DNA from: Oscillatoriaceae cyanobacterium M7585_C2015_266
GTDB taxonomy: Bacteria; Cyanobacteriota; Cyanobacteriia; Cyanobacteriales; Oscillatoriaceae
Assembly (NCBI GenBank): GCA_015295835.1
Contig: DVEG01000032.1
Span: forward strand, 1-64,000
Length of the DNA stretch: 64,000 nt
Direction: 5' to 3'
The position numbers were made by a program, and so were the translations under genes. Shown in pieces: positions 1-64,000 of the stretch (positions are counted from its first letter, which is position 1; each line of letters starts with the position of its first letter). A model generated the notes under the pieces. It saw nothing but the letters and a program-made list of their open reading frames with translations, had not been told where the DNA came from and searched no databases.

Positions 1-84
1 GCTGCTTCTTTAAGGAGACGCTCCTCTTGAGCTTGCTGTTGAGCTGCTTCTTTAAGGAGACGCTCCTCTTGAGCTTGCTGTTGA
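1..84 (-). repeat. 42-bp perfect tandem repeat inside the Uma2 gene (at least 2 copies)
   Basis: Positions 1-42 and 43-84 are identical 42-bp units beginning gctgcttctttaaggagacg; a diverged start of a third unit follows at 85. Each unit encodes 14 residues, two heptads, so the repeat can vary in number without breaking the frame. The array continues past the left edge. Confidence 0.9.
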
Positions 85-698
85 GCTGCTTCTGCAGCTT
101 CTTCCGGTGTCGGCACCAGCAGCCCCTCGGAAGTAAAAAAGCGCAATTTTTGCTCATGAATGCCCAGATATAAACCTAATTGATGACTCCACAACCTACC
201 AGAAGCATTAGGCTGGATAGGTTGGTAAATGCCATCTACCAAATGAAAGCCTGCAAATTCTAAAGACTCGGGAGCAAACCAGAAATAATCTGGAGTGCGG
301 AAAATATCTTGATAAAGTTGTTTTTTAAAATTTTTATCTGTTTGGGCAGTAGATTCTGAAAGAAGTTCTACAATTACATTTGGATATTTGCCGTCTTCTT
401 CCCAGACAACCCAACTCGAACGGGGGCGCCGCTCCGTGCCCAAAACGACAAAAAAATCAGGTCCACGAAAGTCTTCTGATTTGCGTTGTCTTGGGCTATA
501 ATAAATTGTCAAGTTACCGGAGGCGAAATAGTCATTTCTATCTTTCCACCACCAGTCAAGGCATTTTATCAGCAGAATCATTTGCTGTAAATGTAGGTAA
601 GTTTCCAAGGGCGGTTCGTTACTCAGTAAGTTGCTGGGGGGAAATATAACATCTTTTGGAATGTCTGGGGCAGTTTCTATATCTTGAGTTCTAGACAT
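1..698 (-). CDS. Uma2/DUF820 family endonuclease-like protein, C-terminus beyond window
   Basis: Reading from an ATG at 698 the protein has the Uma2 (DUF820) layout, a PD-(D/E)xK nuclease-fold family greatly expanded in cyanobacteria and of unknown function. Visible are PDFFVVLG, the acidic stretch VVWEEDGKYPNVIVELLSES holding the family's E/D residues, and KKQLYQDIFRTPDYFWF. The C-terminus is unfinished: near residues 200-232 it becomes a Gln/Glu/Ala/Arg-rich tail made of an exact 14-residue unit (AAQQQAQEERLLKE), encoded by an exact 42-bp direct repeat, which probably forms a coiled coil. The number of repeats is unknown because the gene leaves the window. Family call secure; role unknown. 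Confidence 0.85.
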   Translation of the reverse strand, partial: MSRTQDIETAPDIPKDVIFPPSNLLSNEPPLETYLHLQQMILLIKCLDWWWKDRNDYFASGNLTIYYSPRQRKSEDFRGPDFFVVLGTERRPRSSWVVWEEDGKYPNVIVELLSESTAQTDKNFKKQLYQDIFRTPDYFWFAPESLEFAGFHLVDGIYQPIQPNASGRLWSHQLGLYLGIHEQKLRFFTSEGLLVPTPEEAAEAAQQQAQEERLLKEAAQQQAQEERLLKEA

Positions 699-1104
699 GG
701 CTGGGAAAAGCTTATGGAAGGGTATTTTTAGTTTAGCGTGAAAATTGCGCGCTTGTCTACTCCATAAATTAAAAAGCCTGCCTGTGCAGACTTTGTTCGT
801 GCAACACTCTTTTGGTTATGTGTTGAGGTGATTTTAAATTGTGCATTTAATTTAATAAAAAATAAAAATTTTATATTTTTAGGAGCTATTACTTTTGTTT
901 CGATTGGCAATATACGAAAATTAATTTTGCAATTCAGAGGATAAAGATGAACTAAAGTTGGAATCGCATTTACGCCTATAAATGGAAAATTTTTGCTTTT
1001 TACCTAAAAAATAACGCCTATGTTGGCGATCGCGTAGACAAAGAAACCCTGCTTTTAAAAAAAAGCAAAGTTTCTAAATTGCAAGGTTTTTCGTTTCTAT
1101 TACA
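699..1104. other. Intergenic spacer, no gene recognised
   Basis: AT-rich spacer between the divergent Uma2 start and the 3' end of the amidase gene. It contains a HIP1 GCGATCGC near 1027 and short AT-rich open frames with no recognisable protein. No convincing terminator or RNA gene was found. Confidence 0.5.
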
Positions 1105-2850
1105 TTATCGAGAAGCAACAAACCATGCAACAATACCGTCGGCGATCGCTGTAGCCAATTTCCGCTGTTCTTCTGGATTAACAATCCATTCAAACTCAAA
1201 AGGATTAATCATAAAACCCAATTCCATCAACACAGAAGGTGCAACCGTCGGACGAGTCAGAGCTAAATTATTCCAAAATACACCATAAGAAGGACGCCCC
1301 AACTTTTCCACTAAATAGTTATGCAGAAACATTGCCAAACTGTGCGCTTGCCCGTGATACCAAAACATACCGATGCCTTTTGTATTCATAGCATCACCGC
1401 TATCGGGCAGAGCATTATAGTGAACCGAAAGGGCAAGAGTAGGCTCCTGTTTAGCGATCGCCGCCGCCCGCTCATTGGGCAATATATCTTCATCTCCTTC
1501 GCGCGTCATTATCACCGTTGCTCCCCGTGCAATTAGTTCATTGCGTAACAATTTCGAGACAATTAATGTCACATCTTTTTCAGGATAACCATTCGGTCCC
1601 CTGGCACCCAAATCTTCTGGACCACCATGTCCTGGATCGAGCAGAATTCTTATCCCCACAAGTGAGCGAGGATTGCTATTAATCGCAGGGGGATGCCGCA
1701 GCGACAAAACCAATGTCGTGCCGCGATACTCTAATTTATAACCCCATTGTTGTTGCGATTTCAGATTAAAAGTATATTGCACTTGCTCTGGCGCGACTTG
1801 TTGCCAGTCGAGGCGGGCAACTACAGGATCATCATCGAAGCGAATTATATCAGTTTGGGCGATAGTATTGTATAGCGTCAGGGTAAATGTATTCATTCCC
1901 TGCTGCACACTTATCGGCACTGGCACCTGTAAAGGAAAATATACTTCTGTCCACTCTCCCACTTGCCGGGAAGTAATGCTGCGAATTAGCGAGCGCGGCG
2001 GCATTGCTTTTTTCACGATTTGTACTTCTTTCTGATTAATCCACCCGCCGTAATCGAGGCGCACCCATTCTCCCTCACGCCCCGTCACCCTAGCTTGAGT
2101 TCCTTTTGGTAAAGGTGTCAAACGTGAATAATCGGTACTTGGTCCAGTTCGTGCCACTCCTGCCTCTGCCGTCACTTCAGCAATCTCGAATTCTGTAGGC
2201 GACAGAATCGAAATTCTTCCGACTCCCATTTGAGTTTCCGTTTCTCCATTTAGCGTCAATTGAAATATTGGTTGCCCCATATCTCCCGGAGTCGATGATG
2301 TTGTGCACCCTTGATATTTACCAACTGACTCAACCGATAGATTTTCCCCCGTCAGCACAGCATTATTTGCCGGTAATTTAACTTGCGATTGTAGGCTTAG
2401 GGGAATAGTTTGCCCTGCCAGCAAAACGGAGACATTTGCTCCGGCGGGTGCTACAGCTTGAAAACAAATCAACTCTCCTGGCATTTTAGCGATATCAACA
2501 GCAGGAGTGAGAGAATTTTCTGCAAATGCCAATCCTTGCGACACTACAGGGGTTGTAGAAGTGCGGATTACTTTTATTTGTAGTTCTTGGTTTTGATAAC
2601 GTAGCGTAAACAAATTTTCTCCCATTTTTAGGGGGAAAGTGGGCGCAAAATGACCTGCGGGGCTGCGTTCGATCGCTTGCCCATTTATCAAAACTTCTCC
2701 CTGTGGTGGCGCAGTGCCTATCAAAAATATTCTGTCGGAGGTAGTTTTGTGTTCAGCCGGTGGATAGGCAACGAAAAGCGATTGCTCGGCGTAGGCGGGA
2801 GATGCTACCATAACAGCACCTAACAGAGCTGATTCTAAAATCTTTCTCAT
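1105..2850 (-). CDS. N-acetylmuramoyl-L-alanine amidase (Amidase_3) with SH3 domain
   Basis: Secreted peptidoglycan hydrolase that cleaves the amide bond between N-acetylmuramic acid and L-Ala. The 581-residue protein starts with a signal peptide ending near SPAYAEQ (residues 18-24). A central SH3-type domain (about 225-280, GPSTDYSRLTPLPKGTQ...GGWI) follows a beta-rich N-terminal region. The C-terminal Amidase_3 domain (about 400-578) shows the zinc ligands and catalytic residues: LLDPGHGG, GYPEKDVTL, LSVHYNA and VLMELGFMINPFE. The unusually long N-terminal part suggests surface binding or a regulatory module. Its minus-strand neighbour at 2936-3925 is another wall-directed enzyme 85 bp upstream, which may be co-transcribed. 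Which amiA/B/C paralogue it represents cannot be told. Confidence 0.93.
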   Translation of the reverse strand: MRKILESALLGAVMVASPAYAEQSLFVAYPPAEHKTTSDRIFLIGTAPPQGEVLINGQAIERSPAGHFAPTFPLKMGENLFTLRYQNQELQIKVIRTSTTPVVSQGLAFAENSLTPAVDIAKMPGELICFQAVAPAGANVSVLLAGQTIPLSLQSQVKLPANNAVLTGENLSVESVGKYQGCTTSSTPGDMGQPIFQLTLNGETETQMGVGRISILSPTEFEIAEVTAEAGVARTGPSTDYSRLTPLPKGTQARVTGREGEWVRLDYGGWINQKEVQIVKKAMPPRSLIRSITSRQVGEWTEVYFPLQVPVPISVQQGMNTFTLTLYNTIAQTDIIRFDDDPVVARLDWQQVAPEQVQYTFNLKSQQQWGYKLEYRGTTLVLSLRHPPAINSNPRSLVGIRILLDPGHGGPEDLGARGPNGYPEKDVTLIVSKLLRNELIARGATVIMTREGDEDILPNERAAAIAKQEPTLALSVHYNALPDSGDAMNTKGIGMFWYHGQAHSLAMFLHNYLVEKLGRPSYGVFWNNLALTRPTVAPSVLMELGFMINPFEFEWIVNPEEQRKLATAIADGIVAWFVASR

Positions 2851-2935
2851 GTTGAATTGGGATTAAGCCAAAAGATACTATAGATGATTTAATATTTTAT
2901 ATTTTGCCACTTCTACACTACCACTCTCTTGAATA

Positions 2936-3925
2936 CTACCTTTCTATCTGATGGGGAGTATTTGGGCGAGCTACAATAATTCCCGTCACCCCCTCAACAT
3001 TATCTACATAGTTTTGCAAATCCTGCGAAATTGTCACTCCCCTGCTGGGGGAAGCGTGGATAAATCCTATAGCGCCGTGCTGATGATAAATAAATCCCGT
3101 GTGTGTTACATCAAGTCCTTTTATATCGGTAGTGGTAGCAACAATATCTCCGGCTTTTAGGCGATTATAGAGGGTGTAAATCTGGTTTTTGGGAATGTAA
3201 TAGAATTGGATTTTGTCGAGTTGTGCTTCTCTAGAGCGAAGACATTGATAATTTACATCGTTCCTGGCAATTTGTGGATAAATTTCTCGGTTATTGCTCA
3301 TAAAGTTAAATGTTTTTAATATTGGTATACCGCCTAAATTTTGCGTTATATTAGCAACATTGCCTCGTTTATGATTGTCATAAATCCAGTCGGAAAAATA
3401 GTGTAATCTGCTACAATAGCCGTTTAGTTGACCATGGCGGTAACGCTGGTTTAATATATTATTGGCAAAGGTGGAATAGGTATAATCCTGCATGGCTACG
3501 CCGCGAGCGATCGCCAATACAGTTTCGACAAACAAAACGCAGTCAAAGCCTGCAAATGAGATGATGAGTTTTTCTTCTGGTGATTTATCTAACAAGCCGG
3601 AGATATAAGGAGTGCCTATAAATTGTTCAGCGATAGCTTGTACGATTTCTCCTATTGGGCGCTGATATAATTGTTGCGAGCGCGCGTACTCGATTAGCTC
3701 GTTAAAACGTCTCAGATTTTCCGGCTCAGGTATATTGACAGCGATATTAAATAAATCGTAAGCTTTTTGTTTTGAAAAGCTTCTTACAGACGCTCTTGCT
3801 TGTAAAAATACATTCACTTCAAGAGGGCCAGCTTTGGCAATGTTGAAAATTACCACAAGAAAGAATATTGCTATTCCTACAATTGCTAATTCTAAAATTT
3901 TGTGCTGTTTAAAAAATTTTTTCAT
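2936..3925 (-). CDS. DUF1460 family (NlpC/P60-like) putative cell-wall amidase
   Basis: 329 residues with an uncleaved-looking N-terminal membrane segment (residues about 12-32, ILELAIVGIAIFFLVVIF), so the catalytic part is probably anchored outside the cytoplasmic membrane. DUF1460 is a papain-like family thought to act on murein peptides or stem amides. The nucleophile Cys is in AGFDCVLFVETVLAIARG (about residue 128), followed by IPKNQIYTLYNRLKAGDIVA and the His region DVTHTGFIYH, then GFIHASPSRGV. It lies upstream of the Amidase_3 gene on the same strand, which supports a role in wall turnover. Substrate is inferred from the family, not shown. Confidence 0.85.
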   Translation of the reverse strand: MKKFFKQHKILELAIVGIAIFFLVVIFNIAKAGPLEVNVFLQARASVRSFSKQKAYDLFNIAVNIPEPENLRRFNELIEYARSQQLYQRPIGEIVQAIAEQFIGTPYISGLLDKSPEEKLIISFAGFDCVLFVETVLAIARGVAMQDYTYSTFANNILNQRYRHGQLNGYCSRLHYFSDWIYDNHKRGNVANITQNLGGIPILKTFNFMSNNREIYPQIARNDVNYQCLRSREAQLDKIQFYYIPKNQIYTLYNRLKAGDIVATTTDIKGLDVTHTGFIYHQHGAIGFIHASPSRGVTISQDLQNYVDNVEGVTGIIVARPNTPHQIER

Positions 3926-5915
<1,990 letters not shown>

Positions 5916-5951
5916 TGGCGGCATCCCCGAATTTTAATGTGAGGAGATTTT

Positions 5952-6167
5952 GTGGCGCGCTGGATCAAGATTAGTTACGAGCGAGAAAAGCAGGTTTATG
6001 CGATCGATTTAGAACGGATCGGAGCCTTCTCCATTTCTTTAAATGGTCGATTAACCCTTTACTTGCCGAATAACGAACCCCTCGTACTCACTCAACAGAG
6101 TGATCCACAAGCGTATCACCAGATTCTCGACTACATCAAAGAAACTACGGGCTTAGTTTTACCGTAA
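5952..6167 (+). CDS. Small conserved cyanobacterial protein of unknown function
   Basis: 71 residues starting at GTG (5952), supported by a GAGGAG ribosome-binding site 8 nt upstream. It opens MARWIKISYEREKQVYAIDL, then alternates short beta-like stretches with a C-terminal YHQILDYIKETTGLVLP. No membrane segment, signal peptide or cysteine. It begins 36 bp after pyrG, so co-transcription is likely. I do not assign a function; the compact regular sequence and good RBS argue that it is real. Confidence 0.7.
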   Translation: MARWIKISYEREKQVYAIDLERIGAFSISLNGRLTLYLPNNEPLVLTQQSDPQAYHQILDYIKETTGLVLP

Positions 6168-6214
6168 ATAAGAATGGGGCAGGGGGCGGGGGAAAATTCC
6201 CCATACCCTATTTC

Positions 6215-7147
6215 CTACCGCTGTTTTTCTACTAACTGCCATGCCAGTTTCGCCGCACCAACTATACCGGCTTGATTGCCCAATTCCGCTCGCAGCAGTT
6301 GCAATCCCAGGCGGCATTCAGGGATGACGCGCCGCTCGATTTCCGCCCAAGTCGCAGGTAAAAAAAATTCCGCACTGGCACTAATGCCGCCTCCTATGAT
6401 AATCGCTTCTGGCGTCAGAACGTAAATCAAACTCGCCAAACCCGCTCCCAGTTGGTGCCCGTAGGTTTGCCAAAATTCTAAGGCTTGGTGGTTGCCGGCT
6501 TTAGCCATATGACCGAGTTCCTCCGGATCTACTCCGGTGCTGCGGCGAATCCCCTGCGCGGAAACATATTGTTCCAAGGATCCCTGGTTACCGCTATTAC
6601 ACGGTGGGCCATAAAGATTTAGGGTAATCAAACCCAGTTCCCCGGCAGCTCCCGTATGGCCAACAAATAGCTCACCGTTAAGGATAATCGCTCCTCCAAC
6701 TCCTGTTCCTAAGGTGAGCATAATCATGTTGCGAAATCCTCGCCCCGCTCCCAACCACGCTTCCCCCAATCCGGCACAATTGGCATCGTTGGCTAGAATG
6801 ACAGCACGTCCGGTTTTTTCTTGCAGCCAATCTGCTAAGGGCACATTCCGCCAGCCGGCAAGGTTAATTGCTACTTTGGCAATCCGCCCGCTGACATCGA
6901 CTGGACCAGGAGTGCCGAGGCCAATGGCCACGCATTCGCTTTCAGGGTCGATTTTGGCAATCGCATCTGTGAGTGTATGTAAAACCGCTGTAGGCGTTGC
7001 TGGGCAAGGGGTTGGCACACTGAAAGAGCAGCGTAAGCAACCATCTTTTGTAAATCTTCCTAGTTTAATTGCTGAGCCCCCTAAATCAATTCCTATTACT
7101 TCTGGATTGCTGCTCTTTTCTCCCATCACTTCGGTGTCTGTATTCAT
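6215..7147 (-). CDS. ROK family sugar kinase (glucokinase-type)
   Basis: Cytoplasmic ATP-dependent sugar kinase of the ROK family. The start chosen is the ATG at 7147 (MNTDTEVMGEKSSNPEVIGI); an upstream ATG at 7198 is possible. The phosphate-binding motif IGIDLGGSAIKLG, the catalytic-loop LANDANCAGLGEAWLGAG and LGTGVGGAIILNGELFVGHTGAAGELG are intact. The ROK zinc site (usually CxCGxxGCxE) is degenerate: here CNSGNQGSLEQY, with only one cysteine left. That is seen in some cyanobacterial homologues and may mean no zinc is bound. Substrate (glucose, mannose or N-acetylmannosamine) cannot be fixed from sequence. Nearby genes give no sugar pathway. Confidence 0.88.
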   Translation of the reverse strand: MNTDTEVMGEKSSNPEVIGIDLGGSAIKLGRFTKDGCLRCSFSVPTPCPATPTAVLHTLTDAIAKIDPESECVAIGLGTPGPVDVSGRIAKVAINLAGWRNVPLADWLQEKTGRAVILANDANCAGLGEAWLGAGRGFRNMIMLTLGTGVGGAIILNGELFVGHTGAAGELGLITLNLYGPPCNSGNQGSLEQYVSAQGIRRSTGVDPEELGHMAKAGNHQALEFWQTYGHQLGAGLASLIYVLTPEAIIIGGGISASAEFFLPATWAEIERRVIPECRLGLQLLRAELGNQAGIVGAAKLAWQLVEKQR

Positions 7148-7243
7148 ATAATCAGGCGATCGCTTTATCAATTTGAATTGAAAATCGTATAAGCTCACCA
7201 GTAAAGCAATAGTGAGTTTGGCGCCTGCGCGCCAAGAAAATCT

Positions 7244-8128
7244 TTAGCTTTCTCGCCGTAGTTTCGGATTAACAAATTCATTCAATCCCTCTCCTACAAG
7301 GGAAAGCCCTACTACCATCAGCGTCAGTGCTAAACCCGGAAATAAAGTCGTCCACCAAATGCCAGTAGGCAAACCTTCTAGAGCTTGTTTCAAATCGTGG
7401 CCCCATTCCGGCACCTCTTCAGGAAGCCCCAAACCGAGAAATCCCAAACCCCCAAGGGTCAAAATTGCGTCAGCGGCATTGAGAGTAAACAATACCGGCA
7501 CGCTCTGAATAACGTTGAGAAAGAGATAGCGCGTCAAAACAGTTACCGTATCGGCTCCCAGGGAGCGGGCAGCTTCGATAAAGAGTTCGGTTTTAACACT
7601 GACAGTGTGATTGCGCACAACACGATAATATTGCGGGATATAAGAAATACTAAGAGCGATCGCTGCATTCAAAATTCCCCGCCCCACCACAAAAGCTAAA
7701 GTAATCGACAGTAACAGCCCTGGCAGAGTATAAATCGTATCCATAAGAAACAACAGCACCCTATCTAGTCTACCTCCCAGATAGCCGCTCACCATCCCTA
7801 AAGGCACGCCAACAATCAAACTAAACGTTGTTGCCAATATCACCACCTGCCAAGCTGCTTGGCTGCCAAATATCGTGCGCGCAAATACATCGTAACCGAG
7901 TTTCGAGGTACCAAACCAGTGACTAAAAGATGGCGGCTGGTTGGGAATATTATCCAAGAATACCGTAGGGTTTTGTACCCAGCCCCACCGCAAAAAAACC
8001 GGAGCCAAAATCGCCATTAACACGAAAAATAAAGTAATTGCTAGCCCCACCCACATCATTTGCACCGATAGACTAGGGCGAGTGAAAATCTGCAAAAATC
8101 GGGGTAGATAGAGTCTGGAAGGAGCCAT
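7244..8128 (-). CDS. ABC transporter permease, OppC/DppC type
   Basis: Integral membrane permease of the peptide/nickel (Opp/Dpp) ABC importer class. The start is taken at the ATG at 8128 (MAPSRLYLPRFLQIF); an ATG at 8158 would add ten residues. It has the OppC N-terminal cytoplasmic segment plus first TM (VGLAITLFFVLMAILAPVFL), a periplasmic loop with HWFGTSKLGYDVFARTIFGS, and about five further TMs. The EAA loop that meets the ATPase is EAARSLGADTVTVLTRYLFLN. The partner permease, binding protein and ATPases are not in this window, so the gene is an orphan, which is common in cyanobacteria. Substrate is unknown. Confidence 0.92.
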   Translation of the reverse strand: MAPSRLYLPRFLQIFTRPSLSVQMMWVGLAITLFFVLMAILAPVFLRWGWVQNPTVFLDNIPNQPPSFSHWFGTSKLGYDVFARTIFGSQAAWQVVILATTFSLIVGVPLGMVSGYLGGRLDRVLLFLMDTIYTLPGLLLSITLAFVVGRGILNAAIALSISYIPQYYRVVRNHTVSVKTELFIEAARSLGADTVTVLTRYLFLNVIQSVPVLFTLNAADAILTLGGLGFLGLGLPEEVPEWGHDLKQALEGLPTGIWWTTLFPGLALTLMVVGLSLVGEGLNEFVNPKLRRES

Positions 8129-8468
8129 ATCAGGTTTTTCTCGGAAAATCAAAAGCAAAAAGCAGCGGTGCTAATTTGTTAACTTATTTTCAACACTTTC
8201 ACTAACTCCGTCTGTTGCACAGAAAAATTTTCTCTTCAAAATAGCATCTTTTGCCTGGATTCTCCCTCGCTATTTTTTCTTGGCAATTGCTAGCAGCAGC
8301 TATTTTACCACTATCTGATTTTCTAAAAAATTATTATTATAATTATTTTAATAACAGAAACTGTGATAATTATACATAATTATAGTGAGATAAGGCAAGA
8401 ACAGGGGAGATTCTAGCTGATTCCTAATATCAGAAGCTAGAAATTACCCCATGCCCTATAATGCCTGA
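8129..8468. other. Intergenic spacer with a hairpin behind the NTRC gene
   Basis: Lies between the OppC-type gene start and the NTRC 3' end. A stem TTCTAGCT (8411-8418) / AGCTAGAA (8435-8442), about 25 nt beyond the NTRC stop, may end that transcript, but it lacks a clear T-tract on the minus strand. The rest is AT-rich with no recognised feature. Confidence 0.45.
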
Positions 8469-9845
8469 TTACAGATTATTTTGGATCATTTCCCGGTACT
8501 GACTCTTTGGCTTGACGCCTCTCATTTCCCCTACCTTATCTTTGTGTTTGAAAAACTGAACCGTTGGCGTTCCCGTAACGCCGGCTGCCTCGGCAATTTC
8601 GGGATCCTCCTCGATGTCAATTTCTATATAGTGAATTTTCCCGTCAAACTCATCCACAACTTTACTTAAGATGGGTTTGAGGGTATGGCAAGGACCACAG
8701 GTGGGCGAGGCATACTTGACAACTAACAGGCGATCGCTCTCATGGTACAACTTCCTAAGCGCCCAGCCCCCTTTGTGACGCGTTGCCGTAATATCAAACG
8801 TCTCTGGTGTATCGGCAGCCGACTTTTCAGCCGGTTTCTCTGTCTCTATAGGCTTTTGAGCCTCTGGTGTTTGGTGGAATTCCTGCAACAGCCCATTGTG
8901 CGACAGCCAGCGCTCGGCTAGTAGTGCAGCCATGCAGCCAGTGCCGGCAGCAGTAACGGCTTGGCGAAATTCGTGATCTTGTACGTCTCCTGCCGCATAA
9001 ACGCCCTCGACACTGGTTTCCACTGAACCAGGTTTCGTAACAATGTACCCTACTTCGTCTAGTTGCAATTGCCCCTGGAAAAGTTGCGTGTTGGGGGTGT
9101 GACCGATCGCGTAGAACAATCCTTTTACAGCCAATTCCCCTTCCTCGCCGGTTTTGTTATTTCTAATTTTCACTCCTTGCATTAAACCGCCTTCTTCACC
9201 GAAGACGTCTACTGCTTCAGTATTCCAGTGAACGGTTATTTTAGGATGATTCAATACACGATCTTGCATGGCTTTTGATGCTCTCATCTTATCTGAGCGC
9301 ACCAGCATGTGAACGTGTGAGCCGTATTTTGTTAGATAAATCGCTTCTTCTGCCGCTGTATCGCCCCCGCCAATGACTGCCAGTTCCCCTCCTTTGAATA
9401 TTGGAGTGGCACCGTCGCAAATTGCACACGCAGATATGCCTTTATTCCAAAATTTTTCTTCTGAAGGCAACCCCAACCTTTTGGCTGTTGCTCCCGTGGC
9501 AATTATAATACTGTGGGCTTTGATTTCCCGCTCTTGCGATCGCACTACAAACGGACGCTCCCTCAATTCTACTGAAATTACATCTTCTGTATAAAGCTCT
9601 GCCCCCCACCGCAATGCTTGCGCTTTCATCCGCTCCATTAACTCTGGCCCTTTTATGCCCTCTGGAAAGCCCGGAAAGTTCTCGACTTCCGTCGTGGTCA
9701 TCAGTTGCCCCCCTGGCAGCCCCCCCATTTGATATCCTTCAAACACAACCGGTTTCAGGTTGGCGCGCCCTGCGTATATCGCCGCCGTATAACCTGCTGG
9801 TCCTGAGCCGATAATCACTAAGTTCTCTATTTTTGCACTTGTCAT
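8469..9845 (-). CDS. ntrC: NADPH-thioredoxin reductase C (reductase-thioredoxin fusion)
   Basis: Single-chain thiol redox system typical of cyanobacteria and plastids: NADPH to FAD to the reductase dithiol to the fused thioredoxin, whose known main partner is 2-Cys peroxiredoxin. The FAD-binding motif is [19 protein letters not shown] (residues about 9-28). The reductase redox pair is SACAICDG (about 137-142), the NADP site [14 protein letters not shown], and the second FAD motif [11 protein letters not shown] Glu/Lys/Pro-rich linker (about 325-345) leads to a thioredoxin domain with [12 protein letters not shown] (about 380-391), so both CxxC sites are intact. The symbol refers to NTRC, not the nitrogen regulator. 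Full length at 458 residues; it stands alone. Confidence 0.96.
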
Positions 9846-10089
9846 TCCTTCTTACCTGAACTCATAACGACTTTATTATATCAGCTTATTTCTGCAAGGA
9901 AAGGTTAAGAAATGTTACAATAGAAACGGTGGCAAAATTGTGCAATAGTAATAGAAAATTGCCAAAATCAAAACACTAATGAAAAATAAAGAGATGTAAT
10001 TAGCGATCGCTATATTTTTTATGCACACTCATTTATAAGATTTCTATTAGTAATACTATTATCACTATATTTACAAACTTACCAAAACT

Positions 10090-10752
10090 ATGCAGCGAGT
10101 ACTCGAACCAGAAGTAATGGATACATGGGAAGAAGCAGTAGAATATGATGCGATGGACTTCACCGAGGTGAATACAGCTTTTGCCCAACGCGCAGTAGAA
10201 TTAGGACCGAAATCGGCAAGAATTTTAGATGTAGGCACTGGCACAGCGCGCATTCCGATCGCAATTGCCCAGATGCGCCCTTCATGGCAGATAACGGCAA
10301 TTGACTTATCAAAAAATATGTTGTTAATTGGTGCCAGGAATGTAGAAGCATCGGGATTACAAGCAAAAATTAAGCTTGAATTAGTGGACGCCAAAAAAAT
10401 GCCTTATGAAAACGAGTATTTCGATATGGTTATATCTAATAGCATCGTCCATCACCTACCCGATCCCCTGCCTTTTTTTCAGGAAGTTAAACGAGTACTC
10501 AAACCTAATGGCGCTTTGCTAATCCGAGATTTAATCAGACCGACTGATGAAGCAACTATGGATGCTTTGGTTGCTGATATCGGTGCTGAATATAATGCGC
10601 ATCAGAAAAAATTATTCCGAGATTCTCTGAATGCGGCATTTACACTAGATGAAATCAAGCAACTGGTGGAAGCCTCAGGTTTAGAAGGTGTGCAAGTTTA
10701 CAAGTCGAGCGCTCGCCACTGGAGTGTCGAGCGGGCTAGTCAGGAACGCTAA
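10090..10752 (+). CDS. Class I SAM-dependent methyltransferase
   Basis: 220 residues with a standard Rossmann methyltransferase core: motif I RILDVGTGTARIPIAIAQ (about residues 44-61), an acidic residue after beta 2 (ITAIDLSKNMLLIGARN), the motif II region LVDAKKMPYENEYFDMVISN, then HHLPDPLPFFQEVKRVLKPNGALLIRDLIRP. This Methyltransf_11/25 pattern fits small-molecule methylation (quinone, lipid or pigment-like), but no substrate residues are diagnostic. Upstream 240 bp is AT-rich. No operon partner is seen: the next gene on the minus strand is convergent. Confidence 0.88.
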   Translation: MQRVLEPEVMDTWEEAVEYDAMDFTEVNTAFAQRAVELGPKSARILDVGTGTARIPIAIAQMRPSWQITAIDLSKNMLLIGARNVEASGLQAKIKLELVDAKKMPYENEYFDMVISNSIVHHLPDPLPFFQEVKRVLKPNGALLIRDLIRPTDEATMDALVADIGAEYNAHQKKLFRDSLNAAFTLDEIKQLVEASGLEGVQVYKSSARHWSVERASQER

Positions 10753-10866
10753 TATCCAGATTATTGTGGGGCGCTTGGGCAAATTATCAAAAATTGAAAT
10801 TAGCCTTTGGCTAGCAATTCGTATTTGTAAAAGCATTTTGCCTTTTTAATAGCCCCTGTTATAAAT

Positions 10867-11412
10867 TTAGGAAATTAATTCGGTTGCCAGGAGTTCTCCG
10901 GCGTATTTTTCCACTACAAACTTGTGTCGTCTGATTAATTTTTCATTCTTGAAAACAAGAAATACTTTTTTTATCGAGGTATTTGTATCTAAAAAATTTT
11001 TAATTTCAGTCACAGCAATTTTCGATGCTTTCTTGAGAGGAAACCGATAAAAGCCGATACTGATGGGTGGAAAGGCGATCGTTTCTACTCCATACTCTGC
11101 GGCTAATTTCAAACAATTGCGGTAGCATTGTGCAAGCTGCTCCTGCTCTCGATGTTTTCCTTGCAACCAGATTGGTGCTACCGTATGTATGATCCACTTA
11201 ACAGGAAGATTGTAGCCGCGAGTTATTCTGGCCTCACCTGTGGGACAGAGCTCGAACTGGCGACATTCTTCTAACAACTCCGGTCCTGCTGCTTGGTGAA
11301 TGGTCTTAAATATGCCATGACCCTTAGTCAGATTATTTGTAGTAGGATTGACGATCGCATCTACTTTGAGTGTAGTAATATCACCTTCAATAACTTCGAT
11401 TCTGTTCGACAT
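10867..11412 (-). CDS. Macro domain protein (ADP-ribose-binding fold), altered catalytic loops
   Basis: 181 residues, essentially one macro domain, a fold that binds ADP-ribose or related nucleotides and in several subfamilies removes ADP-ribose from proteins or deacetylates O-acetyl-ADP-ribose. GDITTLKVDAIVN (residues 10-22), TGEARITRGYNLP, WIIHTVAP and IAFPPISIGFYRFP are in the right order. Differences from the MacroD/YmdB pattern: NAAN is NPTTNN (22-27), the Gly-rich GGGVDGAIH loop is KGHGIFKTIH (30-39) with the usual Asp replaced, and ISTGVYGFP is ISIGFYRFP. Hydrolase activity is therefore doubtful; a binding or regulatory role is possible. It is divergently transcribed, 60 bp away, from a Nudix gene of the ADP-ribose pyrophosphatase type. 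Confidence 0.88.
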   Translation of the reverse strand: MSNRIEVIEGDITTLKVDAIVNPTTNNLTKGHGIFKTIHQAAGPELLEECRQFELCPTGEARITRGYNLPVKWIIHTVAPIWLQGKHREQEQLAQCYRNCLKLAAEYGVETIAFPPISIGFYRFPLKKASKIAVTEIKNFLDTNTSIKKVFLVFKNEKLIRRHKFVVEKYAGELLATELIS

Positions 11413-11472
11413 AGCTGTTTTTCATTGTTCTGTTAGTTTTTATTTTATAGGGGCTGCCAGCTTCTGTTTAAT

Positions 11473-12054
11473 ATGAAAAACTTAAAAAAGTGGAAGCTAT
11501 TGCGCTCGCAGATTGTTTTTAAAAACCGCTGGTGTCAAGTAAGACAAGACGAAGTAGAATTGCCTAATGGTCAATTTATAAATGACTATTTCGTCAATGT
11601 CAGACCCGATATTGCCCTAGTCTTTCCCCTAACCAAAAATCGAGAAATCGTATTTGTACGTCAGTATCGGCACGGCGTAAGAGAAATTTTGTTAGAGCTG
11701 CCAGCGGGGGCTTTCAAAGCCGATGAAGAAACTCCAGAATCAGCAGCCATGAGAGAATTGAGGGAAGAAACAGGATATACCTGCGAGCGCCTGATCAAAC
11801 TTGCCACACTATACGACAATCCCGTCAAAGATACCAATACGATTCACCTGTTTTTTGCCGCCGACGTTGAAAAAACCGGACAGCAAATTCTTGATATTAC
11901 AGAAGAAATTGAAATAGTTTTAATACCGATTTCCCAAGTCCTAGAAAAAATCACAAGCGGCGAAATTTGCGTAGCTGGAAGCGTGGCAGCAATTTTCTTG
12001 GGATTAAATTTCTTCAGCCAATCCGGTTGGCAAAATTTCCTTACCAGCCCCTAG
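11473..12054 (+). CDS. Nudix hydrolase, ADP-ribose pyrophosphatase type
   Basis: 193 residues. The architecture matches ADP-sugar pyrophosphatases: an N-terminal beta region (VRQDEVELPNGQFINDYFV), FVRQYRHGVREILLELPAGAF, and the Nudix box TPESAAMRELREETGY with the metal-binding REL.EE.G core. The spacing between the leading Gly of PAGAF and the first Glu of the box is one residue longer than the strict G(x5)E rule if E8 of the motif is used. The expected reaction is ADP-ribose to AMP and ribose 5-phosphate, but other ADP-sugars or NADH are possible. It diverges from the macro-domain gene and its last 14 bases overlap the 3' end of the convergent DUF427 gene. Confidence 0.9.
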   Translation: MKNLKKWKLLRSQIVFKNRWCQVRQDEVELPNGQFINDYFVNVRPDIALVFPLTKNREIVFVRQYRHGVREILLELPAGAFKADEETPESAAMRELREETGYTCERLIKLATLYDNPVKDTNTIHLFFAADVEKTGQQILDITEEIEIVLIPISQVLEKITSGEICVAGSVAAIFLGLNFFSQSGWQNFLTSP

Positions 12055-12535
12055 TTCCCGCCCCACCTTTAAAAGGGCCGACAATATCCTTGGTAATCCA
12101 ACCGCCATAGAAATCTCCTGGCTGTGGCTCTACCTTTTCCCCATCCACATAACAGGCATCCATCCGGCTGGCGTAAAAAGCCACATAGTCTTTTATCGAT
12201 GCAAACGCAGGCGTAGGATTAGGATAAAACCATGCAGCATCGGTAGCAAGCTTTTCGCCAACCACAATCGTATAGTAACAAGCCTTACCTTTCCACTCGC
12301 AAAAGCTGGAGCGGGAGGTTTTGATCAAATATTCCATTTTGATGTCTTCAGGCGGGATGTAGTAAACGGGCGGGTGGCTAGTTTCCAACACTCGTTTGGC
12401 GCGGCGCGTATCAGCAATGATGACACTATTGAAAATCACTTGCAAGTGTTTGCACGTATCTTGCCAAATAGGTGGACGTGGGTAATCCCAGACAGATTCT
12501 TGGCCCGGACCTGGTTCAATGCGCTGGGGGTTCAC
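12041..12535 (-). CDS. DUF427 domain protein
   Basis: 164 residues with one DUF427 domain. Recognisable parts are the opening PGPGQESVWDYPRPP, then LQVIFNSVIIADTRRAKRVLETSHPPVYYIPPEDI, the aromatic CEWKGKACYYTIVV, and a C-terminal extension ending near GWITKDIVGPFKGGAGT. DUF427 is a small beta-rich family with no established biochemical role; plants and cyanobacteria have similar proteins. The 3' end overlaps the convergent Nudix gene by 14 bp, so the two transcripts are antisense there. No signal peptide or TM. Confidence 0.88.
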   Translation of the reverse strand: MNPQRIEPGPGQESVWDYPRPPIWQDTCKHLQVIFNSVIIADTRRAKRVLETSHPPVYYIPPEDIKMEYLIKTSRSSFCEWKGKACYYTIVVGEKLATDAAWFYPNPTPAFASIKDYVAFYASRMDACYVDGEKVEPQPGDFYGGWITKDIVGPFKGGAGTRGW

Positions 12536-12631
12536 GTTGAAAGATCTATCCTAGAAACAGACGTAGAATATTTTACCCTTTATTGCTTTATTTGCCTCCT
12601 ATAGAAAGTATCCGAAATACTATAGAAATTA

Positions 12632-12653
12632 GCGGTAGAATTTCCTCTACCGC
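12632..12653 (-). terminator. Hairpin behind ycf34
   Basis: Perfect 8-bp stem GCGGTAGA / TCTACCGC with a 6-nt loop, about 35 nt past the ycf34 stop on the minus strand. There is no strong T-run after it, so it may stabilise the mRNA end rather than act as a full intrinsic terminator. Confidence 0.5.
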
Positions 12654-12687
12654 GCGTTGTTTGAGAAAGAGAGAAATCACAACTTTA

Positions 12688-12936
12688 CTAGGTGGGAATC
12701 AACTCTCCGGGTCGTAGTCTTGCCCACTTACCGATTTCCTGCTTGAAACTCTTGCAGTCCACTACATCCCATTCCATCTGAATTTCATGATCACGGGTGC
12801 GGATATTAACATTGATCCTGGGTTCTATTGGGTCAAAATCCGGCGTTTCCGTTAAATGCCGCTCTTGATGTTGCGTTTCCACTGCGTGATAAGTCAGACA
12901 GCGGTCAACGTAGTGACAGTTTACACAAATACACAT
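12688..12936 (-). CDS. ycf34: Ycf34 family protein
   Basis: 82 residues matching the Ycf34 family found in cyanobacteria and red-lineage plastids. It opens MCICVNCHYVDRC, with four cysteines (residues 2, 4, 7, 13) of the pattern reported to carry an iron-sulfur cluster, then TYHAVETQHQERHL, and ends EWDVVDCKSF...GKWARLRPGELIPT with a further Cys. Family work in Synechocystis links it to photosynthetic electron transport and energy state. No signal or membrane segment. A hairpin follows the gene. Confidence 0.95.
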   Translation of the reverse strand: MCICVNCHYVDRCLTYHAVETQHQERHLTETPDFDPIEPRINVNIRTRDHEIQMEWDVVDCKSFKQEIGKWARLRPGELIPT

Positions 12937-13121
12937 TGCCCAAGCCTCCTGTGGCTTTTTTGTTACTCTAACTCAGTTGACAGGTTAGTTGCTTGGCTTC
13001 TGGGTTGATTTTTGTTGCTAAAGCAGTTTTTGCCTAAAAGTTTTGAAAAATTCGATAAATCGGAAAAATCCAGTTTTTGGAAAAACCAAAAATATAGTAC
13101 AGTATATAGTAAAATAAGAAT

Positions 13122-14408
13122 ATGTCAAATTTATCACCATTCGCCTGCTTATTTCTCTCTCCTGAAAATTGGCCATTTAGCCGAGAATGGCTGCCGCAAC
13201 CGACTTATCTAGTAGGAGGAGCAGTTCGCGATGCACTACTTAGGCGTCAGTCAGAATATTTAGATTTGGATTTTGTCATGCCAGATTTGGCAGTGCAAAC
13301 CGCAAGCAAAATCGCAGCAGCGTATAAAGTAGGGTTTGTGTTGCTGGATGAGGCGCGTCAGATTGCCCGCGTTGTTTTTGAAAAAGCGACGGCTGATTTT
13401 GCCCAGCAAGAGGGAGCGAGTCTAGAGGAAGATTTGCGCAGGCGAGATTTTACAGTTAATGCGATCGCCTATAATCCCTACACTGAAGAATTTACAGATC
13501 CCCTGCAAGGCTGTGCCGACATTCAGGCGCGCACCTTACGTATGATTTCCCGCGCCAATCTAGAAGACGATCCCTTGCGGTTGTTGCGGGCTTATCGCCT
13601 TGCAGCGCAACTGGGTTTTACTATTGAACCAGCAACGCGAAAAGCAATCCGCGAGTTAGCCCCGTTGCTTGCTTCCGTAGCAGCAGAGCGGGTGCGAACT
13701 GAGCTGAGCTTTTTGCTTGCTATTCCTGAAGGAAACGCACAACTGCAAGCGGCTTGGGAAGATGGGGTGCTGCAAATTTGGTTTCAGAGTGCTACGAGAG
13801 AGGGTTTGGCACTACTGGCAGAAGTTGACCGAGCGGCAGCGCTATTGAGGGGCATGTGGCCAGCACTGGCTCCAGAGCTTTTGGGTAGCGTGCTTAAGAC
13901 TGTGAAGACTTCAAGAGTGGCGCTCGCTAAACTGGTTACTTTGCTAGCTCCAGAGCCAGCATTAGCAAATCAACAATTGCTACAGTTGAAGTATAGCCGC
14001 GCTGAAATTCGTGCTGCTCTGGCTGTAATCAAATACTTGCCGCAATTGCGCAAAACTTCACCGACGGTACGAGAACAGTATTTTATGTTTCGGGAGCTAG
14101 GAGATGTTTTTCCTGCTCTGGCGGTTTTGGCTGTCGCAGCCGGCGTGCCACTCGCCGCCCTCGCACCCCTTGTCGAGCGTTACCTCTCTCCTGATGATCC
14201 TGTGGTCCATCCTGTCCCGCTGCTGAGCGGCGAAACGATTATGAGCGCTTTGCAGCTCTCCCCTGGTCCTCAAGTCGGGGAACTCCTCACCGCGATCGCA
14301 ATTGCCCGGGCTGAAGGCTGTATTTCTACTCCAGAAGAAGCCCTACAATTGGCTGCACGGCTACATGCTTTTGAAAAAGAAAAATCAGCCGCCACTAATA
14401 GTTATTAA
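13122..14408 (+). CDS. tRNA nucleotidyltransferase / poly(A) polymerase family (class II)
   Basis: 428 residues. The class II nucleotidyltransferase head is clear: YLVGGAVRDALLRR (residues 29-42), the metal-binding DLDFVMPD (DxD-type), LEEDLRRRDFTVNAIAYN, and the neck motif EDDPLRLLRAYRLAAQLGF. The C-terminal half is helical body/tail without an obvious HD domain. The family adds all or part of the CCA end to tRNA or adds poly(A). In cyanobacteria such as Synechocystis the CC- and A-adding activities are known to be split between related enzymes, so the exact activity cannot be assigned here. The start is the ATG at 13122. Confidence 0.88.
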   Translation: MSNLSPFACLFLSPENWPFSREWLPQPTYLVGGAVRDALLRRQSEYLDLDFVMPDLAVQTASKIAAAYKVGFVLLDEARQIARVVFEKATADFAQQEGASLEEDLRRRDFTVNAIAYNPYTEEFTDPLQGCADIQARTLRMISRANLEDDPLRLLRAYRLAAQLGFTIEPATRKAIRELAPLLASVAAERVRTELSFLLAIPEGNAQLQAAWEDGVLQIWFQSATREGLALLAEVDRAAALLRGMWPALAPELLGSVLKTVKTSRVALAKLVTLLAPEPALANQQLLQLKYSRAEIRAALAVIKYLPQLRKTSPTVREQYFMFRELGDVFPALAVLAVAAGVPLAALAPLVERYLSPDDPVVHPVPLLSGETIMSALQLSPGPQVGELLTAIAIARAEGCISTPEEALQLAARLHAFEKEKSAATNSY

Positions 14409-14542
14409 TTTAACTTTTATTTAAATTTTGCAATTAATCAGGACATCAGTGAAAAATTTTCATTCACAAGTAGAAGTGAGAGTATACTTGTCAATAGAAT
14501 ACCTGTAAATAGTCTGGACGATATCCCTAATCAGATATCAGA

Positions 14543-14595
14543 TGAGTCTCTAGAAAGATGTTACCACCTCTTCAGGCTTTTTAGTATGAGACTCA
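14543..14595 (+). promoter_or_regulatory. Inverted repeat in the leader of the KGG gene
   Basis: An 8-bp perfect inverted repeat TGAGTCTC (14543-14550) / GAGACTCA (14588-14595) encloses a 37-nt loop ending in CTTTTT, about 36 nt before the KGG ATG. It could be an RNA stem affecting expression of the stress gene or a protein-binding site. It is the only clear structure in this 220-bp leader. Confidence 0.35.
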
Positions 14596-14631
14596 ATCAC
14601 TGAAACAGCTACAAAAATAAGGAGTAGAGTT

Positions 14632-14913
14632 ATGACAGGTAAAAGCAAGCGAGGATTTGCCTCTATGGATCGAGCAAAGCAGCGGGAAATTGCCAGCAAA
14701 GGCGGAAAAGCTGCCCATCAAAAGGGGACGGCACACGAGTTTACCCCAGAGGAAGCTAGGGAAGCAGGTCGTAAAGGAGGCGAGGCGGTAAGCAAAAACC
14801 GCGAACACATGGCTGAAATAGGCAGGAAGGGCGGCGAAGCCGTGAGCGAAAACCGTCAACACATGGCTGAAATAGGCAAAAAAGGTGGCAAGCAAAGTCA
14901 CAAAAACAGTTAA
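14632..14913 (+). CDS. KGG-repeat (GsiB/Con-10-like) stress protein
   Basis: 93 residues, very hydrophilic and rich in Gly, Lys, Glu and Ala. It contains four to five KGG units: RGFASMDRAKQREIASKGGKA, EAREAGRKGGEAV, MAEIGRKGGEAV and MAEIGKKGGKQS, with the 21-22-residue spacing of Pfam KGG repeats. Such proteins (Bacillus GsiB, fungal Con-10) are induced by general stress or desiccation and are probably disordered hydrophilins. The last two units are nearly identical at DNA level, a sign of recent duplication. An inverted repeat lies in the leader and a possible small-RNA unit follows. A protective role is inferred from the family. Confidence 0.92.
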   Translation: MTGKSKRGFASMDRAKQREIASKGGKAAHQKGTAHEFTPEEAREAGRKGGEAVSKNREHMAEIGRKGGEAVSENRQHMAEIGKKGGKQSHKNS

Positions 14914-14920
14914 AACCCCC

Positions 14921-14950
14921 TTGACTTGATCGGGGTGTAACGCCTACAAT
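14921..14950 (+). promoter_or_regulatory. Sigma70-like promoter behind the KGG gene
   Basis: TTGACT (14921-14926) and TACAAT (14945-14950) are separated by 18 nt, a good match to a group 1 sigma factor promoter. Its predicted start is near 14957. No ORF follows before the intrinsic terminator at 15088-15120. The -35 half also lies in a weak ACCCC/GGGGT stem, so it could instead be the 3' end of the KGG transcript. Confidence 0.5.
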
Positions 14951-14956
14951 ACAAGC

Positions 14957-15124
14957 GTACTCCAACTAGCATACCTTTGAGTAAAACTACTGTGTAACGA
15001 CATTTATACTGCTGCTAGCTATTCGCCCTTTCTTGTACAAACGAGGAGTCGTAGGTGAGGAGACGGGCAAGAACCCCAAAACTGTTGAAACCCGTTTTCT
15101 AGTTTTATGAAAACGGGTTTTTAA
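14957..15124 (+). ncRNA. Candidate small RNA, about 165 nt
   Basis: A non-coding interval that begins just after a TTGACT-N18-TACAAT promoter and ends at a strong hairpin plus T-run. It contains no plausible coding frame, so a free-standing small RNA is the simplest reading. It does not match the 6S RNA, Yfr1, Yfr2, tmRNA, RNase P RNA or SRP RNA signatures I know. The alternative is a structured 3' UTR of the KGG mRNA. Confidence 0.4.
15088..15124 (+). terminator. Intrinsic terminator
   Basis: 12-bp perfect stem AAACCCGTTTTC (15088-15099) / GAAAACGGGTTT (15109-15120) with a 9-nt loop, continuing into TTTTT. It is a textbook factor-independent terminator on the plus strand. Confidence 0.85.
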
Positions 15125-15226
15125 TGACAAATATTAAAATTTTTTAATTTCATTAAGAGCGGGTATGCATACTATATTTTCAATTTGATTTGTTTGATTT
15201 ACTTTTGTGTTAAAAAATTAAGTAAA

Positions 15227-16363
15227 CTATTTACGAGCGATCGCATCCCAAAAACCTTCCCCAGGCAAATCTAAATTTTCCAGAAACTGGTTAACAGTTT
15301 TCGCAGCAGCTATTCCAGAATTGAGGGCACTTTCAATAAAGTTACCCCCCACATCACCCCCACACCAATCGCCACAGCAAACCAGCGGTAAAGGCGTCGC
15401 GGCACTCAAACAAGTTTCTGAAAGAGGATAGCTAGGGAAAGCATATCGCCAGCGGTGAACTTGCATCCATTCTGGAGAATTTCCCCAAGGGAGGAGGAAT
15501 TTAGCCGCCTCAGCAATTAGTGCTTGTGCTGCTGGTTGTAAATCCTCAGCGTCGAGATACTGCTGCGCAAATTCAGGGCTGCTGTGCAATACAAAAACAG
15601 GCTGAGCTGAGAGCGCTCGCTTACTACTATCCCAGCCAATCCAAGCTAACTGAGACTCTTTTGGAAATATCACAGCTCGCCAACCAACATCGCGTTGCGC
15701 CATATCTTGCTGCCGAAAAGCTGGGTAAGCCGCAAGCACGCTTATACATGGTTGGTATTCAGCATATCGTACTTTCCTCAAAAACTCAGCAGGCAAATCT
15801 GTTAAAGGTGCCAACAGTATCAAAGCTTGAGGAGCAGGTATTGCCACTACCACTGCCCGTGCAGTTAATTCCGTGGGAGTTTGAGCGTCTTCGTTAGCGG
15901 CTTCCAGAGTCAGGTACCAAATTTTGCCATCTTTTGCTGCCAGCCTCTGTACGCGCCGATTCAGCCAGATATTTAAATCTGAAGCCAAAAATTTGCCGAC
16001 AGCATTCATCCCCTCCGGTGCCACATAATACAAACACCAGCCCCCCGCCTCTGCCACAGAAAGTTTTCCTGTTATCGGATTAACCGCGTAAGTAGTATCT
16101 GTCCAGATGTCCACAATTCCGCGACTGCGCAAAACTAGAACCAAACGCCGCAAAAGTTCGCTTTTAGGTTCCAGGTATCGCGCCCCGTGATCGACGCGAG
16201 TGTTCCCCACCCTTCGCGTTGCCACTCTTCCCCCCACTCCACGGGATTTTTCTACAACCACAACAGAATAACCCGCTTGCTGTAACTGTTGGGCACAAGT
16301 TAGCCCTGCCATCCCGGCACCGATCACTGCTATGTCAAATTTATTTTCAGAGCGTGCTTCCAA
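15227..16363 (-). CDS. FAD-dependent oxidoreductase, renalase/amine-oxidase-like
   Basis: 378 residues. N-terminal FAD Rossmann motif IAVIGAGMAGLTCAQQL (about residues 11-27), then VVVVEKSRGVGGRVATRR and RVDHGARYL, the pattern of renalase-like NAD(P)/FAD proteins. The C-terminus has the FAD-closing segment VCCGDWCGGDVGGNFIESALNSGIAAA. In this group the known animal enzyme oxidises unusual dihydro-NAD(P) isomers; the substrate of the cyanobacterial proteins is not known. No signal peptide. It lies alone with divergent spacing from the next gene. Family call firm, reaction unassigned. Confidence 0.9.
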   Translation of the reverse strand: MEARSENKFDIAVIGAGMAGLTCAQQLQQAGYSVVVVEKSRGVGGRVATRRVGNTRVDHGARYLEPKSELLRRLVLVLRSRGIVDIWTDTTYAVNPITGKLSVAEAGGWCLYYVAPEGMNAVGKFLASDLNIWLNRRVQRLAAKDGKIWYLTLEAANEDAQTPTELTARAVVVAIPAPQALILLAPLTDLPAEFLRKVRYAEYQPCISVLAAYPAFRQQDMAQRDVGWRAVIFPKESQLAWIGWDSSKRALSAQPVFVLHSSPEFAQQYLDAEDLQPAAQALIAEAAKFLLPWGNSPEWMQVHRWRYAFPSYPLSETCLSAATPLPLVCCGDWCGGDVGGNFIESALNSGIAAAKTVNQFLENLDLPGEGFWDAIARK

Positions 16364-16616
16364 CTTTTCCTCTTAGTCAGAAATAATAGTAGTAATTTTT
16401 AATTTTCGTTAATTTTATTTACTAGTGTAGCACAAAAATTATAAAATTACTATATTTTTTGCTTTGCAAGCTCAGACATCCAGCTCGAAAAGTAAGTTTT
16501 AAAAATTAGTTTATATAGAAAAGCTTTAGCTGCGCATTTGCCTCCAAACCTCACTCCTTGCCAAAGCGCCAATAGTAGAATAAAAAACAGAAATTATAAG
16601 CGCGGAGGTATAAAAG

Positions 16617-17459
16617 TTGGACGAGCTGAGAGCTGCACTGGAAATGGCCACAGAAGAAGAATTGCAGGAATTGACCTACCTGCTATTCTGTCGCAAATTT
16701 AATCCCCTAGACTATCTCAACACCCCCACGCCGATAGACATTCAAAGCCGCGAGCGAGAAGCGTGGCTAGATGCTTTAGAGCAACGATTTCGCTATTTAG
16801 CAGCCGATGGCATAACCGTATTGCGGGGCCGTACCGATACAGTAACCTATCGACAAGCAATTATAAAAGTTTTTCGTTACCTGAAAATTCCCTACTCGAA
16901 TAAACTCTCCACCACCGACTTAGAGGCAGAACTATTTCTCAACTTACTAGGGCGAGCATGGAAGAAAATGCCAGCTTCCGAACAGCAAGCCTTGACAGTG
17001 CAACTGCAAAAAAGTCTAGCAAAAGCTAAATTTTCCACACCGCTACCCCTCTCTTTTGAGAAAGATCCATTCGGCTTACTGTTTAAAGGCGGCAGCGCCC
17101 TAGCAGTTTCTGCTGTGATAAAGCCAATATTGCTGCAGCAACTCGCCCGTCAGTTTGCTATTCAATTTGCCAAATATCAAGTCGCTAAAGCTACCCTAAT
17201 GCAGGGGGGGCTGAGCGCAGCAGCAAAATTCGAGAGCTATGTGGCACTGCAAACGGCGCGACGGGGAATGGCGTTGAGTGCCGCCCGCTATGGAGCAGTG
17301 CGCAGCGTCTTCGCTTTCCTCGGACCAATGCTTTGGGCCTGGTTTTTAGCCGATCTAGGTTGGCGAGCGATCGCCACCAACTACGCCCGCATTATCCCCA
17401 CCATTTTTACCCTGGCACAAATTCGTCTTACTCGCGCCGAGTGCTGGGAACCTGCCTGA
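16617..17459 (+). CDS. YaaW-like conserved protein
   Basis: 280 residues starting at TTG (16617). The start is decided by a strong GGAGG at about 16603-16607, nine bases upstream. The N-terminus (DELRAALEMATEEELQELTYLLF) and ELFLNLLGRAWKKMPASEQQAL resemble the YaaW/DUF3944 group of E. coli and cyanobacteria. The C-terminal half is hydrophobic and Ala/Gly-rich (GGSALAVSAVIKPILLQQLARQ; SVFAFLGPMLWAWFLADLGW), suggesting one or two membrane-associated helices. Function unknown across the family. The next gene, an O-antigen-ligase-like protein, begins 30 bp downstream, so they are likely co-transcribed. Confidence 0.7.
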   Translation: MDELRAALEMATEEELQELTYLLFCRKFNPLDYLNTPTPIDIQSREREAWLDALEQRFRYLAADGITVLRGRTDTVTYRQAIIKVFRYLKIPYSNKLSTTDLEAELFLNLLGRAWKKMPASEQQALTVQLQKSLAKAKFSTPLPLSFEKDPFGLLFKGGSALAVSAVIKPILLQQLARQFAIQFAKYQVAKATLMQGGLSAAAKFESYVALQTARRGMALSAARYGAVRSVFAFLGPMLWAWFLADLGWRAIATNYARIIPTIFTLAQIRLTRAECWEPA

Positions 17460-17489
17460 GAAAGTAACACTACAGCCTTACGGAGAAAA

Positions 17490-18842
17490 GTGAAAAACCT
17501 CCTTTCTCCTTGCCCTAACCCGCGCTTGCAAGCCTCCTGGAATGCAACTCAACTGGGATTACTTTGTCTGCCATTGAGTCCATTTCTTGGGGCAGTCTGT
17601 CTGGGGCTGGCAATGATAGATACTAGTCGACAGCAATTAGATAAAATCACCCGCCGCCCCCTCAACCAAGGCTTCGCAATTTTAGCAGGCTGGCTTGTGA
17701 TCACAGCTTTTTTCGCTTATGACAAAGGCGCCGCCTTGATTGGATTGTTTAATTTCCTGCCTTTCTTTATTCTGTTTGCTGCCTTGAGTACCTTGATTCA
17801 AACACCCGCGCAGTTGCGGCAAATAGCCTGGATTATAGCGAGCGCTTCCCTGCCCGTCGTCATCATCGGCTACGGGCAGTTATTTTGGGGCTGGGCTGGG
17901 CACCTCACCTTTTTGTGGATTGTTATTGATTGGCAGCTAATGCCAACAGGTAACCCCCCTGGGCGCATGGCATCGGTTTTTCAATATGCCAATTTACTAG
18001 CTATTTATCTAATCATTACCTTTATTTTGACTTTGGGGCTGTGGATTGAAACTTGCCAAACTTTGCAGCACAAAAACTTTTTATCGGCAGAAGAAAAAAA
18101 GCTGATTACCCCCTCCCTACGTTTGGCGTTTTTAAGCCTCACCGTTGTCAGTCAAACGCTCGCTCTCATCCTCACTAACTCCCGCAATGCTTGGGGTATC
18201 GCCGCTCTAGCTTGTCTTGTGTTCGCTATTTACTTACAATGGTATTGGTTCGTCAGCATCTTTGTTAGCATCAGTGGCAGCGTCTTCTGGTCAGCTTTTG
18301 GCCCTAACCCCCTCCGCCAGTGGCTCAGAACTATTATCCCCCCTTACTTTTGGCAGCGGCTTACCGACGAACTATATCCTAACCGCCCCCTCGCTACTTT
18401 GCGAACCTCCCAATGGCAATTTGCTTGGAATATGACTCTGGCGAAACCTTTAATGGGATGGGGATTGCGCAATTTTAACCCAATTTACCAAGCTAAAACC
18501 GGCGAATGGCTAGGGCACCCGCATAATCTATTTTTGATGTTATCTTCAGAATCTGGTATTCCAGCAACACTTTTATTCTGTGGGTTAGTTGGATGGATTT
18601 TGGCAAAAACTATATTGTTTCTCCGCAACTGGGCGCAAGAGAGTTTAGAATTAAAAGCGCTCGCATCTCGACAAGATCATTTTATTCTTTTCACTTATCT
18701 AGTAGCATTTTTCGCTTGTACACTCTTTCACTTCTTTGATGTACCTCTGTTTGACTTGCGGATAAATGTTATGGGATGGCTACTACTATCAGCAATTTGG
18801 GGAATCGTGGAACATAAAAATGCCAACATCCCTTATCGATAG
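17490..18842 (+). CDS. O-antigen ligase (WaaL/IctB-like) membrane protein
   Basis: 450 residues, GTG start with a GGAG RBS. About ten to twelve TM segments, a long C-terminal periplasmic loop, and the Wzy_C region: ILTNSRNAWGIAALACLVFA, then MGWGLRNFNPIY and GHPHNLFLMLSSESG, whose Arg and His are typical of O-antigen ligases and polymerases. Such proteins join or polymerise lipid-linked glycans; in cyanobacteria the group also includes IctB, once thought to affect bicarbonate. The distant polysaccharide locus at 45716-60340 has its own polymerase, so this may act on another glycan. Partner likely the YaaW-like gene upstream. Confidence 0.85.
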   Translation: MKNLLSPCPNPRLQASWNATQLGLLCLPLSPFLGAVCLGLAMIDTSRQQLDKITRRPLNQGFAILAGWLVITAFFAYDKGAALIGLFNFLPFFILFAALSTLIQTPAQLRQIAWIIASASLPVVIIGYGQLFWGWAGHLTFLWIVIDWQLMPTGNPPGRMASVFQYANLLAIYLIITFILTLGLWIETCQTLQHKNFLSAEEKKLITPSLRLAFLSLTVVSQTLALILTNSRNAWGIAALACLVFAIYLQWYWFVSIFVSISGSVFWSAFGPNPLRQWLRTIIPPYFWQRLTDELYPNRPLATLRTSQWQFAWNMTLAKPLMGWGLRNFNPIYQAKTGEWLGHPHNLFLMLSSESGIPATLLFCGLVGWILAKTILFLRNWAQESLELKALASRQDHFILFTYLVAFFACTLFHFFDVPLFDLRINVMGWLLLSAIWGIVEHKNANIPYR

Positions 18843-19000
18843 CAAAATTTCAACCTAAAAAAATATATAACAAAAAAAATATATAGGGCGCATCTAACAA
18901 CCCACAACCTTCTTCCCAGCAACCTTTTCACCAGTGCAAGCTTGGGAGAGAAACAACTTACTTCATGTAAACCATTACCATTGAGACAAAGTTATAGAAT

Positions 19001-20374
19001 ATGGCAGAAAAATTAAGCGCTAGTGAAATTCAAAAATTATATACTGCTGGGAGAAAAAACTTTCGCAACATAGATTTGAGCGCCGCCGACTTAAAGCGCG
19101 CCAACCTTCCAGATATCAACTTTCAACAAGCAAACCTCCAATGGATTACCTTACAGGCAGCCAACCTCCAAAGAGCCGACTTCTCCGGCGCAGACTTACA
19201 GAAAGCCAAAATGCAAGACGCCAACCTACAAAAAGCCAAATTACAAAAAGCCAACCTGCGCGGTGCTAACTTACAATGGGCAAACTTACAAGAAGCAGAT
19301 TTACAAGAAACAGAGCTACCCAAAATTGACTTATTTAACGCCAATCTAGCCGGGGCAAATCTGCGCTGGGCAAACTTACAAGCCGCCAACCTACAAAAAG
19401 CCAACCTTAGCGGCGCAGATATGCGAATTGCCACCCTGCGAGAGGCTAACCTGACTGACGCCGATTTACAAAAAACCAAACTCCAAAAAGCCAACTTACA
19501 AAGTGCCAACCTCAGCGGCGCTAATCTCAGCGGCGCTAACCTGCAAGGAGCAAATCTCCAGCAAGCCCAGCTCATCAAAGCCAATCTCAGCAACGCCAAT
19601 CTCAGCGGCGCTAACCTGCAAGGAGCAAACCTGCAAGCAGCTTTACTACCATCATTAGAAAATATGCAAGGAGCTAATTTGCAGGGGGCTTACCTTCAGG
19701 GGGCTATATTATCTGCAGGGGAAGACTTACTTGCCGCTATTCAGCCTGATGGTTTGGTTGCAGCTAAGCAAACTTCTTCCCTAATTCAGCCTACAAAAAG
19801 TAATGTAATACCAGAGAAAAATTATTCTATCAAACAATCCCTCCAAACTAGCCCGGTTGAGGAAAAAATTTTAGAGGAAAATCAAGATATTGAAAAGAAA
19901 CGCGAGCAGGTTTCTGCTCTTGAAAAGCTAGCCGCAGCACAAGAGCGTATCGATACTTGTTTTGAAGAGAAGGAAACTCTGGAAACTGCCGCAGAGCGCA
20001 TTTACGAAGCGCTCGCATTACGGCGCGGAAAATCAGCATTTCGTCAGAAATTACTCGCAGCCTACAACTATCGCTGCGCCATCACTGGTTGCAATGCCGA
20101 GCCTGTTTTAGAAGTAGCTTACATACTTTTTGATACCGGGGTAACCGAGGAAATATCTAATGCCCTACTGCTGCGAGCAGATATTCATAATCTATTTGAT
20201 TTAGATATGATTGCCATAGAGCCGAATGGGATGATAGTGCGGGTTGCTCCTGCACTCATCGGCACTAACTACAGTGAATTGAATGGGCGCTCGCTGCAAC
20301 TACCAATGATTGAAGAATTTCATCCGAATAAAGCCGCACTACAGTTGCGCCTTCGTCGCTGCAAGTGGTTATAA
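19001..20374 (+). CDS. Pentapeptide-repeat protein fused to HNH domain (first His altered)
   Basis: 457 residues in three parts. Residues about 25-235 are a long run of pentapeptide repeats A(D/N)LxX, which form a right-handed quadrilateral beta helix. Residues about 285-335 are a charged, coiled-coil-like linker. Residues about 338-457 are an HNH_2-type nuclease domain: RGKSAFRQKLLAAYNYRC, AITGCNAEPVLEVAY, NALLLRADIHNLFDLDMIAIEP, and a C-terminal NYSELNGRSLQLP. In the family the segment is normally LEAAHI; here it is LEVAYI, so the first catalytic His is Tyr374, while His396 of ADIHNLFDL remains. The nuclease may be inactive or altered. The repeats could act as a DNA mimic or scaffold. No partner gene is adjacent. 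Confidence 0.88.
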   Translation: MAEKLSASEIQKLYTAGRKNFRNIDLSAADLKRANLPDINFQQANLQWITLQAANLQRADFSGADLQKAKMQDANLQKAKLQKANLRGANLQWANLQEADLQETELPKIDLFNANLAGANLRWANLQAANLQKANLSGADMRIATLREANLTDADLQKTKLQKANLQSANLSGANLSGANLQGANLQQAQLIKANLSNANLSGANLQGANLQAALLPSLENMQGANLQGAYLQGAILSAGEDLLAAIQPDGLVAAKQTSSLIQPTKSNVIPEKNYSIKQSLQTSPVEEKILEENQDIEKKREQVSALEKLAAAQERIDTCFEEKETLETAAERIYEALALRRGKSAFRQKLLAAYNYRCAITGCNAEPVLEVAYILFDTGVTEEISNALLLRADIHNLFDLDMIAIEPNGMIVRVAPALIGTNYSELNGRSLQLPMIEEFHPNKAALQLRLRRCKWL

Positions 20375-20685
20375 TATAACAGCCAGTCTTAGAGGTTGGT
20401 TTTGTCAGCCGAGAATAAAATCGGTACAATCGTTAAAAAATTTTAAAACAGCCCAACCGCAGTTATACCGTTTTATCAAGAAACTAAGTTTAAATAATCT
20501 GACTAGACATAATTATATAAAACCTCTAAGTAAAGACAACCCGAAAAGGCAGTGATTAGCCTCGGAATCCCCGTTTTTTTTAGAGCAGCGGATGAGGCTC
20601 TACTGCAAGCGCTTCCAGCCGTTATAATCTCTAGGTGGCGGCTGCCGTTGGATGATTTAATTCCTGTTGGAAAAAAGGAACTAAA
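20375..20685. other. Spacer with IS200/IS605-end-like scar
   Basis: No gene. Around 20555-20600 the sequence AGCCTCGGAATCCCCGTTTT followed by AGAGCAGCGGATGAGGCT resembles the conserved right end of IS200/IS605 (TnpB-carrying) elements, in decayed form; AGCCTC and GAGGCT also form a stem. No transposase remnant was recognised. Just before the J-domain start, TTCC/GGAA pairing could hide the GGAAC ribosome-binding region. Confidence 0.35.
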
Positions 20686-21279
20686 GTGAGTCAAAAAAGG
20701 GCAAAGCTAAAAGACGAAGATCCAAAATTATATAACTATATAGCATTGGAAAACAGTTACTATGCCTTGCTAGGGCTGCATCCGTCAGCGTCGGAAAGCG
20801 AAATCCGGCGAGCCTACAGGGAATTGAGCAAGCTTTACCATCCGGATACTACAAAATTGCCAGTGGATGTAGCGACAGAAAAATTCCGAAAACTGAATGA
20901 AGCTTACACCACTCTCAGCAACCCAAAGCGGCGGCTTTTATATGATTACTCTATACGCTATTCTAGTATTTCAGAGATTCAATCGCCGACAAACTTGAGA
21001 GGCGCGAAGGCTAAGTCTAAGGCAGCGCAATCTTCATCTAGCGCGTATTTAGAGCCGAGCGAGCGCCCCCTCTCTGCGGGCGAGTTATTTGCCCTTTTTA
21101 TCTTGGGGATAACTTTTATCGGCTGCCTGCTGTTGGCAATAGCAGTTGCCTTAACCAGAGGAGATACCGCTTTTCAACCCGTAGGCTTCAACCTCAAAAC
21201 TGAGCAGGTTGTGCCAGCACCAGAAATGCTATCGGAAAATATCATGCCAATATCCTTCACTTCTCTAGATCAAAAGTGA
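20686..21279 (+). CDS. J-domain protein with C-terminal membrane anchor
   Basis: 197 residues, GTG start with AAGGAA RBS. The N-terminal J domain (about residues 20-88) contains YYALLGLHPSASESEIRRAYR and the Hsp70-activating HPD in LYHPDTTK, then FRKLNEAYTTLSNPKRRLLYD. A Ser/Ala linker follows, then a single TM near 135-157 (LFALFILGITFIGCLLLAIAV) and a short exposed tail. It is a type III DnaJ co-chaperone recruiting DnaK to a membrane. It is followed by a DUF3143 gene, an adjacency I recognise as common in cyanobacteria. Confidence 0.92.
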   Translation: MSQKRAKLKDEDPKLYNYIALENSYYALLGLHPSASESEIRRAYRELSKLYHPDTTKLPVDVATEKFRKLNEAYTTLSNPKRRLLYDYSIRYSSISEIQSPTNLRGAKAKSKAAQSSSSAYLEPSERPLSAGELFALFILGITFIGCLLLAIAVALTRGDTAFQPVGFNLKTEQVVPAPEMLSENIMPISFTSLDQK

Positions 21280-21366
21280 GGTTATAAGTTGAATCTTTAA
21301 ATAAAGATAAATTTTCTTGCCAATTTAATATTCAGTAGTCAAAAGTCAATTTTACTTAAACCGCAT

Positions 21367-21639
21367 ATGTCACTTCCTAGCGCAGATACCCCCCTATATA
21401 ATCATCCGCTTCCCGATATCGAAGAGTGGTTGAAATCTCAAGGGTGCGAGCAAGATAGTCAACAACTCCACTGCTGGCACGTTCAGAGAGATAACTGGGA
21501 AGCAGAAGTTATACTGGATATAGATCAGATCACGGTACGCTATATAAAAGCGGGGGCAAACGGGCAAGATATACAGCGTTCCTTTAAGTACTCCCTGAGC
21601 CGGAAAGATATTGAAGACGCTGTTTTTTCTGGCCCTTAA
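21367..21639 (+). CDS. DUF3143 family protein
   Basis: 90 residues: LYNHPLPDIEEWLKSQGCEQ, LHCWHVQRDNWEAEVILDID, then QDIQRSFKYSLSRKDIEDAVF. This is the complete small DUF3143 family, restricted largely to cyanobacteria and plastid-bearing organisms; function unknown. It lies 87 bp after the J-domain gene on the same strand and its 3' end faces uppS. No membrane segment. Likely co-transcribed with the J-domain gene. Confidence 0.9.
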   Translation: MSLPSADTPLYNHPLPDIEEWLKSQGCEQDSQQLHCWHVQRDNWEAEVILDIDQITVRYIKAGANGQDIQRSFKYSLSRKDIEDAVFSGP

Positions 21640-21695
21640 ATAGGGAGAAAGAGAAAGTTCAGAAAGAAGTGGGAAAAGAAATATTAAATTTAAAA

Positions 21696-22454
21696 CTACC
21701 CCTTTGCAATTTTACCAAAACGGCGATCGCGCTGCTGATAGGCGCGCAGGGCAAGGTGGAAAGCCTCACGGTCAAAATCGGGCCAGAGAATATCGGTAAT
21801 GTAAAGTTCCGAGTAGGCAACTTGCCAAAGGAGAAAATTACTGATGCGCATCTCCCCACTGGTGCGGATCAGTAAATCGGGATCGGAAATGCCGGCAGTG
21901 TAGAGATGGGATTCAAACAGTGCCTCGTCAATTTCCTCTGGTTGAATAAGCCCTTGCTGCACCTGAAAAGCGATCGCACGACAAGCTTGCAAAATCTCCT
22001 GACGGCCCCCATAATTAGTAGCGACAGTAAATTGAATACCAGGATTATTGCGAGTAGCTTCCACCGCGCGAGAAATTTCTGCTTGCAGAGAAGACGGCAA
22101 AGCAAGCAAATTACCGACAAACTTGATACGCACATTCTCGCGTATCATCTCATCCAACTCTTGCCGCAAAACCCGCTCGAACAGAGTCATCAAAAAGTCC
22201 ACCTCTTCAAGAGGGCGGCCCCAGTTTTCTGTAGAAAAAGCATAAGCAGTTAGGGCCTTAATGCCCCAATCCCTACAGCAGCGCAACAGCTCTTTGAGGG
22301 CATCCACCCCTCTGCGGTGCCCCAAAATGCGCGGTAAGCCCTGACGTTTGGCCCAACGTCCGTTTCCGTCCATAATCACTGCCACATGCTTGGGCAGGCG
22401 ATCGCGATCAAGATCAGCAGGTAGCTCTTGCAAGACAGTTTGTTTTGTAGTCAT
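21696..22454 (-). CDS. uppS: Isoprenyl transferase (undecaprenyl diphosphate synthase)
   Basis: Makes the C55 lipid carrier diphosphate for peptidoglycan and other glycans by cis-prenyl chain elongation. 252 residues with all cis-prenyltransferase signatures: [17 protein letters not shown] (catalytic Asp near residue 28), [26 protein letters not shown], and the C-terminal [24 protein letters not shown] with TDILWPDF. The start overlaps the cdaA stop by 4 bp, showing translational coupling. Third gene of a likely lysA-cdaA-uppS transcript. Confidence 0.97.
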
Positions 22455-23398
22455 TTTTTTTCACCAGAAGCCGATGACGACAGACGCAGAAAACGCGAAA
22501 CCAGTGCCAATATTCGAGAACTCAAGCGCCCTAAAAAAAGGCTCAGATCCGGAGTCACCGCTTCGCGCTCTACAGATTGAGAGAATCTAGCCTCCAGCAA
22601 TTCTTTCAGTTTACTGCTGGTCAAAGGTCGATTGAGCTGTCCCTTTTCGGCTAGGGAAATCGAGCCAGTTTCTTCAGATACAACCACACACATACAATTT
22701 TCCACACGCTCAGTAATTCCCATAGCCGCTCGGTGGCGTGTCCCCAGCTTTCGCGAAGCCGTGCGCTCCGAAAGTGGCAGAATCACCCCAGCTGCCACGA
22801 TTCTAGCCCCCCTAATCAAAACCGCCCCATCGTGCAAAAGCGTTGTCGTCTGAAAAATTGTCTGTAACAGTTCTTTAGAAACTTCACTATTAAGTTTCAC
22901 ACCTGGCACCGAAAAATCCCGCTCGTCAATTGGAGGACCTGTTTCTAAAATTAACAAAGCACCCGTGCGGTTTTGGGACAACTCCTTCACCGCATCGACA
23001 ATTTCATCGATCACATTGTCAACCTTTAAATTCGCTCGGCGGGAAGATTGAAAAAGCTGAACGATCTCACCACGTCCTAATTGTTCCAGAAATCTGCGGA
23101 ACTCCGACTGCAGGATCACAGCCATCGCCACCGCCGAGCCGATCGTCATCTTTTCCAGTACAAAACTTAATAACCTAAGCTCCAGGCTAGTACTCACTGC
23201 CGTGGCTAGCATTAGTAAAATAAAGCCTCGCACCATCCATAGCGTCCGCCGTTCTCCAATAATGACTAGCACCATGTAAGTGAGAAGCAGCACTAACCCT
23301 ATATCAAGAGGACCTTTTAGCCAGTGCGTCCATATATCTATAAAGTAACGCAGCAAAGCTTGAGTCCAATTAGGGTCATAAATAAGACCCGCATTCAT
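22451..23398 (-). CDS. cdaA: Diadenylate cyclase, CdaA type
   Basis: Makes cyclic di-AMP from two ATP. N-terminal region has about three TM helices (residues 30-50, 53-75, 84-100; [20 protein letters not shown]). The DisA_N/DAC domain carries the DGA motif in [11 protein letters not shown] (about 188-192) and the RHR motif in [13 protein letters not shown] (about 220-224), plus [12 protein letters not shown]. All catalytic motifs are intact. In cyanobacteria c-di-AMP affects osmotic, potassium/bicarbonate and day-night carbon control. The gene overlaps uppS by 4 bp and lies downstream of lysA, tying it to cell-wall precursor synthesis as in many bacteria where it sits by glmM. Confidence 0.96.
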
Positions 23399-23596
23399 GG
23401 AAACTTTATTGGGCTTAACCAGCTCACCGATAAGCCTCGCCTAAAATGGCAAGGTGTATTTAGTTTATTACTATTACTGTTATAAGCAAATTTGAATAGA
23501 ATAAGCTTACGTAATACTAAACCTCAACTTTGTAAGTATCAGAAGTTTAGGGAGTAGAGGGATTCGGGTAATGGATGCGTTTTCCCTAACTAGAAA

Positions 23597-23635
23597 ACCA
23601 GCACCGTATGGCTTAGCCATAGGTGTCTGGTAGTT
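23597..23635 (-). terminator. Strong hairpin terminator behind lysA
   Basis: On the minus strand ACCAG-A-CACC pairs with GGTG-CTGGT around an inner ATGGC-TAA-GCCAT stem (23597-23631), followed by TTTTCT. It begins about 15 nt past the lysA stop. This argues that lysA is at least partly a separate transcript from cdaA-uppS. Confidence 0.8.
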
Positions 23636-23646
23636 GAGATTTACTT

Positions 23647-25059
23647 TTACTGCATGTTTGCTAAAAGTCTTTCTGGTAAACGATCCTGTTTGATTAGATC
23701 TTGGTAGGTTTCTCGCTGTAAAATTAAGTTGCTCTCGCCATCTTTGACTAAAACTGCTGCCAAGCGGGGCAGTCGGTTGTAATTGGATGCCATACTGTAA
23801 TTGTAAGCGCCAGTTCCCATCACTACCAAGATGTCTCCCGGTTGTGTTTTTGGCAGTTGGGCGTCTTTAATTAGAATGTCTCCGGATTCGCAATGTTTGC
23901 CTGCAATTGTCACTATTTCCGTTGCCGGCTCACTCATGCGGTTGGCTAATACGGCGCGATATACTGCTTGGTAAGTAATGGGACGGGGATTGTCCGACAT
24001 GCCTCCATCTACTGATATGTACTTTCTAATTCCTGGAATTGATTTTTCAGAACCGACTCTATAAGCTGTTACTGTACTTGAACCAATTAGCGAGCGCCCC
24101 GGTTCGCATAGCAGTTTTGGCAGAGGTACCTGCTGCTCTGAACAGGCTTTGACAATTGCTGTAGATACGGTTCGCACCCACGCTTCAATACTGGGGGGAT
24201 CGTCTGCTTCCGTGTAGCGAATTCCCAACCCGCCACCCACGTTTATTTCCGTTACCGGCAAGCCACAGGCGATCGCTTTTTTGAACCACTGTACTAAAAC
24301 AACCGCTAAATCTTCGTGGGGCTGCAGTTCAAAAATTTGCGATCCTATGTGGGCATGCAAGCCAATGCATTTCAGGGATTGCTGCTGACTGACTAGGTTA
24401 AATACCTCTTCGATTTGCTCGGGAGCGAAGCCGAATTTATTGTCTAGGTGCCCTGTGCGAATGTATTCGTGGGTGTGACATTCGATTCCTGGTGTTAAGC
24501 GCAGCATGATGCGGATAGGTTGGGAAGAACCTGCCGTCATCTCTGTCAAATCATGCAACTCTTGCCAATTGTCTACCACGATCGTACAGCCTGTTGCGAT
24601 CGCCAGTTGAAGTTCTTCCTGGGATTTATTATTCCCGTGCAGATAAATTTTGTCGGCACTGACGCCTGCTTGCAGTGCCGTGTACAGTTCTCCCCCCGAT
24701 ACTACGTCTACTCCTAAGCCTTCGCTTGCCACAATGGCACAAATGGCCATACAGCTCCACGCTTTAGAAGCGTATAGCACCAGTGTTTCTTTTGGATAGT
24801 AGCGACTGAAAGCCGAGCAATACTGCCGACAAGCTGTTCTTAGCGTTTCTTCGTCAACAATATAAAGGGGAGAGCCGAATTGCTTAACCAGGGTGGCCAC
24901 GTCACAGCCCCCGATTTCCAAGTGATCTTGATCATTTACCCTAGCCGTGAGGGGCAGGATTTCCTGGTTAGGCGATCGCGTTTCTAATCCGGCGCTGGCA
25001 GAGGGCAAGTATTGAAGGCCAGAATTTTTCCGAACCCCAACAGGGCCAGTTGATACCAT
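23647..25059 (-). CDS. lysA: Diaminopimelate decarboxylase
   Basis: PLP-dependent fold III decarboxylase that converts meso-diaminopimelate to L-lysine. 470 residues; the first 40 or so are a low-similarity extension before ARVNDQDHLEIGGCDVATLVKQFG. The PLP Lys is in VLYASKAWSC (about residue 98), then GLGVDVVSGGELYTAL, the His of HAHIGSQIFE, EINVGGGLGIRY, LLCEPGRSLIG, and the active-site Cys in KHCESGDIL. TGAYNYSMASNYNRL closes the site. A strong terminator follows, so it is probably only partly linked to cdaA-uppS. Long leader upstream (25060-25523). Confidence 0.97.
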   Translation of the reverse strand: MVSTGPVGVRKNSGLQYLPSASAGLETRSPNQEILPLTARVNDQDHLEIGGCDVATLVKQFGSPLYIVDEETLRTACRQYCSAFSRYYPKETLVLYASKAWSCMAICAIVASEGLGVDVVSGGELYTALQAGVSADKIYLHGNNKSQEELQLAIATGCTIVVDNWQELHDLTEMTAGSSQPIRIMLRLTPGIECHTHEYIRTGHLDNKFGFAPEQIEEVFNLVSQQQSLKCIGLHAHIGSQIFELQPHEDLAVVLVQWFKKAIACGLPVTEINVGGGLGIRYTEADDPPSIEAWVRTVSTAIVKACSEQQVPLPKLLCEPGRSLIGSSTVTAYRVGSEKSIPGIRKYISVDGGMSDNPRPITYQAVYRAVLANRMSEPATEIVTIAGKHCESGDILIKDAQLPKTQPGDILVVMGTGAYNYSMASNYNRLPRLAAVLVKDGESNLILQRETYQDLIKQDRLPERLLANMQ

Positions 25060-25523
25060 AATCTTATTTTTGTCCTTAATTTATTCTGGGCGCGAGTTAG
25101 TTTCCTTTTTCAGTCTACTATTTTTTCTTTTCAATCCCTAGCCCCTCAACCCCCTCTCAGTCCCTAGTCTGTCCTCCTCTTCTCAGTACAACCTACTTTT
25201 CCCTATTTTCTTAGTCAACGGCCATCTTTCAAAAACCATTACCTTCAGTAAAGGCAAAAATATCTACAAAATTAAAATCAACATTTCGTAACACATTTTT
25301 CTTGATTTTATAAAAAAATTATTTTCTAATGGATAGAAATTGAAAAACTACAGTAAGATTGAAACCAAAAAGTAGGCTGAATGCTAGAAAACCAGCTTTC
25401 AAAATAGAGGCAACTTGAAATTATCTTTGTCAGTAGGGCAACCAAGTAGGCAAAAATACCTCGACTAATGTCGATGGAAGTGTCAAAAACCAAATAAAAT
25501 AACTCTCCTCCAATCATAGAACA
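25060..25523. other. Spacer with purine/pyrimidine-rich short repeats
   Basis: 464 bp between divergent lysA and rimI. At about 25130-25195 there is a pyrimidine-rich stretch with repeated tccctag/cccctcaa-like 7-8-mers (purine-rich in the lysA leader), of the degenerate heptamer type common in filamentous cyanobacteria. No lysine riboswitch pattern was recognised. The rest is AT-rich. Confidence 0.5.
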
Positions 25524-26135
25524 GTGCCTTTTTTATTAGAACTCAAACCTCTGACATCAGATCTATTAACCGCAGCTGTGGAATTAGATCGGCTATGTTT
25601 TGGGGGACTTTGGACTATAGAGGGCTACCGCCGAGAACTAAATAGCCCAAATAGCGATTTATTGGGTTTAGTGATAAAACCGGCGGCGCAGGAAAGTAGA
25701 AAAATCAATGAATCGGAAAAGGAAAAAAAAGAAAAACTTGCCCTGATTGCACCTTCCTCTCCTCTGCTCATAGGAATCGGCTGTCAGTGGGCAATTTTAG
25801 AAGAAGCACACATCACCCTCATCGGCATTCATCCAGACTACCAGGGCAAAGGGCTGGGACAAACAATGTTTCATGCCCTGCTAAAAGCCGCAGTTGCCAG
25901 ACAAATGCAAAGAGCAACCTTGGAAGTACGGGCTTCAAACCAGCGGGCTATAGCCCTGTATAAAAAATTTGGCTTTCGGGAAGTAGGGCGGCGGCAACGC
26001 TATTACCAAGATACCGACGAAGATGCATTGATTATGTGGCTAAACGGATTGCACAAGCCAGAATTTGGCCAATTGCTAGAAAGCTACGAGTTGCTTTGTC
26101 GCGATCGCCTTGCTAAATCAGGTTGGTATATTTAA
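25524..26135 (+). CDS. rimI: Ribosomal-protein-alanine N-acetyltransferase (GNAT)
   Basis: 203 residues, GTG start. GNAT fold with the acetyl-CoA loop GIHPDYQGKGLGQTMFHALL (about 110-130) and the RimI signature LEVRASNQRAIALYKKFGF then GRRQRYYQDTDEDALIM. RimI acetylates the N-terminal Ala of ribosomal protein S18. Compared with E. coli RimI there is an insert of about 20 charged residues (about 55-75, Lys/Glu-rich) between beta strands, and a C-terminal extension of about 30 residues (LHKPEFGQLLESYELLCRDR). The RBS is weak. No clear operon partner. Confidence 0.85.
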   Translation: MPFLLELKPLTSDLLTAAVELDRLCFGGLWTIEGYRRELNSPNSDLLGLVIKPAAQESRKINESEKEKKEKLALIAPSSPLLIGIGCQWAILEEAHITLIGIHPDYQGKGLGQTMFHALLKAAVARQMQRATLEVRASNQRAIALYKKFGFREVGRRQRYYQDTDEDALIMWLNGLHKPEFGQLLESYELLCRDRLAKSGWYI

Positions 26136-26553
26136 TCACTTCCAAGCAAAAATCGATGAGAAGTTTCTGTGACGTAATTCCCAAGCTAAGCCAAGCAACA
26201 ACGCTTTGCCTGCCATAGAAACAGTTAAAAAGTCCCGGCTTAGACTTCCGATTCCTCACCAGGGAGAAGCAGATTGAAAGCAGAGTAATTTATTGCAGCG
26301 AAGAAAGCCCCAAAAGCAACTTGAGTTGCTACAATTCAGGTAATGGATAGATATAAATATAAATTTCAAGCAGTCCTTTTTGGGGCTAAAAGTAAGCCAG
26401 CCTGTAACGCCTAATATATCTTTGAAGAATATATTTGGGATTAAGGCAAAAGCCCCTGACTTTAGTCAAGGGTAGCTTACTTATCAAACAGCCATATAAA
26501 TTCCCTGTGCTAAAATCAGCTTACGGGCACGCAGCAGGTGATGGAAAAACGCC
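26136..26553. other. Long clpC leader containing an IS200/IS605-end-like hairpin
   Basis: 418 bp with no gene. A stem CCC.TGAC-ttta-GTCA.GGG (26453-26472) followed by TAGCTTAC resembles the right-end hairpin of IS200/IS605 elements in cyanobacteria. Upstream are AGCCCCAAAA (about 26309) / TTTTTGGGGCT (about 26380) and AATATATCTT/AAGAATATATT inverted repeats. This could be a transposon-derived remnant or MITE, now within the clpC promoter/leader. Confidence 0.45.
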
Positions 26554-29028
26554 ATGTTTGAACGCTTTACAGAAAAAGCCATAAAGGTGATAATGCTGGC
26601 CCAGGAGGAAGCACGTCGCCTGGGACACAATTTCGTAGGAACCGAGCAAATCCTTCTGGGGTTGATCGGAGAAGGAACCGGAGTAGCCGCTAAGGTATTA
26701 AAATCAATGGGTGTCAACCTCAAAGACGCTCGGATTGAAGTAGAAAAAATCATCGGCAGGGGATCCGGATTCGTAGCCGTGGAAATTCCCTTTACCCCCA
26801 GAGCAAAGCGGGTTTTAGAGCTGTCCCTGGAAGAAGCTCGCCAACTGGGTCATAACTACATCGGCACCGAGCACCTGCTTTTAGGTCTGATCCGGGAAGG
26901 GGAAGGCGTGGCAGCAAGAGTGCTGGAAAACCTGGGAGTGGACTTATCAAAGGTCAGAACCCAAGTCATCCGCATGTTGGGTGAGACAGCAGAAGTGACA
27001 GCAGGCGCAAGTCAGGGGCGCACGAAAACCCCAACCCTCGACGAGTTTGGGGTAAACCTGACCCAAATGGCAGCGGAAGGGAAACTCGATCCGGTAGTAG
27101 GACGCCAGAAAGAAATTGAACGAGTAATTCAGATTCTAGGTCGGCGCACGAAAAACAACCCGGTACTGATAGGAGAGCCAGGAGTCGGGAAGACAGCGAT
27201 CGCAGAAGGACTTGCTCAGCGAATTGCAAACAACGACGTACCTGACATACTCGAAGACAAAAGAGTCGTAACCCTAGATATAGGACTGCTGGTGGCAGGA
27301 ACAAAATACCGGGGTGAATTCGAAGAACGCCTCAAGAAAATAATGGATGAAATCCGCTCGGCGGGTAATGTCATCCTGGTGATCGACGAAGTACACACCC
27401 TGATCGGTGCAGGAGCAGCTGAAGGCGCTATCGACGCCGCAAATATTTTAAAGCCAGCTCTGGCACGGGGAGAACTACAGTGTATCGGCGCAACCACCCT
27501 CGACGAATATCGCAAACACATCGAACGGGATGCAGCTCTAGAACGCCGCTTCCAACCAGTAATGGTGGGCGAACCAAGCGTCGAAGAAACAATAGAAATA
27601 TTGTACGGTCTGCGCGAACGCTACGAACAACACCACAAGCTAAAGATATCCGACGCGGCTTTAGAAGCGGCAGCAAAACTCTCCGCTCGCTACATTTCAG
27701 ACAGGTATTTGCCTGACAAGGCGATCGACTTGATCGACGAAGCAGGCAGCCGCGTCCGCCTGATCAACTCACAACTGCCGCCAGCAGCCAAAGAATTAGA
27801 TAAAGAATTGCGGCAGGTTCTCAAGGAAAAAGATGAGGCGGTGCGAGCGCAAGACTTTGATCGCGCCGGGGAACTGCGGGATCGGGAAATGGAAATCAAA
27901 GCCGAAATCCGCGCGCTCGCTCAGAGCAAAAAAAGCGACTCTCCGCGCACTAGCGACGACACACCGATCGTCACCGAAGAAGACATCGCCCAAATCGTCG
28001 CCAGTTGGACCGGCGTACCAGTCAATAAACTCACTGAGTCCGAATCAGAAAAGCTGTTGCACATGGAAGATACCCTGCATCAGCGTCTCATCGGACAAGA
28101 AGAAGCTGTTAAAGCCGTATCTCGGGCTATCCGTCGCGCTCGCGTCGGCTTGAAGAACCCCAACCGCCCGATCGCTAGCTTCATATTCTCAGGTCCTACA
28201 GGAGTAGGCAAAACCGAACTCGCTAAAGCCCTGGCATCCTACTTCTTCGGTTCCGAAGAAGCTATGATTCGCCTCGACATGTCGGAATACATGGAGCGCC
28301 ACACCGTTTCCAAACTTATCGGCTCTCCCCCCGGCTACGTCGGATACAATGAAGGCGGACAACTCACCGAAGCAGTGCGTCGCCGCCCTTACACCGTGGT
28401 GCTGTTCGACGAAATCGAAAAAGCCCACCCCGACGTCTTCAATATGTTGTTGCAAATCCTCGAAGATGGACGCCTCACCGACGCCAAGGGCCGCACAGTG
28501 GATTTCAAAAATACTCTCTTGATTATGACTTCCAACATCGGCTCCAAGGTGATCGAAAAAGGTGGCGGTGGTTTGGGCTTCGAGTTCGCCTCGGATAATC
28601 CAGCTGATGTCCAGTACAACCGAATTCGCTCTTTGGTAAACGAAGAACTTAAGCAATATTTCCGCCCAGAGTTCCTTAACCGTCTCGATGAAATTATTGT
28701 CTTCCGTCAATTGAGCAAGGAAGAAGTCAAGCAAATCGCTGATATCATGCTACGCGATGTCTTCAAGCGCCTGACGGAGCAAGGGATTAAGTTGGAAGTC
28801 ACCGAACGTTTCAAAGAACGCTTGGTGCAAGAAGGGTACAACCCCAGCTATGGAGCACGCCCCTTGCGTCGTGCTATCATGCGCTTGCTTGAAGATGTTC
28901 TCGCAGAAGAAATTCTCTCCGGGCGCGTTAAGGAAGGCGACACCGCTATCGTCGATATCGGCGAAGATGGGCAAGTGAAAGTAATACCGAACCAAGAGCG
29001 ACAATTACTACCCCAAGCTAATGTTTGA
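26554..29028 (+). CDS. clpC: ATP-dependent Clp protease ATPase subunit ClpC
   Basis: HSP100 unfoldase that feeds substrates to ClpP/ClpR; essential in studied cyanobacteria. 824 residues: an N domain with two repeats ([21 protein letters not shown]...; [20 protein letters not shown]), AAA1 with Walker [14 protein letters not shown] (about 206), a UVR-containing middle domain ([20 protein letters not shown], about 420-456), and AAA2 with [13 protein letters not shown] (about 546) and [15 protein letters not shown]. The ClpP-docking LGF is in GGGGLGFEF (about 670). All nucleotide-site motifs are intact. It is preceded by a 418-bp unusual leader and ended by a clear intrinsic terminator, so it is monocistronic. 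Confidence 0.98.
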
Positions 29029-29083
29029 GGGTTTGGCAGCAAATATGTAAATACTATCTCGGAATTAGCAATTAAAGATTAAA

Positions 29084-29125
29084 ATACGGTAGAGAACAGA
29101 AAACTCTATCGTATTTTTTATTTTT
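29084..29125 (+). terminator. Intrinsic terminator of clpC
   Basis: 11-bp stem ATACGGTAGAG (29084-29094) / CTCTATCGTAT (29104-29114), one G-T pair, 9-nt loop, followed by a long T-rich tract (TTTTTTATTTTTTT). It lies 55 nt after the clpC stop. Confidence 0.9.
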
Positions 29126-29298
29126 TTATATTTTTAATCATAAAATTTTTATCCATTTTGAAAATTATTTATTTTAGAAAAAATCACAACTTATAAATGA
29201 TTTGACAACAAGAAATAAATATAAAATAAAAAAATGGGTGGTTTTAAGGAAAAACAAAAGAAATACATGCAATTTGAATAGCCTTGAGTGAGGACGAA

Positions 29299-29868
29299 AT
29301 GGAATTGAAGCAACAGAATTTAAATAATACGCCGATATGGTTGCGAATATGGAATAGACAGCGAGAAAATGTCCAAATAATAGCGATCGCATTAGTTTTA
29401 GCAATTTTGCTCCGCACCTTCGTAGCAGAACCAAGATACATTCCATCCCAATCCATGCTACCCACCTTACAAGTAGGCGATCGCATAGTAGTAGAAAAAA
29501 TATCCTACTACCTGCGCTCGCCAGCAATCGGCGACATAGTAGTTTTCGACACCCCCCCGCAACTCCTAGAAAGCTACCCCAAAGATCAAGCCTTCATCAA
29601 GCGAATTATTGGCATACCGGGCCAAACCGTGCAAATTAAAAATGGCCAAGTTTACCTCAACGGCATTCCCCAGCAAGAAGATTATATTGCCGAACCAGCC
29701 AAAGGCACTTGGGGACCCCTACAAGTTCCTGAAAATCAATACTTTGTCATGGGAGATAACCGTAACAACAGCAACGACTCCCGCTATTGGGGGTTTCTGC
29801 CAAGAGAACATATCATAGGTCGCGCCTGGTTGCGCTTTTGGCCCCTCGACCATTTTGGTCCCGTATGA
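29299..29868 (+). CDS. lepB: Signal peptidase I
   Basis: Membrane-anchored serine protease that cleaves signal peptides of exported proteins. The start is taken at the ATG at 29299 because GAGGAC lies just upstream; a TTG at 29284 would add five residues. One N-terminal TM (VQIIAIALVLAILLRTFVAE, about 24-44) leads to the catalytic Ser in PSQSMLPTLQVGD. The general-base Lys is in YPKDQAFIKRIIGIPG, followed by the FVMGDNRNNSNDSR signature and RAWLRFWPLDHFG. 189 residues, the usual cyanobacterial size. Not in an obvious operon. Confidence 0.96.
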   Translation: MELKQQNLNNTPIWLRIWNRQRENVQIIAIALVLAILLRTFVAEPRYIPSQSMLPTLQVGDRIVVEKISYYLRSPAIGDIVVFDTPPQLLESYPKDQAFIKRIIGIPGQTVQIKNGQVYLNGIPQQEDYIAEPAKGTWGPLQVPENQYFVMGDNRNNSNDSRYWGFLPREHIIGRAWLRFWPLDHFGPV

Positions 29869-30028
29869 CCAAAAACAGCACAGCTTCACGCCAAGTCTAG
29901 TCAGAGGGTAGGGGTTTCCGCACTCGTTCACTATCAACAGAAACAGAAGAGTGAACTAAAATAAAACTAGGCAACCTAAAAACAGCGGGACTTACCCTCT
30001 TGTTAAAATCAACTCGGCGGGAAAAACA

Positions 30029-30352
30029 ATGGGATTTTTTGATTCAGAAATTGTTCAAAAAGAAGCCAAACAGCTCTTTGAAGACTATCAAGCCCTCATC
30101 AAGCTCGGTAGTAACTACGGTAAATTTGACCGTGAGGGAAAAAAGCTATACATCGAGCAGATGGAAAACATGTTAGAGCGCTATCGCATTTTTATGAAGC
30201 GCTTTGAACTTTCAGAAGACTTTATGGCTCAGGTGACAATCGAACAACTGAAAACGCAGTTAAGCCAATTCGGCTTGACCCCGCAGCAAATGTTCGAGCA
30301 AATGCACATCACCCTAGAGCGAATGAAAGTAGAGTTAGATAAACAACCCTGA
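30029..30352 (+). CDS. DUF1825 family protein
   Basis: 107 residues, all alpha by appearance: MGFFDSEIVQKEAKQLFEDYQ, then LGSNYGKFDREGKKLYIEQM, MLERYRIFMKRFELSEDF and FGLTPQQMFEQMHITLERMK. This is the full DUF1825 family, found in cyanobacteria; no function is established. No signal or membrane segment. An RBS-like GGCGGG lies before the ATG. A heptamer repeat array starts right after the stop codon. Confidence 0.92.
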   Translation: MGFFDSEIVQKEAKQLFEDYQALIKLGSNYGKFDREGKKLYIEQMENMLERYRIFMKRFELSEDFMAQVTIEQLKTQLSQFGLTPQQMFEQMHITLERMKVELDKQP

Positions 30353-30354
30353 AA

Positions 30355-30424
30355 ATTTTAGATTTTAGATTTTAGATTCTCGAACACTTGTCCTTTAATC
30401 CAAAATCCAAAATCCACAATCCAA
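30355..30424. repeat. Two heptameric tandem repeat arrays (STRR type)
   Basis: ATTTTAG is repeated three times exactly at 30355-30375. AATCCAA (one copy AATCCAC) is repeated four times at 30397-30424. Short tandem heptamers of this sort are a known feature of filamentous cyanobacterial genomes. The array fills the gap between the convergent DUF1825 and PBP1A genes. Confidence 0.9.
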
Positions 30425-30442
30425 AATTACCTTACTTCACTT

Positions 30443-32359
30443 CTAGTTTTCTGAAGGCGGTTCAAAATCAGAAGGTGGGCGGAAATATTCCACCGGCGTA
30501 TTTTGTAGCGCTTGCAACATAAAATCCCGCCAAACTGGTGCGACAAAACCGCCGCCAGTAGCTCCTGCAGTCAAAGGAGTATAATCATCATTGCCAACCC
30601 AAACTGCAACAGACAACTGCGGCACATAACCCACAAACCAAATATCCCGTTCTGAAGAAGTTGTCCCAGTTTTCCCCGCTGCTGGCCGTCCAATCTGGGC
30701 AGCAGTTGCCGTACCCTGAGAAATCACTCCTTGCAGCGCACTATTCAGAGACGCAGTAGCCCAAGGATCTAGAACCAGCCGAGGTTTAGGGGTATTATCC
30801 AATAATACATTACCACTACTGTCCGTGACTTGAACAATAAAAGTAGTATCCGAATGCCAGCCATTGTTAGCAAAAGTAGCAAAGGCACCAGCCATCTCCA
30901 AAGGGGTTAAGTCCACAGCACCCAAAGGCAAAGAAATCACCGGCTCAATTGGACTCTGAATGCCAAGCGTGCGGCAGACTTCGATCACCTTATTTAGCCC
31001 TACCGCTTGACCAATTTTAATTGCAGGAATATTCAGAGAAATCTCTAGTGCCCTGCGAATCGACACAGCACCAGAAAAACCGCCCCCATAATTCCTAGGA
31101 GAGTAATAACTGTCACCGTCAGGATAGCTAACAGGCGTATCTAATACAATCGATTCCGGACTGTACTTGCCGGTGGCAAATGCTGTGTAGTAAACAAAAG
31201 GCTTAAAAGCAGAGCCTGGTTGGCGACGGGCTTGGATAGCGCGGTTAAACTGACTCTTTTTGTAATCAACCCCACCAACCATTGCTTTAACAAAATGGGT
31301 GCGGGGATCGACTGCAACCAGAGCCATTTGGTCAGCACCCACTTGGTAGTATAGGCGATTGTGCCACTCGCTCACGATTTTTTCAGCTAGCCGCTGCATT
31401 TTCAGGTCGATAGTGGTTTGCACTCGCATTCCGCCTTTGAGAACCGCATCTCGACCAAACCTTTTGGTCAACTCTTGAACCACTGCTTGCGTGACATAAG
31501 GCACCTTACTGCCAGGAAAAGAGGTAATTCTACCAATTCCTAGCGGTTGTTTAAGGGCAGCCTGTTCTTCTTCAGGCGTGATCCACTTTAGTTCTTTCAT
31601 GCGATTCAAGACAGTTGCCTGTCGCTGTTTCGCTAGCTTGTAATTAACAAAAGGGCTGTATTCTTCAGGAGCTTGAATCAAGCCTGCCATCATAGCTGCT
31701 TCTGCTAGCGTTAATTCAGAAGCAGGCTTGTTAAAGTAACTACGAGAAGCCGTCTCAGCACCGTACAAGTTGTGGCCCCAATAAACCTGATTGAGATAAA
31801 GCTCTAAAATCTGGTTTTTACTAAAAATTTGCTCCAAACGAATGGCCAGAACGGCTTCGGCTACCTTGCGACTGAAAGCTTTTTTGGGAGAAAGAAAAAG
31901 GTTTTTCACTAACTGCATCGTTAAGGTAGAGCCGCCTTCCACTGTTTTGCCTTCTTCTATATTTTTGACTAAGGCTCGAATCACGCCTCCTGGGTTAATG
32001 CCGTGGTGGGTGTAGAAGTGGCTGTCTTCTATTGCTATTACCGCCCGCTTTAGATGGGGAGAGATTTTCTCTAGGGGGACAACCTCTCGATTGGCTTCGT
32101 CGTGAATGCTGGTAAGATGCGTGCCGTTGATGTCGTAAATGTAGGTAGTTTCTGTCGGCACATAATTGCGCAAAACTCTTACATCTGGCAAGTTACGGAA
32201 GCTGATCGCCAAGCCAACCAGCCCCCCTGCTATTACAGAACTGGCTAACATGGAAACGCCAAGTAGTGTTCCTGCTGTTACCTTACCGACGCCCTGAATA
32301 AAATCAAAAATCGGTGCTGGATCTTGAAGTTGTTCTTGTCTAAGTGTGTTAGTTGACAC
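30443..32359 (-). CDS. Class A penicillin-binding protein (PBP1A-like)
   Basis: Bifunctional peptidoglycan synthase. 638 residues: a cytoplasmic N-terminus, one TM (about 23-52, TLLGVSMLASSVIAGGLVGL), a GT51 glycosyltransferase domain with AIEDSHFYTHHGINPGG (catalytic Glu near 110), EGGSTLTMQLVKNLF and ELYLNQVYWGHNLYG, and a transpeptidase domain with the Ser of QPGSAFKPF (about 381, SxxK), ISLNIPAIK (SxN) and AGKTGTTSSERDIWFVGY (KTG, about 560). All active-site motifs are intact. Monocistronic on the minus strand. Confidence 0.96.
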   Translation of the reverse strand: MSTNTLRQEQLQDPAPIFDFIQGVGKVTAGTLLGVSMLASSVIAGGLVGLAISFRNLPDVRVLRNYVPTETTYIYDINGTHLTSIHDEANREVVPLEKISPHLKRAVIAIEDSHFYTHHGINPGGVIRALVKNIEEGKTVEGGSTLTMQLVKNLFLSPKKAFSRKVAEAVLAIRLEQIFSKNQILELYLNQVYWGHNLYGAETASRSYFNKPASELTLAEAAMMAGLIQAPEEYSPFVNYKLAKQRQATVLNRMKELKWITPEEEQAALKQPLGIGRITSFPGSKVPYVTQAVVQELTKRFGRDAVLKGGMRVQTTIDLKMQRLAEKIVSEWHNRLYYQVGADQMALVAVDPRTHFVKAMVGGVDYKKSQFNRAIQARRQPGSAFKPFVYYTAFATGKYSPESIVLDTPVSYPDGDSYYSPRNYGGGFSGAVSIRRALEISLNIPAIKIGQAVGLNKVIEVCRTLGIQSPIEPVISLPLGAVDLTPLEMAGAFATFANNGWHSDTTFIVQVTDSSGNVLLDNTPKPRLVLDPWATASLNSALQGVISQGTATAAQIGRPAAGKTGTTSSERDIWFVGYVPQLSVAVWVGNDDYTPLTAGATGGGFVAPVWRDFMLQALQNTPVEYFRPPSDFEPPSEN

Positions 32360-33049
32360 GGCGATTTCACATCCTCAACTTGAAAGGCTTAATCCGAAAA
32401 AGCGCAACCTGGGCGAAACGTTTTTCCAGAGATTTTAGGTTAATGGCAACAATATAAGCACTTATATATTTGCTGTCCACCCAGTTTCCATAATTTCCCC
32501 ACAGCCAGTAAAGCCGTCAGGAAGGAAAAATTTGCTGCTTGACTTCACGGGGCACGGTTTTGTCGGCGGCAATTACCAGAAAGGTGCGGCGTTGCCCTCT
32601 CCTTTAGGGAAGGGATGGGTAGCGCTCTCCTCAACCTCAAGGCTTATAGTAAAATAAATATTGAGGCAAAAGTACTGAAAACAATAGATAGAAACCCGGT
32701 TTTTCTAAGAAACCGGGCTTCTGATTGTATTTTTGGGCATACGGGAATATATCCAGCATTGGGTAAATGTTTTGGGGGTACGCGAACTCTGGGCTAAATA
32801 CCGGCTGGTGTTTAGTTTGTAGGGTAGAGTGTGTCAATTGCTTATGAGGGCCTTTTTCAACACTTATTGCCTTATTTTAAGATATAAGTGCTTTTAGTTT
32901 TTTCTGTTTCCTAGTTAGTCTGTCGTCAGCACTGTTTCAGCCATATTTGTCGGATAGGTAAAGCGCGGATTTGCAATCTGAAAGATTATTATTGGTTATA
33001 AGTTGTAAATTAAAAGTCGCCGTTAGGGCGAGGCTTTAGACCCTGTTTT
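32360..33049. other. 690-bp spacer between PBP1A and tyrS
   Basis: No gene recognised. Contains one extragenic palindrome (32690-32722). Short open frames at 32615-32837 read across the palindrome and do not look like proteins. Apart from the palindrome the stretch shows nothing I can assign; promoters for both divergent genes must lie here. Confidence 0.5.
32690..32722. repeat. Extragenic palindromic repeat AGAA.CCCGGTTT..AAACCGGG.TTCT
   Basis: CCCGGTTT (32695-32702) and AAACCGGG (32710-32717) are perfect inverted arms with outer AGAA/TTCT. Dispersed palindromes of the form agaaacccggttt...aaaccgggtttct are abundant between genes of filamentous cyanobacteria; this copy looks like one. It may act as a bidirectional hairpin. 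Confidence 0.7.
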
Positions 33050-34318
33050 TTGGTAATCAACTCGATTGTGCATTTGCAAACTGATTCTTCTAATCATTCT
33101 AAAAGTTTAATCCCAGCAGAACTGTCTTGGCTGCGTCGCGGTGTCAGCGAGATTTTCCCCGCTCGCGCTGATTCTGATTCTACTGACGAGAATCTCGTCG
33201 CCCGTTTGGCTAAATCGAATCGTCCCTTGCGCGTCAAACTGGGAATTGACCCAACTGGTGCTGAGCTTCACCTGGGGCACAGTATAGCAGTCCGTAAGCT
33301 ACGCGCTTTTCAAGATGCTGGTCACACGGCAGTATTAATCATAGGTGATTTTACCGCCAGGATTGGCGATCCGACTGGTAAATCTGAGGTCCGCAAGCAA
33401 CTCAGCCCTGAACAGGTTATTGCTAATGCTGAAACTTATCTTGAGCAAGTGCGTCCGCTTTTGGATTTTGATACGCCAGGACGTTTGGAGATTCGCTACA
33501 ACTCTGAATGGCTTTCCCAGTTAGATCTGTCTAAAATTATCGAATTGTTAGCGACTATGACAGTTGGCCAAATGCTGGCCAAGGAGGGATTTGCAGAGCG
33601 CTACGAACAAGAAAACCCTATTTATTTACACGAATTCCTCTATCCGCTTATGCAGGGTTATGATTCAGTTGCAGTGCAAGCTGATGTGGAGTTGGGCGGA
33701 ACGGATCAAAAATTTAATATTGCTGTGGGACGGGATTTACAACGATATTTTGGCCAACCTCCCCAGTTTGGACTGCTTGTGCCGATTTTGATTGGGACGG
33801 ATGGGGTGCAAAAAATGTCTAAATCTCTTGGCAATTATGTTGGTTTGTCGGAAGCTCCCTTGAGCATGTATTCGAAACTGGAAAAAATTCCTGATCCACT
33901 GCTGCCTCAGTATTTCGAGTTATTGACAGATATTCCTTTAGATCAATTACCAGATAATCCACGCGCTCGCCAAAAGCTACTTGCTCTGGATATAGTTACC
34001 CAATATCACGGTAAGGAAGCTGCGTTGGCTGCTCAAAAAGCAGCTCTTGCTCTAGTTAAAGGCGATGCTAAACAAGCTGATGCTGTGCCAGAATTTTCTC
34101 TAGGATCAGTACAGTTTCCCGCCAAACTATTTTATATCCTCAATGCTTGCGGTTTGTGTCAAAGCAGTTCTGATGCGCAGCGGCAAATTAAAGGTGGTGC
34201 AGTCAAACTGGATGGGGAGCGGGTTGAGGATGTTAACCTTACCTTTGACTCGCCAGAAGCCCTGTACGGAAGAGTTTTGCAGGTGGGCAAGAAAAAATTC
34301 GCCCGTCTCGTTCCTTAA
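33050..34318 (+). CDS. tyrS: Tyrosyl-tRNA synthetase
   Basis: Class I synthetase charging tRNA-Tyr. The HIGH motif appears as [16 protein letters not shown] and the KMSKS motif as [31 protein letters not shown] is typical of the bacterial TyrRS subgroup with TyrZ-like sequence. The C-terminal S4 RNA-binding domain (about 350-420) has [19 protein letters not shown]. 422 residues as given; the start is uncertain, as TTG at 33050 or GTG at 33068 both precede the conserved [14 protein letters not shown]. pyrF begins 38 bp downstream on the same strand. Confidence 0.95.
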
Positions 34319-34356
34319 TTCTATAGATAGTGATAGTACCCGAAGGGGAGTTTTTG

Positions 34357-35079
34357 ATGGTATCAGCAGTCGAGCGCATCATCGTTCCTCTAGACGTGCC
34401 CACCGTTGCGGAGGCGATCGCTCTTCTTGATGCTTTACCGCAAGTGAAATGGTGGAAAGTCGGGTTGGAAATATTTGTCAGCGCTGGTCCTGCTATTTTG
34501 ACCACATTAAAAGACCGCCAAAAGCGTATTTTTCTCGATTTGAAATTTCACGATATCCCAAATACTGTTGCAGCTGCATGTCGCGCAGCAGCCCGCTACG
34601 GCGTCGACTTGCTTACCATACACGCAACTGCCACTCCAGATGCACTGAAAGCCGCACAAGCTGCAGTGCAGGAAGGGGCGGCAGCTGCTGGCATTACTCC
34701 ACCTAAACTAATCGCGATTACTCTACTGACGAGTTTAAATTCACAGAATTTGGCTAAGGATTTGAAAATTCCTTTACAATTGCAGGAATACACGCTTGAA
34801 ATGGCACTTTTGGCCAAAAATGCAGGTCTCGCGGGTGCGGTGTGTTCCCCCCAAGAGGTGTTGCGGTTGCGCCAAGCCTGCGGCGATGATTTTCTCCTGG
34901 TTTGTCCTGGGGTTCGCCCTACTTGGGCGCCTGCAGGGGATCAAAGGCGAACGCTGACGCCGGCTGAGGCTGTGAAAGCAGGTGCTGATTATTTGGTTAT
35001 CGGACGTCCGATAACCGCTGCTAGCGAGCGCCTCTTGGCATGGGAGCGTATATGCGAAGAGCTCAACGGGATTGCTTAA
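34357..35079 (+). CDS. pyrF: Orotidine 5'-phosphate decarboxylase
   Basis: Makes UMP from OMP in de novo pyrimidine synthesis. The start is set at ATG 34357 because AGGGGAG lies six bases upstream; a GTG at 34330 would add nine residues. Catalytic residues are in [16 protein letters not shown] (Asp/Lys/Asp tetrad), IIVPLDVP binds the ring at the N-terminus, and the phosphate loop is LVCPGVRP with [12 protein letters not shown]. About 240 residues, the bacterial single-domain form. It follows tyrS closely and may share its transcript. Confidence 0.96.
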
Positions 35080-35190
35080 AATAATTTCAATCCCTAATAG
35101 AAATATGGGAGAATTGCTAAACTAGAATTAAGTAGGCATTCCAGTGAGCAAATTGTCAAGAGTATTTTTTCTTAGAACGAAAAAGAAAAT

Positions 35191-35772
35191 TTGAAAAAAA
35201 AACAGATATTAATAGTGTCTTTACTAATAATTCAAGGTTTTTGCTTACAGGAAAAGGCGATCGCTGCCAAATCCCTTCCTCCTGGTGGAAAATCTACTTG
35301 TCCAGCAGATTTAGAAACTTTAATTCCACTGTTATTGCGCGACTTGCCCGATTACACGAATCGTGTGATTCGCCGCTCTCGCCTGCAAGGCGTAGATTAT
35401 GATATGACTTATGTGGTTCTGGCGGGGCGTGCTGAGTTTGAACCGCTGGCCCTAGGCCCTGGTCGTTCGAACCCTGAAATTTCGCCAAATACAGGCTTGC
35501 GACGCTCTGCAAGAGATGAGCTGCGCCAAGTATTTATCACCACCTTGGAACGAAATTACATTACTGGCAAACAGGTACAATTGCAGCACTATCACTGGCT
35601 GTTTTTCACTCAAACGGCTGAAGGCTGGCGTTTGGCGATGATGTTTTCTCGATTAGGCACTTCACTGCCACATAATATCTTGACGCCGCCGCGCGACAGC
35701 AGTACCGGGGCGCTCGCAATGGCAATTTCTCTATGGTTACGCGATTGCTATGCTGGCGCGATTCGATTTTAG
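35191..35772 (+). CDS. Secreted conserved cyanobacterial protein of unknown function
   Basis: 193 residues, TTG start. A signal peptide (KKKQILIVSLLIIQGFCLQEKAIA, cleavage near residue 26) precedes STCPADLETLIPLLLRDLPDYTNRVIRRSR. Later segments include YVVLAGRAEFEPLALGPG, RDELRQVFITTLERNY, HYHWLFFTQTAEGWRLAMMFS, and a C-terminal WLRDCYAGAIRF with a second Cys. The two Cys may form a disulfide outside the cell. I do not recognise a named domain. The phosphoribosyltransferase gene begins 110 bp downstream. Confidence 0.75.
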   Translation: MKKKQILIVSLLIIQGFCLQEKAIAAKSLPPGGKSTCPADLETLIPLLLRDLPDYTNRVIRRSRLQGVDYDMTYVVLAGRAEFEPLALGPGRSNPEISPNTGLRRSARDELRQVFITTLERNYITGKQVQLQHYHWLFFTQTAEGWRLAMMFSRLGTSLPHNILTPPRDSSTGALAMAISLWLRDCYAGAIRF

Positions 35773-35882
35773 ATATTTCTTGAGCCTGGCAAAGTTTGTG
35801 CTCTGGGGTTTCATGCTACAATTTTTACAGGGGCGCAGATGGCTTTATCGAATCCCTATCAGGGACTGCAAGGGAGGGCTTT

Positions 35883-36563
35883 ATGTCATACTCTCCATTA
35901 TTTCGCGATCGCGCCGAAGCCGGTCAAAGACTGGCCCAACTCGTTTATTCTGAAATTGGCAAGCTCGATGAGCCACAACTGGCACGTAATCCTATCGTTT
36001 ATGCGCTCCCGCGCGGGGGCTTGCCAATTGCCGCACCAATTGCCCGTTTGCTTGGCTGCCCGCTGCATGTGGTTTTAGCAAAAAAAATTACTCGCCCTGA
36101 AAACCCAGAACTGGCTATAGGAGCCGTAACCGCTGACGGTTATGTAGTTTGGTCCCCGCACTGTTCGTTCCGCAAAATTAGTGCCGCTCAGCGGCAAGCC
36201 GCCCTGGAAAAAGCTCGCTCTAAAGCTGAGGAGCAATTGGCGCAGTTTTCTCCGCTATTGCCAAAAATTGACCCTGAAGGGGCGCTGGCAATTGTGGTTG
36301 ACGATGGTATTGCTACGGGCATGACAATGTTAACAGCGGTACAAGCTTTGAGAGCGCAAAAGCCGTCAGCTGTGTGGATTTGCGCTCCCGTTGCACCGCC
36401 TGACATCCTGCCTTTTTTGGGAGAATGGGCTGATCGTGTTTTGGTTTTGGCCACTCCTGAGCCATTTTTGAGTGTCAGCCGATTTTACGTTGAATTCCCT
36501 CAGCTGGATATGAATGAAGCCCTGACTTATCTGAAAGCACAAAATGCTTGGCTTTCTCCTTAA
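35883..36563 (+). CDS. Phosphoribosyltransferase family protein
   Basis: 226 residues from ATG 35883, preceded by GGGAGGG; an earlier in-frame start at 35796 lacks an RBS. The sequence opens MSYSPLFRDRAEAGQRLAQ, then IVYALPRGGLPIAAPIARLL (the flexible PRG region) and LAIGAVTADGYVVW. The PRPP-binding loop is AIVVDDGIATGMTMLTAVQAL. This is the type of PRTase-like protein often described as phosphoribosyl transferase domain protein, whose base or substrate is unknown; it is not a recognisable upp, apt or pyrE. Free-standing. Confidence 0.88.
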   Translation: MSYSPLFRDRAEAGQRLAQLVYSEIGKLDEPQLARNPIVYALPRGGLPIAAPIARLLGCPLHVVLAKKITRPENPELAIGAVTADGYVVWSPHCSFRKISAAQRQAALEKARSKAEEQLAQFSPLLPKIDPEGALAIVVDDGIATGMTMLTAVQALRAQKPSAVWICAPVAPPDILPFLGEWADRVLVLATPEPFLSVSRFYVEFPQLDMNEALTYLKAQNAWLSP

Positions 36564-36826
36564 TAAGCCCTAGCAAAAATTCTCCCTATTCATTTTTATT
36601 TATTTATTTATTTTTAAACGATTTAGCCCTCCTTCTTGCAGCCTCCTTCGATTCAACTTGAACCTCTTCTACTTTTTCTCTCTTTATAACTTTTTATTGA
36701 TTTGATTAATAAGTTCTCACTTTTTAGAAAAATATAGGACTGTTACACCAGTGTAGCCAACAATCTTTCGACTTTTAGTTGTATAATCTACTATCATTTG
36801 GATAAAACTTAAAATCTAAAAGCTGA

Positions 36827-37147
36827 ATGCCAATGGCTAATGGCCAACTGAGGAGATTGTGGCGATATTGGTTTCAAACTATACTTTTGTCAACTCAAGA
36901 CAATCCTCCTAGGTTTGTCGAGGTGGTGATGCTATCGCTGGCTATGTTGTTGATTTTGGGCTGGGGATTGACCGGGAAATGGCCTTTCCTAGTACTGAGC
37001 TTAAGCTATGTTTTAGGGTCTTCTGTCTCAGTTTTAGTAAGAGAAACATTGCTGCCTTCTGCCTATCCCCGATTGGTTCAATTGACTGCCGTTGTACTTA
37101 TTTTTATGAGTGTTTATATCCTCGTTGAATTAGTGGGTTATCTGTAA
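36827..37147 (+). CDS. Small membrane protein, function unknown
   Basis: 106 residues with about three TM helices (VEVVMLSLAMLLILGWGL; WPFLVLSLSYVLGSSVSVLV; VQLTAVVLIFMSVYILVELVGY) after a basic N-terminus LRRLWRYWF. The regular hydrophobic pattern and ATG suggest a real gene. No family recognised. Preceded by a TTTA-repeat-rich spacer and followed by the convergent damaged VOC gene. Confidence 0.6.
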   Translation: MPMANGQLRRLWRYWFQTILLSTQDNPPRFVEVVMLSLAMLLILGWGLTGKWPFLVLSLSYVLGSSVSVLVRETLLPSAYPRLVQLTAVVLIFMSVYILVELVGYL

Positions 37148-37204
37148 AAACGATGTAAAAGCGGTTTTTAGTAAAAATATGAAATGAAATCCGGTAAAAT
37201 GATC

Positions 37205-37590
37205 TCAAATAGTCGAGGAACTTAAAGTTTTTTCGATTGGTGAAGAATGAGACGATTGCCAGCGGAAGGAGTAGATTTCTCTGCCGTGGGAAGCTGTTAA
37301 AATTTCACCTGGCGGAGGGAAACCCAAGGCGTAGAGATGAGCGCTCGCTTGTTCCAAATCATTCACTTCTAAACACAAGCTCATACCACTTTTGCCTTGG
37401 CGAGAAAATTCCGGCCAATTTTTTTCTTTTGGCTGAAAAATTCCTAGTCGCAGCCCTACCAGCTGAAATTCGGCATAAACATTAGCAATATAGGGCTGAG
37501 GAGATTGCCCATGCAAACTTGCATAAAAGTGTACCAAAGACGCGAGCTCGGCAGCGGCGTGACAAATGCCGCTCGGTATTGAAGAACCAT
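37205..37590 (-). pseudogene. VOC (glyoxalase-like) family gene with a frameshift
   Basis: The C-terminal 110 residues (LVHFYASLHGQSPQPYIANV, AEFQLVGLRLGIF, GMSLCLEVNDLEQASAHLYALG, GREIYSFR) are a clear VOC fold protein. The natural N-terminus MVLQYRAAFVT lies in the +1-shifted frame from ATG 37590, and continues smoothly into AAAELASLVHFY only if one base is added near 37559-37561. So the gene is either recently inactivated by a 1-nt deletion or carries a sequence error. Translation from the TTG at 37537 would miss the first beta-alpha unit. Function of the intact family member unknown. Confidence 0.75.
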
Positions 37591-37616
37591 ATTTTTGGGA
37601 GCAACAGATTCCAGGG

Positions 37617-37737
37617 TTTAGATTTTAGATGCCTGGACTGCCATTTGTCATAAATTCGTCGGTTAAGAAGCAAATGACCGAAGAACTTGGAGAAATAACT
37701 CCCGACAAAGGACAATCTAGAGAATCTAAAATCTAAA
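37617..37737. repeat. 121-bp element bounded by 14-bp perfect inverted repeats
   Basis: TTTAGATTTTAGAT (37617-37630) and ATCTAAAATCTAAA (37724-37737) are exact reverse complements, 93 bp apart. The arms contain the ATTTTAG heptamer seen at 30355. The right arm overlaps the thf1 stop codon. The centre has no recognised sequence. Confidence 0.75.
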
Positions 37738-38443
37738 GTTTAAAAGTGCTGGGGGGATTGGCAACATTTCCTTTGGATTGCAGGCGTTCTTCACGTTTTT
37801 TCCGTTCAGCTCTGAGGGCATCTTCTAGAACTGCTCGAGCTTGGGCCATTTTTTCCAGGTTACTGCGGTACAAGTCTAAGTCTTTGAGTAGCTTATCTAC
37901 AGGCAGGTGTAAGGCAGCAGAAATTTTTTGCAGAGCCTCAGTTCGTTGCTGATCGTCTTTGACGAAATCTGGCCCTGCTATTTCCAGAAGAGTAAATAGT
38001 CCGATAGCAAACAGACGGCTGTATTTAAAGGAGGGGTTGTTGGCGAGCGCCACCAAATGCTCTTGTATATCAGAAGCGTGGGCTGGTAAAGAAACTTGAC
38101 TCAAGCAAGCCACTAAATCTTGTGGAGACATACTCTGAGCAAAGGCGATTAGTTTCTCGGCATCCTGCCGATACTTTTGTGGCTCGTCTCCTATTGCTTG
38201 ACAGAGAGCATTAAAAATCGAAACTTTATCCTTTTCTGGAGTATACCCTTGCATGAAGCGGTCAAAGGACGTCACAACCCCTAGGGCATAGATGGGGTCA
38301 TAGCGAAAGTCCACATTGACCGAGAGTAAGTGCATTTCCACCATCAACTCTTCTACCACGCGGCGATATATTGAGTTGATGGGACGGGTGTGAATATTAT
38401 AGAAAGTACGCTTAGTATCTGAGACAGTGCGGACGTTGTTCAC
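37733..38443 (-). CDS. thf1: Thf1/Psb29 photosystem II biogenesis protein
   Basis: 236 residues. The start is moved to GTG 38443 because the family begins VNNVRTVSDTKRTFYNIHTR, and the 25 residues upstream look unrelated. HTRPINSIYRRVVEELMVEMHLLSVN and FRYDPIYALGVVTSFDRFMQGY are the family hallmark; the C-terminus is a long charged helix (LEDALRAERKKREERLQ). Thf1/Psb29 aids photosystem II assembly and repair by stabilising FtsH, and affects thylakoid formation. Monocistronic; its 3' end lies in an inverted-repeat element. Confidence 0.95.
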   Translation of the reverse strand: MNNVRTVSDTKRTFYNIHTRPINSIYRRVVEELMVEMHLLSVNVDFRYDPIYALGVVTSFDRFMQGYTPEKDKVSIFNALCQAIGDEPQKYRQDAEKLIAFAQSMSPQDLVACLSQVSLPAHASDIQEHLVALANNPSFKYSRLFAIGLFTLLEIAGPDFVKDDQQRTEALQKISAALHLPVDKLLKDLDLYRSNLEKMAQARAVLEDALRAERKKREERLQSKGNVANPPSTFKL

Positions 38444-38685
38444 GCTAAAACACTTTGAGGTAAACTGTACTTTATTGTCTCGCGCAATTGTCACCTTTGC
38501 CAAGACAGGAGAAAACAATCAGTAAGCGCTCGCTGCCATAATTAGCATTTAATTTTTAAAAATATTAATTCCCCCTTAAATTAAATTGGTTTAAAATCGC
38601 ATTAATGACAATCGCACAAAGAAAACGGCCGCGTTAGTTGCCTGTTGTTACAGCTTTAATTTAAAAATAAATTTAAAATCGCCCC

Positions 38686-39303
38686 ATGATTTTTTCTCCA
38701 GAACTAATTGCCCTAGCCACCTATCTTGCTGGTGAATTTGACAATCAAGCCCAAGCGTCAGCAGAGCCAGTGTGGTATGTCCACTTGCGACTGTGGCAGA
38801 GACCGGTGCCAATTTTTCTAGAAGACAGCCTTACTTTGTTTATAGAACAGGCAAGCGTTGTCAATCTAGATAAACCCTATCGCCAGAGGATTGCGAGACT
38901 GCGAGCAAATCCCAGTGCCCCAAGCGAGTTACAAGTACAATATTACATGTTCAAGGACCCGAATACCTTTAGGGGTGCCGGTAGTAATCCCGAACTGCTC
39001 AGACAAATAAAAGCATCCGACATAGAACTTCTTCCTGGCTGCACCTTAGCAGTTTCTCAGCAGTTATTGACTGCCAGCAGCTATAAATTTTCAGCCGTCT
39101 TGCCTGCCTCCTCTCGCTGCTGCTTTACCTATCAAGGAGAAATTCGCCAAGTGTTCCTAGGGTTTGAGGCTACACCGGCTGAATTACTAAGCTATGACAA
39201 AGGAATCGATCCAGCGACTGGAAAGGCACTTTGGGGGGCGGTTCTTGGTCCTTTCCGATTTGCGAAATGCCAGGATTTTTCTAATGAACTGCCTGTCAGA
39301 TAA
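38686..39303 (+). CDS. CpcT/CpeT family phycobiliprotein lyase
   Basis: 205 residues with the CpcT/CpeT pattern: LATYLAGEFDNQAQA, PVWYVHLRLWQRPVP, FIEQASVVNLDKPYRQRI, QYYMFKDPN.FRGAG, and the Cys of LLPGCTLAVSQQ. These lyases attach phycocyanobilin or phycoerythrobilin to Cys near position 153 of beta phycobiliproteins. No phycobiliprotein gene is nearby, so paralogue identity (cpcT versus cpeT-like) is open. It stands alone with its own AT-rich upstream region. Confidence 0.9.
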   Translation: MIFSPELIALATYLAGEFDNQAQASAEPVWYVHLRLWQRPVPIFLEDSLTLFIEQASVVNLDKPYRQRIARLRANPSAPSELQVQYYMFKDPNTFRGAGSNPELLRQIKASDIELLPGCTLAVSQQLLTASSYKFSAVLPASSRCCFTYQGEIRQVFLGFEATPAELLSYDKGIDPATGKALWGAVLGPFRFAKCQDFSNELPVR

Positions 39304-39450
39304 TTTTGCAGGGCAATCCATCAGTTAGTGCAGTAGAATTACCAAACACAATTCAATGCACCCTACAAGCTTGATTCGATTTATGCTGACACTTGCGAAA
39401 GCTGAGACCATCAGGTGGATTGAGGATGAGATAGACAGTGGTTTTAAAGT

Positions 39451-39813
39451 TTAACTGGCACGAGGTACGCCTTCGAGTGCTTCTTCCTCTGTTTCAAAGA
39501 TTTCAAAGACAGAATCCATCATGGTGACTTCAAACACCAGTTTTGCCTCTGGATGAACATTGCAGATGCGGAAACTGCCTTTTACCTTATCGGCATCCCG
39601 CATTCCTGCCACCAATGAAGTCAGTCCAGAGCTATCGATGAAATTGACTTGACCCAGATTTACAACGATATGGCGGCTGAGCTTAGAAATACATTCTTGC
39701 AGTTTTAAACGAAACTGCCAGGCTGTAGTGATATCTAAGCGACCCGTAGGTGCTAAGACTATCACCGTTGTGCCGTCTTTGGTTGTGTGTGTTCTCTGCT
39801 CTATGTGAATCAC
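39451..39813 (-). CDS. STAS domain protein (anti-sigma-factor antagonist type)
   Basis: 120 residues, a single STAS domain: VIVLAPTGRLDITTAWQFRLKL, RHIVVNLGQVNFIDSSGLTSLV with the likely phosphorylated Ser in DSSG, then KLVFEVTMMDSVFEIFE. Similar to SpoIIAA/RsbV proteins whose phosphorylation controls partner switching with a kinase and anti-sigma factor. No RsbW-like kinase or phosphatase is encoded nearby. The C-terminal TEEEALEGVP is acidic. Many cyanobacterial paralogues work in motility or stress. Confidence 0.92.
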   Translation of the reverse strand: MIHIEQRTHTTKDGTTVIVLAPTGRLDITTAWQFRLKLQECISKLSRHIVVNLGQVNFIDSSGLTSLVAGMRDADKVKGSFRICNVHPEAKLVFEVTMMDSVFEIFETEEEALEGVPRAS

Positions 39814-40059
39814 GAACCCTCCCCTCGAAAAAATGTATTTTCGGGTCGATCTAGGAACAGATCGGTTTATACCGGAACCAGTAAGCGATTCTCCTCCTAC
39901 AAAAGAAAAGGTCTTGGTTTGGTTTTCTAGCTAGCGACAGGTTGCGGCAAACAGGTAAAACTAATAACCTACCCGTTTAAAATTTTACAGCAAAGCCTTG
40001 GGAGAGCAAGACAAGAAGGGGTAAGCTGATGGTGATTCTCCACGGAGTTACAGCTTGGG

Positions 40060-41097
40060 TTATTCTGAGGGTGGAGTCCAGTTAGCCCAATCTTGAGGTT
40101 TAAGGAAAACCTCGTAGAGTTCTGCTTCTGGGGTATTTGGTTCTGGCTGATATCCGTATTCCCAGCGAACTAAGGGCGGCAGTGACATAAGAATGGATTC
40201 AGTACGTCCATTAGTTTGCAAACCGAAAATCGTGCCGCGATCGTAAACGAGATTAAATTCCACATAGCGACCTCGGCGGTAAAGCTGGAAGTTGCGCTCG
40301 CGCTCGCCATACTGCATATTACGACGCCGCTCAACAATTGGCACATAAGCTGGTAAAAACGCCCGTCCACAGTCTTGCACAAAAGCAAATAACTCTTCCC
40401 AGCTGCGGGTTGCTGGTATACCGATTTGATTGCTGTATGTTGCTGCTGGGCCATTCGCATCTGGTCCGCGATAAAGTAAGCCCTGGCCATCTTGATAATC
40501 GAAAAATATACCGCCGACGCCCCGCATTTCCTGACGGTGCTTCAAATAAAAATACTCATCGCACCAGCGTTTAAAAACCGGATAATACTCCCAGTGGTGG
40601 TTATCGCAAGCTTGCTTAAGAGTGCGGTGAAAATGAGCCGCATCTTCAGCAAAAGGATAATAAGGAGTCAAATCTGCCCCGCCGCCAAACCACCAAATTG
40701 GTCCCGCCTCAAAATAACGATAATTCAGATGTACCGTTGGAATGTAGGGATTGCGGGGATGCAACACCATTGAAGTGCCGGTAGCATAGAAGCTGTGACC
40801 TGCTGCTTCTGGGCGTTGCGCCAAAATCGAAGGCGGCAATTGTTCTCCCCAGACTTCAGAAAAATTGACACCCCCTTGCTCGAAAACCGCGCCTTCACGC
40901 ATAACGCGAGAGCGCCCACCGCCACCTTCTGGACGTTCCCAGCAATCTTCTTTGAAAATTCCTTTTCCGTCAAGCTTTTCCAAGCTTTGACAAATTTCGT
41001 CTTGCAGTTGTTTCATAAATTCGCTGACTCGTTCTTTGGAATCAGGCGGTGGTGGAGAAGACTGGCTGGTGGTTTCAGAACTTACGGAAACTGTCAT
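40060..41097 (-). CDS. hemF: Oxygen-dependent coproporphyrinogen III oxidase
   Basis: Converts coproporphyrinogen III to protoporphyrinogen IX with O2, on the route to haem, bilins and chlorophyll. 345 residues; after a Ser/Pro-rich N-terminal tail, [19 protein letters not shown], the substrate/dimer region [27 protein letters not shown] and [19 protein letters not shown] are family signatures, ending with [30 protein letters not shown]. All conserved His/Asp residues are intact. Monocistronic, divergent from mrp. Confidence 0.97.
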
Positions 41098-41354
41098 AAT
41101 TTCAATACTGGTGTTGTTGGGTACGAAATAAACAAGAGAAAGCCCGAACGGGGGAGAGCTTAAGAGGAGTGGATAAGCGAACCCTCCCCTCTCTCTGATT
41201 TCGCCGAAGTGGGTGCTGGCGAACTATGTATCGGACAACCCCTATTAATACCATTTTTATGACTACTAGAGAAATATGACAGAAAAAATTAAGATTAATT
41301 AAGAAGAGAGAAAATTAAATTATTAAATTACCCCGATTTAGGGGGGAGAACAGA

Positions 41355-42425
41355 ATGTCTGTGATGCTCGATGCTAGTGCAGTCTTAGAAGTATTGCGCC
41401 CGGTACAAGATCCCGAACTCCGCAGGAGTTTGGTGGAATTAAACATGATTCGCAATATCAAAATAGAAGGGGACAAAGTCAGTTTTACCTTAGTGCTGAC
41501 GACGCCTGCGTGCCCCTTGCGGGAATTTATTGTCGAAGATTGTCAAAAAGCAGTCAAGCAGTTACCGGGAGTCAGGGAAGTTGCGGTAGATGTTACGGCT
41601 GAGACGCCACAGCAGAAAGAACTGCCGGACAAAAAAGGAATTTCTGGAGTTAAAAATATATTAGCGATTTCTAGCGGCAAGGGCGGTGTGGGCAAGAGTA
41701 CGGTGGCGGTGAATGTTGCGGTAGCCCTCGCCCAAGCAGGAGCGAAAGTGGGCTTGATCGATGCTGATATTTATGGCCCCAATGCCCCTACGATGCTCGG
41801 TCTTGCTGATGCTCAGGTGAAAGTGCGGCAAAGTCAGCAAGGGGAAGTGTTAGAACCGGCATTTAATTACGGTGTGAAGCTAGTTTCGATGGGTTTTTTA
41901 ATTGACAAAGATCAGCCTGTGATTTGGCGCGGTCCGATGTTGAATGGGATTATTCGTCAATTTCTTTATCAGGTAGATTGGGGAGAGCTAGATTACCTGA
42001 TTGTGGATATGCCTCCGGGCACTGGTGACGCTCAGTTGACGTTAACACAGGCGGTGCCAATGGCGGGAGCTATCATCGTGACGACGCCGCAGAATGTGGC
42101 GCTGTTGGATTCTCGCAAGGGTTTGAAGATGTTCCAGCAGATGGGAGTGCCGGTTTTGGGGATTGTTGAAAATATGAGTTATTTTATTCCGCCAGATATG
42201 CCTGAGCGCCAATATGATATTTTCGGTTCTGGCGGCGGTGAAAAGACTTCTAAGGAACTGGGGGTGCCGCTTTTAGGGTGTGTACCGCTGGAAATTCACT
42301 TGCGTGAAGGTGGGGATGTGGGGTTGCCGGTGGTAGTTTCGCAACCTGATTCGGCATCGGCGCGTGCTCTGAAGGCGATCGCTTCTCAAATTGCTGCTAA
42401 AGTTTCTGTCGCTGCCCTGGCATAG
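41355..42425 (+). CDS. mrp: Mrp/ApbC-type Fe-S carrier ATPase
   Basis: 356 residues: an N-terminal MIP18/DUF59 domain (VLEVLRPVQDPELRRSLVEL...TTPACPLREF) followed by a deviant Walker ATPase with SSGKGGVGKSTVAVNVAVAL and LIDADIYGPNAPTMLG. Mrp proteins carry and pass on Fe-S clusters. The place where many homologues have a cluster-bridging CPxC (SYF.CP.C) reads SYFIPPDMPERQYDIF, so that cysteine pair is absent here; this variant seems normal for cyanobacteria. rodA follows on the same strand after 116 bp. Cluster handling is inferred. Confidence 0.92.
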   Translation: MSVMLDASAVLEVLRPVQDPELRRSLVELNMIRNIKIEGDKVSFTLVLTTPACPLREFIVEDCQKAVKQLPGVREVAVDVTAETPQQKELPDKKGISGVKNILAISSGKGGVGKSTVAVNVAVALAQAGAKVGLIDADIYGPNAPTMLGLADAQVKVRQSQQGEVLEPAFNYGVKLVSMGFLIDKDQPVIWRGPMLNGIIRQFLYQVDWGELDYLIVDMPPGTGDAQLTLTQAVPMAGAIIVTTPQNVALLDSRKGLKMFQQMGVPVLGIVENMSYFIPPDMPERQYDIFGSGGGEKTSKELGVPLLGCVPLEIHLREGGDVGLPVVVSQPDSASARALKAIASQIAAKVSVAALA

Positions 42426-42541
42426 GTAATTCTGGGGTGTAGGAAAGGAGAAAGAAAGAAAAAATAAGCCGGAAGAGAGAAATTATCTCACTTCTCACTT
42501 TTTGGTTGATTTTGTTTCACCTAAATCCTCACCCTAAAACA

Positions 42542-43849
42542 ATGTTGCAAAAACGACTGATTCTCCGCCGCTGGCAGTCATTGGTAGAACCTTGGGAAAA
42601 TGTTGACTGGCTGCTCTTCATTTTGCCAGTAGGATTGACTCTGTTCGGCGGAATTGTCATCCGCAGTACCGAACTCAACTATGGTTGGACAGATTGGTGG
42701 CAGCACTGGTTGTTCGGTGGAATTGGCTTTACCCTATCTTTGGCGATCGCTCGTTGCCGCTACCACACGCTGCTACAGCTGCAATGGCTCATCTATACTC
42801 TCACTAATGTATCTCTAATTGCAGTCATCTTTATAGGCACCAGCGCCCTAGGAGCACAACGGTGGATTACTATCGGCGGCTTCAATATTCAACCTTCAGA
42901 ATTTGCAAAAGTCGGGGCGATACTGACGCTGGCAGCGCTTTTGCAAGAGCGAACTGCCGCGACGATTCCTGCCGTAATCAAAGCACTGGCAATCATAAGC
43001 GTACCTTGGGTTCTGGTATTCGTACAGCCAGATTTGGGCACATCACTTGTATTTGGAGCGATCGCCCTGGGAATGCTTTATTGGGGTAATGCCAATCCTG
43101 GCTGGTTGCTGTTAATGATTTCCCCGATTGTCTCCGCTCTCCTCTTCAGCATTTGCGTGCCGGAGTGGTCCCAATGGTCCCCAGATTTGGCACAAGCTCT
43201 TTTGCGCAGTCTTCCTTGGTTGCTCTGGGTACTGGCAATGGGCGCAATCGGTTTTTTTACGCTCCCTTGGCGCCTACTTGCAGGTGGCGTTGCCCTTCTA
43301 ATTAATGTCATCTGCGGCGAATTGGGACACATTTTGTGGGGATTGCTAAAAGATTACCAAAAAGATCGCTTGATTCTCTTTCTCAATCCCGAAAAAGACC
43401 CCCTCGGCGGCGGCTACCACCTCATCCAATCTCGGATAGCTATTGGTGCGGGTCAGTTTTGGGGACGAGGGCTGTTTCAGGGCACTCAAACCCAACTCAA
43501 TTTTATCCCCGAACAGCATACCGATTTTATTTTCTCAGCAATTGGAGAAGAACTGGGTTTCGTCGGCTGTGTCTTGGTAATGTTTGTCTTTTGGATGATT
43601 TGCCTGCGCTTGGTAGCGATCGCTCAAAATGCTCCTGATAACTTCGGCTCTTTACTTACAATCGGCGTTCTCTCAATGTTACTCTTTCAAGTAGTAGTCA
43701 ATATCGGCATGACTATCGGCTTAGCTCCTGTTACTGGCATCCCTTTACCCTGGGTAAGTTACGGGCGCTCGGCGATTCTGACTAACTTTATTGCTATAGG
43801 CATTGTGCAAGCCGTGGCCAATAACCGACGACAGCGGCGCTATTATTAG
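42542..43849 (+). CDS. rodA: Rod-shape-determining SEDS protein RodA
   Basis: SEDS-family peptidoglycan glycosyltransferase of the elongation machinery, working with class B PBPs. 435 residues from ATG 42542; upstream TTG (42506) lacks support. About ten TM helices; signatures FVQPDLGTSLVFG, KDYQKDRLILFLNPEKDPLGGGYHLIQS, FIPEQHTDFIFSAIGEELGF and TGIPLPWVSYGRSAIL. Compared with most RodA there is a larger insert (about 215-265) between TMs. It follows mrp, with ndhS 54 bp downstream, but a shared function is not implied. Confidence 0.95.
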   Translation: MLQKRLILRRWQSLVEPWENVDWLLFILPVGLTLFGGIVIRSTELNYGWTDWWQHWLFGGIGFTLSLAIARCRYHTLLQLQWLIYTLTNVSLIAVIFIGTSALGAQRWITIGGFNIQPSEFAKVGAILTLAALLQERTAATIPAVIKALAIISVPWVLVFVQPDLGTSLVFGAIALGMLYWGNANPGWLLLMISPIVSALLFSICVPEWSQWSPDLAQALLRSLPWLLWVLAMGAIGFFTLPWRLLAGGVALLINVICGELGHILWGLLKDYQKDRLILFLNPEKDPLGGGYHLIQSRIAIGAGQFWGRGLFQGTQTQLNFIPEQHTDFIFSAIGEELGFVGCVLVMFVFWMICLRLVAIAQNAPDNFGSLLTIGVLSMLLFQVVVNIGMTIGLAPVTGIPLPWVSYGRSAILTNFIAIGIVQAVANNRRQRRYY

Positions 43850-43903
43850 AATTTTAGCAAAATTTTGCAGGGCAAGCGAGATTACTTGGTAGTAAGCTAG
43901 TAA

Positions 43904-44125
43904 ATGAAAATTTATTTTCCTGAAACTATGATTTTACCCGGCTCGGCAGTGCGTGTCAAAAATCCCAACGATACCTACTATGGATTTCAAGGGCAAGTGC
44001 AACGAGTAACCGATGGCAAAGTAGCAGTTTTGTTTGAGGGCGGTAACTGGGATAAATTAGTCACCTTCCGCCTTTCAGAATTAGAAGAAATCGATGCCAC
44101 GGCGGGGCGCTCTAAAGCAAAATAG
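43904..44125 (+). CDS. ndhS: NDH-1 subunit S (NdhS), ferredoxin-docking
   Basis: 73 residues. [20 protein letters not shown] and [23 protein letters not shown] define NdhS, a small SH3-like subunit of the photosynthetic NDH-1 complex that provides the docking site for ferredoxin on the cytoplasmic side of the thylakoid membrane. An ATG at 43928 (MILPGS) is an alternative start giving the compact family form. Not linked to other ndh genes, as usual in cyanobacteria. Confidence 0.93.
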
Positions 44126-44201
44126 TAAAATAAACGGGTAATGGATAATAAAAACGCTCCATTACCCCTCACTTATTCCTTATTTCCCCAGATTTAAAAA
44201 T

Positions 44202-44867
44202 ATGCGCCTCCCTCTGCCACAATTTAAGCTCGGTAATCGTCAACCAAATCACATTGCTGAAGTTATCGAAACTTCGACAACTGAGTTTTTAGCCCAGTGT
44301 CTAGAACCAGAAAACTTGAACTTTCCAGCAATGCCACCTTTTGGCAGTTGGGTGAGTTCTGTAGATGAAGTATCCGGAAATCAAATATATGCGATCATTT
44401 ACCACGCTACCACCAGCCCTATCGATTCTGTTCACCGAGCCAGGGCTTTAGGTATGTCTCTAGAAGAGTTGCGGGAGGAGCAACCGCAGATTTTTGCTAT
44501 GTTGAAAACTGAGTTTCGGGCAGTTATTGTTGGATTTATTACTCCCGATAATAGAAATGGTTCTAAAGAACCAAGCGGTACAATATATCAGTACATTCCT
44601 CCACGCCCGCCACAAATTCATCAACCCGTCTATCTTTGTGAGTCAGCAGAGATTATTCGCTTCAGCGAAAAATTAGATTTCTTGCAGACGCTGCTGGAAT
44701 TGCCAAATGCACCTGTTAATGCACTGACGGCGGCAGTCATTCGTCAAATCTATCAAATGCGAAAAGCTGAGCGGGCTTGGTTAGTGCAAGCAGGGCGAGC
44801 GCTTAACCTGATGCTGAAGGATGACTATGATCGCTTGAAACTAATTTTAAGTCAAATTCACCCATAA
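44202..44867 (+). CDS. HAS-barrel domain protein
   Basis: 221 residues. An N-terminal HAS-barrel-like domain (about 10-80: HIAEVIETSTTEFLAQCLEP, PPFGSWVSS) of the type found at the start of HerA/ATP-synthase-like ATPases, here without the ATPase. RAVIVGFITPDN and YQYIPPRPPQIHQPVYLCES follow, then a helical C-terminus (NALTAAVIRQIYQMRKAERAWLV). Conserved in cyanobacteria; function unknown. It ends 110 bp before a pseudogene. Confidence 0.75.
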   Translation: MRLPLPQFKLGNRQPNHIAEVIETSTTEFLAQCLEPENLNFPAMPPFGSWVSSVDEVSGNQIYAIIYHATTSPIDSVHRARALGMSLEELREEQPQIFAMLKTEFRAVIVGFITPDNRNGSKEPSGTIYQYIPPRPPQIHQPVYLCESAEIIRFSEKLDFLQTLLELPNAPVNALTAAVIRQIYQMRKAERAWLVQAGRALNLMLKDDYDRLKLILSQIHP

Positions 44868-44977
44868 GCAGCCGGAATAGATTAAAAAAGTATAAAATTT
44901 ACCAATTGCTGGTGCAAATAGCGAGAAAATTAAAAAGAGAGAAATAAAAGATTAAATAGTATAAAAAAATATAGTAA

Positions 44978-45654
44978 AGGAGCGGTGCGATCGCAAAAAA
45001 AGTTTGGCTGGAATGCTTCGATTTAGAGAGGCTACTTATTGGCTTCTCATACCCTTTTGGCATATTCGATAGTCATAGGATTTTTACAGACATCGGCGCT
45101 TTATTAATAATAGCTGTTTGTATTGGTATTCATGCAGGTGAATTCACGGTTATCAAAATCCTCACTCTCATTGGCTCCTTAATTATATACTCGACAGTTG
45201 TATTATTTGAATTAGATTGGGCAGGAAAAGAATTCTTTCGACGCAGTGGTGACGCTACAACTGGCAGGGGATGCTGACTGGTTGCTGTCTCTGCCGCAAG
45301 TAGCGGCGACTTTAGAACAGCGTAATTGTTTTAATGCTGGTAACGTCAACAATTAGTCCCCTAATTACAGCTCGGGTTGCTGTTGGATTAAGAATACCGG
45401 AAAATAGGATAAAAATGAGGGGTAGTTCTTTTGATGAAGAAAGTCGAAAAATCGCTCAACGTTTTACGGTAGTGGTGCCGGTTTATAATCCTCAGACGGA
45501 GTAATATTTAATTGAAGCGGATATTCAAATTCAAGTTGTGCGTAACGCGGATCTTGTCAAAGTTATTCTCAATGCTTCGCAATCCGTTGATTTAGTAATT
45601 TTGAGAGTGCTGCGACGTCGCACTTCAGCCAGTCTATTTGATAATGCTTGGTGA
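44978..45654 (+). pseudogene. Decayed CPA2-type cation:proton antiporter (NapA-like)
   Basis: Four fragments line up with one antiporter family. 44978-45277 encodes GEFTVIKILTLIGSLIIYS and LFELDWAGKEFFRRSGD. 45276-45353 (another frame) has DWLLSLPQVAATLEQRN. 45355-45504 reads SPLITARVAVGLRIPENRI then VVVPVYNPQTE and a stop. Beyond it, in frame, YLIEADIQIQ...VDLVILRVLRRRTS resembles the C-terminal universal-stress-like tail. There is no start codon in fragment 1, at least two frame changes and large internal deletions. It is clearly non-functional as read. Confidence 0.75.
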
Positions 45655-45715
45655 ACATTTTTACTCTCACAGTGACGTTTTTTCTTTTCCTTCCTAGTCA
45701 CTAACTTTACTTCTG

Positions 45716-47284
45716 CTACCTTTCAATAAATTGAACTAACAATATTTTATTTTTTTTCATGTAAAATTTTTCTATATTATATTTACTATTTTTTTCTTTT
45801 ATTTGATTCAAAATTAAATTTCCAGGAGGATAAGTAAAAAAAACATGACTAAATCCATTAGGGATAGTAGGAATGTTTTCTTTGAAAATAAAAAGGAGAC
45901 GTACTTTAGGTTCGAGGAGATAACTCAAAGGCAGAGTCTGATTCAGAGCATAGTTAGAAAAATGAGAAATAATCAGAGGGCGTGTTGCTTGATTGACGAT
46001 GCGAGCAATTGACAAATTAAAAGAACCAGATTCTTTTGTCCACCATGTTTGAGCTTGAGAACTAATAGCGCAGGAGAAAATACTGCTAGAAAAAATAGCG
46101 ATCGCGATGATCTGAAGAGTTTTTTTATTTAGATATTTGAAGCTGAAGGGGGAAGCTAGAAGATAGGCAACAGCCAACTGAATGCTCAAATAACAGGGGA
46201 TGAGATAGCGGCTTTTTGTGGAGCGAATGCCTCCTATTATTAAATCTGGTAGAATGATAGCGCTCGCCGTTACTCCAATTGAGATTAATATAAACAAACC
46301 AACATTTTGAGGAGCATTTTTGCATAAAAAATAAATCGCATAGCCGACAATAATCAATAAACTGAAAATAACTGGTATAGCCAGAAAAAGCTGATACTTT
46401 GGCGATTCTGAAGTCATGCCAAAATCGAAAAAAAGACGACCGATATTAGCTGCCCAATTGTTAGCTAAAGAGAGTAAATGAATTTTTGATTTAGACCACT
46501 GAGTAGTTCGGTAAGCAGCGTGAAAGTTAGCAATAACTGCGACAATCCAAGGTATGAAAGAGAGAAGGGCTGCTCCAGAGACGAAGGTGAAAGCAGCAGA
46601 AGTTTTAGTCCAGCGGAAGCGTTCAATAATTGCGACATAGAGAGCCTGTCCGAAAAAGACTAAAACAGAAAGCAAATGAGTGTAGAATCCTAGAATTGTA
46701 GTTACTAAATAAACGCCCCAACTACAGATTGTATTCAGACGGAGAGCTTGTAACAAAGAAGCACTTGACAGCAAAAGCATCACCGTCCACAAACTATAAG
46801 GTCGCGCTTCCTGGGCGTAAAGAACGTGAAAAGGGGAAACAGCGAGCAGTGCGACAGCAAACCATCCAATTCTAGGGGAAGAGAATAATTCTAGACACAG
46901 CCAATAGATAGCAGGGAAGGCTAGTAAACTAATGAGAGCAGACAAACTTCTGATCCCGGCCACAGAATGGCCAAACAACATCACCCAAAATCGAGCGGTA
47001 ATGAAATAGAGCGGTGTCAGTTGCGGTTCTTCGATAGCAAGCCCCTTAACGGTATCGATTAAGCTTTTTTCGGGATTAGGGCGCTGATAGTGCATCAAGT
47101 CTTGGATGGTGATAACTTTACCGTTGGTGACTTGCTGGACGACTTCTGTCTGGGTGTAGCCAGAAATACGCAATGAAGTAAAAGTTTCGTCGTACCAATA
47201 GAATTTGCGATCGAGGTTAAAAAATCGAAAAAAGACACCAATGATCAATAAGAAAGCGAGGAAAAATTTTAATTCACGAGTCAT
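45716..47284 (-). CDS. GT39-like membrane glycosyltransferase
   Basis: 522 residues, about ten to twelve TM helices with the ArnT/PMT-type first periplasmic motif FYWYDETFTSLRISGY (acidic DE near residue 31) and VSPFHVLYAQEARPYSLWT. Such GT-C enzymes transfer a sugar from a lipid-linked donor to an acceptor on the outer face of the membrane. It is the last gene of the minus-strand arm wza - wzc-like - this, 53 bp behind the kinase, so it probably modifies or initiates the exopolysaccharide. Donor unknown. Confidence 0.85.
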   Translation of the reverse strand: MTRELKFFLAFLLIIGVFFRFFNLDRKFYWYDETFTSLRISGYTQTEVVQQVTNGKVITIQDLMHYQRPNPEKSLIDTVKGLAIEEPQLTPLYFITARFWVMLFGHSVAGIRSLSALISLLAFPAIYWLCLELFSSPRIGWFAVALLAVSPFHVLYAQEARPYSLWTVMLLLSSASLLQALRLNTICSWGVYLVTTILGFYTHLLSVLVFFGQALYVAIIERFRWTKTSAAFTFVSGAALLSFIPWIVAVIANFHAAYRTTQWSKSKIHLLSLANNWAANIGRLFFDFGMTSESPKYQLFLAIPVIFSLLIIVGYAIYFLCKNAPQNVGLFILISIGVTASAIILPDLIIGGIRSTKSRYLIPCYLSIQLAVAYLLASPFSFKYLNKKTLQIIAIAIFSSSIFSCAISSQAQTWWTKESGSFNLSIARIVNQATRPLIISHFSNYALNQTLPLSYLLEPKVRLLFIFKENIPTIPNGFSHVFFTYPPGNLILNQIKEKNSKYNIEKFYMKKNKILLVQFIER

Positions 47285-47337
47285 TAAGGGGCGATCGCTT
47301 TAGAGGGGGCTATTGAGGGAGGGAAATTAGGAAAAAC

Positions 47338-49629
47338 TCAGGTTCGCTGATAGGAAGCATCAGATTTAGGCTTATATCCCTTAATACCATTAGCCACTAT
47401 ACCCAAGACAGAGGCTCCAGAGATTTTCAAGCTATCGAGTGCTTTCATCACCAGAGCGCGGTCTGTTTTGTCAAGCCCTACAACCATAACTACGCCGTCG
47501 GTATGGGAGCCGATGATGTTGCCATCTGCTAGACCTACGAGGGCTGGGGTATCGTAAATCACCAAATCGAAAAAGGCTTGAAATTGCTCCATGAGATAGA
47601 GCATTTTTTTAGAGGAGAGAAGTTTGATGGGATCGGGGAAGAGGGAACCAGCAGTTAACACAAACAAGTTATCTTCTCCGGGCAATTCTTCCGACCAGAC
47701 GCCGCCTGCTCGCTGGATGATATCATTGAGACCGATATCTGAACTAATGGCATCGCTGAGTCCGCGAACGTTAGGCAAGCCAAACCGTTGGTGCAAATGA
47801 GGACTACGCAAGTCTGCATCTACGAGCAGGACCCGCTGGCCGATCGCTGCTGCCGTTTGGGCCAGGTGGAAAGCAACTGTAGATTTACCATCGCCGGGTG
47901 ATGCCGAGCTAATTGCCAGAGAGCGGATAGGGGTTTGAGGGCTGAGCAAGCGGATATTGGTATAAAGTGATCGGAAAGCTTCGAGAACAGTAGAGTCGCT
48001 GGACTGTTGGGCTTTGGTAGCAGTTCCCAGTACGAGGGTGTGGCTTGAGGGGCGTAGCGTCAAGCTTGATGTTTCTGATGCCGGAGTTGTTTTTTGGAAG
48101 CTTTTAGCAAAGGGAATGACGCCGATTATGGGCAGTTTAGTTGCGGCTTTAACTTCTTCGGGGGTGTGGAAGACTGTGTTGAGTACTTCTACGAGGAAGC
48201 CTACGCCGATGCCGAGAAGGGTAGATAAAATGATTGCGATCGCCAAATGCCGGGAAGTTTGTTTTACAGTTACGGACATTGGCGCTCCTGTTGCATCGCG
48301 CACTAGATCTGGCTTAGCAATTACTTGCCAATTCACTTGCTGCTGAGCTGCTCCTAGCTGTAGGGCTTCTCGTTTTTCTAAAAACAGCTTCAGGCTGTCT
48401 GTTGCAACCTCTAATTCTCGCTGTAGGTCATCGTACCTGCGCATAAACGCTGGCAGATTTCTAATTTGTTGATTTAGGTTATTTTCTGTTTCTGCCAAAC
48501 TCCGTTCGCGAGCTTCTAATTGTCGAATTTGCCCAGCTATATTATCCAGGGCTGTTTCAGCTTGTTGACGCAGCAATTGACGCAGATTTTGCTGTTTTTC
48601 CCGCAAAGATTGTATGGGCACACTATCTTCGCGAAACTGGGCTGATTCTATAGCAATTTGACTTTCGATCGCACTTAGCTGACCAACAAACGTTTCGTAT
48701 GCTTTAGGGTTTATCGCCATCATCCAGCTTGTCTCACCGGCAGCCAATTGTTTTTTTAGATTTTCGTAATATGTTCTCATTTCTGCCAGTTGAGCTTGGA
48801 TATCTAATCGCCTTATTTGAACGCTGCTCACCCGCTCCGCCAAATTTCTGCTCATCATTTCTGGGGTTGTTATATTAGCCTGTTTTCGCAGTATTTGCAG
48901 CTCTTTTTGGAGCCTGTCAACACGCTGCCGCACTTCTGGTAGTTGCTTATCAATAAAATCAATTCCCTGTTGGATACTTGTCAAGCGTTCTTCACGGCTG
49001 TAATCCAGATAATAATTAGCTACTGCCTCTAATATTGGCCTAATTCTTTCTGGTCTTTCGTCTTGATAAGTAAATTGTAATATTTTTGTTCCCGCTTGTT
49101 TTCCATCTCTCAGATAGGTGAGGCGGCTTATTTCTAGTCTTGATGCCAATGTTTTATACGTAATTCCTGGAAATTTTTCTTGTAGTTTTTTTACCAATGG
49201 ACCCATTATTTCTGGGCTTTTTAATACGCGAATTAGTGTCTGGTAATCTACCATGCTTGATTCTTCTACTGAGGAGCCTATTCTGCTTAAATCTGCGACT
49301 CCTTCATTGACGCTTTGAGCTTGTAACATTAGTCTTGCCAAGCGTCCTTCAGCGGTAACTGGTTCAACTAAAACTCGAAAATTACCTTGATATTCTTTAA
49401 TGATTTGCTTGGAACTAATTACGATCAAGCCTCCGGTTATGGCGCTCAAAGCGATCGCAACTCCTGCCATAACAGCTATTCTTCGGCGAACAACGCTCAA
49501 CAGCCAAGCCAGATCCAAAGTTTGTTGTTCGCTTTCGTCGGTTCCGGCTGTAGAAAATTGAGGCAGAGGCTGATGTATACTTGTATTTCGTTTGTGTGAA
49601 ATTGGCTGAAACTGGTAGTCTGTATCCAT
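47338..49629 (-). CDS. Wzc-like polysaccharide co-polymerase / BY tyrosine autokinase
   Basis: 763 residues: a Wzz domain with two TMs (about 50-72 and 462-484) around a long periplasmic coiled coil (LQKELQILRKQANI...), then a cytoplasmic BY-kinase with Walker A ASPGDGKSTVAFHL, A' LLVDADLRSPHLHQRFG and B LVIYDTPALVG. The C-terminal Tyr cluster is small: only two Tyr (GYKPKSDASYQRT), against the usual four to seven. It controls chain length and export together with Wza. Separated by 41 bp from the wza gene, so one operon. Confidence 0.93.
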   Translation of the reverse strand: MDTDYQFQPISHKRNTSIHQPLPQFSTAGTDESEQQTLDLAWLLSVVRRRIAVMAGVAIALSAITGGLIVISSKQIIKEYQGNFRVLVEPVTAEGRLARLMLQAQSVNEGVADLSRIGSSVEESSMVDYQTLIRVLKSPEIMGPLVKKLQEKFPGITYKTLASRLEISRLTYLRDGKQAGTKILQFTYQDERPERIRPILEAVANYYLDYSREERLTSIQQGIDFIDKQLPEVRQRVDRLQKELQILRKQANITTPEMMSRNLAERVSSVQIRRLDIQAQLAEMRTYYENLKKQLAAGETSWMMAINPKAYETFVGQLSAIESQIAIESAQFREDSVPIQSLREKQQNLRQLLRQQAETALDNIAGQIRQLEARERSLAETENNLNQQIRNLPAFMRRYDDLQRELEVATDSLKLFLEKREALQLGAAQQQVNWQVIAKPDLVRDATGAPMSVTVKQTSRHLAIAIILSTLLGIGVGFLVEVLNTVFHTPEEVKAATKLPIIGVIPFAKSFQKTTPASETSSLTLRPSSHTLVLGTATKAQQSSDSTVLEAFRSLYTNIRLLSPQTPIRSLAISSASPGDGKSTVAFHLAQTAAAIGQRVLLVDADLRSPHLHQRFGLPNVRGLSDAISSDIGLNDIIQRAGGVWSEELPGEDNLFVLTAGSLFPDPIKLLSSKKMLYLMEQFQAFFDLVIYDTPALVGLADGNIIGSHTDGVVMVVGLDKTDRALVMKALDSLKISGASVLGIVANGIKGYKPKSDASYQRT

Positions 49630-49670
49630 TTTTTTGTCTATCTTCCCTAAAAAACGCTATCTATTTTTCT

Positions 49671-51164
49671 TTAAAATAATCCCATTAATCTCAGCAATTC
49701 CAGAAACCTAGTAGGAATAAGAATCGTTCCGACAACGGCATTTGCCGGACTCAATGCAGTATTCAAAGAATCCGAAAATTTAGTTATGCCAGACCGTCTG
49801 ACGACGATAATGTCATTATTGCGGAGCAGGGGGTTGGTTGTTTCATTAATTCCTTGACTTAAATCCACCGGCACCGTTCGTCGAGAAACCGTACCATCTA
49901 AATTCAAGCGGATCAGCTCTACAGAATCTGTCTTAGCCCGACCTGGCGTAAATCCTCCTGCTGTCAGGAGCGCTTGATTCAAGGAAGTTCTAGGTGGAAC
50001 TCTCACCGTTCCCGGCCCTCGCACTTCCCCTATCACACTTACATCAATAGTTGCAGGAGAGAAATTCGTCTCACTTAATTTAGCTACTTCTGTAGGATTT
50101 AACTCAGTTGCAGTTGGAACAATTATAGTATCTCCATTTTGCACAACTGTGTCTTGAGCAATATCACCGGCTTGCAATAGCTGCCACAAATTGACATTAA
50201 ATATTTGTTCAGCGCCTGTTTTTGTTTGCCGGCGTATCTGAATCCTGCGAATGTCAGCCGTTGACTTGATGCCCCCTGCTAGCTGAAGGGCCCGCGTTAC
50301 AGTAGGCAGCCCCAGAGTTCTTACAGAATTGGTTGTCTCTCCTCCGATGACGACATAGCTACCGGGGCGGTTGACTTCCCCTAATACAACCACACTCCGT
50401 GGCTGATCTGTTGGGTTGGCAAAGCTGGCATCTGCAAGCAGGCGTGCATCTGCCAAATTGACACTCGTAGAAGTAGGGACAAAAATCGAATCTCCATCCC
50501 GTAAGGTAATATCTTGAGTGACATCTCCAGTCTGTAGATATTGCTGCAGATCGAAATAAAAGACTTGTTCGCGTTCAGCATCGAGACGACGGCGCAGTTG
50601 AATACGCCGAATATCAGCCGCTTGCGTCACACCTTGAGCCCTTTCCAGAGCCTGCACCAAAGTTGGGAATTGAACAGAAGGATTGTTTCCCGCCCCAGAT
50701 GTTAGGGGAATTATATATGAGCCTGGGCGAGTCACCTCACCAGCGATCCATATATTGAGAGGGCGAGTTGCCTGTAGGCTGACGGTAATTAGGGGCCGTT
50801 TGAGAATGCGACTGTATGCGGCTTTTATAGCCTCAGCTGCTTCCTCAAGTGTTTTCCCTTGGAGAGATATACTACCAATCAGAGGAATTTGTATCACTCC
50901 ACCGGCTGGAATTTGATACTGCCCGCTGAGTTGGGGTAAATCAAATATCTCGATGCGGATGTTGTCGCCGCCTCCTAAAGTGTAAGTCCCCTGCACTCGC
51001 TGCGCCAATTGGGCTGTCGTAGGAGTTGGCTCGGTGTATTGGATGTTTGTCTTTTGAGCCTGGGCGGGGAAGGGGCAAGCTATGGTTGTTAAGGCTAATA
51101 AAATAATTAAAACCGCATCCCCATTGCTTGTTTGTCTGAAAAAACCTGGACAGACCATAGGCAA
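49671..51164 (-). CDS. Polysaccharide export protein, Wza/SLBB type
   Basis: 497 residues. A signal peptide (about 16-37, VLIILLALTTIACPFPAQA) is followed by the export domain (LGGGDNIRIEIFDLPQLSGQ) and three SLBB domains headed by IWIAGEVTRPGSY, VVVLGEVNRPGSY and VSVIGEVRGPGT. This is the outer-membrane export channel family of Wzy-dependent polysaccharides. No lipobox Cys is visible at the cleavage site region (Cys27 lies inside the hydrophobic part). Start of the minus-strand arm; divergent from the wzy-like gene across 382 bp. Confidence 0.92.
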   Translation of the reverse strand: MPMVCPGFFRQTSNGDAVLIILLALTTIACPFPAQAQKTNIQYTEPTPTTAQLAQRVQGTYTLGGGDNIRIEIFDLPQLSGQYQIPAGGVIQIPLIGSISLQGKTLEEAAEAIKAAYSRILKRPLITVSLQATRPLNIWIAGEVTRPGSYIIPLTSGAGNNPSVQFPTLVQALERAQGVTQAADIRRIQLRRRLDAEREQVFYFDLQQYLQTGDVTQDITLRDGDSIFVPTSTSVNLADARLLADASFANPTDQPRSVVVLGEVNRPGSYVVIGGETTNSVRTLGLPTVTRALQLAGGIKSTADIRRIQIRRQTKTGAEQIFNVNLWQLLQAGDIAQDTVVQNGDTIIVPTATELNPTEVAKLSETNFSPATIDVSVIGEVRGPGTVRVPPRTSLNQALLTAGGFTPGRAKTDSVELIRLNLDGTVSRRTVPVDLSQGINETTNPLLRNNDIIVVRRSGITKFSDSLNTALSPANAVVGTILIPTRFLELLRLMGLF

Positions 51165-51546
51165 TATAGTTATCTTATGATATTAATGTAACCTTGTCGA
51201 GGAGAAACTGCCAAACTCTACGCCCCCGGCTGGTTAGGAAAGCCCTTACATTCTCGCTTTTGTTTGACTGGAGGGAGTTTTTCCGCGTTAGGGCGCGCCC
51301 AACCCTTGTCGAGAAAATGGGGCAGGCTGTCTGTGCTACTCTGAAGTTGTTGTGTTTTTGCGATCGCTAGCTAACAGCCTTCTTTGATAATGTATCATTC
51401 TTTGGTTTTTCTGGCTGCGTTCGCTCTTTTTTCTACCCCTTATTCCAATTCCCCTTGTATTTCAAGTCACAACTTCACGGTTCAATCCCCCATCCCCTCT
51501 ATTAAAATTTTAAAATTTTTATCAAAAATATTTTATAACTTTTATT
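51165..51546. other. Divergent promoter region of the polysaccharide locus
   Basis: 382 bp between divergently transcribed wza-like and wzy-like genes. A HIP1 GCGATCGC lies at 51360-51367. A 60-codon open frame at 51384 shows no family features. Composition shifts here from mixed to strongly AT-rich going rightward. No consensus operator recognised. Confidence 0.5.
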
Positions 51547-52896
51547 ATGAAACAAATACTTCTTAATCCTTTTTTTTTACTTATCATTATCTCCATAGCA
51601 GTAATTTATATTGCCACCATCTATACCATTGTATCCAGAAATAAAAAAATCGCTATATTTCTAGGTAAAATTTTCCTTGGCGTATTTATATTTACTATTT
51701 CAGGTGCTTCTGGCGTCACCGTAATGCCTTTCAAAAAACTAAATCCTGTAAATTTATACAACATTAAAACAACGCCCCCTACTATAATTGGCCAAATTGG
51801 TATATATTGCTTGTTTTTATTTATTTTATCTCCTTGGTTGCGCTATACTTTAAGTAACTTTCTTGACTCTTGCATTCGGATTTTTATTAAAGAACCTTTT
51901 ATTTTTCTTTTGATGATAATTTCTACTTTATCAGGTTTCTGGTCGGAGACTCCCGAAATTACATTCAAAGCAAGTATAGTTTTATTAATAACAACATTTG
52001 TTGCAATTTACATGGGCAAGCAATATACTTGGCTAGACATATATAAATTTATACTCTCCCTAAATTTAATTATACTATTATACTGTCTAGCCAAACCTTC
52101 GACTAGAGCAGACGGAGCTTGGGCAGGAATATTGGGGCACAAAAATCCCTTTTCATTTTTCATGGCACAAACAGCAGTAATATGGCTAGTAAACGCATTT
52201 TATTATCCAAAACAGCGTTACTTATCTGTAGTAATCTCTCTCTTAGCTCTTTATGGACTAAACCGAGGCGAAAGTGGAGCCAGTAAAGTATTATTAATTG
52301 TCTTAATTGGACTTTGGGCATACCTAAGTTTCATAAAAAAATTATCAGCGCAATGGGCATTTGTTGCCGTAATCCTGTTCATGGTAGTCAGCATTATTCT
52401 CGGCATTATCATCATAGAAAATTTAGAAACTATTGTTGTAGATGGGCTTGGCAAGAGCATGACCCTGACTGGGAGAACAGAATTTTGGCCACTGATTATT
52501 GACAAAATAAACGAAAAACCTCTCTTTGGCTATGGAGTAGTCGGATTTTGGCAACCTTGGCGTGCTGCCGATAATCCAGCACGTAACATCATAGTTGCTT
52601 CAAGTGGTTTTGTACCGCCTCATTCTCACAATGGTTTTTTAGATCTAGCATTAGAAGTAGGTTGGGTAGGATTAGGATTATTTACTCTTTCATTTTTCAA
52701 TAATCTAGCAAAAGCAGTCCAGTATCTGACACAGACTAAACTCCCTGAAGGAGGATTGGCTATTTTCTTGTTAGTATATACGCTGATGACCAACCTAACA
52801 GAGGGTGGACTGTTTGGCGTCACAGGTATTTGGTTTTGGTATATTGTAGTCACAGCTCGCTTAAACTCGGACAACCCCGGAAAAATACGAACATGA
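51547..52896 (+). CDS. O-antigen/exopolysaccharide polymerase-like membrane protein (Wzy family)
   Basis: 449 residues with about eleven TM helices. The Wzy/O-antigen-ligase region is visible: WAGILGHKNPFSFFMAQTAV, LNRGESGASKVLLIVL, a large outer loop with TLTGRTEFWPLI and LFGYGVVGFWQPWRAADNPA, and PPHSHNGFLDLALEVGWVGLG holding the conserved His. It probably joins repeat units on the periplasmic face. Strongly AT-rich compared with 44-51 kb. First gene of the plus-strand arm. Confidence 0.85.
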   Translation: MKQILLNPFFLLIIISIAVIYIATIYTIVSRNKKIAIFLGKIFLGVFIFTISGASGVTVMPFKKLNPVNLYNIKTTPPTIIGQIGIYCLFLFILSPWLRYTLSNFLDSCIRIFIKEPFIFLLMIISTLSGFWSETPEITFKASIVLLITTFVAIYMGKQYTWLDIYKFILSLNLIILLYCLAKPSTRADGAWAGILGHKNPFSFFMAQTAVIWLVNAFYYPKQRYLSVVISLLALYGLNRGESGASKVLLIVLIGLWAYLSFIKKLSAQWAFVAVILFMVVSIILGIIIIENLETIVVDGLGKSMTLTGRTEFWPLIIDKINEKPLFGYGVVGFWQPWRAADNPARNIIVASSGFVPPHSHNGFLDLALEVGWVGLGLFTLSFFNNLAKAVQYLTQTKLPEGGLAIFLLVYTLMTNLTEGGLFGVTGIWFWYIVVTARLNSDNPGKIRT

Positions 52897-53041
52897 CAAG
52901 TAGATACCTCAAACTTGTCTTGCTATAATCAAAGCTGACTTAAAATTCCCTAACAGGCAGAGAATCGGTAAGCAATTCGCGCACAGTCAGAGCGCGCCTC
53001 GTAAACAGTCATTTTTTTTTGTAACAAATTGCAAAGTTCTG

Positions 53042-54379
53042 ATGTTAAACAAACTCGCGGCAGTTAGTAAAAAGCTCAGTCCCGGTCTGCGTCAAGTAGT
53101 CAGTAACATATCTTGGCTGTTCGCTGATAAAATCCTGCAGATGGGTATGGGGCTGCTGGTTGGGGTTTGGGTGGCGCGCTATTTAGGGCCAGATAAATTT
53201 GGACTTTTGAATTACGCCATTGCTTTTGCCTCCCTGTTCAGTCCACTTGCTACCTTGGGATTAGATGGAATAGTGGTTCGCGACTTGGCGCGCGCTCGCG
53301 CTTCCAAAGAGGAAACTCTAGGAACTACCTTTACCCTCAAACTTATAGGCGGGCTCCTGACGGTTTTTTTATCAGTTGGCACTATTTACTTGTCAGATAA
53401 AAACCCTTTAACCGTCATTTTGGTGGCAATTATATCAGCGGGGACAATTTTTCAAGCTTTTGATACAATCGTTCTCTGGTTTCGCTCACAGCTAGAGGCA
53501 AAATACACTGTTATAGCAAAGAGAACCGTATATATATGCATCTCTCTCGTAAAAATAGGATTAATCTTAATCCAGGCTGATATAATTGCTTTTGCAATAG
53601 TCATTTCCGCAGAGACAGCTTTCGGCGCACTGGGGCTGGTAATTGCTTATCAAAAAAGAGGTAACAAAATTCAAGTATGGCGGGCTAATTTTAACAGGGC
53701 AAAGGAATTGCTTGCAGACAGTTGGCCGCTATTATTGTCAGGCTTGACAGCTTATATATATTCTAAAATAGATCAGGTAATGCTGGGTTCTTTATTAGAG
53801 AAAAAATCAGAGTTAGCATTTTATTCAGTAGCGGTAAGGATTTCAGAAATTTTTGATTTTTTACCTATGATGTTAAATACGTCAGTTTTGCCAAAACTTA
53901 CAGAAATAAAACAAAAAAGTCAAAAAGATTACCAGGAAAAGTTTCAGATATATTTTGATGTAATGTTATTATTATGGCTGGCTATTACTATTCCTATTTC
54001 TCTTGGGGCGTCATGGATAGTAAACATAATGTATGGGCCAGCATATGCCCCTTCTGGAGGAATTTTAACAATCTATGTCTGGGCTCAGATAGGAAGTTAC
54101 TTAGGTCTGGCTAGAAGTGCTTTTTTACTGATAGAAGGCAAGCAAAAATGGTCTCTCTTTTTCAGCGTGACGGGAGCTACAATGAATATTATAATAAATT
54201 GGTTATTGATTCCAAGATATGGTGCATTGGGAGCTACAATAGCAACTTTGATTACTTATTACAGCGTCACTTTAGTAATTAATTTCTTTGTTCCCGACTT
54301 AAAACCAGTTGGAGGGTGGATACTCAATTCTTTAAATCTGTATAAAGCTTGCATGAGAGTAAGAGGATTAGTACGGTGA
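53042..54379 (+). CDS. Wzx-type polysaccharide flippase
   Basis: 445 residues, twelve to fourteen TM helices, MOP-exporter/polysaccharide-synthase family: ISWLFADKILQMGMGLLVGVWVARYLGP at the start, GLLNYAIAFASLFSPLATLGLDGIVVRDLAR, DSWPLLLSGLTAYIYSKIDQVMLG, and the MYGPAYAPSGGIL segment. It flips lipid-linked repeat units before polymerisation. The next gene overlaps its stop codon by 4 bp (GTGA), indicating translational coupling. Confidence 0.92.
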   Translation: MLNKLAAVSKKLSPGLRQVVSNISWLFADKILQMGMGLLVGVWVARYLGPDKFGLLNYAIAFASLFSPLATLGLDGIVVRDLARARASKEETLGTTFTLKLIGGLLTVFLSVGTIYLSDKNPLTVILVAIISAGTIFQAFDTIVLWFRSQLEAKYTVIAKRTVYICISLVKIGLILIQADIIAFAIVISAETAFGALGLVIAYQKRGNKIQVWRANFNRAKELLADSWPLLLSGLTAYIYSKIDQVMLGSLLEKKSELAFYSVAVRISEIFDFLPMMLNTSVLPKLTEIKQKSQKDYQEKFQIYFDVMLLLWLAITIPISLGASWIVNIMYGPAYAPSGGILTIYVWAQIGSYLGLARSAFLLIEGKQKWSLFFSVTGATMNIIINWLLIPRYGALGATIATLITYYSVTLVINFFVPDLKPVGGWILNSLNLYKACMRVRGLVR

Positions 54380-55578
54380 TAGAAATAAAGCCTACTATAC
54401 AGCATCAGTCTATTTGTCCATATAGCGGGATGTTACTCAAGCCAAAAAAAATACTCTGGCAGGGTTTGCATGTTTGTGTCATTTCTAATTCGCCAGACAG
54501 AGAAACTGAAATTCTCGAAAATTTAAAAGTAGGTCATTATGTAAACTACTCTTATCAAGCCGATTTAAAAAGTGGTAAAATTTTTGGCGACTTTCCTCCG
54601 GAATGGTGGGGTATAAAGCTTATTGAATCGCTTTTAGAAGCTCTCAAAAATCCAGAGAATGAAGAATTAAAAATTTCAAAAGAGGTTTTTAAGTATTGTC
54701 AGAAGGTTATCATTTTAAACTGCATAGATTATCTTTATGGTCACGCTCTGCTAAAACTCCTAAATGCCCAAAGACATTTAGAAAATAATCCAGATTGCGG
54801 TTTGGTAGTGATAGTACCTAGTTTCTTGCGATGGATGGTTCCGGAAGGGGTAGCCGAAATATGGACTGTGAATATCTCTCTAAAAAATTCCCAAAAATAC
54901 TATCCTAGTCTTGACAAGTTTATCAGCGAAGAATGCGAAAGATTTGAACAAATATATATAAGCGAAGCTTATTCACATCCTAGGAATTTTGATATTTCAA
55001 GATTTACAAAAGTTCCTAAACATAGTTTCGACACAGAAGAGGTAAAAATAACTTTTGTATGGCGTGAGGATAGGATTTGGTGCAACGATTTTATTTTGAA
55101 AATATTAGAAAAAACAAGAAAAATAAATCTGGGATTATGGCTGCAAAATAGGAAGGTGCAGAGGTTGTTTGCCGAGATAAAATCAAAAATACCTACGGCA
55201 AAATTTGCGATCGCAGGAATGGGAACAAAAACCCGATTTCCTGAATGGATTGAAGACGCAAGAGTAGCTCAATACAATGAAGAAACAGAAAGAAAAACTT
55301 GTCAACTCTATTCCCAAAGCCGTATAGTCATAGGAGTTCACGGCTCTAACATGCTACTACCATCTGGTCATGCGGGAATGACCATCGATCTTATGCCACG
55401 GAAACGGTGGGGGAACTTTGCTCAAGATATCCTTTATCAGGAGAGCGATCCCCGAATTGCTGCCTTCCGCTATCGCTATGTTCCCTTAGAAACTAGCATA
55501 CCTGAAATAGCCTGGATTGCTTCACGGATGGTTTTGAGATACTCAAACTATAAAAAAATGATGACAGCTGATCAGTAA
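54376..55578 (+). CDS. Putative GT61/DUF563-like glycosyltransferase
   Basis: About 400 residues. GTG 54376 overlaps the wzx stop (GTGA), preferred over ATG 54349. The N-terminal part has no recognised domain; LYGHALLKLLNAQRHLEN and a Trp-rich region follow. The C-terminal half has VKITFVWREDRIWCNDFILK, AKFAIAGMGTKTRFPEWIED and the strong RIVIGVHGSNMLLPSGHAGM-TIDLMP, which parallels the VIGxHGAGLxN motif of GT61 enzymes. A sugar-transfer role is inferred; family membership is tentative. It lies in the polysaccharide operon. Confidence 0.6.
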   Translation: MIEIKPTIQHQSICPYSGMLLKPKKILWQGLHVCVISNSPDRETEILENLKVGHYVNYSYQADLKSGKIFGDFPPEWWGIKLIESLLEALKNPENEELKISKEVFKYCQKVIILNCIDYLYGHALLKLLNAQRHLENNPDCGLVVIVPSFLRWMVPEGVAEIWTVNISLKNSQKYYPSLDKFISEECERFEQIYISEAYSHPRNFDISRFTKVPKHSFDTEEVKITFVWREDRIWCNDFILKILEKTRKINLGLWLQNRKVQRLFAEIKSKIPTAKFAIAGMGTKTRFPEWIEDARVAQYNEETERKTCQLYSQSRIVIGVHGSNMLLPSGHAGMTIDLMPRKRWGNFAQDILYQESDPRIAAFRYRYVPLETSIPEIAWIASRMVLRYSNYKKMMTADQ

Positions 55579-55724
55579 CTCTGATAGATAAATTAATTAT
55601 TTGACGCCAGAAATCAGGGATGGTACATTAATAGTATATTGACTGCTGAGATGTAGTTATATCAAGTAAGAATACCTGGCGCAAAAACCGCAAGTAATAT
55701 TTTTTTAAAAATTTAAAAAGTGAA

Positions 55725-64000: not shown

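Follow-up and report, generated by a model that had tools for sequence, protein, structure and literature searches.

Proteins with pentapeptide repeats or HNH_2 domains are already known, as are pseudoenzymes, and the known pentapeptide DNA mimics present an acidic, DNA-like surface. For the HNH nuclease VcaM4I, the published study describes H224 as the residue that activates water, N241 as structural, D250 as a metal ligand and D254 as a proposed second ligand (PMC7897488). For PacI, a review places a Tyr as the general base and names an Asp and an Asn as the metal ligands (PMC4081073). The literature that we searched, which was limited in scope, held no description of a pentapeptide-HNH fusion or of a conserved pentapeptide-pseudo-HNH family.

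The window analysed here is a stretch of 64,000 nucleotides (contig DVEG01000032.1) from the 3.98 Mb genome of Oscillatoriaceae cyanobacterium M7585_C2015_266. A sequence-only reading had proposed that one of its genes (Table 1) joins a pentapeptide helix to an HNH_2 domain whose first catalytic His is Tyr, with the other half of the motif kept, and this proposal was confirmed. The Pfam families Pentapeptide (PF00805; E 7.6e-60, on tandem A(D/N)LXX repeats) and HNH_2 (PF13391; residues 359-407, E 4.9e-7, 29.9 bits vs a curated cut-off of 21) were matched above their curated cut-offs. Residue 374 is Tyr, encoded by TAC in the context LEVAYILFD, while Glu371, Asn387, Asp394, His396 and Asp400 are all present. 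Among NCBIfam models, the Alr5209-family model passed its cut-off on the repeats (159.7 vs 125 bits) and the HetL model remained under its own (150.6, cut-off 260); none covered the pentapeptide-HNH fusion. A phosphorothioate-dependent restriction endonuclease model matched the C-terminal part under its cut-off, and PADLOC returned matches to generic HNH and restriction-enzyme models only. No SRA or EVE modified-base sensor was found N-terminally by Pfam, where only pentapeptide and decapeptide families matched. An HNH search of the window genome pointed to one place only.

Table 1. Features of the pentapeptide-HNH gene, in window coordinates.
Feature	Coordinates	Strand	Basis
Whole gene: 457-aa pentapeptide-repeat protein with C-terminal HNH_2 domain	19001..20374	+	ORF, Pfam
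Pentapeptide-repeat quadrilateral beta-helix, aa ~16-255	19046..19765	+	PF00805, AF2 model
Variable linker, low-confidence prediction, aa ~256-329	19766..19987	+	Low pLDDT, high dN, varying length
HNH_2 domain, base-substituted, aa 330-457	19988..20371	+	Pfam, AF2 (pLDDT 90.5, pTM 0.81), TagI/VcaM4I fold matches
Tyr374 (TAC), place of the general-base His, end of beta-strand 370-374	20120..20122	+	Codon, model; role from VcaM4I H224
Asn387, moniker Asn (structural in VcaM4I, N241)	20159..20161	+	Alignment with VcaM4I
His396, metal-ligand position (VcaM4I D250)	20186..20188	+	Alignment with VcaM4I
Asp400, proposed second metal-ligand position (VcaM4I D254)	20198..20200	+	Alignment with VcaM4I
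C-terminal Cys-x-Trp, C454-W456	20360..20368	+	Residue counts among relatives

In the full-length AF2 model, the repeats wind into a regular beta-helix reaching approximately residue 255, with a bridge residue about every five and pLDDT block means of 87-98 over residues 11-250, mostly 94-98; residues 257-457 fell under pLDDT 50 in this run, which used a 13-row alignment. A run on the HNH domain by itself, with 80 sequences of which most are intact relatives (model numbering offset by 320), yielded the confident model scored in Table 1, a beta-beta-alpha fold with strands 370-374 and 388-392 followed by a helix at 393-400. Its nearest solved folds were TagI (Z 13.9; 104 aligned, 2.4 Å) and VcaM4I (Z 11.4), with a Cas9 ranked third (Z 6.9). 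VcaM4I was also the nearest solved chain by sequence (profile E 2.7e-5), and the phmmer alignment pairs its H224, N241, D250 and D254 with Y374, N387, H396 and D400, respectively.

When 388 genomes of the order were searched with an HMM built from degenerate domains, 106 of them matched at 1e-6, and 74 loci, all of at least 86 bits, were taken for tabulation, leaving out G270:C53 (two in-frame stops) and weaker places. Within these 74 loci, the degenerate pentapeptide-HNH fusion occurs in at least 17 of the 388 genomes, window included, an intact-HNH pentapeptide fusion in at least 7 (eight proteins) and a related degenerate fusion, L060, in one further genome, the pentapeptides being assigned by Pfam in the window protein, L055, L060, L077 and L122 and in the remaining loci by counting repeats and by visual inspection. 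The earlier description of the fusion as an unusual architecture must be qualified by this number of carriers. Named relatives include Oscillatoria sp. PCC 10802 (G004) and O. princeps RMCB-10 (G001). In all 11 orthologues aligned full-length, the repeat region is co-linear with the window protein and the linker varies in length; of 15 chosen genomes, 10 gave a match to the repeat part at E 1e-40, and each match lay inside the fused frame.

Tabulation of residue 374 in the 16 orthologues of the order gave seven Tyr, three Pro, three Phe, two Leu, one Cys and no His, which rules out a lone mutation or sequencing error in the window copy. The seven Tyr orthologues all belong to one genus (g56), and five of them lie on named Laspinema or Oscillatoria contigs. 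Position 387 drifts as well; with the window counted, the 17 family members carry Ser (7), Asn (4), Asp (2), Tyr (2), His (1) or Arg (1), so that the Asn is lost in 13 of 17. Conversely, E371, D394, H396, D400 and W456 are unchanged in 17/17, the last within a C-x-W end whose first residue is Cys in 14 and Ser in 3.

A different picture came from 107 relatives outside the window family and a membrane-type sister family, a count that leaves out 19 named loci repeating order genomes as well as later finds from the class search. Position 374 is His in 96 of them, Tyr in 10 and Met in 1, and Asn387, H396 and D400 are present in 107, 106 and 106; the helix His is subject to bias in the 79 named loci, which come from the best 80 of 532, since the search patterns partly require it. 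The C-terminal Trp is found in 44 of the 107 and in all 11 membrane-type proteins. Relatives on viral contigs, searched with patterns that also partly require the helix His, have H, N, H and D in 42/42 and at most 12 A-x-L repeats before the domain in any, and 300 plasmid records match the domain at less than 60% identity. The eight intact pentapeptide fusions (L067, L076, L115, L122-L126) all have complete H-N-H sites. Wider searches matched 14 of 386 genomes across the phylum (at 1e-30) and 29 of 388 across the class (at 1e-34); among the loci inspected there, the only departures from His374 are Tyr in L233 and L254, Phe in L257 and L259 and Thr in L239, where L239 is the L062 protein again and L257 has Gln at 387. 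HNH_2 was below cut-off or absent in L081, L062, L060 and L264, and L265 was unmatched; these were assigned by the family HMM.

The membrane-type family comprises 11 proteins with a degenerate HNH domain preceded by segments that look transmembrane-like by eye. Here H396 is replaced by Gln (8), Lys (1) or Arg (1) and kept once, D400 is replaced by Ala (6), Thr (2), Glu (1) or Asn (1) and kept once, and none of the 11 keeps both. The retention of both residues in the window family is thus not merely a matter of folding. The orthologue occurs in 10 of the 11 genomes with a membrane-type protein, a co-occurrence equally explained by ancestry, as all 11 lie within one bacterial family (f9). The N-terminal part of the membrane-type L062 matched 28/40 relatives, and in the window genome only an 818-aa frame matched it. 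Two adjoining genes, which look by eye like a UbiA prenyltransferase and Ppx/GppA, are common to 4/4 membrane-type loci (L062, L078, L081, L105). A third degenerate architecture is found in L060 (G029), L259 (G671) and L257 (G848), with pentapeptide repeats, a long linker and an HNH-like domain that has Met or Phe at the base position and substitutions at one or both metal-ligand positions, followed by a segment that looks transmembrane-like by eye and a C-terminal part. Cu_amine_oxidN1 was matched, below its cut-off, only in L265, the G848 protein.

With moderate confidence, we regard the window family as a conserved cyanobacterial scaffold, in which a restriction-type HNH_2 nuclease domain is carried on a pentapeptide rod and the need to cleave has been lost. 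For the family, this loss is the simplest account, since the base position takes five residues and the Asn drifts while the fold and the metal-ligand positions stay. An HNH_2 restriction-type domain would have been fused to the pentapeptide-repeat rod and would then have lost the need to cleave. Given that the fold, H396, D400, R392 and D394 are kept, the domain has most likely retained the ability to bind a partner, either a DNA phosphate at the metal site or a protein on the HNH surface. The partner would sit at the end of the flexible linker, and the rigid rod would touch something else. We infer for the window family that cleavage has been lost, that metal is bound, that the ligand is DNA or a protein and that the protein acts as a scaffold, whereas the fusion, the orthology, the base replacement, the drift of Asn387, the metal-ligand retention, the purifying selection and the predicted fold were computed.

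Against a non-cleaving window copy stands the fact that it departs from the active site by H374Y alone, and Tyr-based activity is a real rival for a site that lacks only the His. According to this possible, though clearly less favoured, explanation, the protein is an active nuclease with Tyr374 as its general base, as thought for PacI, and the orthologues with Pro, Leu, Phe or Cys would have lost activity later. Tyr is an exchange with catalytic precedent at the HNH base site, on the evidence of the review on PacI cited above (PMC4081073). Moreover, Tyr374 in an otherwise intact site recurs outside the window: the fusions L233 (G591) and L254 (G673), two further long branches from other families of the class, have LEVAYIL, the Asn, His and Asp and the C-x-W end, and ten Pseudomonadota HNH_2-type proteins of 335-465 aa (L176, L177, L181, L186, L190, L200, L201, L202, L204 and L206) combine Tyr with an unchanged set of Glu, Asn, Asp, His and Asp. 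These ten form one clade (SH-aLRT 99); nine are titled Gammaproteobacteria or an order thereof and one only Pseudomonadota, and the N-terminal part of L202 had no Pfam match. Tyr-bearing L202, L262 and L263 score well as HNH_2 (49.5, 43.8 and 42.5 bits), but the window domain reaches just 29.9 bits vs 51.5 for the intact fusion L122. The Tyr-base explanation is also weakened by the tolerance of Pro, Leu, Phe and Cys at 374 in orthologues and by the seven Laspinema-group copies, which keep Tyr yet carry Ser387.

A broader version of this idea, which we hold tentatively and with slightly less conviction, is that the His-to-Tyr exchange is recurrent in HNH_2, that Tyr is the base in Y-N-H nucleases and the state from which pseudo-nucleases with Pro, Leu, Phe, Cys or Met decay, and that the window protein is a tyrosine-based nuclease on a rod. 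The Y-N-H group would then be pentapeptide-fused in cyanobacteria and joined to another N-terminal part in Pseudomonadota; such a group was not found in the literature searched. The suggestion that the window protein is catalytically dead was not established, considering its Asn387, its two metal-ligand positions, the PacI precedent and the recurrence of Y-N-H-D. Its alternative, a re-purposed nuclease, fared better, for the base is replaced across the orthologous family and the Asn drifts, with the rest of the domain under purifying selection. The nuclease has probably been turned into a binding part in the window family, and the Tyr of the window copy could still cut.

Selection bears on a further explanation, that the HNH domain is a decaying, functionless remnant on a useful repeat protein. 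Two active-site positions drift, and the linker (the 100 aa before the domain) evolves fast, with the highest dN of three segments in 9/9 family pairs. However, pairwise dN/dS of the degenerate domain was 0.10-0.29 in six of the nine pairs, from the Laspinema and Planktothricoides groups; the other three, Oscillatoria pairs of low divergence, gave 0.26-0.55. These estimates are rough, as two intact-domain pairs of low divergence came out at 0.95 and 0.42. In the same six pairs, the first 250 aa gave 0.035-0.143, and the value for two membrane-type pairs was 0.16-0.17. Since the domain also reaches the C-terminal Trp and keeps its metal-ligand positions in 17/17, a remnant seems improbable. Across seven lineages, columns 374 and 387 showed the highest and second-highest excess variability among the 124 compared, measured against a reference set chosen for having His and Asn, so that the residue counts in the 107 relatives are the fairer comparison; the metal-ligand columns had no excess.

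Least probable of all, and rather remote, is a Qnr/MfpA-like DNA mimic that carries the HNH part as an accessory binding module, the sense in which the protein had been called a DNA-shaped scaffold: the NCBIfam Qnr (84 vs 240 bits) and MfpA (63.3 vs 360 bits) models match the repeats, all below cut-offs, as pentapeptide proteins in general may, but the first 250 aa come out close to neutral, at +2 in the window protein (K+R 23, D+E 21; a simple count) and 0 to +5 in six orthologues. The net charge of the HNH domain does not clearly differ between degenerate proteins and intact relatives, and so gives no test of DNA binding.

As to descent, a first domain tree (134 rows) placed 16 family members and the 11 membrane-type rows on a shared branch (SH-aLRT 91, not starred). 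In a second tree (79 rows, later finds included), the family did not form one branch freely, and constraining it was not worse (p-AU 0.513). In that tree L233 and L254 group with L060, L257 and L259 (96/94), and a constraint that joins the family to L233 and L254 gave p-AU 0.264. With all degenerate cyanobacterial rows held together p-AU was 0.123; a single degenerate clade is neither rejected nor demonstrated by these tests, the domain being too short for the tree to decide.

In the window, and near the Oscillatoria loci L054, L055 and L056, the gene is flanked by DnaJ, DUF3143, uppS, cdaA and lysA, of which cdaA and lysA were named by eye; the neighbours from DUF3143 to lysA were compared by tblastn. 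Wzy_C is common to the window, L054 and L055 only, L056 being a short contig. The window neighbours were not found near 13 other orthologues at 1e-10 within about 6 kb. This neighbourhood is common to the window and three Oscillatoria loci only, and no functional link to an operon partner was inferred. A 280-aa protein at 16617-17459 has no Pfam match at 0.1 but is conserved: a counterpart close to the orthologue in Oscillatoria PCC 10802 is 79.8% identical over 104 aa, the alignment being truncated where that stretch ends. A 93-aa protein with repeated Lys-Gly-Gly-type motifs lies at 14632-14913. A STAS-domain gene stands near a distant pentapeptide-HNH fusion in 3/5 loci (L263:8937-9278, L264:9339-9716, L266:4258-4659); none was found among the window neighbours searched with Pfam.

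The family matters because it has lost the base and let the Asn drift but retained the metal-ligand positions, and it stands beside intact pentapeptide-HNH relatives, so that the sequence in which a nuclease sheds its parts can be read. If the Tyr is catalytic, PacI would be no lone case, and calls of a dead HNH based on a missing His would need correcting.

Compared with the known systems, the window domain shares the beta-beta-alpha fold of the TagI and VcaM4I HNH domains, and the VcaM4I Asn and metal-ligand positions align with its own. In contrast, those enzymes have a general-base His where the window protein has Tyr and its orthologues other residues, and their N-terminal partner is SRA or EVE instead of a pentapeptide helix. 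Set against catalytic HNH endonucleases generally, the window protein has the moniker Asn and the metal-ligand positions, but not the general-base His374. PacI is not known to carry pentapeptide repeats. The likeness to that enzyme, drawn from the review (PMC4081073), lies in a Tyr where the general-base His stands, while its metal ligands are Asp and Asn vs the His396 and Asp400 positions here. Cyanobacterial pentapeptide proteins (the Alr5209 family, HetL) have the same repeat fold, to which the window protein adds a linker and an HNH domain. Closest in layout are the intact pentapeptide-HNH fusions, which come from the same bacterial order and have the same two domains in the same order; they differ in their complete active sites and, in those inspected, in repeats that look different by eye, and L115 is without C-x-W.
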